Of a DNA stretch of 34,311 bases, positions 1 through 34,311 are shown in pieces (position 1 is the first letter of the stretch; each line of letters opens with the position of its first letter). The stretch comes from Candidatus Peribacteria bacterium. GTDB lineage: Bacteria > Patescibacteriota > Gracilibacteria > Peribacterales > Peribacteraceae. The notes under the pieces are model-generated. The model made no database searches and had not been told where the DNA came from. It was given only the letters and a program-made list of their open reading frames with translations. A program made the translations under genes and the position numbers. Location: NCBI GenBank assembly GCA_016866875.1, contig VGKY01000008.1, forward strand, positions 1-34,311. The letters are read 5' to 3'.

Positions 1-2
1 GG

Positions 3-401
3 TTAACGGAAATTGAAATAGGTAATGGTGAGTTGAAGAGCAGTCGCGAACGTTACCCAAAGAAGATAGGGCACCTGCGCAAAGGCAATCCACCGCGCAT
101 GCGGGTAAATGGCGTACATCGCCCAGAGAAGAGTCGTGAGTACGAGCACGATGTCGATCGCTGCGAGCACATTGCTCCTGAGGACAAACTGGAGCGGAGT
201 GAATGAGAAATTGAAGAGGAGATTAAGCACGAAGGGCACTGTCACAATCCACGGGATCTTCTTCTCGCCTGCCATGATAAATACTGCGCCGAACGATATG
301 GCTATGACGATGTAGAGCACCTTCCATACTGACCCGAAGACCCATGACGGAGGAGCCCAGGAAGGCTTGATGAGCTGTTGATACCAGTCATAGGTCTGCA
401 T
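3..401 (-). CDS. TspO/MBR family tryptophan-rich membrane protein
   Basis: 132-residue integral membrane protein of the TspO/MBR (translocator protein, tryptophan-rich sensory protein) family, whose members bind porphyrins and related ligands in the membrane. The sequence has the family's opening WYxxLxKPSWxPPxWVFG pattern (residues about 6-23), about five hydrophobic helices, and Trp/Tyr-rich loops; the length is close to the bacterial norm. I chose the ATG at 401, not an in-frame ATG at 428, because TACAAT lies exactly 6 nt upstream and the family normally begins just before WYxxL. It is complete, with its stop at 3-5. The ligand is unknown; no tetrapyrrole gene is visible nearby. Confidence 0.9.
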   Translation of the reverse strand: MQTYDWYQQLIKPSWAPPSWVFGSVWKVLYIVIAISFGAVFIMAGEKKIPWIVTVPFVLNLLFNFSFTPLQFVLRSNVLAAIDIVLVLTTLLWAMYAIYPHARWIAFAQVPYLLWVTFATALQLTITYFNFR

Positions 402-407
402 AACCAC

Positions 408-413
408 ATTGTA
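408..413 (-). promoter_or_regulatory. -10 element of a probably leaderless tspO-like gene
   Basis: On the minus strand TACAAT is followed by 6 nt (GTGGTT) and then the ATG at 401. This spacing would put the transcript start at or next to the start codon. No convincing -35 is seen. Confidence 0.5.
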
Positions 414-429
414 GCGCAAATCTACCACG

Positions 430-1014
430 TAAGTTGATGCAGTTGTTCATACCAGCCAAAAATCATCTCCTCCAGCCGATATACACTTTTTCGCACGATG
501 TCCACCATTCCTGCCTGCCGGCAGGCAGGCGACTCGTCGTCGTTACTGCGGTAACGACTCCTCACTCGTGGTAAACCACCTCATGCACTTGTCTTACGCT
601 CTTCTGAGCCGAGGCGAGTGACTCTGTTTACCTTGAGGTTTTATCGCAGTGAGCGAGTCAAAGAGCCCCTTTCTCCCCGCTCATGGTAAGCCTTTCTTCT
701 TGATAGGAGTCGAATCCTACATCCCATTCCACAGTGCAAACGCCAAGTGCAACCCTGAGATGTTCTGAAACGCCAAAGTGAGGAAATACGGTATGAAGGC
801 AACCTCATCCCGTTCCCTCCCTCTTCAATGGGGTACCACCAGCTTGGCCTCTTGTGAGCGATCAAAGTTTGAACTTCTCTGTCCATTGAAGAGCGCCAAG
901 AGATCGGCCACTGGGAAGGAGCCAGCATCGTGAGCCAATGCAGAAAGATGGGCAGCTCAGGGTCAAGCGCGGGGCGCCCCCACGTATCTTGACTGTCATC
1001 GTCTCACCATCGCT
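430..1014. other. 585-bp non-coding stretch with hairpins
   Basis: I see no convincing gene here. Between the TspO-like gene and the end of the glucan operon lie a cluster of palindromes (510-579), a short direct repeat (AAACGCCAAGTG at 738-749 and AAACGCCAAAGTG at 768-780), and GGGGCGCCCC near 971. A 95-codon minus-strand frame (641-928) is rich in Arg/Ser/Trp, has no recognisable domain and no promoter-start pairing, so I do not call it. Position 703-720 resembles a tRNA T-arm, but there is no matching acceptor strand. Confidence 0.6.
510..579. repeat. Hairpin cluster with a perfect 20-bp palindrome
   Basis: Three palindromes occur in 70 bp. CCTGCCTGCCGGCAGGCAGG (510-529) is perfect. GTCGTTAC-TGCG-GTAACGAC (539-558) has an 8-bp stem and 4-nt loop. 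GTGGT-AA-ACCAC (568-579) follows. A close relative of the first occurs at 24265-24282, so it is probably a dispersed element. There is no T-tract, so it is not a standard intrinsic terminator. Confidence 0.75.
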
Positions 1015-1899
1015 TCACGTTCGAAGCATTTCTTTCAGAAGCAGGGCTGCGCCTCTGAGGGCTGCGTCCTTGAGTGACATGATCGCGAGGATAGGTGCTT
1101 CGATTTCCGGCAGCATCCACTTCGAAAGTTCCGCTTTGATGCCACGAAGATGAGGAGCGAGAGCGCGCCCAGCGCTTCCGCCGAAGATGATGATATCGGG
1201 ATCAACGGCGTGCGTGACATTGACGATGAGCCACGCGACCTCCTTGAGAACGTCCGGGCGCATGAATGCACACACTTCACCTTCGAGGTATTGCTCCGGA
1301 GATTTTGCCGCCTTGCATCTCTCGTGAAAGGCGGTACCGGAGAGAAATTGTTCGACATCTCCTCGCGTGTCATCCGTTTTGTAGGGAGGCTTCCCTGGCA
1401 TCAGGAGCATGTGGCCGAATTCCCCAGCAGCGCCGTGTGCACCGCGATGAAGTTTTTTGTCGATCACGATTCCTCCGCCAACCCCTGTTCCAAACGTGAT
1501 TCCAACGACGATCGCGTGATGCTGACCGGCCCCGAGCACCGCTTCGCCAAGCGCGAAGCAGCGAGCATCATTCTCGATGACAGTCGGAAGATCAAACTCT
1601 GTGTTGATCAGAGAGCGGAGATCAACTCCCTCAGCATCGGGAATATTTGGCATCGTGATGATCGTGTGGTGGACCGGATCAAGAATACCGGGAACACCGA
1701 TGCCGATTGCCTTGGTTGTGGGGCGAATAATGTTTTGTATCTCCTCGAGGAGGCGATGTGTGACACGGGCAAATCCTTCGGTTGCGTTCGTCGGAAATAT
1801 GCGCTCGTCGAGGGCTTCCATCGACGTGGCGTCGAAGAGTGAGATCGCCATTTTACTGCCTCCGAGATCAATGCCGAGGATGGTGCTTGGCTCAGGCAT
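1015..1899 (-). CDS. ROK family sugar kinase (probable glucokinase)
   Basis: 294-residue ROK-family kinase, last gene of the alpha-glucan operon; it most likely phosphorylates glucose released by the upstream GH15 enzyme. The N-terminal phosphate-binding loop ILGIDLGGSKMAISLF starts at residue 8, the catalytic aspartate sits in ENDARCFALGEA (about 106-117), the glycine-rich FGTGVGGGIV follows, and GEFGHM (about 158) supplies the ROK histidine. The usual zinc-binding CxCGxxGCxE segment after that histidine is missing: the stretch reads MLLMPGKPPYKTDDTRGDVEQ. The ATG at 1899 overlaps the GH15 stop by 8 nt, implying translational coupling. Sugar specificity (glucose, mannose or other) cannot be read from the sequence. 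Confidence 0.87.
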   Translation of the reverse strand: MPEPSTILGIDLGGSKMAISLFDATSMEALDERIFPTNATEGFARVTHRLLEEIQNIIRPTTKAIGIGVPGILDPVHHTIITMPNIPDAEGVDLRSLINTEFDLPTVIENDARCFALGEAVLGAGQHHAIVVGITFGTGVGGGIVIDKKLHRGAHGAAGEFGHMLLMPGKPPYKTDDTRGDVEQFLSGTAFHERCKAAKSPEQYLEGEVCAFMRPDVLKEVAWLIVNVTHAVDPDIIIFGGSAGRALAPHLRGIKAELSKWMLPEIEAPILAIMSLKDAALRGAALLLKEMLRT

Positions 1900-3949
1900 G
1901 AGATCGTGAAAGTTCTTGGAATTTTTCGTCAAAGAGGAGCGCAGTCTCGACGAAGACCGCGTGACTCCACGTGAGAGGCGCAACAGCAAGAGGGGCACCC
2001 GTGAAAGGGTTAAACTGCTCAGGAAGAAGCCCTGCAGAAGAGGCTCTTGCTACTACCCACTCGAGGTCTCGCTTCGCACGCTCGAGATCCGCGAGTGACA
2101 TCGCCGTCACGATCCGCCACTGCGTGATCCAGAGCGTTGTGATGATCCACGGATTCCCTGGCACATCAGCGCTCGGTTCCATCGTGGCTTGATAGCGATC
2201 ATGCATATAGCGCGCGATGCCGCCAATCGGCGTTTTCACCGTAAGCAATCTCTCGATGCGTTCGATCGTTGAGCGCACACGAGGATCATCTGGCGGAAGG
2301 AGTCCGAGACTCCACACGAGTGACGTGCTTGCGTCGGGCGTCATGTCACGCTCGACTGTGACTCCGTTTTTTCGAATGATTTTCTTACAGAAAGCACGTG
2401 TACTGTCGTCGTAGAGATGAAAGATGATCGCTTCTGCCATCGAATCCGCAGCATCGCCGAATTGCTCGGCATGACGATGGTGTCCAAGTGCGGCAGAAAT
2501 TTCCGATGCAGCGCGAAGGCCTGCGAACGTCGCTGTAGCCGTGTATGTGAATACTCCGCGTTGCTCTTCCCACGGATCGTAGCTCGCAAGCGGGAGGCCC
2601 GTCTCTGGTTCCCTGAATCTCATGAGGAAGTTCGCTGCGGGCTTGACGAACGAGTGGTAGAGCGTGTGGAGAAACTCATAATCTTTCGTTTGCTGGAAGT
2701 GTCTCCAGAGTGTCACAAGCGGGAGCGCGGTTTCGTCGCACTGGATCGGGAGCACCGAAGAACTATCTTGCTGCCAGGGATGCCAGGACGATCCTGCGGA
2801 GCCATCGGGATTATACTTGTGCAGGAGATAGCCCTCGTCCGTGAGGACTTTTGAGCAGAACGACAGAAATCTCGCAACAACTTCGGATTGTCCTGCGCGC
2901 GTGAGAGCGAGACTCACGAAAGCGCCGTCCCGCGGCCACACGTACGTGTACGTATCGCGATTGAACTGCATGATGTCGTTGTCGCACGCGGCGAGGATCC
3001 CACCGTGATTATCGATCTGCGAACGCATGATCAGGAGGCTCCGATCGAAGAGTATGCGCACTGACTCTGGAAGTGACTCTTTCGACGGGTGGATATGTGA
3101 GCGTGTCCAGCCAAGCCAATAATTTCGTGCGGAGAGCTTCATTTGCTCAGGGGTCTCTTCGAGGAGTTGGTGTTGGAGAGCGTGGACCTCGCGGATTTTT
3201 CTGCCGGCGCAGACCCAAAGGTACACCCACGACGGGCGGTCACTTCTTACGTTACAATCGATTTCCACCGTTGAGTCGACGGATCCCTGCTCGATAGGAT
3301 TCTGCGTCAACACTCCGTCTTCGGCATCTCGCCACGTTCCTTCGAGACCTCGGTAATTCGCCTTCCCGATGCTAAATGATGTGATGCCGCAGTAATCGAT
3401 GTGCTTTTCGTTCCGCCCGAGCGGATGAAAGTCGCTCGGGAACTCGCTCAGCGTGCAGTTCACGGGATCGCTCGAAGTTCCTCCGATGAGGAAGTACCGT
3501 TTCTCGCGATAATGGATGACGCTCTGAGTATGCGGCTCGTAGAACGCCGTGTCTTTCTGCTTGTCGCCGTAGAGATAGAAATCGTGGTGGAAGAAACACT
3601 GAACTCTCCGTTCTGGTCCATCGTTGAGGGAAAGCCTGAAGGACCGTAACAAAATATTTCGCGTCGGATCGACGAAATCTTCGGACTGTATGGTGATGCC
3701 GAGACGCCGATTTTCCATCGAGGACGATGAGACGAGTGAACTGCCGTCGTATCCGGGGCGAATCTTCCAGGAGCCGTCATCGAGCCACGAGAATCCTTTT
3801 CCTTCAACCAAGAATCCGACTCGGTGAACCCTCCCGTACGTTGTGTGATCCTCCTCCCCGACGAACGGGTAGTAGAAATCCCGCATCAGGAGATGCTCGT
3901 CAAATGTGGCGAGGATTGAGCCGTTGCCGATGACGAGAGCGCGAGGCAC
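1892..3949 (-). CDS. Glycoside hydrolase family 15 (glucoamylase-like)
   Basis: 685-residue GH15 enzyme of the prokaryotic glucoamylase/glucodextranase type, expected to release glucose from the non-reducing ends of alpha-glucans. It opens with PRALVIGNGSILATFDEH and an N-terminal beta-sandwich (about 1-260); an (alpha/alpha)6 barrel follows. Barrel landmarks are NRDTYTYVWPRDGAF (about 330-345), DPWEEQRG (about 460) carrying the likely general acid Glu, and GLLPEQFNP (near 645) carrying the likely base Glu. There is no signal peptide, so it acts in the cytoplasm. It starts with GTG, 23 nt after the GH57 stop, and overlaps the ROK kinase by 8 nt. The assignment is strong; linkage preference is not visible. 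Confidence 0.93.
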   Translation of the reverse strand: MPRALVIGNGSILATFDEHLLMRDFYYPFVGEEDHTTYGRVHRVGFLVEGKGFSWLDDGSWKIRPGYDGSSLVSSSSMENRRLGITIQSEDFVDPTRNILLRSFRLSLNDGPERRVQCFFHHDFYLYGDKQKDTAFYEPHTQSVIHYREKRYFLIGGTSSDPVNCTLSEFPSDFHPLGRNEKHIDYCGITSFSIGKANYRGLEGTWRDAEDGVLTQNPIEQGSVDSTVEIDCNVRSDRPSWVYLWVCAGRKIREVHALQHQLLEETPEQMKLSARNYWLGWTRSHIHPSKESLPESVRILFDRSLLIMRSQIDNHGGILAACDNDIMQFNRDTYTYVWPRDGAFVSLALTRAGQSEVVARFLSFCSKVLTDEGYLLHKYNPDGSAGSSWHPWQQDSSSVLPIQCDETALPLVTLWRHFQQTKDYEFLHTLYHSFVKPAANFLMRFREPETGLPLASYDPWEEQRGVFTYTATATFAGLRAASEISAALGHHRHAEQFGDAADSMAEAIIFHLYDDSTRAFCKKIIRKNGVTVERDMTPDASTSLVWSLGLLPPDDPRVRSTIERIERLLTVKTPIGGIARYMHDRYQATMEPSADVPGNPWIITTLWITQWRIVTAMSLADLERAKRDLEWVVARASSAGLLPEQFNPFTGAPLAVAPLTWSHAVFVETALLFDEKFQELSRSHA

Positions 3950-3972
3950 AGGGGGGTGGAAAGAGATGATTG

Positions 3973-5262
3973 CTACGAGTGTGATGTTTTATGGACCAGC
4001 TCAAGTGCACGTTCGATGATGAGCTTTAAATCGGCGAGTGCATGGCTGAACCGACGGTAGGCTTCGAACGGCGATTCGTAGGGACTGAAGTACTTATGCA
4101 CGTCACCGTCGTTCCAATATTTCGTGCAGAGATAGTAGAAATGGTCGGATGTCTGAAGTTTACGCCAGATGTCGAGGAGCACGGGATCACCGATTGTTTT
4201 TACTGCGGGTTCAAGTGCGTAGATGCCCGTGAGTGCTGCTTCTTGCAAATAGTTTGATCTCCATGCGGAGAGATCACGTTCTGTGTCTGCCCACGAGATG
4301 AGATGGTGTGCATCGAGCGTGTCCTGCAACTTTTTCACCGACGAACGAACGACCTCCGACGGATTCTTCGTCGCGATCCCGCTTGTCTTGAATGCAGCCG
4401 GCAAATGTCGAAGGAATTCGAAGATGCCAGTCTCCGCCCATTGATGCTCGCCGAAGGTTTCATAGTCCATGAAGAGATTGACAGTCGATCCTTCTGATGC
4501 GCTCACCCATTCCGCGAATACGTTCGACATGAGCGGGTGTCCTACCCACGATTTGTCCGAGAAGCGGAACGCAATGTCGTCGGAGAGACGGTAGTTCTTC
4601 AGAAGGACACTGATGGTTTTCAAAGGACGAGAGTGGATCCGGTAGCGCTTGATTGTCGCTTGCCAATCCAGAGGAAAATCAAACGTCGGTGCTCTGTAGA
4701 CGACATTGGGGCTGCGTCCGGCCAGTAGCCGATCAACGCCCTCGGCGAGAATACCCTTGAATCCGAGAAGGCGAACGATGTTTGCAATTTCGTTGTTGTA
4801 GATAAGCTCGGTGTTTCGAAAGACTGTCGGCACCACGCCGAAGAGAGATCGAATTTTTTCGGAGTGTTTCGAGACTTGTTCGCAGAATTCAGAGAGTGAA
4901 AAGACCGCGGAGAGCGAGTGGTAGTACGTTTCACCGAGAAGCTCAACGCGCCCAGTTTGTACGAGTGCTCGGAATGATTCAAGCACGTCTTCTCCGTATT
5001 CTCGGCACTGGTCGAGGAAGACGCCAGAGAGCGAGTACGCGATGCGGAAATCTTTGTGACGCTCCAGAAGGTCGAGCATGAGCGCATTCGCTGGGAGGTA
5101 GCACTTCTCCGCGACCTTGCGGAAAACAGATCGATTTTTCTCGATGTCGAAGTATGCGGAGTTCATCGTGCCAACATCCGTGATCCTGAGGTCCTTCAGG
5201 CGGTACGGCTGATGGACTTGAAAGTAGAAACAGACGGCCGGAGGCATCTTTGTGTTCTTCAT
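3973..5262 (-). CDS. Glycoside hydrolase family 57 (alpha-amylase-like)
   Basis: 429-residue GH57 enzyme, a retaining hydrolase or transglycosidase on alpha-glucans. Conserved blocks seen in order: HQPYR near the N-terminus, GRVELLGETYYHSL, VFRNTELIYNN with the likely nucleophile Glu, and FMDYETFGEHQW with the likely acid Asp. There is no signal peptide. I chose the ATG at 5262 because it forms an ATGA overlap with the upstream glycosyltransferase stop; an in-frame ATG at 5322 would overlap that gene by 64 bp, and a later ATG at 5247 is also possible. Whether it is an amylase, 4-alpha-glucanotransferase or branching enzyme is not decided by the motifs; the short length favours the amylase-like subgroup. 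Confidence 0.92.
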   Translation of the reverse strand: MKNTKMPPAVCFYFQVHQPYRLKDLRITDVGTMNSAYFDIEKNRSVFRKVAEKCYLPANALMLDLLERHKDFRIAYSLSGVFLDQCREYGEDVLESFRALVQTGRVELLGETYYHSLSAVFSLSEFCEQVSKHSEKIRSLFGVVPTVFRNTELIYNNEIANIVRLLGFKGILAEGVDRLLAGRSPNVVYRAPTFDFPLDWQATIKRYRIHSRPLKTISVLLKNYRLSDDIAFRFSDKSWVGHPLMSNVFAEWVSASEGSTVNLFMDYETFGEHQWAETGIFEFLRHLPAAFKTSGIATKNPSEVVRSSVKKLQDTLDAHHLISWADTERDLSAWRSNYLQEAALTGIYALEPAVKTIGDPVLLDIWRKLQTSDHFYYLCTKYWNDGDVHKYFSPYESPFEAYRRFSHALADLKLIIERALELVHKTSHS

Positions 5263-6464
5263 GATCGGTGTAGGAGGAGAGAGTGATAGATTGCAAGGAG
5301 GTGCTTTGCTTGTGTTTTCCATGTGAGTCGCTTGAGAATGCCGCTCGAGTGAGCGCGCATTTCCTGACCAAGCACCTGTTCACGGAGCACCGTGAGAATG
5401 CAGTCGGCCATTCTGTCCGTATCCCAGAAATCGACGAGGAGTGCATTGCTGACGACTTCCGACGCTCCCGACTGACGACTGAGGATAACTGGAGCACCGT
5501 GCGTGATCGCTTCCAGCGCAACGAGTCCGAAGGGCTCGGAGACAGAAGGCATCACGAAGCACGCTGCTTTCGAGAAGAGGGTGGCTGCCTCCTGCGAGGA
5601 GACGTGTCCTGAGAAAATGATCGATTGATTGAGGCCGAGTCGCAGTGATTCGGCGATGAGGTCCGGGAGTAAGTAGCCTTCGCCCGCGACGACGAAGCGG
5701 ACTCCAGGAGAATGATCGAGGACGATCCTCGCAGCACGTAAAAAGTACTGAACGCCCTTCTGCACCGTGAGACGGCCGAGGAACAGGACGAGGGGGTGCG
5801 ACTCTGCCTCCTTGCGTTCCATGAGAAATGGCTGCGCTTCGGAGCCGTTGTGCACAACTCCGATTTTGTCGGGATCGATGCCATACTCTTTCACGAGCAA
5901 GTTCTTCGTGTACTGACTCACCGCGATCACGTGATGTGCTTTCGTGAGGCCTTCAATCTCTCGCTTGAAGATCCATTCGTTTGGGTGAAACTCTGTTCGA
6001 TCGAGCTCCGTTGCGTGGATATGAGCGACGAGTGGGCAATCGTGATGCTTTGAAGCACGTGCTCCTGCTTCCATCGTCATCCAGTCATGCGTATGCACGA
6101 TATCCGGATTTACATTGTTCGTGAGTGCGACAGCGGTCGCTGTATAGTGCTCGACCGCTTCTCCCAAATTACGTCCATAGAGCTCCTTCTGCATTCCCTG
6201 TTGGTCCCCAGTGTGAGTGTGAAATGTTTCCGGAGAGTCGTACGGCCGAAGGACGCTCGGTACCGACAGAATCCTCAGAGGATCTGCACTGGCAAACGAT
6301 CGAATATCGACTCCCGGCTCAGTGGATTCTCCATGCGGCAGAACGAGAGTCACCTGTACGCCGTGACGGAGAAGCCCTCGGACGAGTCCCTGGCAAGCGA
6401 CGCCGAGTCCACCGAAATATCTCGGGGGATATTCCCAGCCAAACATGAGTGTGTGGAGTGGCAC
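5259..6464 (-). CDS. GT4/GT5-type glycosyltransferase (glycogen synthase-like)
   Basis: 401-residue GT-B fold glycosyltransferase, first gene of the glucan operon; context suggests alpha-glucan synthesis from a nucleotide sugar. The N-terminal acceptor domain begins LMFGWEYPPRYFGGLGVA, a signature of glycogen synthase-like GT4 enzymes. The C-terminal donor domain has LFLGRLTVQKG, FVVAGEG and the EPFGLVALE (E-x7-E) motif. I place the start at GTG 6464, just before PLHTLMFGWEYPP; ATG 6446 and a TTG further upstream at 6554 are alternatives, but the latter would lie inside the promoter. No Shine-Dalgarno is seen. The donor (ADP- or UDP-glucose) is unknown. Confidence 0.88.
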   Translation of the reverse strand: MPLHTLMFGWEYPPRYFGGLGVACQGLVRGLLRHGVQVTLVLPHGESTEPGVDIRSFASADPLRILSVPSVLRPYDSPETFHTHTGDQQGMQKELYGRNLGEAVEHYTATAVALTNNVNPDIVHTHDWMTMEAGARASKHHDCPLVAHIHATELDRTEFHPNEWIFKREIEGLTKAHHVIAVSQYTKNLLVKEYGIDPDKIGVVHNGSEAQPFLMERKEAESHPLVLFLGRLTVQKGVQYFLRAARIVLDHSPGVRFVVAGEGYLLPDLIAESLRLGLNQSIIFSGHVSSQEAATLFSKAACFVMPSVSEPFGLVALEAITHGAPVILSRQSGASEVVSNALLVDFWDTDRMADCILTVLREQVLGQEMRAHSSGILKRLTWKTQAKHLLAIYHSLLLHRS

Positions 6465-6500
6465 GTAGAATTGAGATGTGGATGTGTGTTGTGAGCACTG

Positions 6501-6518
6501 TTCGCCCACGCGGGCGAA
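6501..6518. promoter_or_regulatory. Perfect inverted repeat at the glucan operon transcript start
   Basis: TTCGCCC-ACGC-GGGCGAA is a perfect 7-bp stem with a 4-nt loop. It begins immediately downstream of the transcript start predicted from the minus-strand promoter (about 6519). It could be a repressor operator or a 5'-end RNA hairpin. No T-tract follows, so it is not a simple attenuator. Confidence 0.55.
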
Positions 6519-6525
6519 TCTCTTG

Positions 6526-6554
6526 ATTATAAGGCAAAATTGTGGAAATTGCAA
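6526..6554 (-). promoter_or_regulatory. Sigma70-type promoter of the alpha-glucan operon
   Basis: On the minus strand TTGCAA (6554-6549) is separated by exactly 17 nt from TATAAT (6531-6526). Transcription would start near 6519, giving a leader of about 55 nt before GTG 6464. The -10 box overlaps the plus-strand -10 of the divergent MerT-like gene, so the two promoters probably compete or are co-regulated. Confidence 0.7.
6528..6533 (+). promoter_or_regulatory. -10 element of the leaderless MerT-like gene
   Basis: TATAAG is followed by GCAAAA and then the TTG start at 6540. The 6-nt spacing matches many other genes in this window and supports this TTG as the start. Confidence 0.5.
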
Positions 6555-6920
6555 TACCCTGATGAGAGAGAGTTTCTGAGATTATTGACATCGATCGTCG
6601 CCGCTTCCCTCTGCTGCCTCAGTCCGGTGATCCTTGTCCTTCTGGGCTTCAGTACTGTGAGCTTCGCCGGGTCGCTCGCCGATACGCTCTATGGAGACTA
6701 CAAGTGGATCTTCCGTGGTATTGGTCTCTTGCTCCTGTGCATCAGCCTCATGGTGCATTTTCGTAGTCGCGGCGTGTGCACGCTCGATCAGGCGAAGCGA
6801 CGACGCAATGAGAGCATCAACACCGTTCTCCTCACCCTCGTCACCGCAACTGCAGGATATGCGTTCTTCCTGTACGTCGTCGTGCACTACATCGGGGTCT
6901 GGATCAAGATCTGGCAATGA
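6540..6920 (+). CDS. Small MerT-like membrane protein
   Basis: 126-residue membrane protein with three hydrophobic helices (about 15-40, 52-72, 93-118). The first helix contains ASLCCLSPVILVLLGF, a vicinal Cys-Cys followed by Pro. This is the arrangement of MerT-type mercuric/metal transport proteins, where the cysteine pair passes the metal. The rest of MerT is only loosely matched, and no merP, merA or merR is nearby, so metal transport is an inference. The start is TTG at 6540, supported by TATAAG 6 nt upstream; there is no ATG before residue 60. It is divergent from the glucan operon and convergent with queF. Confidence 0.7.
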   Translation: MWKLQYPDEREFLRLLTSIVAASLCCLSPVILVLLGFSTVSFAGSLADTLYGDYKWIFRGIGLLLLCISLMVHFRSRGVCTLDQAKRRRNESINTVLLTLVTATAGYAFFLYVVVHYIGVWIKIWQ

Positions 6921-6971
6921 GGAGTGAAGCTCAAAGACGATGCACCCTTCGGTCACTGACCATGTGCCCTA

Positions 6972-7367
6972 TCACCTCTTCCACTCCCACTGCGCATCGA
7001 TGGCGATGCCACCGCGGACGTGAAACTTCACCGTAACGGAAACGGCGAGCGGCTTCACGAACTTCACAAAATCTTCTCCGATGTCGACCGCGAGGTGCTC
7101 ATGAAACACGCCGACATTGCGGAATGTTTCGAGATAGAGCTTCATGGATTTCGATTCGACAACGAACTTGTCGGCTGTGTAGACGATCTCGATGTCTGCG
7201 AAGTCCGGCTGCCCCGTGAGCGGACAGAGACAGGTGAACTCCGTGCAGTGGAGTGTCACCGCGATCTTGCCCGGTGCGTGATTGGGAAAGACTTCGAGGC
7301 TGCGCGATGGCTCGGCTTTTGCACCGAGTTTTGTGAGCGCCTGGAGATCCTGCTTTGCAGTAGGCAT
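6972..7367 (-). CDS. queF: NADPH-dependent 7-cyano-7-deazaguanine reductase (preQ1 synthase)
   Basis: 131-residue QueF, which reduces preQ0 to preQ1 on the way to queuosine in tRNA wobble position 34. The length and single tunnelling-fold domain fit the short YkvM (type I) form. Visible motifs are FTCLCPLTGQPDFA, with the catalytic Cys before PLTG, and ESKSMKLYLETFRN, the NADPH-binding signature. It lies 18 nt downstream of the DoxX-like gene and is probably cotranscribed. No other queuosine gene (queC, queD, queE, tgt, queA) is in the window. Confidence 0.95.
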   Translation of the reverse strand: MPTAKQDLQALTKLGAKAEPSRSLEVFPNHAPGKIAVTLHCTEFTCLCPLTGQPDFADIEIVYTADKFVVESKSMKLYLETFRNVGVFHEHLAVDIGEDFVKFVKPLAVSVTVKFHVRGGIAIDAQWEWKR

Positions 7368-7385
7368 AGAAGTACTGTGAATGCT

Positions 7386-7739
7386 TTAGACAGCGCGCTT
7401 GCGGAAGGCGATGTAGGCCCACGCCCAGATCGCGATGAAAACAAACATCGTCCAAGGGATCCCGGACATCGTCATGGAGACGGCCTGGAGCGCGAGAAGC
7501 ATGATGTAGAGATAGCCTGCGTACTCCCACTCCTTGAGAACCCGCGGTACGGGAGCGACGATGGCAATGCCGCCAAGGATCTTGGCGATGGCATTGAAGT
7601 ACATCGAGTACACGGGGTACCCCAGCTGCGTGAAGGCAGCGGCAGCCATCTCGCTATGGGTGAAGTACATCACAGCGGATCCCGCCATAAAGAGGAGGAG
7701 AATGGTCGTGGGGATCCAGTAGAAGAGGCGCTGCTTCAA
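7386..7739 (-). CDS. DoxX-like small membrane protein
   Basis: 117-residue protein with four hydrophobic segments, resembling the DoxX-like (DoxX_2) family. The diagnostic stretch is NAIAKILGGIAIVAP followed by LKEWEYAGYLYIMLLA. Function in this family is poorly defined; some DoxX relatives take part in thiol or quinone redox chemistry. The frame extends far upstream without a good start. I use TTG 7739, just before KQRLFYWIPTTILLL, because the first helix starts there; no Shine-Dalgarno is visible. queF follows on the same strand. Confidence 0.72.
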   Translation of the reverse strand: MKQRLFYWIPTTILLLFMAGSAVMYFTHSEMAAAAFTQLGYPVYSMYFNAIAKILGGIAIVAPVPRVLKEWEYAGYLYIMLLALQAVSMTMSGIPWTMFVFIAIWAWAYIAFRKRAV

Positions 7740-7822
7740 GGTACATGGGGGTGAACGAGCGACGAGACGATAGCACACGCATGGAGCTGCCGCTTGTGTG
7801 CACAGAGAAAATTTTACGATCA

Positions 7823-7851
7823 TTGGCTCACGTCGAAAGTGAGAGTACACT
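7823..7851 (+). promoter_or_regulatory. Promoter of the SIMPL-domain gene
   Basis: TTGGCT (7823-7828), a 17-nt spacer and TACACT (7846-7851) are followed by CCAGCC and the ATG at 7858. A full promoter at normal spacing whose -10 ends 6 nt before the ATG implies a leaderless mRNA. Confidence 0.6.
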
Positions 7852-7857
7852 CCAGCC

Positions 7858-8583
7858 ATGTTCTCGAAGGATTCACCATCAACGGCTTCGGCAATCATCG
7901 CCACAGGTCTGGTGCTCAGTAGCATCATCGGAGGCGCCTCTTTTGTGCGAAGCAAAACGCTCCAGGACAGGATCTCCGTCACGGGCTCCGCGTACCGCGA
8001 TGTCGTGTCCGATACCGTGAAGTGGCGCCTACAGATTACGGCATCGACAGGAATGGGTGACCTAGCCGCAGGCAATGCAAAGGTTGCAGCCGACCTCAAG
8101 GCACTGAAGAAATTTTTGAAGGACAAGAGCATCGCCGATGATGCAGTCACCGTCGCACCGATGAATGTGGAAACGCGCCTCGATTACAACGCTGGTGGTG
8201 CTCCGGTTGGCTACAACCTGCGTCAGGAAGTCTCCGTGGAGGGGGCAGAGATCGACAAGATCACCGCCGCTTCAGAGGAAGCCGGAGCGCTGCTCGCGCA
8301 GGGTGCTGTGGTGTCGACCGTGCAACTCGAGTACTTCATCGGCAATTTACCGGCACTCAGAGTCGAGCTCATGGGTGAGGCTATGAAGGATGCGAAGAAG
8401 CGCGCAGATGCCATCGTGGAAAGTGTCGGCTCTTCCGTAGGAACGCTCCGAGAGGCAAGCATGGGTGTGCTGCAGGTCACGGCACAGAACTCCATGGATG
8501 TTTCGGACTACGGTGCCTACGACACGAGCGCCATGAAGAAGCGCGTGACGGCCGTGGTACGTGCATCTTTTGCGGTACAGTGA
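7858..8583 (+). CDS. SIMPL (DUF541) domain protein, membrane-anchored or exported
   Basis: 241-residue protein of the SIMPL/DUF541 family, found in bacterial periplasmic or surface proteins (Escherichia coli YggE type) without a firm biochemical role. An N-terminal hydrophobic segment (about 12-30) looks like a signal peptide or anchor. ISVTGSAYRDVVSDTVKW starts the domain, and MKDAKKRADAIVESVG (about 178-193) is the characteristic helix. The ATG is fixed by the promoter directly upstream. The stop overlaps the GTG of the next gene (GTGA), so the two are probably translationally coupled, although their functions look unrelated. Confidence 0.88.
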   Translation: MFSKDSPSTASAIIATGLVLSSIIGGASFVRSKTLQDRISVTGSAYRDVVSDTVKWRLQITASTGMGDLAAGNAKVAADLKALKKFLKDKSIADDAVTVAPMNVETRLDYNAGGAPVGYNLRQEVSVEGAEIDKITAASEEAGALLAQGAVVSTVQLEYFIGNLPALRVELMGEAMKDAKKRADAIVESVGSSVGTLREASMGVLQVTAQNSMDVSDYGAYDTSAMKKRVTAVVRASFAVQ

Positions 8584-9536
8584 TAGAGCACTCCTGCGTA
8601 TCGGTGTACCATCGTGAGGTGCAGCATCCCATCCACATCACCGCCGGATATGCATTTCATCCGATTGCTGCGGATCGCTTGGTGACGCTGCGAAAGGAAC
8701 TCCTGGCCTTCGGTGCAGATCGCGCCATGCGAGGGCTGACACTCCTAGCTACGGAAGGCATCAACGGTACGGTCTGCGGAAGCGCAGAAGCCATCGGCGC
8801 ATGGAAAGAATTCCTCGTGGAGAAATTCGGACCGATCGTCTTCAAAGACAGTACTGCCGATGCACCGGTCTTCAAGCGCTGGTCGGTGAAGATCAAGCCC
8901 GAGATCGTCGCCATCAAGATCGATGCGGTGAAACCTGCGGGCCCCCACCAGCACCTTTCGCCCGAAGAATGGCAGAAGACCATCGAGAGTGAAGATGTCA
9001 CGATCATCGACGCTCGCAATCACTTTGAGGTCACTGTAGGAAAATTTCGCGGAGCCATCGATCCGCATATCCAAAGCTTCTCGGAGTTTCCCGACTTTGT
9101 CCGTACGTCGGGAATCCCGAAGGATCAGAAAGTACTGATGTACTGCACGGGCGGCATCCGCTGTGAAAAAGCGCTCATCGCCATGGAACAGGAAGGGTAC
9201 AAGAATGTCTTTCAGTTGGAGGGGGGCATCCTCGCGTATCTGAAAGAATTTCCTGAAGCGGCATTCGAGGGAGAATGTTTTGTCTTCGACAAGCGCGTCG
9301 CGGTCGACCAGCGCCTGCAACCCTCAAAGACCTTTGGCATGTGCCCACACTGCAGCGATCCCTGCACGCTGAGGATCACCTGTGCGCGATGCGATCATCC
9401 GGCAATGATTTGCGATCCATGCAATGCTTCTCTGTATCGTAGAACCTGCTCAAAGAACTGCGCGGAAATCTTCCGGAGAGATGCACGGAAAAATCACCTT
9501 GCGACCGCAAAATCAGGGGGGTACGGTGAGCGGTAA
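8580..9536 (+). CDS. trhO: tRNA uridine(34) hydroxylase (rhodanese family)
   Basis: 318-residue TrhO/YceA-type protein, which makes 5-hydroxyuridine at wobble position 34 of tRNAs in oxygen-dependent fashion. The N-terminal acylphosphatase-like domain carries GLTLLATEGINGTVCGS (about 53-69). The rhodanese domain has IDARNHFEVTVGKFRGA and the catalytic Cys in MYCTGGIRCEKA (about 188-199). A C-terminal Cys-rich zinc-like region (CPHC, CARC, CDPC) ends the protein. I give the GTG overlapping the SIMPL stop; a GTG at 8619 just before QHPIHITAGYAF is an equally plausible start and nearer the family length. Confidence 0.92.
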   Translation: MIEHSCVSVYHREVQHPIHITAGYAFHPIAADRLVTLRKELLAFGADRAMRGLTLLATEGINGTVCGSAEAIGAWKEFLVEKFGPIVFKDSTADAPVFKRWSVKIKPEIVAIKIDAVKPAGPHQHLSPEEWQKTIESEDVTIIDARNHFEVTVGKFRGAIDPHIQSFSEFPDFVRTSGIPKDQKVLMYCTGGIRCEKALIAMEQEGYKNVFQLEGGILAYLKEFPEAAFEGECFVFDKRVAVDQRLQPSKTFGMCPHCSDPCTLRITCARCDHPAMICDPCNASLYRRTCSKNCAEIFRRDARKNHLATAKSGGYGER

Positions 9537-9553
9537 CACTTCCCCTCCTCACT

Positions 9554-10063
9554 ATGGCGAAAAAGAAGAAGCTCAAGAAGACCAAGAAGAAGGCTGTACG
9601 CAAAGGAAAGAAGACGAAAAAGATGAAGAAGACGAAAACGACCAAGAAGAAGACAGGAAAAAAAGGAAAGAAGGCAAAAGGGCAAAAAGGCAAGAAGAAG
9701 GCAAAGACGCGTGCCCAGCTGCGCCCCTCCGCGGGTGCAGCGAAAAAAGCGAAGCCTGCAAAGAAGAAGATCACTGCGCAGAAGAAGCAAGCGATCTCGC
9801 AGTCCTCCGCCGCGGTGATGCAGCGCCTCATCGGGAAAGTCGTGCACTACTACGACCGCATAGGAGTGGCTATCGTGGATCTGAAAGAGCCACTGAGCAT
9901 CGGCGACATGATCATGCTCAAGAAAGGCGGAACCATCGTCCCGCAGCGCGTGGAATCCATGCAGATCGAGCATGCCTCGGTCTGTAGCGCCAAGCGCGGT
10001 GACGTCATCGGCCTCAAGGTCGATGCCGAAGCACACGAAGGGACCTTGGTGCTGCCTGGGTAG
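9554..10063 (+). CDS. Lys-rich tail fused to an EF-Tu domain-2-like beta-barrel
   Basis: 169-residue protein in two parts. Residues 1 to about 85 are almost all Lys, Ala, Thr and Gly, like histone H1-like or ribosome-associated tails. Residues about 90-169, from VMQRLIGKVVHYYDRIGVAIVDL to the C-terminus, match the small 'translation elongation factor-like' barrel; the MQIEH motif near residue 137 and DVIGLKVD are typical. The basic region suggests RNA or DNA binding, but the role is not known. It sits 17 nt after trhO with no Shine-Dalgarno and is convergent with the HATPase gene, 3 nt away. Confidence 0.75.
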   Translation: MAKKKKLKKTKKKAVRKGKKTKKMKKTKTTKKKTGKKGKKAKGQKGKKKAKTRAQLRPSAGAAKKAKPAKKKITAQKKQAISQSSAAVMQRLIGKVVHYYDRIGVAIVDLKEPLSIGDMIMLKKGGTIVPQRVESMQIEHASVCSAKRGDVIGLKVDAEAHEGTLVLPG

Positions 10064-10066
10064 TAC

Positions 10067-10909
10067 TCACGCCAACTTCTTGCTCATCAGACACTTGCGA
10101 CCGCCCATCGCAAAATGCACTTCGTCCATGTAAGCGTTCATCAGCAGAAGACCTCTTCCATATGGCCGCTCGAGATTGTTGCCTTCCGTTGGATCATCTA
10201 CCGTACCATGCCGGAAGCCTCTCCCTTCATCATGCGAGTGCACGTGCAATATGTTGCTCTCGCGCCTTGCATCAACCACCACAATTTTTCGCGGGTCACA
10301 GGCATTGCCGTGTCGCAGGTGATTGGGAAGAGACTCCTCCAGTGCCCCCTGTACTCTGAGTCGATGGTGCTCAGGAACGATCGTAAGGACAAGCGCCTGC
10401 GATTGCCTCATTGCAAGGAACAACTCAGGACAAAAATCCCAATCCCGGTCGAGCTTGCCGATGGTATTCCAGGGTGGTGCTTCCTTAGGATCTATAACAA
10501 TGTGTAGCGCAGAGACAGCCTCCCGCACACTCAGCAAAATCTGTACATATTCATGTACAAAATCCTGCGCTTTACCTTGTTCATAAGCACCGTTAAAACG
10601 CCTGACCCATTCTAGTGCTGCTTGCAGGGAAACATCATGTGTTCCCACAGCACCTGCCACCAAGCCGGAGTGCTCCAGATCCCTTTCAATGCGAATCGCT
10701 TCGATGCGCCGGAGGGTGCCAGCATCCAGTCGCTGATAATTCTCCTCGGACATACCACCCATCTGCAGATGCACTCGATCCGCACTTTGATCATGAATAC
10801 ACAAAATCGGATTTGGTGGTTGCTCCACCGTTCGCTCTGCCGATCCCCCGCATGCACCATAAGCAGGCGCATCGTCGGAACCCGTCTGTCCCGGCTGGTG
10901 TTCTGTCAT
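10067..10909 (-). CDS. Orphan RsbW-type HATPase protein
   Basis: 280-residue protein whose C-terminal third is a GHKL ATPase fold of the anti-sigma-factor kinase (RsbW/SpoIIAB, HATPase_c_2) type: EESLPNHLRHGNACDP is the N-box, HSHDEGRGFRHG the G1 box, and YGRGLLLMNAYMDEV the G2 region. Residues 1 to about 110 are unlike known domains and carry a Pro/Gly/Ser-rich start. The middle (about 110-170) is helical. No sigma factor, anti-anti-sigma STAS protein or phosphatase is adjacent, so the partner must be elsewhere. On the minus strand TTGCGA, 16 nt, TATTAT lies 8 nt before the ATG. Confidence 0.78.
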   Translation of the reverse strand: MTEHQPGQTGSDDAPAYGACGGSAERTVEQPPNPILCIHDQSADRVHLQMGGMSEENYQRLDAGTLRRIEAIRIERDLEHSGLVAGAVGTHDVSLQAALEWVRRFNGAYEQGKAQDFVHEYVQILLSVREAVSALHIVIDPKEAPPWNTIGKLDRDWDFCPELFLAMRQSQALVLTIVPEHHRLRVQGALEESLPNHLRHGNACDPRKIVVVDARRESNILHVHSHDEGRGFRHGTVDDPTEGNNLERPYGRGLLLMNAYMDEVHFAMGGRKCLMSKKLA

Positions 10910-10973
10910 GAACGTACATAATACTTAACAATTCGCATTTCGCAAGTGCTGGCCTGTTGGAGGGAAAAGAGGC

Positions 10974-10979
10974 TAGAAT
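10974..10979 (+). promoter_or_regulatory. -10 element of leaderless alaS
   Basis: TAGAAT is followed by CGGCTG and the GTG start at 10986. The 6-nt spacing supports GTG as the start; the -35 is weak. Confidence 0.5.
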
Positions 10980-10985
10980 CGGCTG

Positions 10986-12824
10986 GTGAAGCCGCTTTCG
11001 ACTGACCAAATCCGGCAAGCGTACCTCGACTTCTTTCAACAAAAGCGGCACACGGTGATCCCCGGAGCATCTTTGATACCCGAGAACGATCCGACGGTAC
11101 TTTTTACGACTGCGGGGATGCACCCACTCGTCCCCTATCTCCTTGGTGAGAAGCATCCGGGAGGGCGTCGCCTGTGTGATGTACAACGCTGCATCCGTAC
11201 CCAAGATATCGACGAAGTCGGAGACAGCAGTCACCTCACGATGTTTGAGATGCTCGGCAACTGGAGCCTCGGGGGCTACTTCAAAGAGGAAGCGATCTCC
11301 ATGAGCTTCGAGTTTCTCACCAAGATCTTAGGAATTCCGGTGAAGATGCTCGCCGTGACCTGCTTCGAGGGAGACAGCGATGCGCCACGCGACGAAGAGT
11401 CCGCAGAAATCTGGAAGAAGATGGGGATCTTGGAAAACAGGATCGGCTTTCTCCCCAAAGCCAAGAACTGGTGGGGGCCTGCAGGCAAAACCGGCCCCTG
11501 CGGGCCGGATACCGAGATGTTTTACTGGATCGGTGAAGGCGAACCACAAGGAACTCCTGCGACGCATGATCGGGAATGGCTCGAGATCTGGAACGATGTT
11601 TTTATGCAATATAATAAAAAGGAGGACGGTACGTTCGAGCCTCTCAAGCAGCAGAACGTGGACACAGGAATGGGACTGGAACGCGTGGCGGCAGTACTCC
11701 AGGGAGTGGCGAACGTCTATGAAACGGATCGCATGAAGCCGATTCTCGATCATGTCCTTAGGCTTTCTCCACGCGAGCACATGCTTGGCAATCACGAGAT
11801 GGAGAGCGGCATCATCCGACATGCGCGCATCGTCGTCGATCACCTCAAGGCCGCCTCCTTCATCATCGGTGACGGCATTGTCCCCAGCAACGTCGACCAG
11901 GGCTACGTGCTTCGGCGCCTCATCCGCCGCGCCATCCGCTCGGCAAGGCAACTGCAGATCGAAGCATCCGGTACGTTCACGCCTGCAGTCGCGGACATCG
12001 TCATCGAGCAATACGCGGCTGCTTATCCCCTGCTCTTTGCGAGGAACAAAACAATCCGCGATGCACTCGCGCACGAAGAGCGGCAGTTCGGCCGGACGCT
12101 GAGCGAGGGGCTCAAGCAGTTCGAGCGCGTCGCAGCGGGCGCGAGCAGCATGATCGCCGGCGTGGATGCCTTTCACCTCTACGACACCTACGGCTTCCCG
12201 CTGGAGCTCACGGTGGAGCTCGCCGGCGAGCGGAGGCTGCGCGTGGATCAGGAGGGATTTGCCTCTGCCTTCGAAGCACACCAGAAGCTCTCGCGCGCCG
12301 GCTCCGAAAAACGCTTCGCCGGAGGTCTCGCCGACCACAGCGCGGAAACGACGAAGCTGCATACTGCTACGCATCTCCTGAATGCTGCACTCCGGAAAGT
12401 GCTCGGCAATCACGTCTGGCAGAAGGGCAGCAACATCACCGCGGAGCGCCTGCGTTTCGACTTCACCCACGAGAGCAAGATGACGCCGGAGCAGATCCAA
12501 CAGGTCGAAGATCTGGTGAACTGGGCGATCCAGAAGGACTTTCCCGTTTCCTACCACCTCTCGACCGTGGATGGAGCAAAGGAAGAGGGAGCCATCGGCG
12601 TCTTCGATGACCGCTACGGCAGTGACGTGAAGGTCTACGTGATGGGGGATCGGGAGATCACCTTCAGCAAGGAGATCTGCGGCGGCCCACACGTCGCACG
12701 CACGGGCATGCTCGGTTCCTTCAAGCTGCAGAAAGAGGAGAGCAGTTCGGCAGGCATCCGCAGGATCAAGGCGGTGGTAATTGGGGGGGCGAAGGAAATA
12801 GAGGTGGCAGGGGAAGGTTGGTAA
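10986..12824 (+). CDS. alaS: Alanyl-tRNA synthetase, short form without C-Ala
   Basis: 612-residue alanine--tRNA ligase. The class II catalytic core is complete: [19 protein letters not shown] (motif 1), [26 protein letters not shown] (motif 2), and [12 protein letters not shown] (motif 3). The editing domain is present: [16 protein letters not shown], and the zinc ligands in CGGPHV. The protein ends soon after the editing-domain motif [11 protein letters not shown]; the C-terminal coiled coil and C-Ala (DHHA1) domain, which bring full-length enzymes to about 850-880 residues, are absent. The end is a clean stop with no decaying continuation, so this is an intact reduced form. GTG start. Confidence 0.95.
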   Translation: [612 protein letters not shown]

Positions 12825-12876
12825 AAAGACGCAATATGATGAAGAGGACGGAAAGGAATTTCTGAGACGTTTTATT

Positions 12877-12921
12877 GTCTTCTGCGTCCTTATTGTCCTC
12901 TTCTTCCTTTTCGTCCTTTAT
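12877..12921. repeat. Degenerate 9-nt tandem repeat, five units
   Basis: Five units of a 9-nt pyrimidine-rich repeat around GTCCTCTTC run head to tail with point differences. Upstream GAAGAGGAC (12841-12849) is the exact reverse complement of the unit at 12895-12903, so the region can fold back. A second tract of the same unit lies at 17325-17360. Confidence 0.75.
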
Positions 12922-12932
12922 CGATCTTTTCA

Positions 12933-12960
12933 TTGACTCTACCTCTCAATAGAGTAAAAT
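12933..12960 (+). promoter_or_regulatory. Promoter of the zinc-ribbon gene
   Basis: TTGACT (12933-12938), a 16-nt spacer and TAAAAT (12955-12960). Transcription would begin near 12967 and give a leader of about 87 nt before the ATG at 13054, so this is one of the few genes here that is clearly not leaderless. Confidence 0.65.
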
Positions 12961-13053
12961 TATATCAATCGACCTTCAGACACGGAACACTCGGAAACAA
13001 CGAGAAAACGCTGCGCGAAGGAAGAGACTTATTTCTTTCTTTCTTCCGCCAGT

Positions 13054-13323
13054 ATGGCAGATCAAACGATAGCGTGCCGCGATTGCGGTGCGAACTTTAC
13101 CTTCACCGAGGGTGAGCAGGAGTTTTACACCTCCCGCAACCTCTCGGCTCCCCAGCGCTGCAAGGCATGTCGCGACGCTCGCAAGAACCAGCGCGGTCCG
13201 CGCCAGATGTTCGATGCGGTGTGCGCACAGTGCAACCAGCCTTGCCAGGTGCCCTTCGAGCCCCGCGAGGGCGGCAAGCCGGTCCTGTGCTTGACGTGCT
13301 TCCGCGCGTCCAAGGGTGAGTAA
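13054..13323 (+). CDS. Two-domain zinc-ribbon protein
   Basis: 89-residue protein with two cysteine knuckle pairs. CRDCGANFTFTEGEQEFY with CKAC matches the 'probable zinc-ribbon' (zf-trcl) family. CAQCNQPCQVPFEP with CLTCF forms a second treble-clef-like unit. Basic residues lie between them. Such proteins are common in Patescibacteria and related genomes; a nucleic-acid or ribosome role is likely but unproven. It has its own promoter and a strong terminator, so it is a single-gene unit and probably well expressed. Confidence 0.88.
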   Translation: MADQTIACRDCGANFTFTEGEQEFYTSRNLSAPQRCKACRDARKNQRGPRQMFDAVCAQCNQPCQVPFEPREGGKPVLCLTCFRASKGE

Positions 13324-13344
13324 TGCCCATTGCACTTGAAGAAC

Positions 13345-13374
13345 AAAAGACGGGCTTCGGCCCGTCTTTTTTTT
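13345..13374 (+). terminator. Intrinsic terminator after the zinc-ribbon gene
   Basis: GACGGGC-TTCG-GCCCGTC (13349-13366), a perfect 7-bp GC-rich stem with a UUCG tetraloop, is followed by eight T. Four A upstream extend the stem. It ends 22 nt after the gene's stop. Confidence 0.95.
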
Positions 13375-13377
13375 CTC

Positions 13378-13406
13378 TTTGCACTTTGCACATTTCTCTC
13401 AATAAT
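13378..13406 (+). promoter_or_regulatory. Promoter of the 13413 envelope gene
   Basis: TTTGCA (13378-13383), a 17-nt spacer and AATAAT (13401-13406), then AACCAC and GTG at 13413. It lies directly after the terminator and supports the GTG start, which gives a clean signal peptide. Confidence 0.5.
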
Positions 13407-13412
13407 AACCAC

Positions 13413-14561
13413 GTGAGTCCTCGGGTACTGTGCATCATCGCGCTCCTTGTCCTTCCCGCTACCGCCCGGGCGGAGCGCGCGACGACGTGGAGCTTCCTCG
13501 CAAATCAGGTGGGCCCCGAGTGGCGGATCAATGGCCAGGCACGCACGACTGCAGGCATCGGTGGATTGCACATCGCAACGCAATCGGAGGTGTCGATCTT
13601 CCGCGAGCTGAATGCAGAGCACCCGATCCATGGTGTGGAAATCACGTACTTGGCCCCCGAAGGGACAGAGGCCCTCCTCCTGTGGAAAGAACCGGGAACC
13701 CCGCAGAACGAAGTCATTCAGATGCCGCTCCCCTTACATCAAGCACTCGTTCCCACACAGCAGCGGATCAGCATCGAACGGTATCCAGATCTCAGCTCTA
13801 GACCAGAAATCCTCGGACTGCGACTCCCGGCCGGTGCAGATGTGCAGATCTTGCAGATACGCCTGGTCGGGTGGGGCATCGTCGATCGCCTGAAGACAGC
13901 CGTACAGTCCTTCTGGAAATTCGATCGGATGAGTCCGTACTCGGTGAACTTTCTCTGGGGACCAGTGTTCGCCGCAAACCCCTACGCACTCCTAAGGCTC
14001 TTCGAGGATCTCCCGCCCCAAGGAACGTACGCCAATGCGCTATGGTACAAGCTTCTCCTTGTCCTCGTTGTCCTGGCGTGGGCGAGCAGCAAGTGGCGTC
14101 GATCGTGGAAGATCCCTGCGTACGCCATTGCCTGCACAGTCGCTGTGCTCTGGATTCTCTCCGATGTGCGCATGGGAGCCGAAATCTTTTCGTACGCCAT
14201 CAGTGACTCTGCGGGATTGCAGGCGGAAGATCCGCAGGACACACAGTTCCGTGAACGTGGCAACTTCCCAGCGTTCATCGCTGATGCAGCTCCACTCGTC
14301 GCCGACCGGGGCCGCTACGTTTTCCTCACGCAGTACCCCTACCCCTTTCTCGGTCTCATGCGTTACCACACGTATCCTGCACTCCCGGTTGCTCCAGAGG
14401 CTGCCGCAGAGGGCATCGATACGTGGGTGGTCTTTGCGCGCGGAGACCTCGGTATAGATCCAGAGGGTAGACTCACCTCCGAAGGAGCGCCGATCACCGC
14501 ACCGGGCAAGATCCTCCTCGACTTCGGGCCCGACTCGTTCGTCTTCCGCACCGGAGCATGA
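13413..14561 (+). CDS. Exported/membrane protein of unknown function
   Basis: 382-residue protein that I cannot assign to a family. It has a clear signal peptide (SPRVLCIIALLVLPATARA, cleavage after about residue 20), an extracytoplasmic beta-rich region (about 22-165), two membrane helices (about 208-230 and 238-255), and a second soluble domain (about 265-382). The frame continues upstream through the terminator, but GTG 13413 gives the signal peptide and lies 6 nt after AATAAT. Its stop overlaps the next gene's ATG (ATGA), so it is coupled to a GT-C-like membrane protein. Together they probably act in envelope glycan or lipid-linked sugar metabolism, which is inference from context only. 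Confidence 0.75.
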   Translation: MSPRVLCIIALLVLPATARAERATTWSFLANQVGPEWRINGQARTTAGIGGLHIATQSEVSIFRELNAEHPIHGVEITYLAPEGTEALLLWKEPGTPQNEVIQMPLPLHQALVPTQQRISIERYPDLSSRPEILGLRLPAGADVQILQIRLVGWGIVDRLKTAVQSFWKFDRMSPYSVNFLWGPVFAANPYALLRLFEDLPPQGTYANALWYKLLLVLVVLAWASSKWRRSWKIPAYAIACTVAVLWILSDVRMGAEIFSYAISDSAGLQAEDPQDTQFRERGNFPAFIADAAPLVADRGRYVFLTQYPYPFLGLMRYHTYPALPVAPEAAAEGIDTWVVFARGDLGIDPEGRLTSEGAPITAPGKILLDFGPDSFVFRTGA

Positions 14562-15985
14562 TCCTCTTCTCCTTCATGATCGGCTTTGCTCCGCTATGGA
14601 TCATCGGCGTGCTCGCCGTACGCGCGATGCAGGGATCCTCGCCGGTTCTCACGCGCAGCGAGTGTGCCGTCTACGGCGCCATCGTCGGTCCCACACTCGT
14701 CATGACCATCCTCTTCTTGCTGGCATGGGCCGGCATGCCGATCAATGCCACCGGAGGGGCAACCGCTCTCTCCATCGCCGGTATTCCCCTCCTCTGGTTA
14801 GTCCGCAAGCACTTGGGATCCTTGCAAATCAAACAATCTCTGGAGCGTTTGAAGGGCATGATCGCTGCGTCGCGCCCGACTGTGCGCTGGAACTCCGAAA
14901 CTCTGCTCCGTGCAATCCTGGGAATATGGATCCTCGCCAAGCTTTCCGCCGGCTCCTCTCTGCTCCTTCACGACCCCGCCTACAACGATGATGTGTTCAA
15001 CAACTGGAACTACCGCGCGAAGATCCTGCAAAACGAGCAACGCCTCACACTCGAGTTTCCCTATAATCCCGGCGTTCCTGCGGGAGTCGCCGCGTACCCG
15101 CCAACCGTTCCCCTCATCCGAGCGTGGATCGCCATCGCCGCGGGAGGGTGGAACGACGACGTGATCGGCCTCATCGCCCCCTTGTCGTACCTGCTCGCAC
15201 TCGCGATCATCTTCCTCGCCATCCGTCGGGAAGCCGAGGGAACCTGGGCACTCCTCGGCCTGTACATCGCCTCGAGTCTCCCCCTCTCCCTGCTCCATGG
15301 CATCACTCCGTACGCTGATCTCTTCGTAGCACTCCATATCGCCGCAGCTCTCCTCCCCATCTTCCACGCACTACGATCTACCGACGTAGCCTCAAGAACT
15401 GCGTGGTTGCGCGTAGGGGCATTGTCCGCCGCACTGCTGCCCATGACGAAGAACGAGGCCCTGCTCATGCACCTGCCGATTATATTCGTTCTCGCCGCCG
15501 GAGCTATAGCGCACTGCGCCCACAAGCGATCGCTTTCCGGGCATCAGGCGCTGCGCGCAGCGCTTTGGTATGCAACGCTGACACTGGCGGTGCTCCTCCC
15601 GTGGCTCCTCTACAAGTACAGCAACGGACTCGCCTTCGGTAATGCGAAGCCCATCGATACCGCACTCGCCTGGCAGGAGGGCGCTTTGCGCGCGCTCTTC
15701 ATCACCTGGGTCCTCGAGACAAACTTCCTCCTCCTGCCCGGCTTGCTCGGCGCGCTGCTGCTTGTGCGCCAGCGTGCAGCCTTCGGCACACCGCTTCTGG
15801 TCCTGAGCCTGTTTGTCCTGGGCATCATCGCGGAGCTCATTGGCATTTTCTCCTTCACAGGCCTCTCTGCAGAAGCCCTGCGCCAGACCGGCTCCGCCCG
15901 TGGCATCATCCAGATCGTCCCCATCATGGTGATCTTGGCAACGCTTCTGCTGCGAGACTGGTGGAATGCTGTGCGTTCTTCGTGA
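14558..15985 (+). CDS. Polytopic membrane protein, GT-C glycosyltransferase-like
   Basis: 475-residue protein with about ten or more membrane helices throughout. After the third helix an extracytoplasmic loop contains DPAYNDDVFNNW (about 140-151), an acidic motif placed like the catalytic Asp of GT-C enzymes (RgtA-D/PMT-like), which move sugars from polyprenyl phosphates. TKNEALLMHLP (about 300) is a second motif seen in such proteins. I therefore call it GT-C-like; a flippase or polymerase is the main alternative. It starts inside the previous gene's stop. Its 3' end is followed by a heptamer repeat tract and then the methyltransferase. Confidence 0.68.
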   Translation: MILFSFMIGFAPLWIIGVLAVRAMQGSSPVLTRSECAVYGAIVGPTLVMTILFLLAWAGMPINATGGATALSIAGIPLLWLVRKHLGSLQIKQSLERLKGMIAASRPTVRWNSETLLRAILGIWILAKLSAGSSLLLHDPAYNDDVFNNWNYRAKILQNEQRLTLEFPYNPGVPAGVAAYPPTVPLIRAWIAIAAGGWNDDVIGLIAPLSYLLALAIIFLAIRREAEGTWALLGLYIASSLPLSLLHGITPYADLFVALHIAAALLPIFHALRSTDVASRTAWLRVGALSAALLPMTKNEALLMHLPIIFVLAAGAIAHCAHKRSLSGHQALRAALWYATLTLAVLLPWLLYKYSNGLAFGNAKPIDTALAWQEGALRALFITWVLETNFLLLPGLLGALLLVRQRAAFGTPLLVLSLFVLGIIAELIGIFSFTGLSAEALRQTGSARGIIQIVPIMVILATLLLRDWWNAVRSS

Positions 15986-16005
15986 GGAACGGTACGCCTG
16001 CTACA

Positions 16006-16040
16006 TTTTCCATTCTCAATTCTCCATTTTCCATTATCCT
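16006..16040. repeat. Degenerate heptamer tandem repeat, five units
   Basis: Five consecutive 7-nt units resembling TTTTCCA (others TTCTCCA, TTCTCAA) end in TTATCCT. It lies between the GT-C-like gene and the methyltransferase, and its last unit contains the TATCCT that serves as a plausible -10 for the next gene. Confidence 0.75.
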
Positions 16041-16047
16041 GTCTCCC

Positions 16048-17301
16048 GTGCCTACCTACTGCGCATTTCTCGGACACCAGCCCAGCACAGGACTCGCGGA
16101 GCTCATCGCGGTCGTTCCCGGCTTTCGCATCGTTTCGCAGCCAGAGCCAACGATTGTCATTTTCTCTTCGGAGGAAAAGATCTCCGGAGACGTCCTCCGG
16201 TATCTCGGGGGTGTCTACGCACTGGCGGAGGGCTTTGAAGGCGATCTCTCCGTGAGCGACGGACCACAGTGCCTGCTGCAGTGCTCAGCGAAGATCCGTG
16301 GCAAAATCACCTTTGGCCTACGCACGTCGGGGATCCCTCCCACGGGCGTAAAGGAGATGTACCGCAGGTACAAGGACACACTGAAGCGTGCTGGGCGCCC
16401 GGCGCGCTACGTCGGCAACGAACGCAAGCCAGCGGCCACAGTACTCCTGCACGACGCCGGAATGCTCAGCGGCAAACACGGATTGGAGCTCACGATCGTT
16501 GCTCTTCCCGGTGAAGAGACCTGGATAGGACGCACCATTGCTGCTCAAGACGTCGACAGCTACACGAAGCGCGATATCGGCAAGCCCGTGCGCGACACGA
16601 CCGTCGGACTCCTGCCTCCGAAGCTCGCGCAGGTGATGCTGAATCTCGGACTGTGGCTCTTGCAGAGCACAAAGCCTTCGCCACAGATATCGTCCAGCTC
16701 AAAGCTGAACGCTAAGAGCTCAAAGCTTACGGTCCTCGATCCCTTCTGTGGCACCGGCGTGATCCCACTGGAGTGCCTCGCGCGCACATGGAACGTGCTC
16801 GCCTCCGACGTCAGTCTGAAAGCCGTCAACGGCTGCACGAAGAACATCGAGTGGTTCCGCAAAGAGTGGAAGATCCCGAAGAAAGACGCCGATAGCACGG
16901 TATGGAAGCAGGATGCCACGCAGCCCTTTGCCCTGAAAAAGCTCCCCGATCTCATCGTCACGGAGACGACGCTCGGACCGAGCCTCACGCGAGCTCCTTC
17001 TCTGGGGCCCGCAGAGAGGCTGCGCAAGCAGATGGAAAAACTAGAGGAATCCTTCCTCACAAATGCCGCAGCAACGCTCCCAGGAGTTCCCATCGTCTGC
17101 TGCTGGCCCTTCTGGCGTCTTGCGGGAGGGAATCTCGTCCGTCTGACGGGGCTCTGGGAAAAGCTTCCGAAGCTTGGCTACCGCGCGGTGATGCCTGCCA
17201 TCCCCAAGAGTAAAGAGGCAACGGACTTCTCGCTCCTCTACCGTAGAAACGATCAGTTTGTCGGCCGGGAGATCGTGATGTTGCGGCCAGTGAAGAGATA
17301 G
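16048..17301 (+). CDS. Trm11-like SAM-dependent methyltransferase
   Basis: 417-residue class I methyltransferase resembling the Trm11/UPF0020 RNA guanine methylase group. An N-terminal region (about 1-150) may hold a THUMP-like fold. DIGKPVRDTTVGLLPPKLAQVMLNL is the typical linker, and LDPFCGTGVIPLECL (about 232-246) is SAM motif I. The usual catalytic (D/N)PPY motif is not seen; the corresponding strand reads LIVTETTLGPSL. A heptamer repeat is inserted just before motif I (residues about 217-228, SSSKLNAKSSKL). GTG 16048 is chosen because TATCCT lies 7 nt upstream and conserved sequence begins there. RNA as substrate is inferred from family only. Confidence 0.78.
   Translation: MPTYCAFLGHQPSTGLAELIAVVPGFRIVSQPEPTIVIFSSEEKISGDVLRYLGGVYALAEGFEGDLSVSDGPQCLLQCSAKIRGKITFGLRTSGIPPTGVKEMYRRYKDTLKRAGRPARYVGNERKPAATVLLHDAGMLSGKHGLELTIVALPGEETWIGRTIAAQDVDSYTKRDIGKPVRDTTVGLLPPKLAQVMLNLGLWLLQSTKPSPQISSSSKLNAKSSKLTVLDPFCGTGVIPLECLARTWNVLASDVSLKAVNGCTKNIEWFRKEWKIPKKDADSTVWKQDATQPFALKKLPDLIVTETTLGPSLTRAPSLGPAERLRKQMEKLEESFLTNAAATLPGVPIVCCWPFWRLAGGNLVRLTGLWEKLPKLGYRAVMPAIPKSKEATDFSLLYRRNDQFVGREIVMLRPVKR
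16696..16730. repeat. Heptamer tandem repeat inside the Trm11-like gene
   Basis: Five 7-nt units (AGCTCAA, AGCTGAA and variants) lie in the coding region, translating to a Ser/Lys/Leu-rich stretch immediately before the SAM-binding motif. The reading frame is kept. Confidence 0.8.
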
Positions 17302-17324
17302 AAGCGCAAAGGAGGTAAAGGAAT

Positions 17325-17360
17325 GTCCTTTTAGTCTTTTTCGTCCTCTTCGTCCTTTCC
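17325..17360. repeat. Degenerate 9-nt tandem repeat, four units
   Basis: Four 9-nt units of the GTCCTCTTC type lie between the methyltransferase stop and the next gene. GTCCTCTTC itself is shared exactly with the tract at 12877-12921. Confidence 0.75.
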
Positions 17361-17375
17361 TGTACGATAATCTCC

Positions 17376-17918
17376 GTGCCACGTTTTCTCGCGCGCACGG
17401 CGATCGTCCTCTTCTGCCTCTGGCACATGAGTGCCGTCGCTGCGTTTGCCATCGACCGATCCTGGAACTTTGCCCCTTTTTCGGCATTCAAAGACCTCGT
17501 GGATCCCGTGACGCGCGGCTACGTCCTCATTACAAGCCAGTGGCAGCAGTGGAATCTCTTCTCCCCAGATCCCCTCCGTCGCATCTCGCAGTACCGCGTC
17601 GAGATCTCAGGAGGAAGCGGATGGCAGACGATCGCAAAGATCGGAGGTCCTGACGGAGACAAGCGACGTGCCGGCATGATGAAGGCGCTGCGCAGGATCG
17701 AGGATCGTAGAGCAGATGATCCACTGAATCAGCGCTTCCTCCATGTGCTGTGCCGCCGTGAGAGGATCGTTGGGGGAATCTCCATCCGCCTCGTGCGGCG
17801 CTTTGCCGTCCTGCCAAAACCCCAGCATCCGCTCAGCGTCGAGGAATGGCGCTCGTACGCTCCGTCCTGGTCGGAGGATACGCTGTTCACAGCATCCTGC
17901 CCCCCGCTTGCACTATGA
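17376..17918 (+). CDS. Small membrane-anchored partner of the HTTM protein
   Basis: 180-residue protein with one N-terminal membrane helix (about 6-27), then WNLFSPDP (about 60) and a soluble Arg-rich remainder. I recognise no named domain, but short proteins of this shape, with a W-x-x-FSP motif, often precede HTTM-domain genes. Here its TGA overlaps the HTTM ATG by 4 nt, which supports a joint complex. The start is GTG, with TACGAT 7 nt upstream. Some HTTM systems in bacteria are linked to vitamin K-dependent-carboxylase-like chemistry; I see no direct evidence for that here. Confidence 0.7.
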   Translation: MPRFLARTAIVLFCLWHMSAVAAFAIDRSWNFAPFSAFKDLVDPVTRGYVLITSQWQQWNLFSPDPLRRISQYRVEISGGSGWQTIAKIGGPDGDKRRAGMMKALRRIEDRRADDPLNQRFLHVLCRRERIVGGISIRLVRRFAVLPKPQHPLSVEEWRSYAPSWSEDTLFTASCPPLAL

Positions 17919-19276
17919 ATCTCCTGCCCGCCATCGACGGCTTCTTCTTCCGTCGCATCTCCGCATCGGGCTTCGGGCTCATGCGCATGGCATGGGCCGC
18001 CACCGCTCTTGCCTACCTCCTGCCGCAGTGGAGGGACATCACACTGCTCTATAGCGACGCAGGGATGATCCCACACACACTCTCGGCAGTTGCCTACCGC
18101 AACGAGTACCGCTTCTCACTGCTCGATACCTACACGCATCCCGCCGCAGTGTACGGGCTCTTCCTGCTGCTCCTCACCATGCTCTTCTGCGCGATGATCG
18201 GTTGGCGCACCCGCTTCTCCACCGTCGTCGCCGCGCTCCTGCTCTTCTCCTTCCATGAAGCAAACTTGTTGCCACTGGGGGGCGGGGACACGGTGCTTCG
18301 CAACCTCGGATTCCTGCTCATGATCGCTCCGCAGATCCGCGCGTTCTCCCTCGATCGCGCACGGGAGCAGTGGCGACAGTGGGAGACCGACCGTACATTC
18401 CTCCGTCCGCTCACCATGTCGATCTGGCCATGGAGGCTCCTGGTCTGGCAGTTCATCGTCATCTACATCGCTTCGGGCATCGACAAAGCAACGGGGACGA
18501 TGTGGTGGAATGGAACAGCGGTTGCTTCCGCACTGCACCATGGGCATTTCGCGCGCTGGCCGATGCCGGTGATGGACATCGTCAGCAGGGCATCAGGCCT
18601 CGTCTGTGCTGCCGTACTCGTCTTTGAGTTTGGATGGCTCCTGATGCTCATGCCCAATCGCTTTGCCATGCGAGTGCAAGAGTACATACACCCCCATGCG
18701 ATCCGGCGTGCGCTCCTCCTGAGCGGTGTCCTCTTCCATAGCAGCATCTTCGCGCTCATGGACGTAGGATCCTTTTCCGTCGCTATGCTCGCGGGCTACC
18801 TCGGTCTACTCCTCCAGGAAGATTTTCGAGATATGCAGAAGTGGGTGAAGGGAATAAGGGGAAAGCGAAGAGCAGGATGGCGCATCGTCGTGCTCTACGA
18901 TGCAGCGTGCCACCTCTGTCGTCGCTCGATGTTCACGCTGCTGCTCTGTGATCATCTACAGCGGCTGCAGGCCGTGAACTTCCGTGATAGGGCACTGCGA
19001 AAGCAATACGCTCCGGATATTGCCCTCCAAGACCTCGACCGCTCCATGCATATCAAGATACAAGCTGAAAGCTGTCAGCTGTCAGCTGTCAGCTTCCATG
19101 GCTTCGATGCCTTCAGAAAGCTGGCTTGGCACATCCCCATCCTCTGGCCCCTCGCTCCCCTTCTCTATATTCCAGGCATACCCCCGCTCGGTCGCACGAT
19201 GTACGCCCATATCGCAAAGAACCGTAACCGCTGCGCGGACGGATACTGCGTGCATGATAGTACGGCAAATCGCTGA
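17915..19276 (+). CDS. HTTM membrane protein fused to a DCC thiol-oxidoreductase domain
   Basis: 453-residue fusion. Residues 1 to about 310 hold about seven membrane helices and match the HTTM domain (related to vitamin K-dependent gamma-carboxylase), for example WRLLVWQFIVIYIASGIDKA and WNGTAVASALHHGHFARWP. Residues about 320-453 form a DCC (DUF393) domain: VLYDAACHLCRRS, with the DxxCxxC redox motif, and the closing LAWHIPILWPLAPLLYIPG and IAKNRNRC. A heptamer repeat adds IQAESCQLSAVSFHG within the DCC domain, between its conserved blocks. ATG 17915 forms an ATGA overlap with the preceding gene. A redox or carboxylase-like membrane reaction is likely; the substrate is unknown. Confidence 0.85.
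   Translation: MNLLPAIDGFFFRRISASGFGLMRMAWAATALAYLLPQWRDITLLYSDAGMIPHTLSAVAYRNEYRFSLLDTYTHPAAVYGLFLLLLTMLFCAMIGWRTRFSTVVAALLLFSFHEANLLPLGGGDTVLRNLGFLLMIAPQIRAFSLDRAREQWRQWETDRTFLRPLTMSIWPWRLLVWQFIVIYIASGIDKATGTMWWNGTAVASALHHGHFARWPMPVMDIVSRASGLVCAAVLVFEFGWLLMLMPNRFAMRVQEYIHPHAIRRALLLSGVLFHSSIFALMDVGSFSVAMLAGYLGLLLQEDFRDMQKWVKGIRGKRRAGWRIVVLYDAACHLCRRSMFTLLLCDHLQRLQAVNFRDRALRKQYAPDIALQDLDRSMHIKIQAESCQLSAVSFHGFDAFRKLAWHIPILWPLAPLLYIPGIPPLGRTMYAHIAKNRNRCADGYCVHDSTANR
19063..19097. repeat. Heptamer tandem repeat inside the DCC domain
   Basis: Five 7-nt units, three of them identical AGCTGTC, flanked by AGCTGAA and AGCTTCC. This is the most homogeneous tract in the window, so probably the youngest. 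It stays in frame. Confidence 0.85.
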
Positions 19277-19331
19277 GGAATGGGCTTTGCTCCGGTTCAC
19301 GAAGCTCATATACTCGCCATGCGGCATGTAT

Positions 19332-19406
19332 TCCCCTGTAGCTCAATGGTAGAGCACCTCGCTGTTAACGAGGGGGTTACTGGTTCGAGTCCAGTCGGGG
19401 GAGCCA
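19332..19406 (+). tRNA. tRNA-Asn (GTT), CCA encoded
   Basis: A complete cloverleaf is visible: acceptor TCCCCTG pairs with CGGGGGA; D-arm GCTC/GAGC with GG in the loop; anticodon stem CCTCG/CGAGG with loop CTGTTAA (anticodon GTT at 19364-19366); T-arm ACTGG-TTCGAGT-CCAGT. The discriminator is G and CCA is encoded. The GGGGAGCCAA at its 3' end recurs at 20960-20969 and 21536-21545. Confidence 0.97.
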
Positions 19407-19425
19407 ACTAAATTCTAGAACCTGG

Positions 19426-19431
19426 TAAAAT
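19426..19431 (+). promoter_or_regulatory. -10 element of the 19439 gene
   Basis: TAAAAT lies 7 nt before the ATG at 19439, again a leaderless arrangement. No clear -35, as the tRNA end lies there; read-through from the tRNA promoter is possible. Confidence 0.4.
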
Positions 19432-19438
19432 AAAAAAT

Positions 19439-19840
19439 ATGACTCGGCTATTTTTGGCACCACGCAGTAACGAAACAAGTAGGGCACACTTTTTGGCTAC
19501 CCTGGAAAGTGGGTATCCAATCAAGGATGTTGAGCAATTTTTGACAGAAGGAGAACGGAATTTGTTTAGCGAGAAAAAGAGTTTATACATATGGGGTAAC
19601 CAAAAAGCTAAAAAGGGGTCGTGGAACAAAATGAACATAGGAGATTTTGTTGCCTTTTATGCAAAAGGAGAATTGGTTTACGTGGGGAAGTGTATTCTTA
19701 AAAAGCACTCGGCAGAACTTGCGAGGCAATTGTGGGGTAATGATCCTAAGAAAAAAGATCAAAATGCGACGTGGGAATACACATTTTTCCTCAGTTTAAA
19801 GCCTCAACCTCGACTTTTCTATCTCCTTAGACATATTTGA
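19439..19840 (+). pseudogene. N-terminal fragment of a modification-dependent restriction-type protein
   Basis: 133-residue frame resembling the EVE/PUA-like N-terminal domain found on HNH or McrB-type restriction proteins. FLAPRSNETSRAHFLATL, the run W-x-x-M-x-x-GDFVAFYAKGE, then LARQLWGNDPK and TWEYTFFLSL follow the expected order. In those proteins this domain recognises modified bases or sets specificity and is followed by a nuclease or ATPase. Here the frame stops a few residues after the domain, and no nuclease is found downstream, so it is probably truncated. It could also be a free-standing small EVE-like protein. Its stop overlaps the -35 of the next gene. Base composition is clearly AT-richer than in the neighbours. 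Confidence 0.55.
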
Positions 19841-19865
19841 CATATTATGTATATAAGTGTATAAT
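19837..19865 (+). promoter_or_regulatory. Perfect consensus sigma70 promoter
   Basis: TTGACA (19837-19842), exactly 17 nt, TATAAT (19860-19865). Both hexamers match consensus at all positions. The predicted start is near 19872, giving a leader of about 24 nt before the ATG at 19896. It is by far the strongest promoter in the window. Confidence 0.9.
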
Positions 19866-19895
19866 ATATTTGAATTATTTTATTCCAAACTTTTT

Positions 19896-20345
19896 ATGTT
19901 TCGCTCACTCGAAGGAATTAATGTCAAGGATGGAACAGATGATGAAGCAGTAAAGCTAAGAAAATATTTCGAGACTCTGGATCCGCAGCAGCAATTTGCA
20001 GATGTCATAGCCGCAGCCAGAAACGCAAAATTCCAGCAAGGAACCACTCAGCCTCTTGGCGAACGCCTTGTGTACTTTAGAGATGAACCAAACATCGAAT
20101 CCACCCTCAAAATAGATTCGCAAGGGTCTCAAGTGATAATTTCTGCAAAACCTGATGCCGTATCCTTTGTACTGAATGGCGAACCAGTGATCATCAAAGA
20201 TCGAGGTGTGAGATCTGCCATGAATCAAATGCTACAGAATGTCGGTGTCGATTTTGAAGCCTTAGCTGCAAGCCAGGTTCAGGAAAGAGTCCATTCTGAG
20301 GTAGCAGAGAGGCAAGCACAGATACAGTCATTGCTTACAATGTAA
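19896..20345 (+). CDS. Unknown 149-residue protein
   Basis: I do not recognise this protein. It has no membrane segment or signal peptide; the middle (about 55-105) is beta-strand-like and includes KPDAVSFVLNGEPVIIKD, and the last 40 residues are helical and Gln/Glu-rich (VQERVHSEVAERQAQIQSLL). ATG 19896 is chosen over an earlier in-frame ATG (19857) that lies within the promoter. It is AT-richer than the flanking core genes and sits behind a perfect consensus promoter, as expected for a constitutively expressed accessory gene. Confidence 0.65.
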   Translation: MFRSLEGINVKDGTDDEAVKLRKYFETLDPQQQFADVIAAARNAKFQQGTTQPLGERLVYFRDEPNIESTLKIDSQGSQVIISAKPDAVSFVLNGEPVIIKDRGVRSAMNQMLQNVGVDFEALAASQVQERVHSEVAERQAQIQSLLTM

Positions 20346-20420
20346 CGATCCAGCCCTTCCTTCTATCGAAGAAATGCACCGCCCACGCTTCCTAAGCTTG
20401 TCGTAGAGCCAGCTGAATAG

Positions 20421-20457
20421 TATGTGGTATGTCGTATGTGGTATGTAGTATGCGGTA
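20421..20457. repeat. Degenerate heptamer tandem repeat, five units
   Basis: Five units of TATGTGG and variants (TATGTCG, TATGTAG, TATGCGG) in an intergenic position. Confidence 0.85.
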
Positions 20458-20484
20458 AGAAAAAAATGTGAGCTGTGTGTATTC

Positions 20485-20512
20485 TTACTACTTACTTCTT
20501 ACTACTTACTTT
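20485..20512. repeat. Degenerate heptamer tandem repeat, four units
   Basis: Four units of TTACTAC and TTACTTC alternating. The tract runs into the 3' end of the DedA-like fragment. Confidence 0.85.
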
Positions 20513-20789
20513 CCCTTCCCCAGTTCACCGCCTCGCCTTTCCGTCGCTTCCAGTAGAACCAACCAAGGACGAGTAGTACACAAAAAACAATCGTAAGCTT
20601 CAGTACCGTCTCGGCGGTATCGATGCCCGACATGAGTGAACTTGCGGCACCAAGACCTTCGAAGCCGAGGAGAATGAAGAAGAGGTTTCGAATGAAGAAT
20701 CCGACGTACGTGGAAAGGATGAATGTCTTCAGATCGATCTTCAGGATGCCGCAGATCACAAATATGTCAGGAAATCCGAAGGAGCTGAT
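20502..20789 (-). pseudogene. 3' fragment of a SNARE-associated/VTT (DedA-like) membrane protein
   Basis: The open frame has about 95 codons and resembles only the C-terminal part of VTT-domain proteins: SSFGFPDIFVICGILKIDL, two hydrophobic helices and a basic tail (WKRRKGE). A stop codon (TAA, 20790-20792 complement) cuts it off upstream, and no matching N-terminal sequence is found in any frame beyond. A GTG at 20759 could start an 85-residue product, but conserved sequence continues upstream of it. I read it as a remnant. Confidence 0.6.
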
Positions 20790-20792
20790 TTA

Positions 20793-20868
20793 CCCTGTTG
20801 CTCCAGAGTTCTCGGCAGAAGTGAACGCCCTGCATCGCTACTGGAACAAGGGCCGCTTTGATCGGTAA
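20793..20868 (+). pseudogene. Possible 3' end of an unidentified gene
   Basis: The plus-strand frame ending at TAA 20866-20868 reads VAPEFSAEVNALHRYWNKGR and on to the stop, with protein-like codon use, and is back to back with the DedA-like fragment. Upstream the frame runs antisense through that fragment, so only this short end looks genuine. I cannot name the parent gene. Confidence 0.3.
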
Positions 20869-20938
20869 AGACTGTTAAGCCATCCCTAGCTTCAGCATTC
20901 CGAGTGGCAGTTGTTTCAACATGCTATAAATCTCCGCC

Positions 20939-20969
20939 AGTTCTAGAAACAACCAAAATGGGGAGCCAA
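20939..20969. repeat. Direct repeat DR1, left flank of the MOSC gene
   Basis: 31-bp sequence that begins AGTTCTAGAAACA and ends AATGGGGAGCCAA; it matches DR2 (21515-21545) at 29 of 31 positions. The last 10 bases equal the 3' end of tRNA-Asn plus one base. The two copies enclose the MOSC gene and its promoter. Confidence 0.9.
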
Positions 20970-20971
20970 AC

Positions 20972-20999
20972 TTGACTTATATAAAAAATAATCTAAAAT
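20972..20999 (+). promoter_or_regulatory. Promoter of the MOSC gene
   Basis: TTGACT (20972-20977), a 16-nt spacer and TAAAAT (20994-20999), then 7 nt to the ATG at 21007. It starts 3 nt after the end of DR1. Confidence 0.65.
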
Positions 21000-21006
21000 T
21001 TCTTTT

Positions 21007-21498
21007 ATGAGTGAGTCTCTGAAAATTCTGGAAATTCAGACAGCAGCAGATAAAGGTCTGCCCATGCAATCCCTCGAGCATGTAAAAATTGTAGGCAGTG
21101 GAATTGAGGGCGACCGATATGCATCTGGCAAAGGAGCATTTTCGAAATCTCCGCCTCCGAGAAATATCGATAGACACATCACTCTCATTCAGAGCGAAAT
21201 GATCGAAGCCGTGAATGCGGAAAAAGGCATTAGTATCACGTTTGCGGATACCAGACGGAATCTTCTGACCATTGGTATTCAGCTGAATGATTTGGTTGGC
21301 AAGAAATTTCAGATCGGCGAGGTACTTGTCGAAGGTGTGGAACTCTGCGAACCATGTGGAAGACCGGGCACTCTTTCGACCAATGCAGATGTAAAGCAGC
21401 ATTTTAAAGACGCTTTTGTAGGTCGCGGCGGACTACGCGTGAGAGTTCTTGACACAGGTGAAATTCATCAGGGCGATGAAATCAAGCTTGTGGAGTAA
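21007..21498 (+). CDS. MOSC domain protein
   Basis: 163-residue stand-alone MOSC (Moco sulfurase C-terminal) domain, a sulfur-carrier fold used in molybdenum-cofactor-related and other thiol chemistry. GIEGDRYASGKG (about 34-45), RRNLLTIGIQLNDLVGKKF (about 79-97), VELCEPCGRPG with the conserved cysteines (about 117-127), and GRGGLRVRVLDTG (about 140-152) are all present, so it looks functional. It sits alone between two 31-bp direct repeats with its own promoter, like a single-gene cassette. No molybdenum cofactor gene is in the window. Confidence 0.88.
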   Translation: MSESLKILEIQTAADKGLPMQSLEHVKIVGSGIEGDRYASGKGAFSKSPPPRNIDRHITLIQSEMIEAVNAEKGISITFADTRRNLLTIGIQLNDLVGKKFQIGEVLVEGVELCEPCGRPGTLSTNADVKQHFKDAFVGRGGLRVRVLDTGEIHQGDEIKLVE

Positions 21499-21514
21499 GT
21501 GATAGACAGTAGAC

Positions 21515-21545
21515 AGTTCTAGAAACAGCCACAATGGGGAGCCAA
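21515..21545. repeat. Direct repeat DR2, right flank of the MOSC gene
   Basis: 31-bp copy of DR1 with two substitutions. It follows a TAGACAG heptamer doublet (21503-21516) and ends exactly where the stop codon of a minus-strand gene tail begins (21546-21548). Confidence 0.9.
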
Positions 21546-21657
21546 TCACTCCTTCATCACCGCACTCACAAGGCCCGGCTTTTTGGCCGCTGCCTTGAGC
21601 ACAATCTCGCCGCGACCCGAGGGTAGGGACAAGTCACTCGTGCTACCAACAGGAACA

Positions 21658-22059
21658 TCAGTTGCAACCAGACAAGTACCCCGCCCGGTCGAGGAAGTAC
21701 GCGCGGACGATGGGATCATGCGCCAGCTTCGGCATCCATTCCTCCAGGCTTTCCATCAGGCGATCGGCAAACATGTTGGATGTCCCGTGCAAGAGGGGGC
21801 TGCCCGGATGCGCCTGCTGCCACTCTTGGACTTCCGCCTCATGCGCTTTAAGCAAGGCGTCTGCCTCATCGATATCCACTCCGGACGGTGCACAACACTG
21901 ACGATAGCTACGCCTCCCAGATCGTAGGCAGTCGAGAATTTTTCGGTGCAGCGGCTTGCTCTCCGCACTGTCGGACAACTGGTCTACGTGCTCGGAGCCG
22001 AGCACCGCTTCCAGGTCATCAGGGAGGTCATCTGCTAAGGGAAATGTTGAAGTCTCCAT
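21658..22059 (-). CDS. Unknown acidic 133-residue protein, perhaps frameshifted
   Basis: No recognised family. The protein is acidic and helical, with a Cys pair (RQCCAPSG) near residue 54 and no membrane segment. It ends with YLSGCN and a stop, but another minus-strand frame then stays open to 21546 with protein-like content (VPVGSTSDLSLPSGRGEIVL, then KAAAKKPGLVSAVMKE). A single frameshift near 21665 would join the two into a protein of about 170 residues, so this may be a broken gene next to the cassette boundary. No promoter or Shine-Dalgarno is evident. Confidence 0.45.
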   Translation of the reverse strand: METSTFPLADDLPDDLEAVLGSEHVDQLSDSAESKPLHRKILDCLRSGRRSYRQCCAPSGVDIDEADALLKAHEAEVQEWQQAHPGSPLLHGTSNMFADRLMESLEEWMPKLAHDPIVRAYFLDRAGYLSGCN

Positions 22060-22083
22060 GGAAGGATGGTGGTGAACAATAGT

Positions 22084-22109
22084 AAAAATCCCGCGGGCGT
22101 TGCCGCGGG
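22084..22109 (-). terminator. Intrinsic terminator after the S51 peptidase gene
   Basis: On the minus strand CCCGCGG-CAACGC-CCGCGGG forms a perfect 7-bp GC stem followed by ATTTTTA. It lies about 40 nt after the peptidase stop. Confidence 0.85.
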
Positions 22110-22148
22110 CGCGAAGATGTACCAGGGACGTACGCGAAAAACAAGGCT

Positions 22149-23057
22149 CTAGGGGTCACTTTTCCCGTCTCCCCTCCTCTCGAGAACCCCCGTCTTCAGA
22201 TTGAGCTTGTCGCCCGCGTGGAGGACGAGTGACGGCTGCTTGGACGAGGGCGATGGGAAGAAGTGGACGTTACCCGCTCCGATGACCTCGGCGATCTGAC
22301 GGCGGACGATGAGCGCCGTCCCTTCGTCGATGCCTAGACCAGGTCTATCGGTTTCTTCCGTGGCTCTAAGAAGGCGATCTCGGCGCTGGCGGGGCGTGAA
22401 ATGCATATCGACGACCGGATTGAGTAAACCCAATCCCCTGCCAATCTCAGGCGTAGTGCCCCCCCTGCGGATCATCTGATCGCTCATAAACGCAGCCCCC
22501 GCCGAGGTACCTCCGACGACACAGCCGGAGGCGAAAAGCTGTTTCAGTTTTGTATGAACCAACGTATCGCGCAAGAATTCCAGATTTCCCTGATTGCCTC
22601 CGGCGATCCACACGCCCGTGGCGCTATCGAGACGGCTGCAGAAGACCGGATCGTTGGCCTTGTGCTCACTGCGCGTATGGAGCACATCTACCGTCACATC
22701 CTCCGGCGGTGTCCGCCAGAAGTGCGGGAGCCCATATGCGCTATCGTCTGCTCTCGCGCTTGCCGTGGGAATGACCACAATGTGCCGCCGTTCCCTTTTT
22801 TGTAGATCTAAGAAGCGATCATCAATCGCACCGGTATGCGGCCCGCCACCCGCTATGACAAGCGCTCCAGATTGCTCCCCATCCCTCGGATCACGATCAA
22901 CCTCAACCTTTTCCTCTCCTGCTCTAAGCACCTGTGCACCGAGAGAGAAGGCCACAAGCGAATGGATGAAGGCACGTCTTCCCCATACTGCATCACCACA
23001 CCCTGAAGACCATTCGGCGCTCGTATGCTTAGCCAGCGAGAGCGCTGTCTCTAGCAT
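22149..23057 (-). CDS. Peptidase family S51 (cyanophycinase-like)
   Basis: 302-residue serine peptidase of family S51, which includes cyanophycinase and dipeptidase E. ALVIAGGGPHTG opens the domain, GVWIAGGNQGNLEFL follows, and the nucleophile elbow is VVGGTSAGAAFMSD. NPVVDMHFTPRQRRDRLL (about 220-237) is typical of the cyanophycinase branch. The N-terminus GRRAFIHSLVAFSLGAQVLRA looks like a Tat- or Sec-type signal after about 25 residues, so export is likely. I chose ATG 23057 because TAGCAT lies 7 nt upstream; ATG 23066 in the same frame is the alternative. Substrate could be cyanophycin, another aspartyl-peptide or an isopeptide; no cyanophycin synthetase is nearby. Confidence 0.88.
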   Translation of the reverse strand: MLETALSLAKHTSAEWSSGCGDAVWGRRAFIHSLVAFSLGAQVLRAGEEKVEVDRDPRDGEQSGALVIAGGGPHTGAIDDRFLDLQKRERRHIVVIPTASARADDSAYGLPHFWRTPPEDVTVDVLHTRSEHKANDPVFCSRLDSATGVWIAGGNQGNLEFLRDTLVHTKLKQLFASGCVVGGTSAGAAFMSDQMIRRGGTTPEIGRGLGLLNPVVDMHFTPRQRRDRLLRATEETDRPGLGIDEGTALIVRRQIAEVIGAGNVHFFPSPSSKQPSLVLHAGDKLNLKTGVLERRGDGKSDP

Positions 23058-23102
23058 AAAGGCCATGCTACAGCACAGGGCAAGCCCCTCGCCAGGAGTT
23101 CT

Positions 23103-24170
23103 CTAGCGCCGCAGCTTTCCCGAGCGACGCGCATCTCTCCTTTGCTGCTGGGAAGTGCGCTTTGACGAAGTTGCTACCCTCCTGCTGCTTCGTGAGAGAG
23201 TGGATCGACCAGAAGACCGCTGGGCACTGGAAGAAGATGGAGTTGCACTCGGAGAAGAGGACGAAGACGATGCTGCGCCGGGGAGGCATTCCTTGCCATC
23301 TGCGCTACGGTGATAACTCGGCTTGCACCGGCATCCGCCGCTACCGGTAGCCTCTGCGCCATCCCCAAGCACACTCTTGCAGAGCGCATTGCTGGCGATG
23401 GTACCCTCGCGCTGGGGATGGAAAGGATCAGCAGGCTGTACCGGCGTCGCACCGCCGGGTGCAGTCGACTTTCGTACACGCGGCGTATAACCGAAGGTGG
23501 AATCGTTGGCATACTCGAGACCTTTGATGATGACGGAAACCGGAATAAAGAGTCCCGTAACGAAGTTGCCTTCCGTATCCACCCCTTTGGCAACGGCGAC
23601 ACCAACGACGGCATCCCCGTACACGACGGGACCACCGGAGTTGCCGAAATGCACATATGCGCTGGTCTTCAGCCATGGTCCGTCGGTAGCGCCGCTCACG
23701 GAGCCGGAAGTCGTAACCAGTCCCAAAGACGCACTCACCGACCCTCTGTCGGGGTAACCGACAACGCTCACGGGTGAACCTATGGGAGGGTCCGTATCCG
23801 AAAATTCCGCAATGGCATGCGCGCAGGAAAGATAAACCCGTATGTACGCGACATCGTCTTCAAGGTTGACCTTGACGTCCCCCTTTGTGAGATCCTTGTA
23901 ACACTGAAGATCCACCCGTCCATCGTCGTTGGTGGCAAAAATACGATAGTATCGCCCACCTTCGATGACGTGCTTGTTGGTAATAACAATGCCTTCGTCG
24001 ACAAAAAATCCTGATCCCCAGCCGGTGAAGTGACCATCACGGTCATAGAGTCCGATGAAAACCGTGGATGTTTTCGTAGTTGCAGGAAGGCCTGCTGCAA
24101 GAGACAACGGAGCGAACTGCAACATCATCAAAAACATACAGAAGGCCGCAAGATAACGTGACAGGTGCAT
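23103..24170 (-). CDS. Secreted trypsin-like serine protease with Cys motif and Ser/Arg-rich tail
   Basis: 355-residue protease of the trypsin/DegP (S1) fold. A signal peptide (SRYLAAFCMFLMMLQFAPLSLAA) comes first. The catalytic triad is His in ITNKHVIEGG, Asp in NLEDDVAYIRV and Ser in FGNSGGPVV. No PDZ domain follows. Instead there is a Pro-rich linker, a small cysteine module (CKSVLGDG ... GGCRCKPSYHRSADGKECLPG, EGF-like spacing), then a tail of nearly only Ser, Arg, Thr and Gln. The tail may bind the envelope or an acidic polymer. I chose ATG 24170 because it gives a standard signal peptide; an ATG at 24233 lies in the repeat region. Confidence 0.85.
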   Translation of the reverse strand: MHLSRYLAAFCMFLMMLQFAPLSLAAGLPATTKTSTVFIGLYDRDGHFTGWGSGFFVDEGIVITNKHVIEGGRYYRIFATNDDGRVDLQCYKDLTKGDVKVNLEDDVAYIRVYLSCAHAIAEFSDTDPPIGSPVSVVGYPDRGSVSASLGLVTTSGSVSGATDGPWLKTSAYVHFGNSGGPVVYGDAVVGVAVAKGVDTEGNFVTGLFIPVSVIIKGLEYANDSTFGYTPRVRKSTAPGGATPVQPADPFHPQREGTIASNALCKSVLGDGAEATGSGGCRCKPSYHRSADGKECLPGAASSSSSSPSATPSSSSAQRSSGRSTLSRSSRRVATSSKRTSQQQRRDARRSGKLRR

Positions 24171-24233
24171 GCAAAGACTGTCGCAAAATATGCAGACAAT
24201 GGCAAACAGAGAACTTGTCATGCTGAGGTGCAC

Positions 24234-24411
24234 CGCCGTTATGGTTCGATACGCCCTCGCTCACGCCTGCCTGCAGGCAGGCTCGGGTTACTCCCCATGA
24301 CACGGCGGTGTGTATCGAAGCACTGCAATTTTCTATAGGACATGCTTATTTTTTCAAAATTTCCAAAGCGAAACCGCCCTCCCCTTTCGGAGAGAGCGGA
24401 GTCGGGAGGCA
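24234..24411. repeat. Intergenic palindromic (REP-like) element
   Basis: The gap contains a perfect 18-bp palindrome, GCCTGCCTGCAGGCAGGC (24265-24282), closely related to the one at 510-529. It is bracketed by CACCGCCG (from 24230) and its complement CGGCGGTG (near 24303), and by TTCGATAC/GTATCGAA. No gene is seen here. Confidence 0.7.
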
Positions 24412-24927
24412 CTACATGTGGTGGCGATGGAGCATCGCCACTTTGGCATCGTGGAATTTGATCACTCCATCGATATTGCCCAACCTGTAGGAGAGCTGAT
24501 TGAGCGCTTGCTCCGCGCGAATCGTCGCCTCTTCGCTGTTGGTCGGGAACTGATACTCGACAACGAACTGGATACGCGCCGGACGCTGCTCCATGCAGAG
24601 CTTGGCAACGGTGCGTCGCATCTTGTGACGGATCTTGTACGGAACACGAACCTCCCAGGTGCGAAATCCCGTCGATGCGATCCGCGCATGACGGAGATCG
24701 ACGTCGTATCCGTCAATCACGCACATGGCCTCCATGGCCAACAGTGCGAGGTGATCCGCATCCATTGTTTCGCCGTCTTCAAGGGCACTGTAGAGCGTAA
24801 TCGAGTAGACCCGATCAAACGGATTGGTATCCAGCCAAACAATTTCAGCGGTCGGAACCTTCCGGACTTCTGCGGCCGGCATACCATCACCGAACATCGC
24901 GCACACAAGCAAACATTGGGTCAGCAT
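24412..24927 (-). CDS. Unknown protein, probably exported
   Basis: 171-residue protein without a recognised family. The first 16 residues (MLTQCLLVCAMFGDGM) are a weak signal-like segment; the body is mixed alpha/beta with VEYQFPTNSEEATIRAEQAL (about 125-145) and a His-rich end (HRHHM). I chose ATG 24927 because AAAGG lies 8 nt upstream, one of the few Shine-Dalgarno-like sites in the window; the frame extends upstream but through AT-rich non-coding-looking sequence. It sits between the surface protein and the protease on the same strand, so a surface role is possible. Confidence 0.6.
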   Translation of the reverse strand: MLTQCLLVCAMFGDGMPAAEVRKVPTAEIVWLDTNPFDRVYSITLYSALEDGETMDADHLALLAMEAMCVIDGYDVDLRHARIASTGFRTWEVRVPYKIRHKMRRTVAKLCMEQRPARIQFVVEYQFPTNSEEATIRAEQALNQLSYRLGNIDGVIKFHDAKVAMLHRHHM

Positions 24928-25073
24928 GACAGAAACCTTTCTCTTCAATGAGTTGTGAAATGTGCCTCCCTGCTGTGAAAGACCACTGGGATCTACCCAG
25001 GTATTTATTATTATATTATATTTAAATAAATCGTCAATTATTCCAGAAAAGCGTATATCCTTCAAATACGTGA

Positions 25074-28000
25074 TTACTGACCTTCAACGATCTCCGTAAG
25101 CGTCGCAATCATCTTCGCTACTTCCGCTCGGTTGATCGTCTCATCGGGTCGGAAGGTGCCTAGGGGCTGACCGTCGCCGTCCGTGTCGCCCTTGATGATG
25201 CCGTAGAACTGCGCTGTCGCTATGGCTTTGGCATGTGGATGGTCTGCGGCAACATCGCTGAATGTGGGAGACTGCTCGGCAATAGGCAAATGCAAGATCG
25301 CAAGGACGAGGGTGACGACATCGGCGCGGGTTGCGGCGCTATGGACATCGAGATCGGGAACAATGCCAGGGAGTGCGCGACTCTCGGCAACAGCGATATA
25401 GGGTGCAGCCCAGGTACCGGCGGCGTACGTATTGCGGGGCGGCGGAACGCCAGTGAGATCGGCCTTCTCGGCGCGCATGGCCATCGCGAGGATTTCTGCG
25501 AACGTAACGGGAGCCGCAGCACCGAAGTTTCCCGTAGGCTTGCCCTTGTCGTCTACATATCCCGTCGCTATCTCTTCGGAGATCACCGCAGCAACGTAGG
25601 GAGCGTACCAACTGGAGACGGGCACATCGATATAGACGACTTGCTCCGCCTTGACCTGGGCCACAAGGTAGCCATGCCGCTCTGCGATACTCGCCGTATG
25701 CACCACCTGCTCAGCCACTTTGCGACCCGCGCGATCCTGCCTCCGGGAATCATCCGATGCGGGCGCAGCAGACTTGAGTGTTTCCTTCACCGCGTTGCGA
25801 GCAACGCGAAACGCATCGACGCCCTGGTGGAAATGATCGGCAATCGCTTCAGCTGCGCGCTGTGCCGTCCGCGTCAAGGAGGAGTCCTCGATGGATCGCA
25901 TCGACAAGTCGAAGATCTTCCCCCGGGAAGTGTATGCCGGAGCGGTCTCCGGCTGCGGAGCAACGACAGATGCCTGAAGATTACTTCCTCCACCTGATCC
26001 TCCCTCTGCCATATTTTCTCTCCGGGTTTCCGACGCATTGCGGCTACCTCCACCCGTGGAAACCGGAGACGATGTGGTGAAATTCCAGGTTATAGATGAG
26101 CTGATGCCGGCAAAGTCGTTGCCGGATGCATCCTGGAATGCGTTGGATCCGATGGTGACGTAGTACGCTGTGCCCTCCGCCAGTGTTCCAGAAGGATTGA
26201 TGGTGATCTGTGTTGATCCCGAGCCAGTAACAAGTGCGCTTGCGGCAGCAATTGTTTCCACCGTGGAATCGTTGCTCCCCTTTTTTATGAGGATCGAACC
26301 CGTTCCTCCTGCGATTATTTCGTCGAACGTGATGATGAGATTGGCGGATGCAGAGACGTCCGTAGCATCATCGGTGGGTGACAGTGCGGAGATGGTGGGA
26401 GCAGTCGTATCAGCAGTCGTAAAATTCCAGTATGTGGTGGATGTGGATGCTGCAGCGAAGTTCCCCACCAAATCACGGAATGCATTGCCAGACCACACAA
26501 TGTAATACGACGTAGAACTCGCCAAGGTGACGGAAGGATTGAGCGTCAGCTGTGTGGAAGCATTACCCGTCAGGAGGCTTCCTGAGATGGTAATGGTCTC
26601 TACGGTGGAATCGTCGGATGTTTTCTTTATAGTGAGCGTTCCGGTTCCTGATCGTGTTATTTCATTGAAGGTGAGCACCAGATTCGTTGACGCCGAGACA
26701 CCTGTGGCGTTGTCTTTGGGTGAAACGGAAGAAACAGATGGTGCAGATGTATCGGCTGTCCTAAAGTTCCATCGTCCTGTGGCGTTCAGGACGACGCTGC
26801 CGGATCCAGCGGAGGTTTTGAAGGCGTTGCGCGACCAGTTTACGTAGTACCATGTGCCGCCATCGAGAGTGACGGATGGGTTGATGGTAATTTCACTCGT
26901 ACCGTGTCCCGAAACCAGCGCACCTGAAAGAGTGATGGTTTCTACCGTGGAACCGTCAGATGCTTTCTTGATCGTGAGTGATCCCGTACCTACACGAACA
27001 GACTCGCGGAACCCCAGCACCAAGTTCGCAGTGCGCGATACGCCGAGTTCATTGTCCTTGGGCGAGTAGCTGTTGAAATAAATCTGATCGGGATTGGTGC
27101 CGTTCTCCCACCAGCTAATGTCACTGTCGTTGTAGCTCGCGGATACCACGTCGGTGCGCCCGTCGCGATTGATATCGTCCGTTCCAACCCAGTACGCGTA
27201 CGCGAAGTTAGCGTCGACCGTACGCTCCGTAAACGTCTCAGAACCGTTATTGTCGTACCAGAGGAGATCACCGTCATTCTGAGCGACAGCCATCCAGTCC
27301 TCATCGCCGTCATCATCCACATCCATCGCGTGCAAACCGAACGGTCCTCCGATCGACGAATCCAAGGTGAACCGCGTAAAACTTCCGGTGCCGCTATTGC
27401 GAAACCACAACACGGTACCGGCGCCAGCTGCTGAAATGATGAAATCATTGTCCGTATCGTCATCGATATCCGCTACATGGATCCCACGCGAATTGCTCAC
27501 GCTGCTATCGATCATGATTCTTGTAAAACTCCCCGAGCCGCTGTTACGAAACCAGTAAGTATCTGCCGCACTGAGATGGCTTGCTACGAGATCCATATCA
27601 CCATCTCGATCGATGTCGCCGGCCCCGAAGTTGAACGTGATATCGGAATCGATGATCAGTCGTGTGAAGTTCTCATTGCCGTCGTTCTTGAATAAAGAGA
27701 AGGAAGCGCTGGAATTGCCGACGGCGACAATGTCCAGCTCATCGTCTCCAGTAAAATCGGCTACAAAAATATCAATGATATTTGTGACGCTCGCATCGAT
27801 AGTAACTTTCGTGAACGACATGGAGCCGTTATTTCTGAAGAAGAGCAGGTCGCTTGCGCCGTAATCCGCCAACACAACATCCAGGTCGCCATCTTCATCC
27901 AGATCTACCACCTCCAACTTGATCGGAGCGCTGAGCGACGAGGAGATTGCAACTTTTGTAAAACTCTGGCTGCCGTTGTTGCGAAACCAATCCAGCGCAG

Positions 28001-28184
28001 ATCCACCGTACGAACATGTGACGATGTCTCTATCTCCATCGGCGTCGAAATCAATGCCAACAGCGTGGGTAGCAGTAGAATAATTGCTGTCCACTGCTCG
28101 CTCCGTATACGTAACGGCTGCGGCCCACACACACAAGGGTAGCACTACGACGAGCGTACACAGCAGTACACTGCGCCATCGCAC
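25074..28184 (-). CDS. Large S-layer-type surface protein: beta-propeller, three Big_5, SLH
   Basis: 1036-residue exported protein. The signal peptide is RWRSVLLCTLVVVLPLCVWA. Next come seven VCBS/FG-GAP repeats of about 48 residues (to about residue 345), most with a calcium-type loop such as DFDADGDRDIV; seven units fit one seven-bladed propeller. Three Ig-like Big_5 domains follow (about 370-690), each opening like SPKDNATGVSASTNLVLTF. After a Ser/Gly/Glu linker (690-840), three S-layer homology units end the protein (DIPVSSWYAPYVAAV, AGTWAAPYIAVAE, FRPDETINRAEVAKMI). GTG 28184 gives the best signal peptide; an upstream TTG (28253) is less likely. The role is probably adhesion or structural display at the cell surface. 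Confidence 0.9.
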   Translation of the reverse strand: MRWRSVLLCTLVVVLPLCVWAAAVTYTERAVDSNYSTATHAVGIDFDADGDRDIVTCSYGGSALDWFRNNGSQSFTKVAISSSLSAPIKLEVVDLDEDGDLDVVLADYGASDLLFFRNNGSMSFTKVTIDASVTNIIDIFVADFTGDDELDIVAVGNSSASFSLFKNDGNENFTRLIIDSDITFNFGAGDIDRDGDMDLVASHLSAADTYWFRNSGSGSFTRIMIDSSVSNSRGIHVADIDDDTDNDFIISAAGAGTVLWFRNSGTGSFTRFTLDSSIGGPFGLHAMDVDDDGDEDWMAVAQNDGDLLWYDNNGSETFTERTVDANFAYAYWVGTDDINRDGRTDVVSASYNDSDISWWENGTNPDQIYFNSYSPKDNELGVSRTANLVLGFRESVRVGTGSLTIKKASDGSTVETITLSGALVSGHGTSEITINPSVTLDGGTWYYVNWSRNAFKTSAGSGSVVLNATGRWNFRTADTSAPSVSSVSPKDNATGVSASTNLVLTFNEITRSGTGTLTIKKTSDDSTVETITISGSLLTGNASTQLTLNPSVTLASSTSYYIVWSGNAFRDLVGNFAAASTSTTYWNFTTADTTAPTISALSPTDDATDVSASANLIITFDEIIAGGTGSILIKKGSNDSTVETIAAASALVTGSGSTQITINPSGTLAEGTAYYVTIGSNAFQDASGNDFAGISSSITWNFTTSSPVSTGGGSRNASETRRENMAEGGSGGGSNLQASVVAPQPETAPAYTSRGKIFDLSMRSIEDSSLTRTAQRAAEAIADHFHQGVDAFRVARNAVKETLKSAAPASDDSRRQDRAGRKVAEQVVHTASIAERHGYLVAQVKAEQVVYIDVPVSSWYAPYVAAVISEEIATGYVDDKGKPTGNFGAAAPVTFAEILAMAMRAEKADLTGVPPPRNTYAAGTWAAPYIAVAESRALPGIVPDLDVHSAATRADVVTLVLAILHLPIAEQSPTFSDVAADHPHAKAIATAQFYGIIKGDTDGDGQPLGTFRPDETINRAEVAKMIATLTEIVEGQ

Positions 28185-28218
28185 CAACCTGCAAGAGAAA
28201 TGGCAGGGGAAGGAGATG

Positions 28219-28224
28219 GTTATA
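28219..28224 (-). promoter_or_regulatory. -10 element of the surface-protein gene
   Basis: TATAAC on the minus strand would start transcription near 28212, about 28 nt before GTG 28184. The same AT box reads TATAAT on the plus strand (28221-28226) and could serve rsmE. Confidence 0.45.
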
Positions 28225-28270
28225 ATCGTACGCGAACCGTGGATTGGCTGCAAAAGTATCTTCGCGGCAA

Positions 28271-28298
28271 CGGGGAAGGATGCTGTATCCTTTCCCCG
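28271..28298 (+). promoter_or_regulatory. Inverted repeat over the rsmE -10 and start codon
   Basis: CGGGGAAGGAT (28271-28281) pairs with ATCCTTTCCCCG (28287-28298), with one bulged T and a 5-nt loop. It covers a TATCCT -10 that lies 6 nt before GTG 28298 and includes the G of the start codon. It could be an operator or, on a longer transcript from TATAAT 28221, a hairpin hiding the start. Confidence 0.55.
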
Positions 28299-28999
28299 TG
28301 CGACTCCACCGCTTCATCATCGATGCCGATCTAGCACAGACATTCGCCACGATCACCGACACGAGCGTTCTCCATCAGTGGCAAAAGGTTCTGCGCCTGA
28401 AAGCGGGAGACCACGTGATGCTCTGTGATGGAAAAGGCATGGAGAGCGAAGCAACGATGGAAACTCTCGAAGCAAAGCACGCAAAGCTCCGACTGCATGG
28501 AGCGCACACCGTGACTGCAGAACCTAGCCAAGAGGTCACCCTCTACTGCTCCGTCCTCAAGCGCGAGAACTTCGAGTGGGTGGTGCAGAAGTGTACCGAG
28601 CTTGGCGTGAAGAGCATCGTGCCGGTGATTGCCAAAAGAACCGTGAAGACAGGGCTCAAAATGGAACGCCTCAGGTTGATTGCGAAAGAAGCCGCCGAGC
28701 AGTCCGGCCGCGGGATGATTCCAAAAATTTCCGAGCCTGTGGATTTTGCTTCAGCCCTTGTGGAAGCCAAAAATAGAACAAATGTCTTCTTCCAAATGCA
28801 AAAAGAAAAAACTGAAAGCTCTACGCTGAAAACTGAAAGCTGCAATATCTGGATTGGCCCCGAAGGCGGGTGGACAGAGGAAGAAGAGCAGGAGGCCATG
28901 GATCAGGGATGCCATATTGCCTCTCTGGGGAAGCTCACGCTAAGAGCGGAAACAGCGGCGGTGGTTGGGTGCTTCTCCGTGCTCCGGCCAAATGGGTGA
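28298..28999 (+). CDS. rsmE: 16S rRNA (uracil1498-N3)-methyltransferase
   Basis: 233-residue RsmE, a SPOUT (trefoil-knot) enzyme that methylates U1498 in 16S rRNA. The family start RLHRFIID follows the GTG. KCTELGVKSIVPVIAKRTV (about 104-122) and EAAEQSGRGMIPKI (about 134-147) are conserved. The knot motif IWIGPEGGWTEEE (about 184-196) and LGKLTLRAETAAVVG bind SAM. A heptamer repeat inserts EKTESSTLKTESCN (about 169-182) just before the knot motif, where relatives have a short loop. GTG 28298 is preferred over an upstream in-frame start at 28244 for family fit. Confidence 0.95.
   Translation: MRLHRFIIDADLAQTFATITDTSVLHQWQKVLRLKAGDHVMLCDGKGMESEATMETLEAKHAKLRLHGAHTVTAEPSQEVTLYCSVLKRENFEWVVQKCTELGVKSIVPVIAKRTVKTGLKMERLRLIAKEAAEQSGRGMIPKISEPVDFASALVEAKNRTNVFFQMQKEKTESSTLKTESCNIWIGPEGGWTEEEEQEAMDQGCHIASLGKLTLRAETAAVVGCFSVLRPNG
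28810..28844. repeat. Heptamer tandem repeat inside rsmE
   Basis: Five 7-nt units (AACTGAA, AGCTCTA and variants) sit in frame directly before the SAM-binding knot. The unit resembles those at 16696 and 19063. Confidence 0.8.
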
Positions 29000-29145
29000 A
29001 TTTGGATAATCGTACAATGTCATAGAGCGTAAAGAACGCCACACGCTCATGGAGCAATGTAGCGCAGAATTTTGTGAAAAGTGGGGATGGAAAGTTCGGG
29101 AACCCGCTGGAACGGATGTGGAGATAAACGGATAATGGCCAACCG

Positions 29146-30912
29146 ATGTCCCCCTCCACCCCCTCCTTCGAATCCCTGCGGGAAAGCAATATGCAGGCGC
29201 TCGCAAAGGCGGGGAACCTTCCCGGCGTTGCGGCGGAAGCGGAGAACAAGCACGCGAGGATCGCAATACTTCTCGACCGGCGTGCGCACATCGAAGATCT
29301 GGCATCCGGGCAATCGCAACGCCAAGCCTACGGCATCGAGAAGTTCCACAAAGATTTTACGATGCTACGGACATGTCAGTCCGATCCAAACTCTCCACAC
29401 GAAGGAGAGCACTATCGAAACTTCATATGGAGCTGCGTACCGCACTGCCCCTTCAAACGCTTTCAGGAACTCTTTTGCCACAGGCACCAATTTGTCGTTC
29501 CACATTTTACGATCCAGCCAAACAAGCGACTGTGGTTTGACCAAGGAACAAATTTTCACCAGATGAGCCTTGCTGCATGTCAGGTCAGTCCGGACAGGAT
29601 CAGTGATGATTTTGCTCAGAGCACCGGGCTCTGCACCTTTGAAGAAGGCGATTCGCCTCTCGTCCGTCTGGAGAAAAAGAAGGCGGCAGTTCCAACACTC
29701 AAGTTGATGTTTGAATCCGCTGTCCCTCTCCAACAAGGGCATCAGCGACTGCTGCAGGTTGAGACACCACATCCTCTTACGGCAAAAAGATATGGCACGA
29801 GCGTTCCAGAGGAAGCCGTTGGTTCCATCGTATATACGCGCGAGCACGGCGCACAGGGAAACGGTCAAACACCGGCTAAAAAACATGCACCTCCTGCTCC
29901 ACGACATCGGATCGTTTCGCACTTCACAAGCGCATACGCAGCACTGCGGAAAACCGCACATGAGCGTTCTTCGTATGATACCGAACAGATGGAACTTCTG
30001 AGACTTAAGGACGAAATCGCCGCTCTCAATCGCCGGTGCAACCGCGAGTGGCGCGGGAAGATTGCCGATGAGAAGAAAGACGCTCTCGTTGCCGAAGCGC
30101 AGGAAATGCTGACCCGCGGACACCAGCTCCTCGAGCACTGCGTCAACAGAGACAAGTGCTTTGCAGATACGCGCATAGGGCGCTGCGGAGAACTTCTCAC
30201 GAAGCACAATGTCTCCGCCGCCATGGCAACGATGGTCGGTGCTCTCAACCACCTCGCTCACCGCCTCGAAGATGTCGCGCCCAAAGAAGGACACAACGAC
30301 CAAGATCGCATCACCCTCCAGCGCCATATCACCGAACAGGAGCTGCTTATGAAAGAGCTGCGCAGAAACATCGAAGACGGGGGACGAAACTATACCGGCA
30401 ATGCGGAGATCACCAATGCGACGCAACTGGGGATCTTCGCATGCGATCTCTCGCGCATTTCCCTGCAGCCACTGCGTACGTATGCCGATCGCATCAGCCA
30501 AAAAATCGTTGACCTTGACCGTGCACTGCTCATACATGACGAAGCTGCGGCACAGCAATCCCTTGTTCAGATGCACGTCATCGGCAAGTTCCAGGCGGCG
30601 CGCACCTGCTTCGAGCACATCAAGCACTGGATGGTCGATGGACGCCCCATCCCCCTCAGCGAAGCCCGCCAATACGTCGACCGACTCCACACGATCTTCG
30701 CGGAACGCTCGGTCTATCCAGAGTGCATCGTGGCTGGGTACAGCGAAGCGTTCAACACGATGGCAGAGGCCACGGAGGAACTACGCGCGCTGCTGCAACG
30801 ATATACGCAGCAACCCATCCATGATGGCGCGCAAACGGAGAGCATAGACGAGCACCTCCATGCATTTCTCGATCGCTTCGACATCGAAGCTATGGTTCGC
30901 GCGTTACCGTAG
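29146..30912 (+). CDS. Large helical protein of unknown function
   Basis: 588-residue protein that I cannot assign. It has no signal peptide or membrane helix. Residues about 275-380 and 380-580 are rich in Glu, Leu, Ala, Arg and Gln with heptad-like spacing, suggesting coiled coils or helical bundles; the first 270 residues are mixed and contain scattered Cys and His (WSCVPHCPFKRFQELFCHRH). A long antisense frame (29365-30690) covers much of it, but the plus strand extends over the whole interval and has the better start. GATAAT lies 9 nt before the ATG. It is convergent with the pyrophosphatase gene, 4 nt apart. Confidence 0.65.
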   Translation: MSPSTPSFESLRESNMQALAKAGNLPGVAAEAENKHARIAILLDRRAHIEDLASGQSQRQAYGIEKFHKDFTMLRTCQSDPNSPHEGEHYRNFIWSCVPHCPFKRFQELFCHRHQFVVPHFTIQPNKRLWFDQGTNFHQMSLAACQVSPDRISDDFAQSTGLCTFEEGDSPLVRLEKKKAAVPTLKLMFESAVPLQQGHQRLLQVETPHPLTAKRYGTSVPEEAVGSIVYTREHGAQGNGQTPAKKHAPPAPRHRIVSHFTSAYAALRKTAHERSSYDTEQMELLRLKDEIAALNRRCNREWRGKIADEKKDALVAEAQEMLTRGHQLLEHCVNRDKCFADTRIGRCGELLTKHNVSAAMATMVGALNHLAHRLEDVAPKEGHNDQDRITLQRHITEQELLMKELRRNIEDGGRNYTGNAEITNATQLGIFACDLSRISLQPLRTYADRISQKIVDLDRALLIHDEAAAQQSLVQMHVIGKFQAARTCFEHIKHWMVDGRPIPLSEARQYVDRLHTIFAERSVYPECIVAGYSEAFNTMAEATEELRALLQRYTQQPIHDGAQTESIDEHLHAFLDRFDIEAMVRALP

Positions 30913-30916
30913 AAGC

Positions 30917-32962
30917 TTAGAGGATACCTGAACCGTACAAACCCGCCGTGAGCACGGAAATGGTCGACATGAGCTTCACGAGGATATTGAGCGACGGTCC
31001 CGACGTGTCCTTGAAGGGGTCCCCGACGGTATCGCCGACCACGGCGGCCTTGTGAGGATCGGAGCCTTTGCCACCCAAGTTGCCAGCCTCGATGTACTTC
31101 TTTGCGTTGTCCCAGGCGCCGCCCGAGTTGGCCATCGATGTCCCGAGCATCATGGAGCTGAGGAATGCTCCGGCGAGGAGTCCACCAAGTGCCTCCTTTC
31201 CGAGGAGCAACCCTGTGAGCACCGGAGAGAGCACCGCGAGGAGACCAGGCAAAATCATTTCACGGATCGCCGCACCGGTCGCGATGGACACACATGCAGC
31301 GGGATCGCTATCCGCCGTTCCCTCAAGCAAACCCTTGATCTCCCGGAATTGACGACGCACCTCCTCGATGATCGACATCGCCGCACGACCGACTGCGCGC
31401 ATGGTCATCGCACAGAAGAGGAAGGGGAGCATGCCCCCGAGCAGCAATCCGATGAGTGTGACCGGGTCTGAAACGTCGATGCCCCGCAGGCCTGCGGCCT
31501 CGCGGTAGGCAGCGAAGAGCGCGAGCGTGGTGAGCCCGGCAACACCGATCGCAAATCCCTTACCGATCGCGGCAGTCGTGTTGCCCGCAGAGTCGAGAGC
31601 ATCCGTGCGCTCACGGACTTCCTTGGGGAGATGACTCATTTCGGCGATGCCTCCGGCGTTGTCGGACACCGGACCAAATCCATCAACCGCGAGCGTCATG
31701 GCAAGCGTCGAAAGCATACCCACCGCTCCGATGCCGATGCCGTACATGCCTGCGGCGCTGTAGGCAACACCCACGGCGATCGCGACGACAATCATCGGGA
31801 AGAACGTCGATGCGTAGCCGAGAGCAAGACCCTCGATGATGAGCGTAGCCGCTCCAGTCTTGGCCGATCCGGCGAGCTTGCGAACGGGAGAGAAGCTATA
31901 GGACGTGTAGAACTCCGTGATCCATCCGACAGCCACCCCAGCGGCAATGCCGACCGCGGAGGACCAGAAGACGCCCATCGCCACCTCAGCAGGTAGTACC
32001 ATGCGGGAGAGGGAGAAGGCACCAACGATGGCCAATGCAGCGGAAACGATCATTCCCCTCTTCAGAGCGCCCTGCACCCCAGCCGGATCCTCCGTGCGCA
32101 CCACGAACGTCGCGAGGATGGCCGAGATCACGCCAGCAGCGGCGAGCAGAAGCGGGAAGACGAGCGCTGCCTGCGTACCCCAAGCGACCGTGAGTCCGAC
32201 GAGCATCGTTGCAAGCAGTGCGCCGATGTAGCTCTCGAAGAGGTCCGCTCCCATACCCGCGATGTCACCGACGTTGTCTCCCACGTTATCGGCAATGACC
32301 GCCGGGTTTCTCGGATCATCCTCCGGAATCCCCGCCTCTACCTTGCCAACGAGATCCGCTCCCACGTCAGCAGCCTTGGTGTAGATGCCACCGCCCACGC
32401 GAGCGAAGAGTGCCACGCAGGATGCACCGAAGGAAAACCCGGTCAGCACATTCACGGCAACGGAGATATCGAGCACCTTCAGTACGATGATGAGCGCACC
32501 AACGAAGCCGATGAGCCCAAGCCCTACGACGGAAAGTCCCATCGTCGCCCCGCTCAAGAATGCCACGCGCAATGCGCCAACGATGCTGACGCGCGCCGCT
32601 TCCGTAGTGCGGATATTGGCACGAGTGGCGGTATCCATGCCGATGAAACCGGCGAGAGCCGATGTCAGGGCACCACCGATGAAGCTGAAGGCCGTCAGCG
32701 GCAAGACCGTACCGTTACTAGGGTTACGATCGATGAACACATAGATGAGCAACGCAACAGCGAGGACGAACGGTCCGATGACCGTGTACTCCCTGCGGAG
32801 AAATGCCATGGCCCCGACGCGAACCTTCCCTGCGATCCTCTCCATCACTTCGTTGCCAGAAGCACTACGCAAGATGGCACTCCGGAAGGCGTATGCCGTG
32901 CACAAGGCCAGGACACCGGCAATGACGGGGAGCCATAGGAGCTGATCGATGGAAAGGGACAT
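30917..32962 (-). CDS. hppA: Membrane-bound ion-pumping pyrophosphatase
   Basis: 681-residue M-PPase with about 16 membrane helices, which couples PPi hydrolysis to H+ (or Na+) export. The substrate site is explicit: GGGIYTKAADVGADLVGKVE and then DDPRNPAVIADNVGDNVGD (about 190-235), GPVSDNAGGIAEM (about 430), and DTVGDPFKDTSGPSLNIL near the C-terminus. GNTTAAIGKGFAIG carries Ala where K+-independent enzymes have Lys, so it should be the K+-dependent type. Proton versus sodium specificity is not decided. The leader is about 100 nt; an AT box near 33066-33071 (TATAAT on the minus strand) is the likely -10, overlapping the divergent 79-residue gene's promoter. Confidence 0.96.
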   Translation of the reverse strand: MSLSIDQLLWLPVIAGVLALCTAYAFRSAILRSASGNEVMERIAGKVRVGAMAFLRREYTVIGPFVLAVALLIYVFIDRNPSNGTVLPLTAFSFIGGALTSALAGFIGMDTATRANIRTTEAARVSIVGALRVAFLSGATMGLSVVGLGLIGFVGALIIVLKVLDISVAVNVLTGFSFGASCVALFARVGGGIYTKAADVGADLVGKVEAGIPEDDPRNPAVIADNVGDNVGDIAGMGADLFESYIGALLATMLVGLTVAWGTQAALVFPLLLAAAGVISAILATFVVRTEDPAGVQGALKRGMIVSAALAIVGAFSLSRMVLPAEVAMGVFWSSAVGIAAGVAVGWITEFYTSYSFSPVRKLAGSAKTGAATLIIEGLALGYASTFFPMIVVAIAVGVAYSAAGMYGIGIGAVGMLSTLAMTLAVDGFGPVSDNAGGIAEMSHLPKEVRERTDALDSAGNTTAAIGKGFAIGVAGLTTLALFAAYREAAGLRGIDVSDPVTLIGLLLGGMLPFLFCAMTMRAVGRAAMSIIEEVRRQFREIKGLLEGTADSDPAACVSIATGAAIREMILPGLLAVLSPVLTGLLLGKEALGGLLAGAFLSSMMLGTSMANSGGAWDNAKKYIEAGNLGGKGSDPHKAAVVGDTVGDPFKDTSGPSLNILVKLMSTISVLTAGLYGSGIL

Positions 32963-33046
32963 GGGAAAACGGGGAAAGGAGAAATCCCGATCATTTTGGG
33001 ACTTTGGCGATAAAGGGCAAGGGAAAAGACCTGCAGCACGGAATGT

Positions 33047-33075
33047 TTGACTTCATTTACCAATTATACTATAAA
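33047..33075 (+). promoter_or_regulatory. Promoter of the 79-residue gene
   Basis: TTGACT (33047-33052), a 17-nt spacer and TATAAA (33070-33075), followed by 6 nt and the ATG at 33082. A well-formed promoter for a leaderless mRNA; it also fixes the start inside a longer frame that opens at 33004. Confidence 0.7.
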
Positions 33076-33081
33076 AGTATT

Positions 33082-33321
33082 ATGACGCTATTCCAAGAAC
33101 AGGTTCCCTCCGGCAACGAGGAACGCGATGAACGTTCCCTGGAGGATCTCGTCTATTTCCTGAGCGAATCTGAAGAGAATAATGAACCGCGCCTACTGCA
33201 GGAAGAGCTACGCGAAGGGATTAAGCGCATCATCAACAATGGAACCCCGTTCACTATCCTTTACAATGATGCCGCGATCTATTCCGTAGAGATGTCTCCG
33301 GTTCAAGCCTCTGAGGCGTAA
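33082..33321 (+). CDS. Small acidic orphan protein
   Basis: 79-residue acidic protein, no recognised family. The first half is Glu-rich and helical (EERDERSLEDLVYFLSESEE), the second has a short strand-like segment (PFTILYNDAAIYSVEM). A strong leaderless promoter supports it being expressed. It is divergent from the pyrophosphatase gene and could be its regulator, though nothing in the sequence shows that. Confidence 0.6.
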   Translation: MTLFQEQVPSGNEERDERSLEDLVYFLSESEENNEPRLLQEELREGIKRIINNGTPFTILYNDAAIYSVEMSPVQASEA

Positions 33322-33388
33322 CACTACTACTCCGGTCGATTCCACAAGTATCGAGCGCCCGACAAAGAGCCGTGAGCAGATGCATAGC

Positions 33389-34153
33389 CTAAGCGGCCAG
33401 TGAAAGATAATACCCACTCTGGCCATCGGTCTCGGTACCCTGATCGTAGCGATCGATCGTTAATCCAGACTCTGTAATCGTCCTCGCGAAATAGTCTTTC
33501 GCGAAGCGCACACAATGCAAGGGCCCTTTCCAGGCATCGCGGTAATTGGCAGGATTTTCTTCCTCGCTCGGCACCCCGTCCTCGGTAAACGCTGTGAGAA
33601 ACACATGACCGGACGGTCGGAGCAGCCGACGGAATTCCCGAAGGTAGATCCGTATTTCTGGGCTGCGCATGTGGGAAAAGACCGAGTAGAGGTAGATGGC
33701 ATCAAACGATGCGTCGTGCCACGGGAAACGGAAAGCATCATCGAGGCGGATGCCTGTGGGGTTGTAGCGTTCGTTATGGAGCGGCAGATGCAGGAACGAA
33801 GAGGAAGGATGTTTCCGCGCAATGTGCTTTCGGCACCAACGGACAGCCGTGAGACTGATATCCATGCCGATGTACTGAGGTGTGGCCTCCTTGCAAAGGG
33901 CATGCAGTCCTATAGCGAGCCTCCCCGTCCCGCACCCGATGTCGAGCACGCGCTGATCGGCAGTGCAATGAAATGTATGAGTAATCCTTTTGGCTTCCTT
34001 CTGCGCAGAATCAAGGTATGTAGCATTGTCGATGAAGCACCTTCCACCGGTGCGTAGGTGAGGAGCTGGGAGCGTCACTCCCTGGAAGCAAACTGCATCG
34101 TTGCAGAGAAGCGGACGAAGCGGCGACAGAAACGAGCGAATCGCACGGTGCAT
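33389..34153 (-). CDS. Class I SAM-dependent methyltransferase
   Basis: 254-residue methyltransferase of the Methyltransf_11/25 type. Motif I is RVLDIGCGTGRLAIGL (about 67-82), the acidic ribose-binding end is YIGMDISLTAV, DASFDAIYLYSVFSHM is motif IV, and LREFRRLLRPSGHVFLTAF the typical post-motif helix and strand. Substrate is unknown; FSHM and EFRRLLRPSG resemble small-molecule or glycan-modifying enzymes. ATG 34153 is chosen because TATAGT lies 6 nt upstream; the frame stays open to 34285 but that extension (MEMPMEQRKRPK...) lacks family features. Confidence 0.85.
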   Translation of the reverse strand: MHRAIRSFLSPLRPLLCNDAVCFQGVTLPAPHLRTGGRCFIDNATYLDSAQKEAKRITHTFHCTADQRVLDIGCGTGRLAIGLHALCKEATPQYIGMDISLTAVRWCRKHIARKHPSSSFLHLPLHNERYNPTGIRLDDAFRFPWHDASFDAIYLYSVFSHMRSPEIRIYLREFRRLLRPSGHVFLTAFTEDGVPSEEENPANYRDAWKGPLHCVRFAKDYFARTITESGLTIDRYDQGTETDGQSGYYLSLAA

Positions 34154-34159
34154 GATTCC

Positions 34160-34165
34160 ACTATA
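34160..34165 (-). promoter_or_regulatory. -10 element of the methyltransferase gene
   Basis: TATAGT on the minus strand, then GGAATC and the ATG at 34153. Same 6-nt leaderless spacing as elsewhere; the -35 is weak. The remaining 146 bases to the window end hold nothing else I can support. Confidence 0.45.
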
Positions 34166-34311
34166 GCGCGGCTCCCTTAAGATCACACTTCCTAGGGAAA
34201 ACTGTTGAACCAGAGAAGGGGGGTCTCCATACTGCCTGGCCATGGAAGATTTCGGTCGCTTTCGCTGCTCCATCGGCATCTCCACCTCGCACCTGGAGTG
34301 CCTTGCGGAAG

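Follow-up and report, generated by a model that had tools for sequence, protein, structure and literature searches.

The nearest described precedent for the locus reported here is provided by the ssrA islands of Dehalococcoides, where the gene for the serine recombinase DsiB lies antisense to the 3′ end of ssrA, with an overlap of ~70 bp (PMC3146451). These islands are tandem and unidirectional, with direct repeats of the RNA 3′ end at their borders, and about half of them lack an integration module; it has been suggested that dsiB is fully functional perhaps only on the circular element (PMC3146451). Integrase-free tandem units bounded by att sites are also described as CIMEs, or as products of tandem accretion, in the Streptococcus ICE/IME literature (cited in PMC3146451). 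To our knowledge, the CIME and accretion cases described so far are larger elements. Self-disrupting recombinases have been called exclusive to archaea (PMC8371274): in the suicidal integrases of SSV, pT26-2 and pTN3, attP lies inside the integrase gene and integration cuts that gene. As for tRNA genes, Islander is limited to tyrosine integrases, and serine integrases were not known at tRNA genes in 2014 (PMC4383910).

The stretch of DNA analysed here (34,311 nucleotides, hereafter the window) comes from contig C8 of a 1.12-Mb genome, 98% complete; the annotation of its relatives is Candidatus Peribacteria, Patescibacteria. The tRNA-Asn(GTT) gene (19332–19406, forward strand) anchors two units, and its last 16 nt (19391–19406, CCAGTCGGGGGAGCCA) are repeated at the end of each. 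The original prediction that the tRNA 3′ end recurs at both unit ends held, with exact copies of GGGGAGCCAA at 19398, 20960 and 21536. The shared end is the 16-nt sequence CCANNNNGGGGAGCCA, which stops at CCA (19406, 20968 and 21544); because the shared part stops there, unit ends placed at 20969 and 21545 were one base too long, and the corrected forward-strand units are 19407–20968 (unit 1, 1562 bp) and 20969–21544 (unit 2, 576 bp). The 32-nt direct repeats at 20938–20969 and 21514–21545 are 94% identical. The length of the repeat, predicted as 31 bp, also had to be corrected, the conserved site being ~55 nt long with its last 16 nt copying the tRNA 3′ end. We call it the class-A site. Site 1 (20914–20968, forward, initially DR1) consists of an arm (20914–20952) and the 16-nt copy of the tRNA-Asn 3′ end (20953–20968), and site 2 (21491–21544, forward, initially DR2) of an arm and the copy at 21529–21544. 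Two further claims held: TTCTAGAA lies beside all three sites and is rare by expectation (three occurrences in the window versus 0.32 expected, with at least three in 0 of 100 shuffles), and the intervals are AT-rich, with a GC content of 0.43 for unit 1 and 0.44 for unit 2 versus 0.52 and 0.49 in the lowest segments of equal size elsewhere in the contig.

The cargo of unit 1 is partly decayed. It comprises a 133-aa ORF (19439–19840, forward), which is a probable gene fragment without a Pfam or PADLOC match, a 162-aa orphan ORF (19857–20345, forward), for which the ATG at 19897 is the likelier start, and an 85-aa fragment (20502–20759, reverse) with a weak likeness to VTT/DedA-type membrane proteins, below the Pfam cut-off. 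Unit 2 is a single-gene unit, with a promoter-like TTGACT right behind the end of site 1 and a gene for a MOSC-domain protein of 163 aa (21007–21498, forward) that was not found in the other 73 of the 74 family genomes. Upstream of the tRNA-Asn locus, synteny holds throughout the family; downstream, the S51 and trypsin genes are common to the genus. A tRNA-Asn site that was cleanly empty and had both flanks of the window was not found. As predicted, no recombinase is encoded in the two units, and no remnant of a large serine recombinase (LSR) was found in them either. No serine recombinase was found in the whole genome at its 98% completeness, and the two units are therefore LSR-free, or orphan. 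The three tyrosine recombinases of the genome all lie off the window, on contigs C2, C5 and C20.

Sampling of ~50 loci, up to 20 kb downstream of tRNA-Asn, placed these repeats in a site family. The motif [GC]GGAGCCA occurs there 76 times in the forward versus 16 times in the reverse orientation (683 kb), a profile of the arm recovers 58 non-redundant copies in 1.75 Mb versus 2 in reversed sequence, and the arms behind tRNA-Asn number 28 sense versus 0 antisense. Related genera carry the motif on one strand, with arrays such as that of genome G070, where 10 kb hold five copies. With a sequence model, the class-A site was detected in 32 of 74 family genomes; beyond the family, a phylum sample of 380 genomes yielded one weak case only, and viral contigs yielded none. 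Class-A arms are also found behind tRNA-Ile(GAT), tRNA-Ile(TAT) and tRNA-Asp, again on the strand of the tRNA, and the last 16 nt resemble the T-stem 3′ strand, acceptor 3′ strand, discriminator and CCA of the target tRNA. Asn and Ile(TAT) ends match their target clearly (12.1 and 12.4 of 16, respectively), Ile(GAT) ends more weakly (9.3) and no better than they match Ile(TAT). The window genome itself has a second island of 9.7 kb, behind tRNA-Ile(GAT) on contig C12, which contains two Asn-type sites and one Ile-type site. Class-A sites on this contig had been considered as ectopic exceptions to the tRNA linkage, which was dropped, as they lie inside this island. Other class-A sites are on short contigs, from which the tRNA was possibly cut off.

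A chance recurrence or a generic dispersed repeat could be invoked, since the sequences are short and TTCTAGAA alone could recur, but this explanation is refuted by the shuffle, strand and reversed-sequence controls together with the tRNA linkage, and is all but excluded. The site family and its linkage to tRNA genes and their strand are thus shown by sequence. A repeat scattered without cassettes would have refuted the original prediction; this is not what was observed, nearly all sites lying either behind a tRNA, on its strand, or on such short contigs.

The arm itself reads as protein-coding sequence on the opposite strand. The antisense peptide of the sites follows the pattern G-[SG]-x-x-W-[LV]-[FL]-[SL]-E-L-x-x-[IV]-[YF]-x-x-L, with a stop ~25–40 codons further on. 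In the window, the corresponding reverse-strand codons extend over 20875–20967 at site 1 (peptide GSPFWLFLELAEIYSMLKQLPLGMLKLGMA, then a stop), where the coding signature is present, and over 21433–21543 at site 2 (peptide GSPLWLFLELSTVYHLLHKLDFIALMNFTCVKNSHA, then a stop), where the peptide past ~18 codons overlaps the 3′ end of the MOSC gene and conservation is lost. The coding signature is confined to one antisense frame, in which the information by codon position is 0.73/0.98/0.48, the synonymous fraction of single-base codon differences is 0.52 versus 0.13–0.38 in other frames, and 2 stops occur in 752 codons versus 28–63 elsewhere. Since the sites are homologous, these counts are not independent; all six frames were, however, compared on the same sites. 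In the two repeats, TTCTAGAA corresponds to antisense codons for Phe-Leu-Glu. This does not cover the tRNA-proximal copy (19413–19420, forward), which lies outside any class-A tail and remains unexplained. Symmetric TTCTAGAA arms around a core, as half-sites of an attP, were considered and rejected, the copies in the repeats being better read as codons and the right side lacking a conserved motif. Indeed, no conserved sequence was found to the right of the site, nor was there an attC-like hairpin in the form of a conserved covarying fold (covariation fold energy −0.4); the site is therefore not attC-like. The class-A site is most probably the severed C-terminal coding end of an LSR gene, in antisense, the link being made by homology to other genomes.

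This link rests on LSR genes found in relatives. In 13 genomes an LSR gene lies antisense against tRNA-Asn, its last codons being supplied by the antisense strand of the tRNA, and 19 of 30 further LSR loci adjoin other tRNAs in a like arrangement; close LSR relatives are found at different tRNAs. The integrated copies keep the Resolvase (PF00239), Recombinase (PF07508) and Zn ribbon domains, and only the C-terminal tail is exchanged. Three classes of distal end, A, B and C, are distinguished among LSR elements; B and C are likewise antisense C-terminal tails. In G060, an intact LSR gene reads through a class-C site into its native tail. The frame at the tRNA equals that of the arm in each class, GSP for A and WLP for B and C. 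When the two ends of an element were joined, a single in-frame LSR with a native tail was obtained at all seven loci tested, in three LSR lineages, the 24–47 residues of the native tail replacing 9–21 residues of tRNA-antisense tail. Joining the ends thus restores one frame, and attP therefore lies inside the recombinase gene. This in-frame restoration is shown by sequence; that the LSR performs the exchange is inferred from the anatomy, without a crossover mapped to the base or a demonstrated recombination.

The class-A lineage is represented by G038, where the LSR at tRNA-Asn is intact and a class-A arm lies 14.1 kb distal to it. In G046, G034 and G062, and in the tRNA-Ile island of the window genome, remnants of class-A LSRs lie against the tRNA; relatives occur at tRNA-Asp. 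It should be stressed that G038 holds the sole intact class-A LSR element, the other links being remnants, and that free elements yielded no intact class-A LSR ending in its native tail. Other owners of the class-A site were considered and rejected. Viral contigs contain neither a class-A site nor a relative of the G038 LSR, which argues against phage or virus carriers; plasmids hold only distant relatives. LSRs at other tRNAs have distal ends without class-A arms, and short tyrosine recombinases adjoining tRNA-Ser in three genomes have none.

The last observation bears on a more conventional reading, namely that the units are ordinary islands of tyrosine integrases recombining in the T-loop, and that the 16-nt end is no more than the tRNA fragment such islands usually displace. 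The repeated 16 nt, from the T-stem 3′ strand to CCA, are indeed near a known class of endpoint (PMC4383910), and relatives have some boundaries at which a longer piece of the tRNA is copied (positions 27–75 in G034 and 43–75 in G007, for instance). Against this stand small units without a tyrosine recombinase, the absence of class-A arms at the tyrosine recombinases abutting tRNA-Ser, and an arm made of LSR coding sequence. We consider this explanation very unlikely and disfavour it for class A, B and C ends, although it may possibly hold for the long tRNA-copy ends. The original suggestion of a tyrosine recombinase acting in trans is likewise not supported, the evidence favouring LSRs whose 3′ end forms the repeat.

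Tandem site-specific insertion at the tRNA 3′ end, as originally proposed, is supported by the relatives, in which other cassettes with the same end were found: orthologous tRNA-Asn loci throughout the family carry different cargo between the same bounding ends on the same strand. In anchored loci, 35 of 41 arms bound units of <4 kb (median 1.47 kb), the smallest being 0.36–0.7 kb. The longest ORF runs in the direction of the tRNA in 28 of 34 units. Of the 32 sense cases, 12 have their start codon 20–45 nt past the CCA boundary, leaving space for a promoter only. Their cargo includes a helicase, TspO, a methyltransferase, a histidine phosphatase, an aminotransferase and many unknown proteins. 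An identical 34-nt unit start is found in two genera, behind the tRNA in one and behind a class-A arm in the other; a helicase unit is common to the G070 and G050 arrays; and one unit with an antisense gene is present at the tRNA-Asn locus in six genomes. Genomes lacking LSRs altogether frequently carry class-A arrays, and genomes with arrays may have only a tyrosine recombinase of housekeeping type.

These features could suggest integron-like cassettes, with class-A sites serving a separate, unidentified recombinase, such as a single housekeeping Xer acting in trans, that inserts and removes promoter-plus-gene units at tRNA genes. The compactness and sense orientation of the units, their start codons close behind CCA, the shared 34-nt start, the shared helicase unit and the arrays in genomes with only a housekeeping-type enzyme are all in favour of this view. 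However, the site has neither an attC-like hairpin nor a conserved right side, the conservation of its arm is that of antisense codons, something that a site used purely for recombination would not require, and the tails belong to intact LSRs. This alternative thus appears unlikely.

We regard it as likely that the repeats are attR-type scars left by LSR-inserted elements at the tRNA-Asn 3′ end. In the free element, the LSR gene would run through attP, with its last 24–47 codons past the crossover. Integration at the tRNA 3′ end would cut the LSR gene and restore the tRNA, leaving the LSR body antisense against the tRNA with a short new C-terminus from the tRNA antisense strand, and the native tail on the far side, fused to the 16 nt displaced from the tRNA 3′ end. 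Repeated insertion would stack new units at the tRNA, in one orientation, and the recombinase would since have been lost from the window genome. Several observations weigh against this reading: the window units and their genome lack an LSR, so that the link is one of homology to other genomes, LSR-less genomes often carry class-A arrays, and neither a free-element class-A LSR nor a clean empty site is available.

How the LSR-free units of the window arose can only be inferred, and the choice between an LSR acting in trans, a position as neighbours of LSR elements, and deletion of the LSR is undecided. Because their starts are compact, the units were possibly once moved in trans by an LSR; because LSR remnants are seen elsewhere, they are possibly deletion leftovers. 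In the latter alternative, which is compatible with an LSR origin of the repeats and differs only on the origin of small units, the LSR and most cargo were deleted and nothing moves as a cassette. It is supported by loci in which the 3′ end of an LSR gene survives next to the tRNA and class-A arms lie distal to it (G046, G034 and contig C12 of the window genome), by the remnant in G062, by the gene fragments in unit 1 and by the frequent lack of an LSR in genomes with class-A arrays. In about a dozen units, however, a promoter and start codon follow a left boundary that lies precisely at CCA, a precision not expected of random deletion, and the foreign genes of some units are intact, for example the MOSC gene, present in no other family genome. 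The alternative remains a serious one, even if the balance tips against it. It is tempting to speculate further that diverse Peribacteria LSRs target many tRNA 3′ ends with an attP in their own 3′ end, that the tail exchange acts as a switch between integrating and integrated forms, and that one-sided recognition (a conserved arm without a conserved right half) captures promoter-plus-gene units as LSR-free cassettes; taken jointly, these propositions fall short of even confidence.

The LSR-scar reading brings the locus close to the ssrA islands. Both the window and relatives have tandem units with direct repeats of an RNA 3′ end at their borders; an antisense serine recombinase overlapping the RNA gene is present in Peribacteria relatives only, the window having no LSR. 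The target is tmRNA there and tRNA-Asn, tRNA-Ile and tRNA-Asp here; moreover, in three LSR lineages of Peribacteria the displaced repeat is the recombinase's own coding tail, units are as small as 0.36–0.7 kb, and arrays occur in LSR-less genomes. Like CIMEs, the units of the window and of many relatives are integrase-free, att-bounded and tandem, but those of Peribacteria are often one gene plus promoter and their att arm is recombinase coding sequence. Concerning mobilisation by a related element, as for CIMEs, the shared units give indirect support only. The likeness to the archaeal suicidal integrases (PMC8371274), an attP inside a gene that integration cuts, is found in relatives (7/7 junctions in frame); the archaeal enzymes, however, are tyrosine recombinases split in two, with the catalytic domain separated, whereas the Peribacteria serine recombinases trade no more than a short C-terminal tail for tRNA-antisense codons. 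With the tRNA islands of Islander (PMC4383910) the locus shares the tRNA, the island, the displaced 3′ tRNA fragment and the single orientation, and with integrons the tandem, mostly single-gene units of one orientation, each closed by a related site; unlike integrons, it has no intI next to an attI at the head, no attC-type fold, and a tRNA anchor.

The open-access literature that was searched yielded no account of serine recombinases targeting tRNA genes in Patescibacteria, although later work may exist. The Peribacteria case departs from both published statements (PMC4383910, PMC8371274), in having serine recombinases at tRNA genes and self-cutting integrases in bacteria. It accounts for recombinases ending in tRNA-antisense peptides such as WLPRLDSNQRP and GSPDWIRTSNP. 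The severed-tail scar also offers a search handle, as it marks old insertions once the recombinase is gone and, when joined to the recombinase, predicts attP sites directly. For the small, streamlined and largely uncultured Patescibacteria, the finding gives an identified route for the gain of foreign genes.

The motif TTCTAGAA occurs both in the window (19413–19420) and at L102, a locus where it lies to the right of a site 1932 nt downstream of tRNA-Asn; its distance to the right of the GGGGAGCC core is equal in the two. The reading frame of the motif gives VLE..WLP at both places, and it is perhaps a leftover of the 3′ end of another large serine recombinase (LSR). At L228 in a relative (G020:C17), a palindromic stretch, CGCCTCACATGTGAGGCG, follows tRNA-Asp and recurs after the Asp-type class-A site, that is, an arm joined to a copy of the tRNA 3′ end (12133 and 14967).

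A unit found after tRNA-Asn at L047 (4079–4799) is shared, with homologues in genomes G052, G005, G002, G010 and G034. Its antisense gene ends in tRNA-antisense codons, as do LSRs; judged by eye, the product is nucleotidyltransferase-like. At L112 (G009:C3), a single array holds three tandem copies of tRNA-Asn, of which two are complete and the third is partial (501–575, 4094–4168 and 5002–5060). They are ∼80% identical to the other tRNA-Asn of the host, as if whole tRNA genes had been transported along.

Short tyrosine recombinases (about 280–309 aa) that form one family adjoin tRNA-Ser in three genomes (L132, 1740–2627 of G000:C20, the window's own genome; L259; L266), and no class-A arms were found at these tRNA-Ser loci.

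In two relatives, the tRNA-Asn gene contains a group I intron (Rfam RF00028; L128, 18910–19170 of G054:C4; L129, 12233–12537 of G051:C5), and an LSR is also present behind both of these interrupted genes. The LSRs of L165 (G051:C39) and L169 (G024:C46) are near-alike (branch lengths 0.05–0.06) and adjoin unlike tRNAs, Lys(TTT) and Ile(TAT), respectively. This pair suggests that LSRs may switch easily between tRNA targets.

Follow-up and report, generated by a model that had tools for sequence, protein, structure and literature searches.

The MOSC-domain gene in the 34,311-nt stretch of DNA analysed here (the window) is probably carried on a recombinase-less, one-gene integrated cassette, part of an array that is anchored on a tRNA-Asn gene and whose sites, judged from their sequences, appear to be of the phage-type large serine recombinase (LSR) kind. 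We propose that LSRs encoded by related elements join an attP-type site to the tRNA-Asn 3' end, which would act as the attB side. Every insertion would spare the tRNA, and the distal end of the insert would carry the 30-bp repeat, composed of the element's attP half-site and the tRNA-derived core GGAGCCA. Repeated insertion beside the tRNA would then stack units with repeats in between, and cassettes that lack a recombinase would have been moved in trans.

Two 32-nt direct repeats lie at positions 20938-20969 and 21514-21545 of the window; they are identical at 30 of 32 positions (94%), 576 bp apart from start to start, and are the only two copies of the repeat pattern in the window, where shuffles give an expectation of 0.00. 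Repeat and pattern searches thus confirmed the pair and the spacing given in the original prediction, as well as its enclosed content of one sigma-70-like promoter and one intact open reading frame. The predicted repeat length of 31 bp did not hold: alignment with other copies defines a conserved unit of 30 bp (AGTTCNGAAAACANCCAGNNTGGGGAGCCA, 20939-20968 and 21515-21544), with sharp borders, unconserved flanks and a right border at the exact tRNA end (CCA). The features that surround the pair, among them a tRNA-Asn gene and an extra unit between it and the first repeat (DR1) that had both been missed earlier, are as follows.

15961-19276, forward strand: conserved left flank, with an RNA methylase-like gene and ORFs at 17376 and 17846, common to same-genus relatives up to tRNA-Asn (tblastn)
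19332-19406, forward strand: tRNA-Asn (gtt; ARAGORN), proposed to anchor the array and to supply the attB-side site through its 3' end GGTTCGAGTCCAGTCGGGGGAGCCA
19407-20968, forward strand: first array unit, 1562 bp, 43% GC, reaching from the tRNA 3' terminus through DR1
20939-20968, forward strand: DR1, 30-bp site, core preceded by a putative attP-type half-site, with a GTTC-to-GGAGCCA distance of 18 nt
20969-21544, forward strand: second unit, the MOSC cassette, 576 bp
20972-20999, forward strand: cassette promoter matching the consensus, TTGACT (20972-20977), 16 nt, TAAAAT (20994-20999)
21007-21498, forward strand: MOSC-domain protein of 163 aa (PF03473, E=2.7e-13)
21515-21544, forward strand: DR2, 30-bp site closing the MOSC cassette, 16 nt past the MOSC stop codon
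22149-24233, reverse strand: conserved right flank, peptidase S51 and trypsin-like genes, lying beyond the variable island in two same-genus genomes (G001 and G002)

The tRNA-Asn gene lies on the same strand as the repeats, 1.5 kb upstream. The last ~7-10 nt of the repeat (GGGGAGCCA) are the tRNA-Asn 3' end, and the rest of the repeat is not derived from the tRNA. The MOSC start codon is only 7 nt past TAAAAT, so that the MOSC mRNA would be nearly leaderless. The GC content of MOSC (46%) and of the first unit (43%) is low against the 56-60% of the flanking genes, in keeping with acquisition. No match to MOSC was found in 58 relatives, and none of the relatives searched carries the gene at this place without the repeats; elsewhere in the phylum there is a single weak match (32% identity), in 1 other genome of 380. 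The ORFs of the first unit (133 and 162 aa) have no Pfam match and were not found in the relatives' loci tested. Positions 20420-20475, inside this unit, are a degenerate GTATGTGGTATGT microsatellite.

The interval between tRNA-Asn and the S51 and trypsin-like genes keeps its flanks and differs in content among the genome under study and the same-genus genomes G001 and G002. All three thus combine the features of an additive flexible island, namely variable content, conserved flanks at a tRNA and tRNA-derived repeats, and G002 also contains a displaced fragment of the tRNA-Asn 3' end. The earlier suggestion that precise repeat borders mark a cassette gained or lost as a unit is supported by these conserved flanks around varying content and by single genes that are bracketed in the same way elsewhere.

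Such genes turned up both in the same genome and in others when the repeat was sought next to single genes, as had been proposed. The genome under study (1.12 Mb, 36 contigs) holds two further copies, both on contig C12, which brings its total to four. These two copies enclose a second one-gene cassette (L022:7045-8065) that encodes 284 aa without a Pfam match and has a TTGACA box beginning 6 nt after the first copy; it lies 0.9 kb downstream of tRNA-Ile, with no tRNA-Asn near. A pattern scan of ~85,000 species genomes gave four matches, every one in a record whose title names Candidatus Peribacteria or Peregrinibacteria, and none was found in 2.9 million viral contigs. A profile built from 16 copies matched 43 of 74 same-family genomes, often in one-strand clusters, a count that includes weak partial matches, among them the tRNA-Asn gene itself. 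In whole-genome searches, a full repeat (E<=0.001) and tRNA-Asn shared one contig in 15 genomes, and the repeats were downstream and on the same strand in 15/15. Similarly, the fetched loci gave ~26 sense repeat hits downstream of tRNA-Asn, 0 antisense and 0 upstream, and a looser count of GGAGCCA gave 74 sense downstream versus 23 antisense. Around half of the loci with a repeat have no tRNA-Asn nearby on their contig, which counts against the proposed anchoring. Other left arms joined to the same core (L064:8341-8365; L114, reverse strand, near +103; L065, near +90) resemble short palindromic intergenic repeats, GCGAAGCACGG..GGGGGAGCCA.

In the Peribacteria-type relatives (Patescibacteria, very small bacteria that are uncultured), the units between repeats are short, mostly contain one gene and often begin with a promoter. 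The genome G096 has five units after tRNA-Asn and four identical 30-bp repeats, in the order tRNA-Asn, 93-aa gene, 203-aa gene, 590-aa gene, helicase operon and TspO gene. Several of the proteins encoded by cassettes gave no hit in Pfam. A TTGAC box within 14 nt after the site is present at 7 of 42 repeats and at 5 of 55 tRNA-type sites, versus 0.5% of random positions. In promoter-bearing units the ATG is mostly 33-42 nt past the core, a distance short enough to make the transcripts nearly leaderless. Units are shared across genera: a 595-aa relative of the 590-aa gene lies between two cores in a different genus (G060), with its ATG 41 nt after the first, and the cores precede the ATG by 39-41 nt in the two genomes. 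The helicase unit is common to G096 and G032 at 68% identity. We also observed a unit with an AbiEii-like nucleotidyltransferase (L020:4222-4722 and relatives) adjoining tRNA-Asn across many genera. Two further loci carry tandem tRNA-Asn 3' ends, enclosing a DNA methyltransferase-like gene and a nucleotidyltransferase in one (L117:4402-8961) and a 221-aa ORF in the other (L095, reverse strand 1297-2380).

LSR genes or their remnants, with confirmed domains, abut the tRNA-Asn 3' end in antisense orientation in the loci of at least 16 relatives, and these proteins fall into clearly different sequence groups. Their C-termini run into tRNA-Asn (..WLPRLDSNQRPWR). Residues of this kind (WLPRLDSNQRPWR-like) are encoded by the tRNA-Asn antisense strand in L101, L106, L112, L124, L126 and L128, so that integration would rewrite the end of the protein. 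In G049, the LSR reading frame passes through a copy of the 30-bp repeat (..WLPRLGVIRT), and in G091 an LSR element extends between tRNA-Asn and a site whose GTTC lies at -29, the same position as in the repeats. At L021:7558-9450 a repeat copy encodes the 3' end of a full-length serine recombinase, which neighbours a cation transporter gene and a type I restriction-modification system.

In serine integrases the outer half-site motif, bound by the zinc domain, lies 5 bp farther out in attP than in attB (PMC3783163), and the sites described here display the same offset. GTTC, the T-loop motif, precedes GGAGCCA by 13 nt in tRNA-Asn and by 18 nt in the repeats. The distribution is bimodal, with 56 cases at 13 nt (nearly all tRNA), 39 at 18 nt (repeats; this is no random sample, because the loci were partly picked for carrying the repeat) and at most 5 at any other spacing. 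The 18-nt spacing is fixed across three different left-arm sequences. We therefore read the repeats as putative attP half-sites plus core. The recombinase-less cassettes begin with their promoter and have no recognisable second (P') half-site, and in a rebuilt attP (G091, the one site tested with shuffles) the best dyad was not above shuffles. A conserved motif after tRNA-Asn, considered as a P' arm, was rejected because for the most part it consists of LSR gene 3' ends in antisense. LSRs located elsewhere in G096, G028, G021 and G002 were likewise rejected as array partners, as no P-type site lies beside them; the two LSRs of G096 are away from its array. No resolvase-type or serine recombinase gene was detected in the genome under study, next to a junction or elsewhere, and for this reason its array is probably immobile now. 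No excised circle and no empty site were seen.

How far the small cassettes still move is where the strongest rival differs. It holds that serial LSR islands accreted at tRNA-Asn and then lost their recombinase and most of their genes, leaving small, non-moving fossils like the cis-mobilizable elements (CIMEs). This may well be so, although we rate it at somewhat under an even chance; it overlaps with the preferred reading, which concerns the origin of the sites, so that the two estimates are not mutually exclusive. Accretion is documented for integrative and mobilizable elements (IMEs) and CIMEs (PMC5704250), in L060, L075, L094, L110 and L111 an LSR remnant adjoins tRNA-Asn or a site, and the displaced tRNA-Asn 3' fragment of G002 fits such a history. 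However, random deletion would not readily place -35 boxes 1-5 nt and ATG codons 33-42 nt past the core, with stop codons often 10-80 nt before the next site, in several successive units with identical sites. An identical unit start is also found in two genera.

A tyrosine recombinase, either a tRNA-type integrase or the host Xer, is an improbable maker of the junctions. Integrases of that type commonly target tRNA 3' ends (PMC5704250), divergent tyrosine recombinases lie downstream of tRNA-Asn in G060, G062, G076 and G079, and a Xer-like protein is kept in almost every genome. These four cases compare with at least 16 LSRs or remnants that directly abut the tRNA, G096 and G028 have only the general Xer-like copy, away from their arrays, and the 5-bp attB/attP offset is a signature of serine integrases. 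It is very improbable that the repeats are RNA or regulatory elements (terminators or tRNA-like 3' ends) flanking genes for their expression: they do sit just before promoters and after stop codons and end in CCA, but they are confined to the neighbourhood and strand of tRNA-Asn far beyond what holds for genes in general, they overlap LSR genes, and there are only four copies in this genome. Least probable of all is an integron cassette served by an IntI and bearing an unusual attC. The one-gene units, the single orientation of sites and the one anchored end agree with it, which is the part of the integron likeness in the original prediction that stands; beyond the layout the likeness fails, with a 30-bp site that terminates in the tRNA-Asn 3' end, has no attC-like arms and has no linked integron integrase. 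LSRs acting at tRNA-Asn remain, in our assessment, the probable makers of the junctions; the movement of the cassettes, the insertion order and the mobilisation in trans of those without a recombinase are likewise inferred.

Few routes by which Patescibacteria gain genes are known, and their genomes are very small. One-gene cassettes in an array that is anchored on a tRNA and marked by serine recombinases would give them a route that is concrete and searchable and, if true, integron-like gene stacking would have arisen with a different enzyme. The signature GTTC-N18-GGAGCCA downstream of tRNA-Asn could serve as a genome-wide cassette marker and yield a list of recently acquired genes, and the natural pairs of tRNA and repeat sites are ready test substrates for new serine integrases. 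More speculatively, and in our estimate rather unlikely, Peribacteria may possess an LSR-based equivalent of the integron, in which dedicated, minimal cassettes, each carrying a promoter and a one-sided attP-type site, would be captured at tRNA-Asn by enzymes acting in trans and shuffled from species to species.

The attC sites of integrons are imperfect palindromes of ~55-140 nt with RYYYAAC/GTTRRRY ends. No arms of this type are present on the 30-bp repeat, in agreement with the earlier remark that it is not an obvious attC, and its best match is a serine-integrase attP half-site followed by the tRNA-Asn 3' end. No tyrosine recombinase was found in the array regions of the genome under study, G096 and G028. 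The array shares with integron cassettes the one-gene units, the sites in one orientation and the anchoring of one end, whereas it has no attC and no IntI, and many units have their own promoter; it is integron-like in layout and is not an integron. By eye, the repeat is also unlike the 28-bp dif-like sites of pdif (XerCD) modules. Nothing direct was found in the literature on integrons of the CPR or on LSR cassette arrays.

Tycheposons are likewise tRNA-anchored cargo regions, but they use a tyrosine recombinase and span 4-200 kb (PMC10872708). In large serine integrase elements (A118/LI integrase; PMC3783163), too, the outer half-site motif of attP is shifted outward by 5 bp relative to attB, and Resolvase, Recombinase and zinc ribbon proteins likewise lie at the junction; here, in contrast, the tRNA 3' end is targeted and most units have no recombinase, and serine-recombinase IMEs are described as lying mostly in dispensable protein genes (PMC5704250). 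In the additive flexible genomic islands of Ca. Actinomarinales (PMC7771536) and Ca. Methylopumilus (PMC10872708), cassettes also gather at a tRNA and units are exchanged across genera. The repeat of those islands has been described as a partial copy of the tRNA (PMC7771536; PMC10872708), whereas most repeats here consist of a non-tRNA left arm and the tRNA 3' terminus only, a unit is often just one gene with its own promoter, and the tRNA is abutted by LSRs. CIMEs and tandem ICE/IME accretions (PMC5704250) are similarly recombinase-less, att-flanked and stacked in one target gene, although the units here are much smaller, often a single gene, and those catalogued carry no transfer genes. CIME accretion (PMC5704250) is the closest described mechanism, and the array is a new form of tRNA-anchored additive islands.
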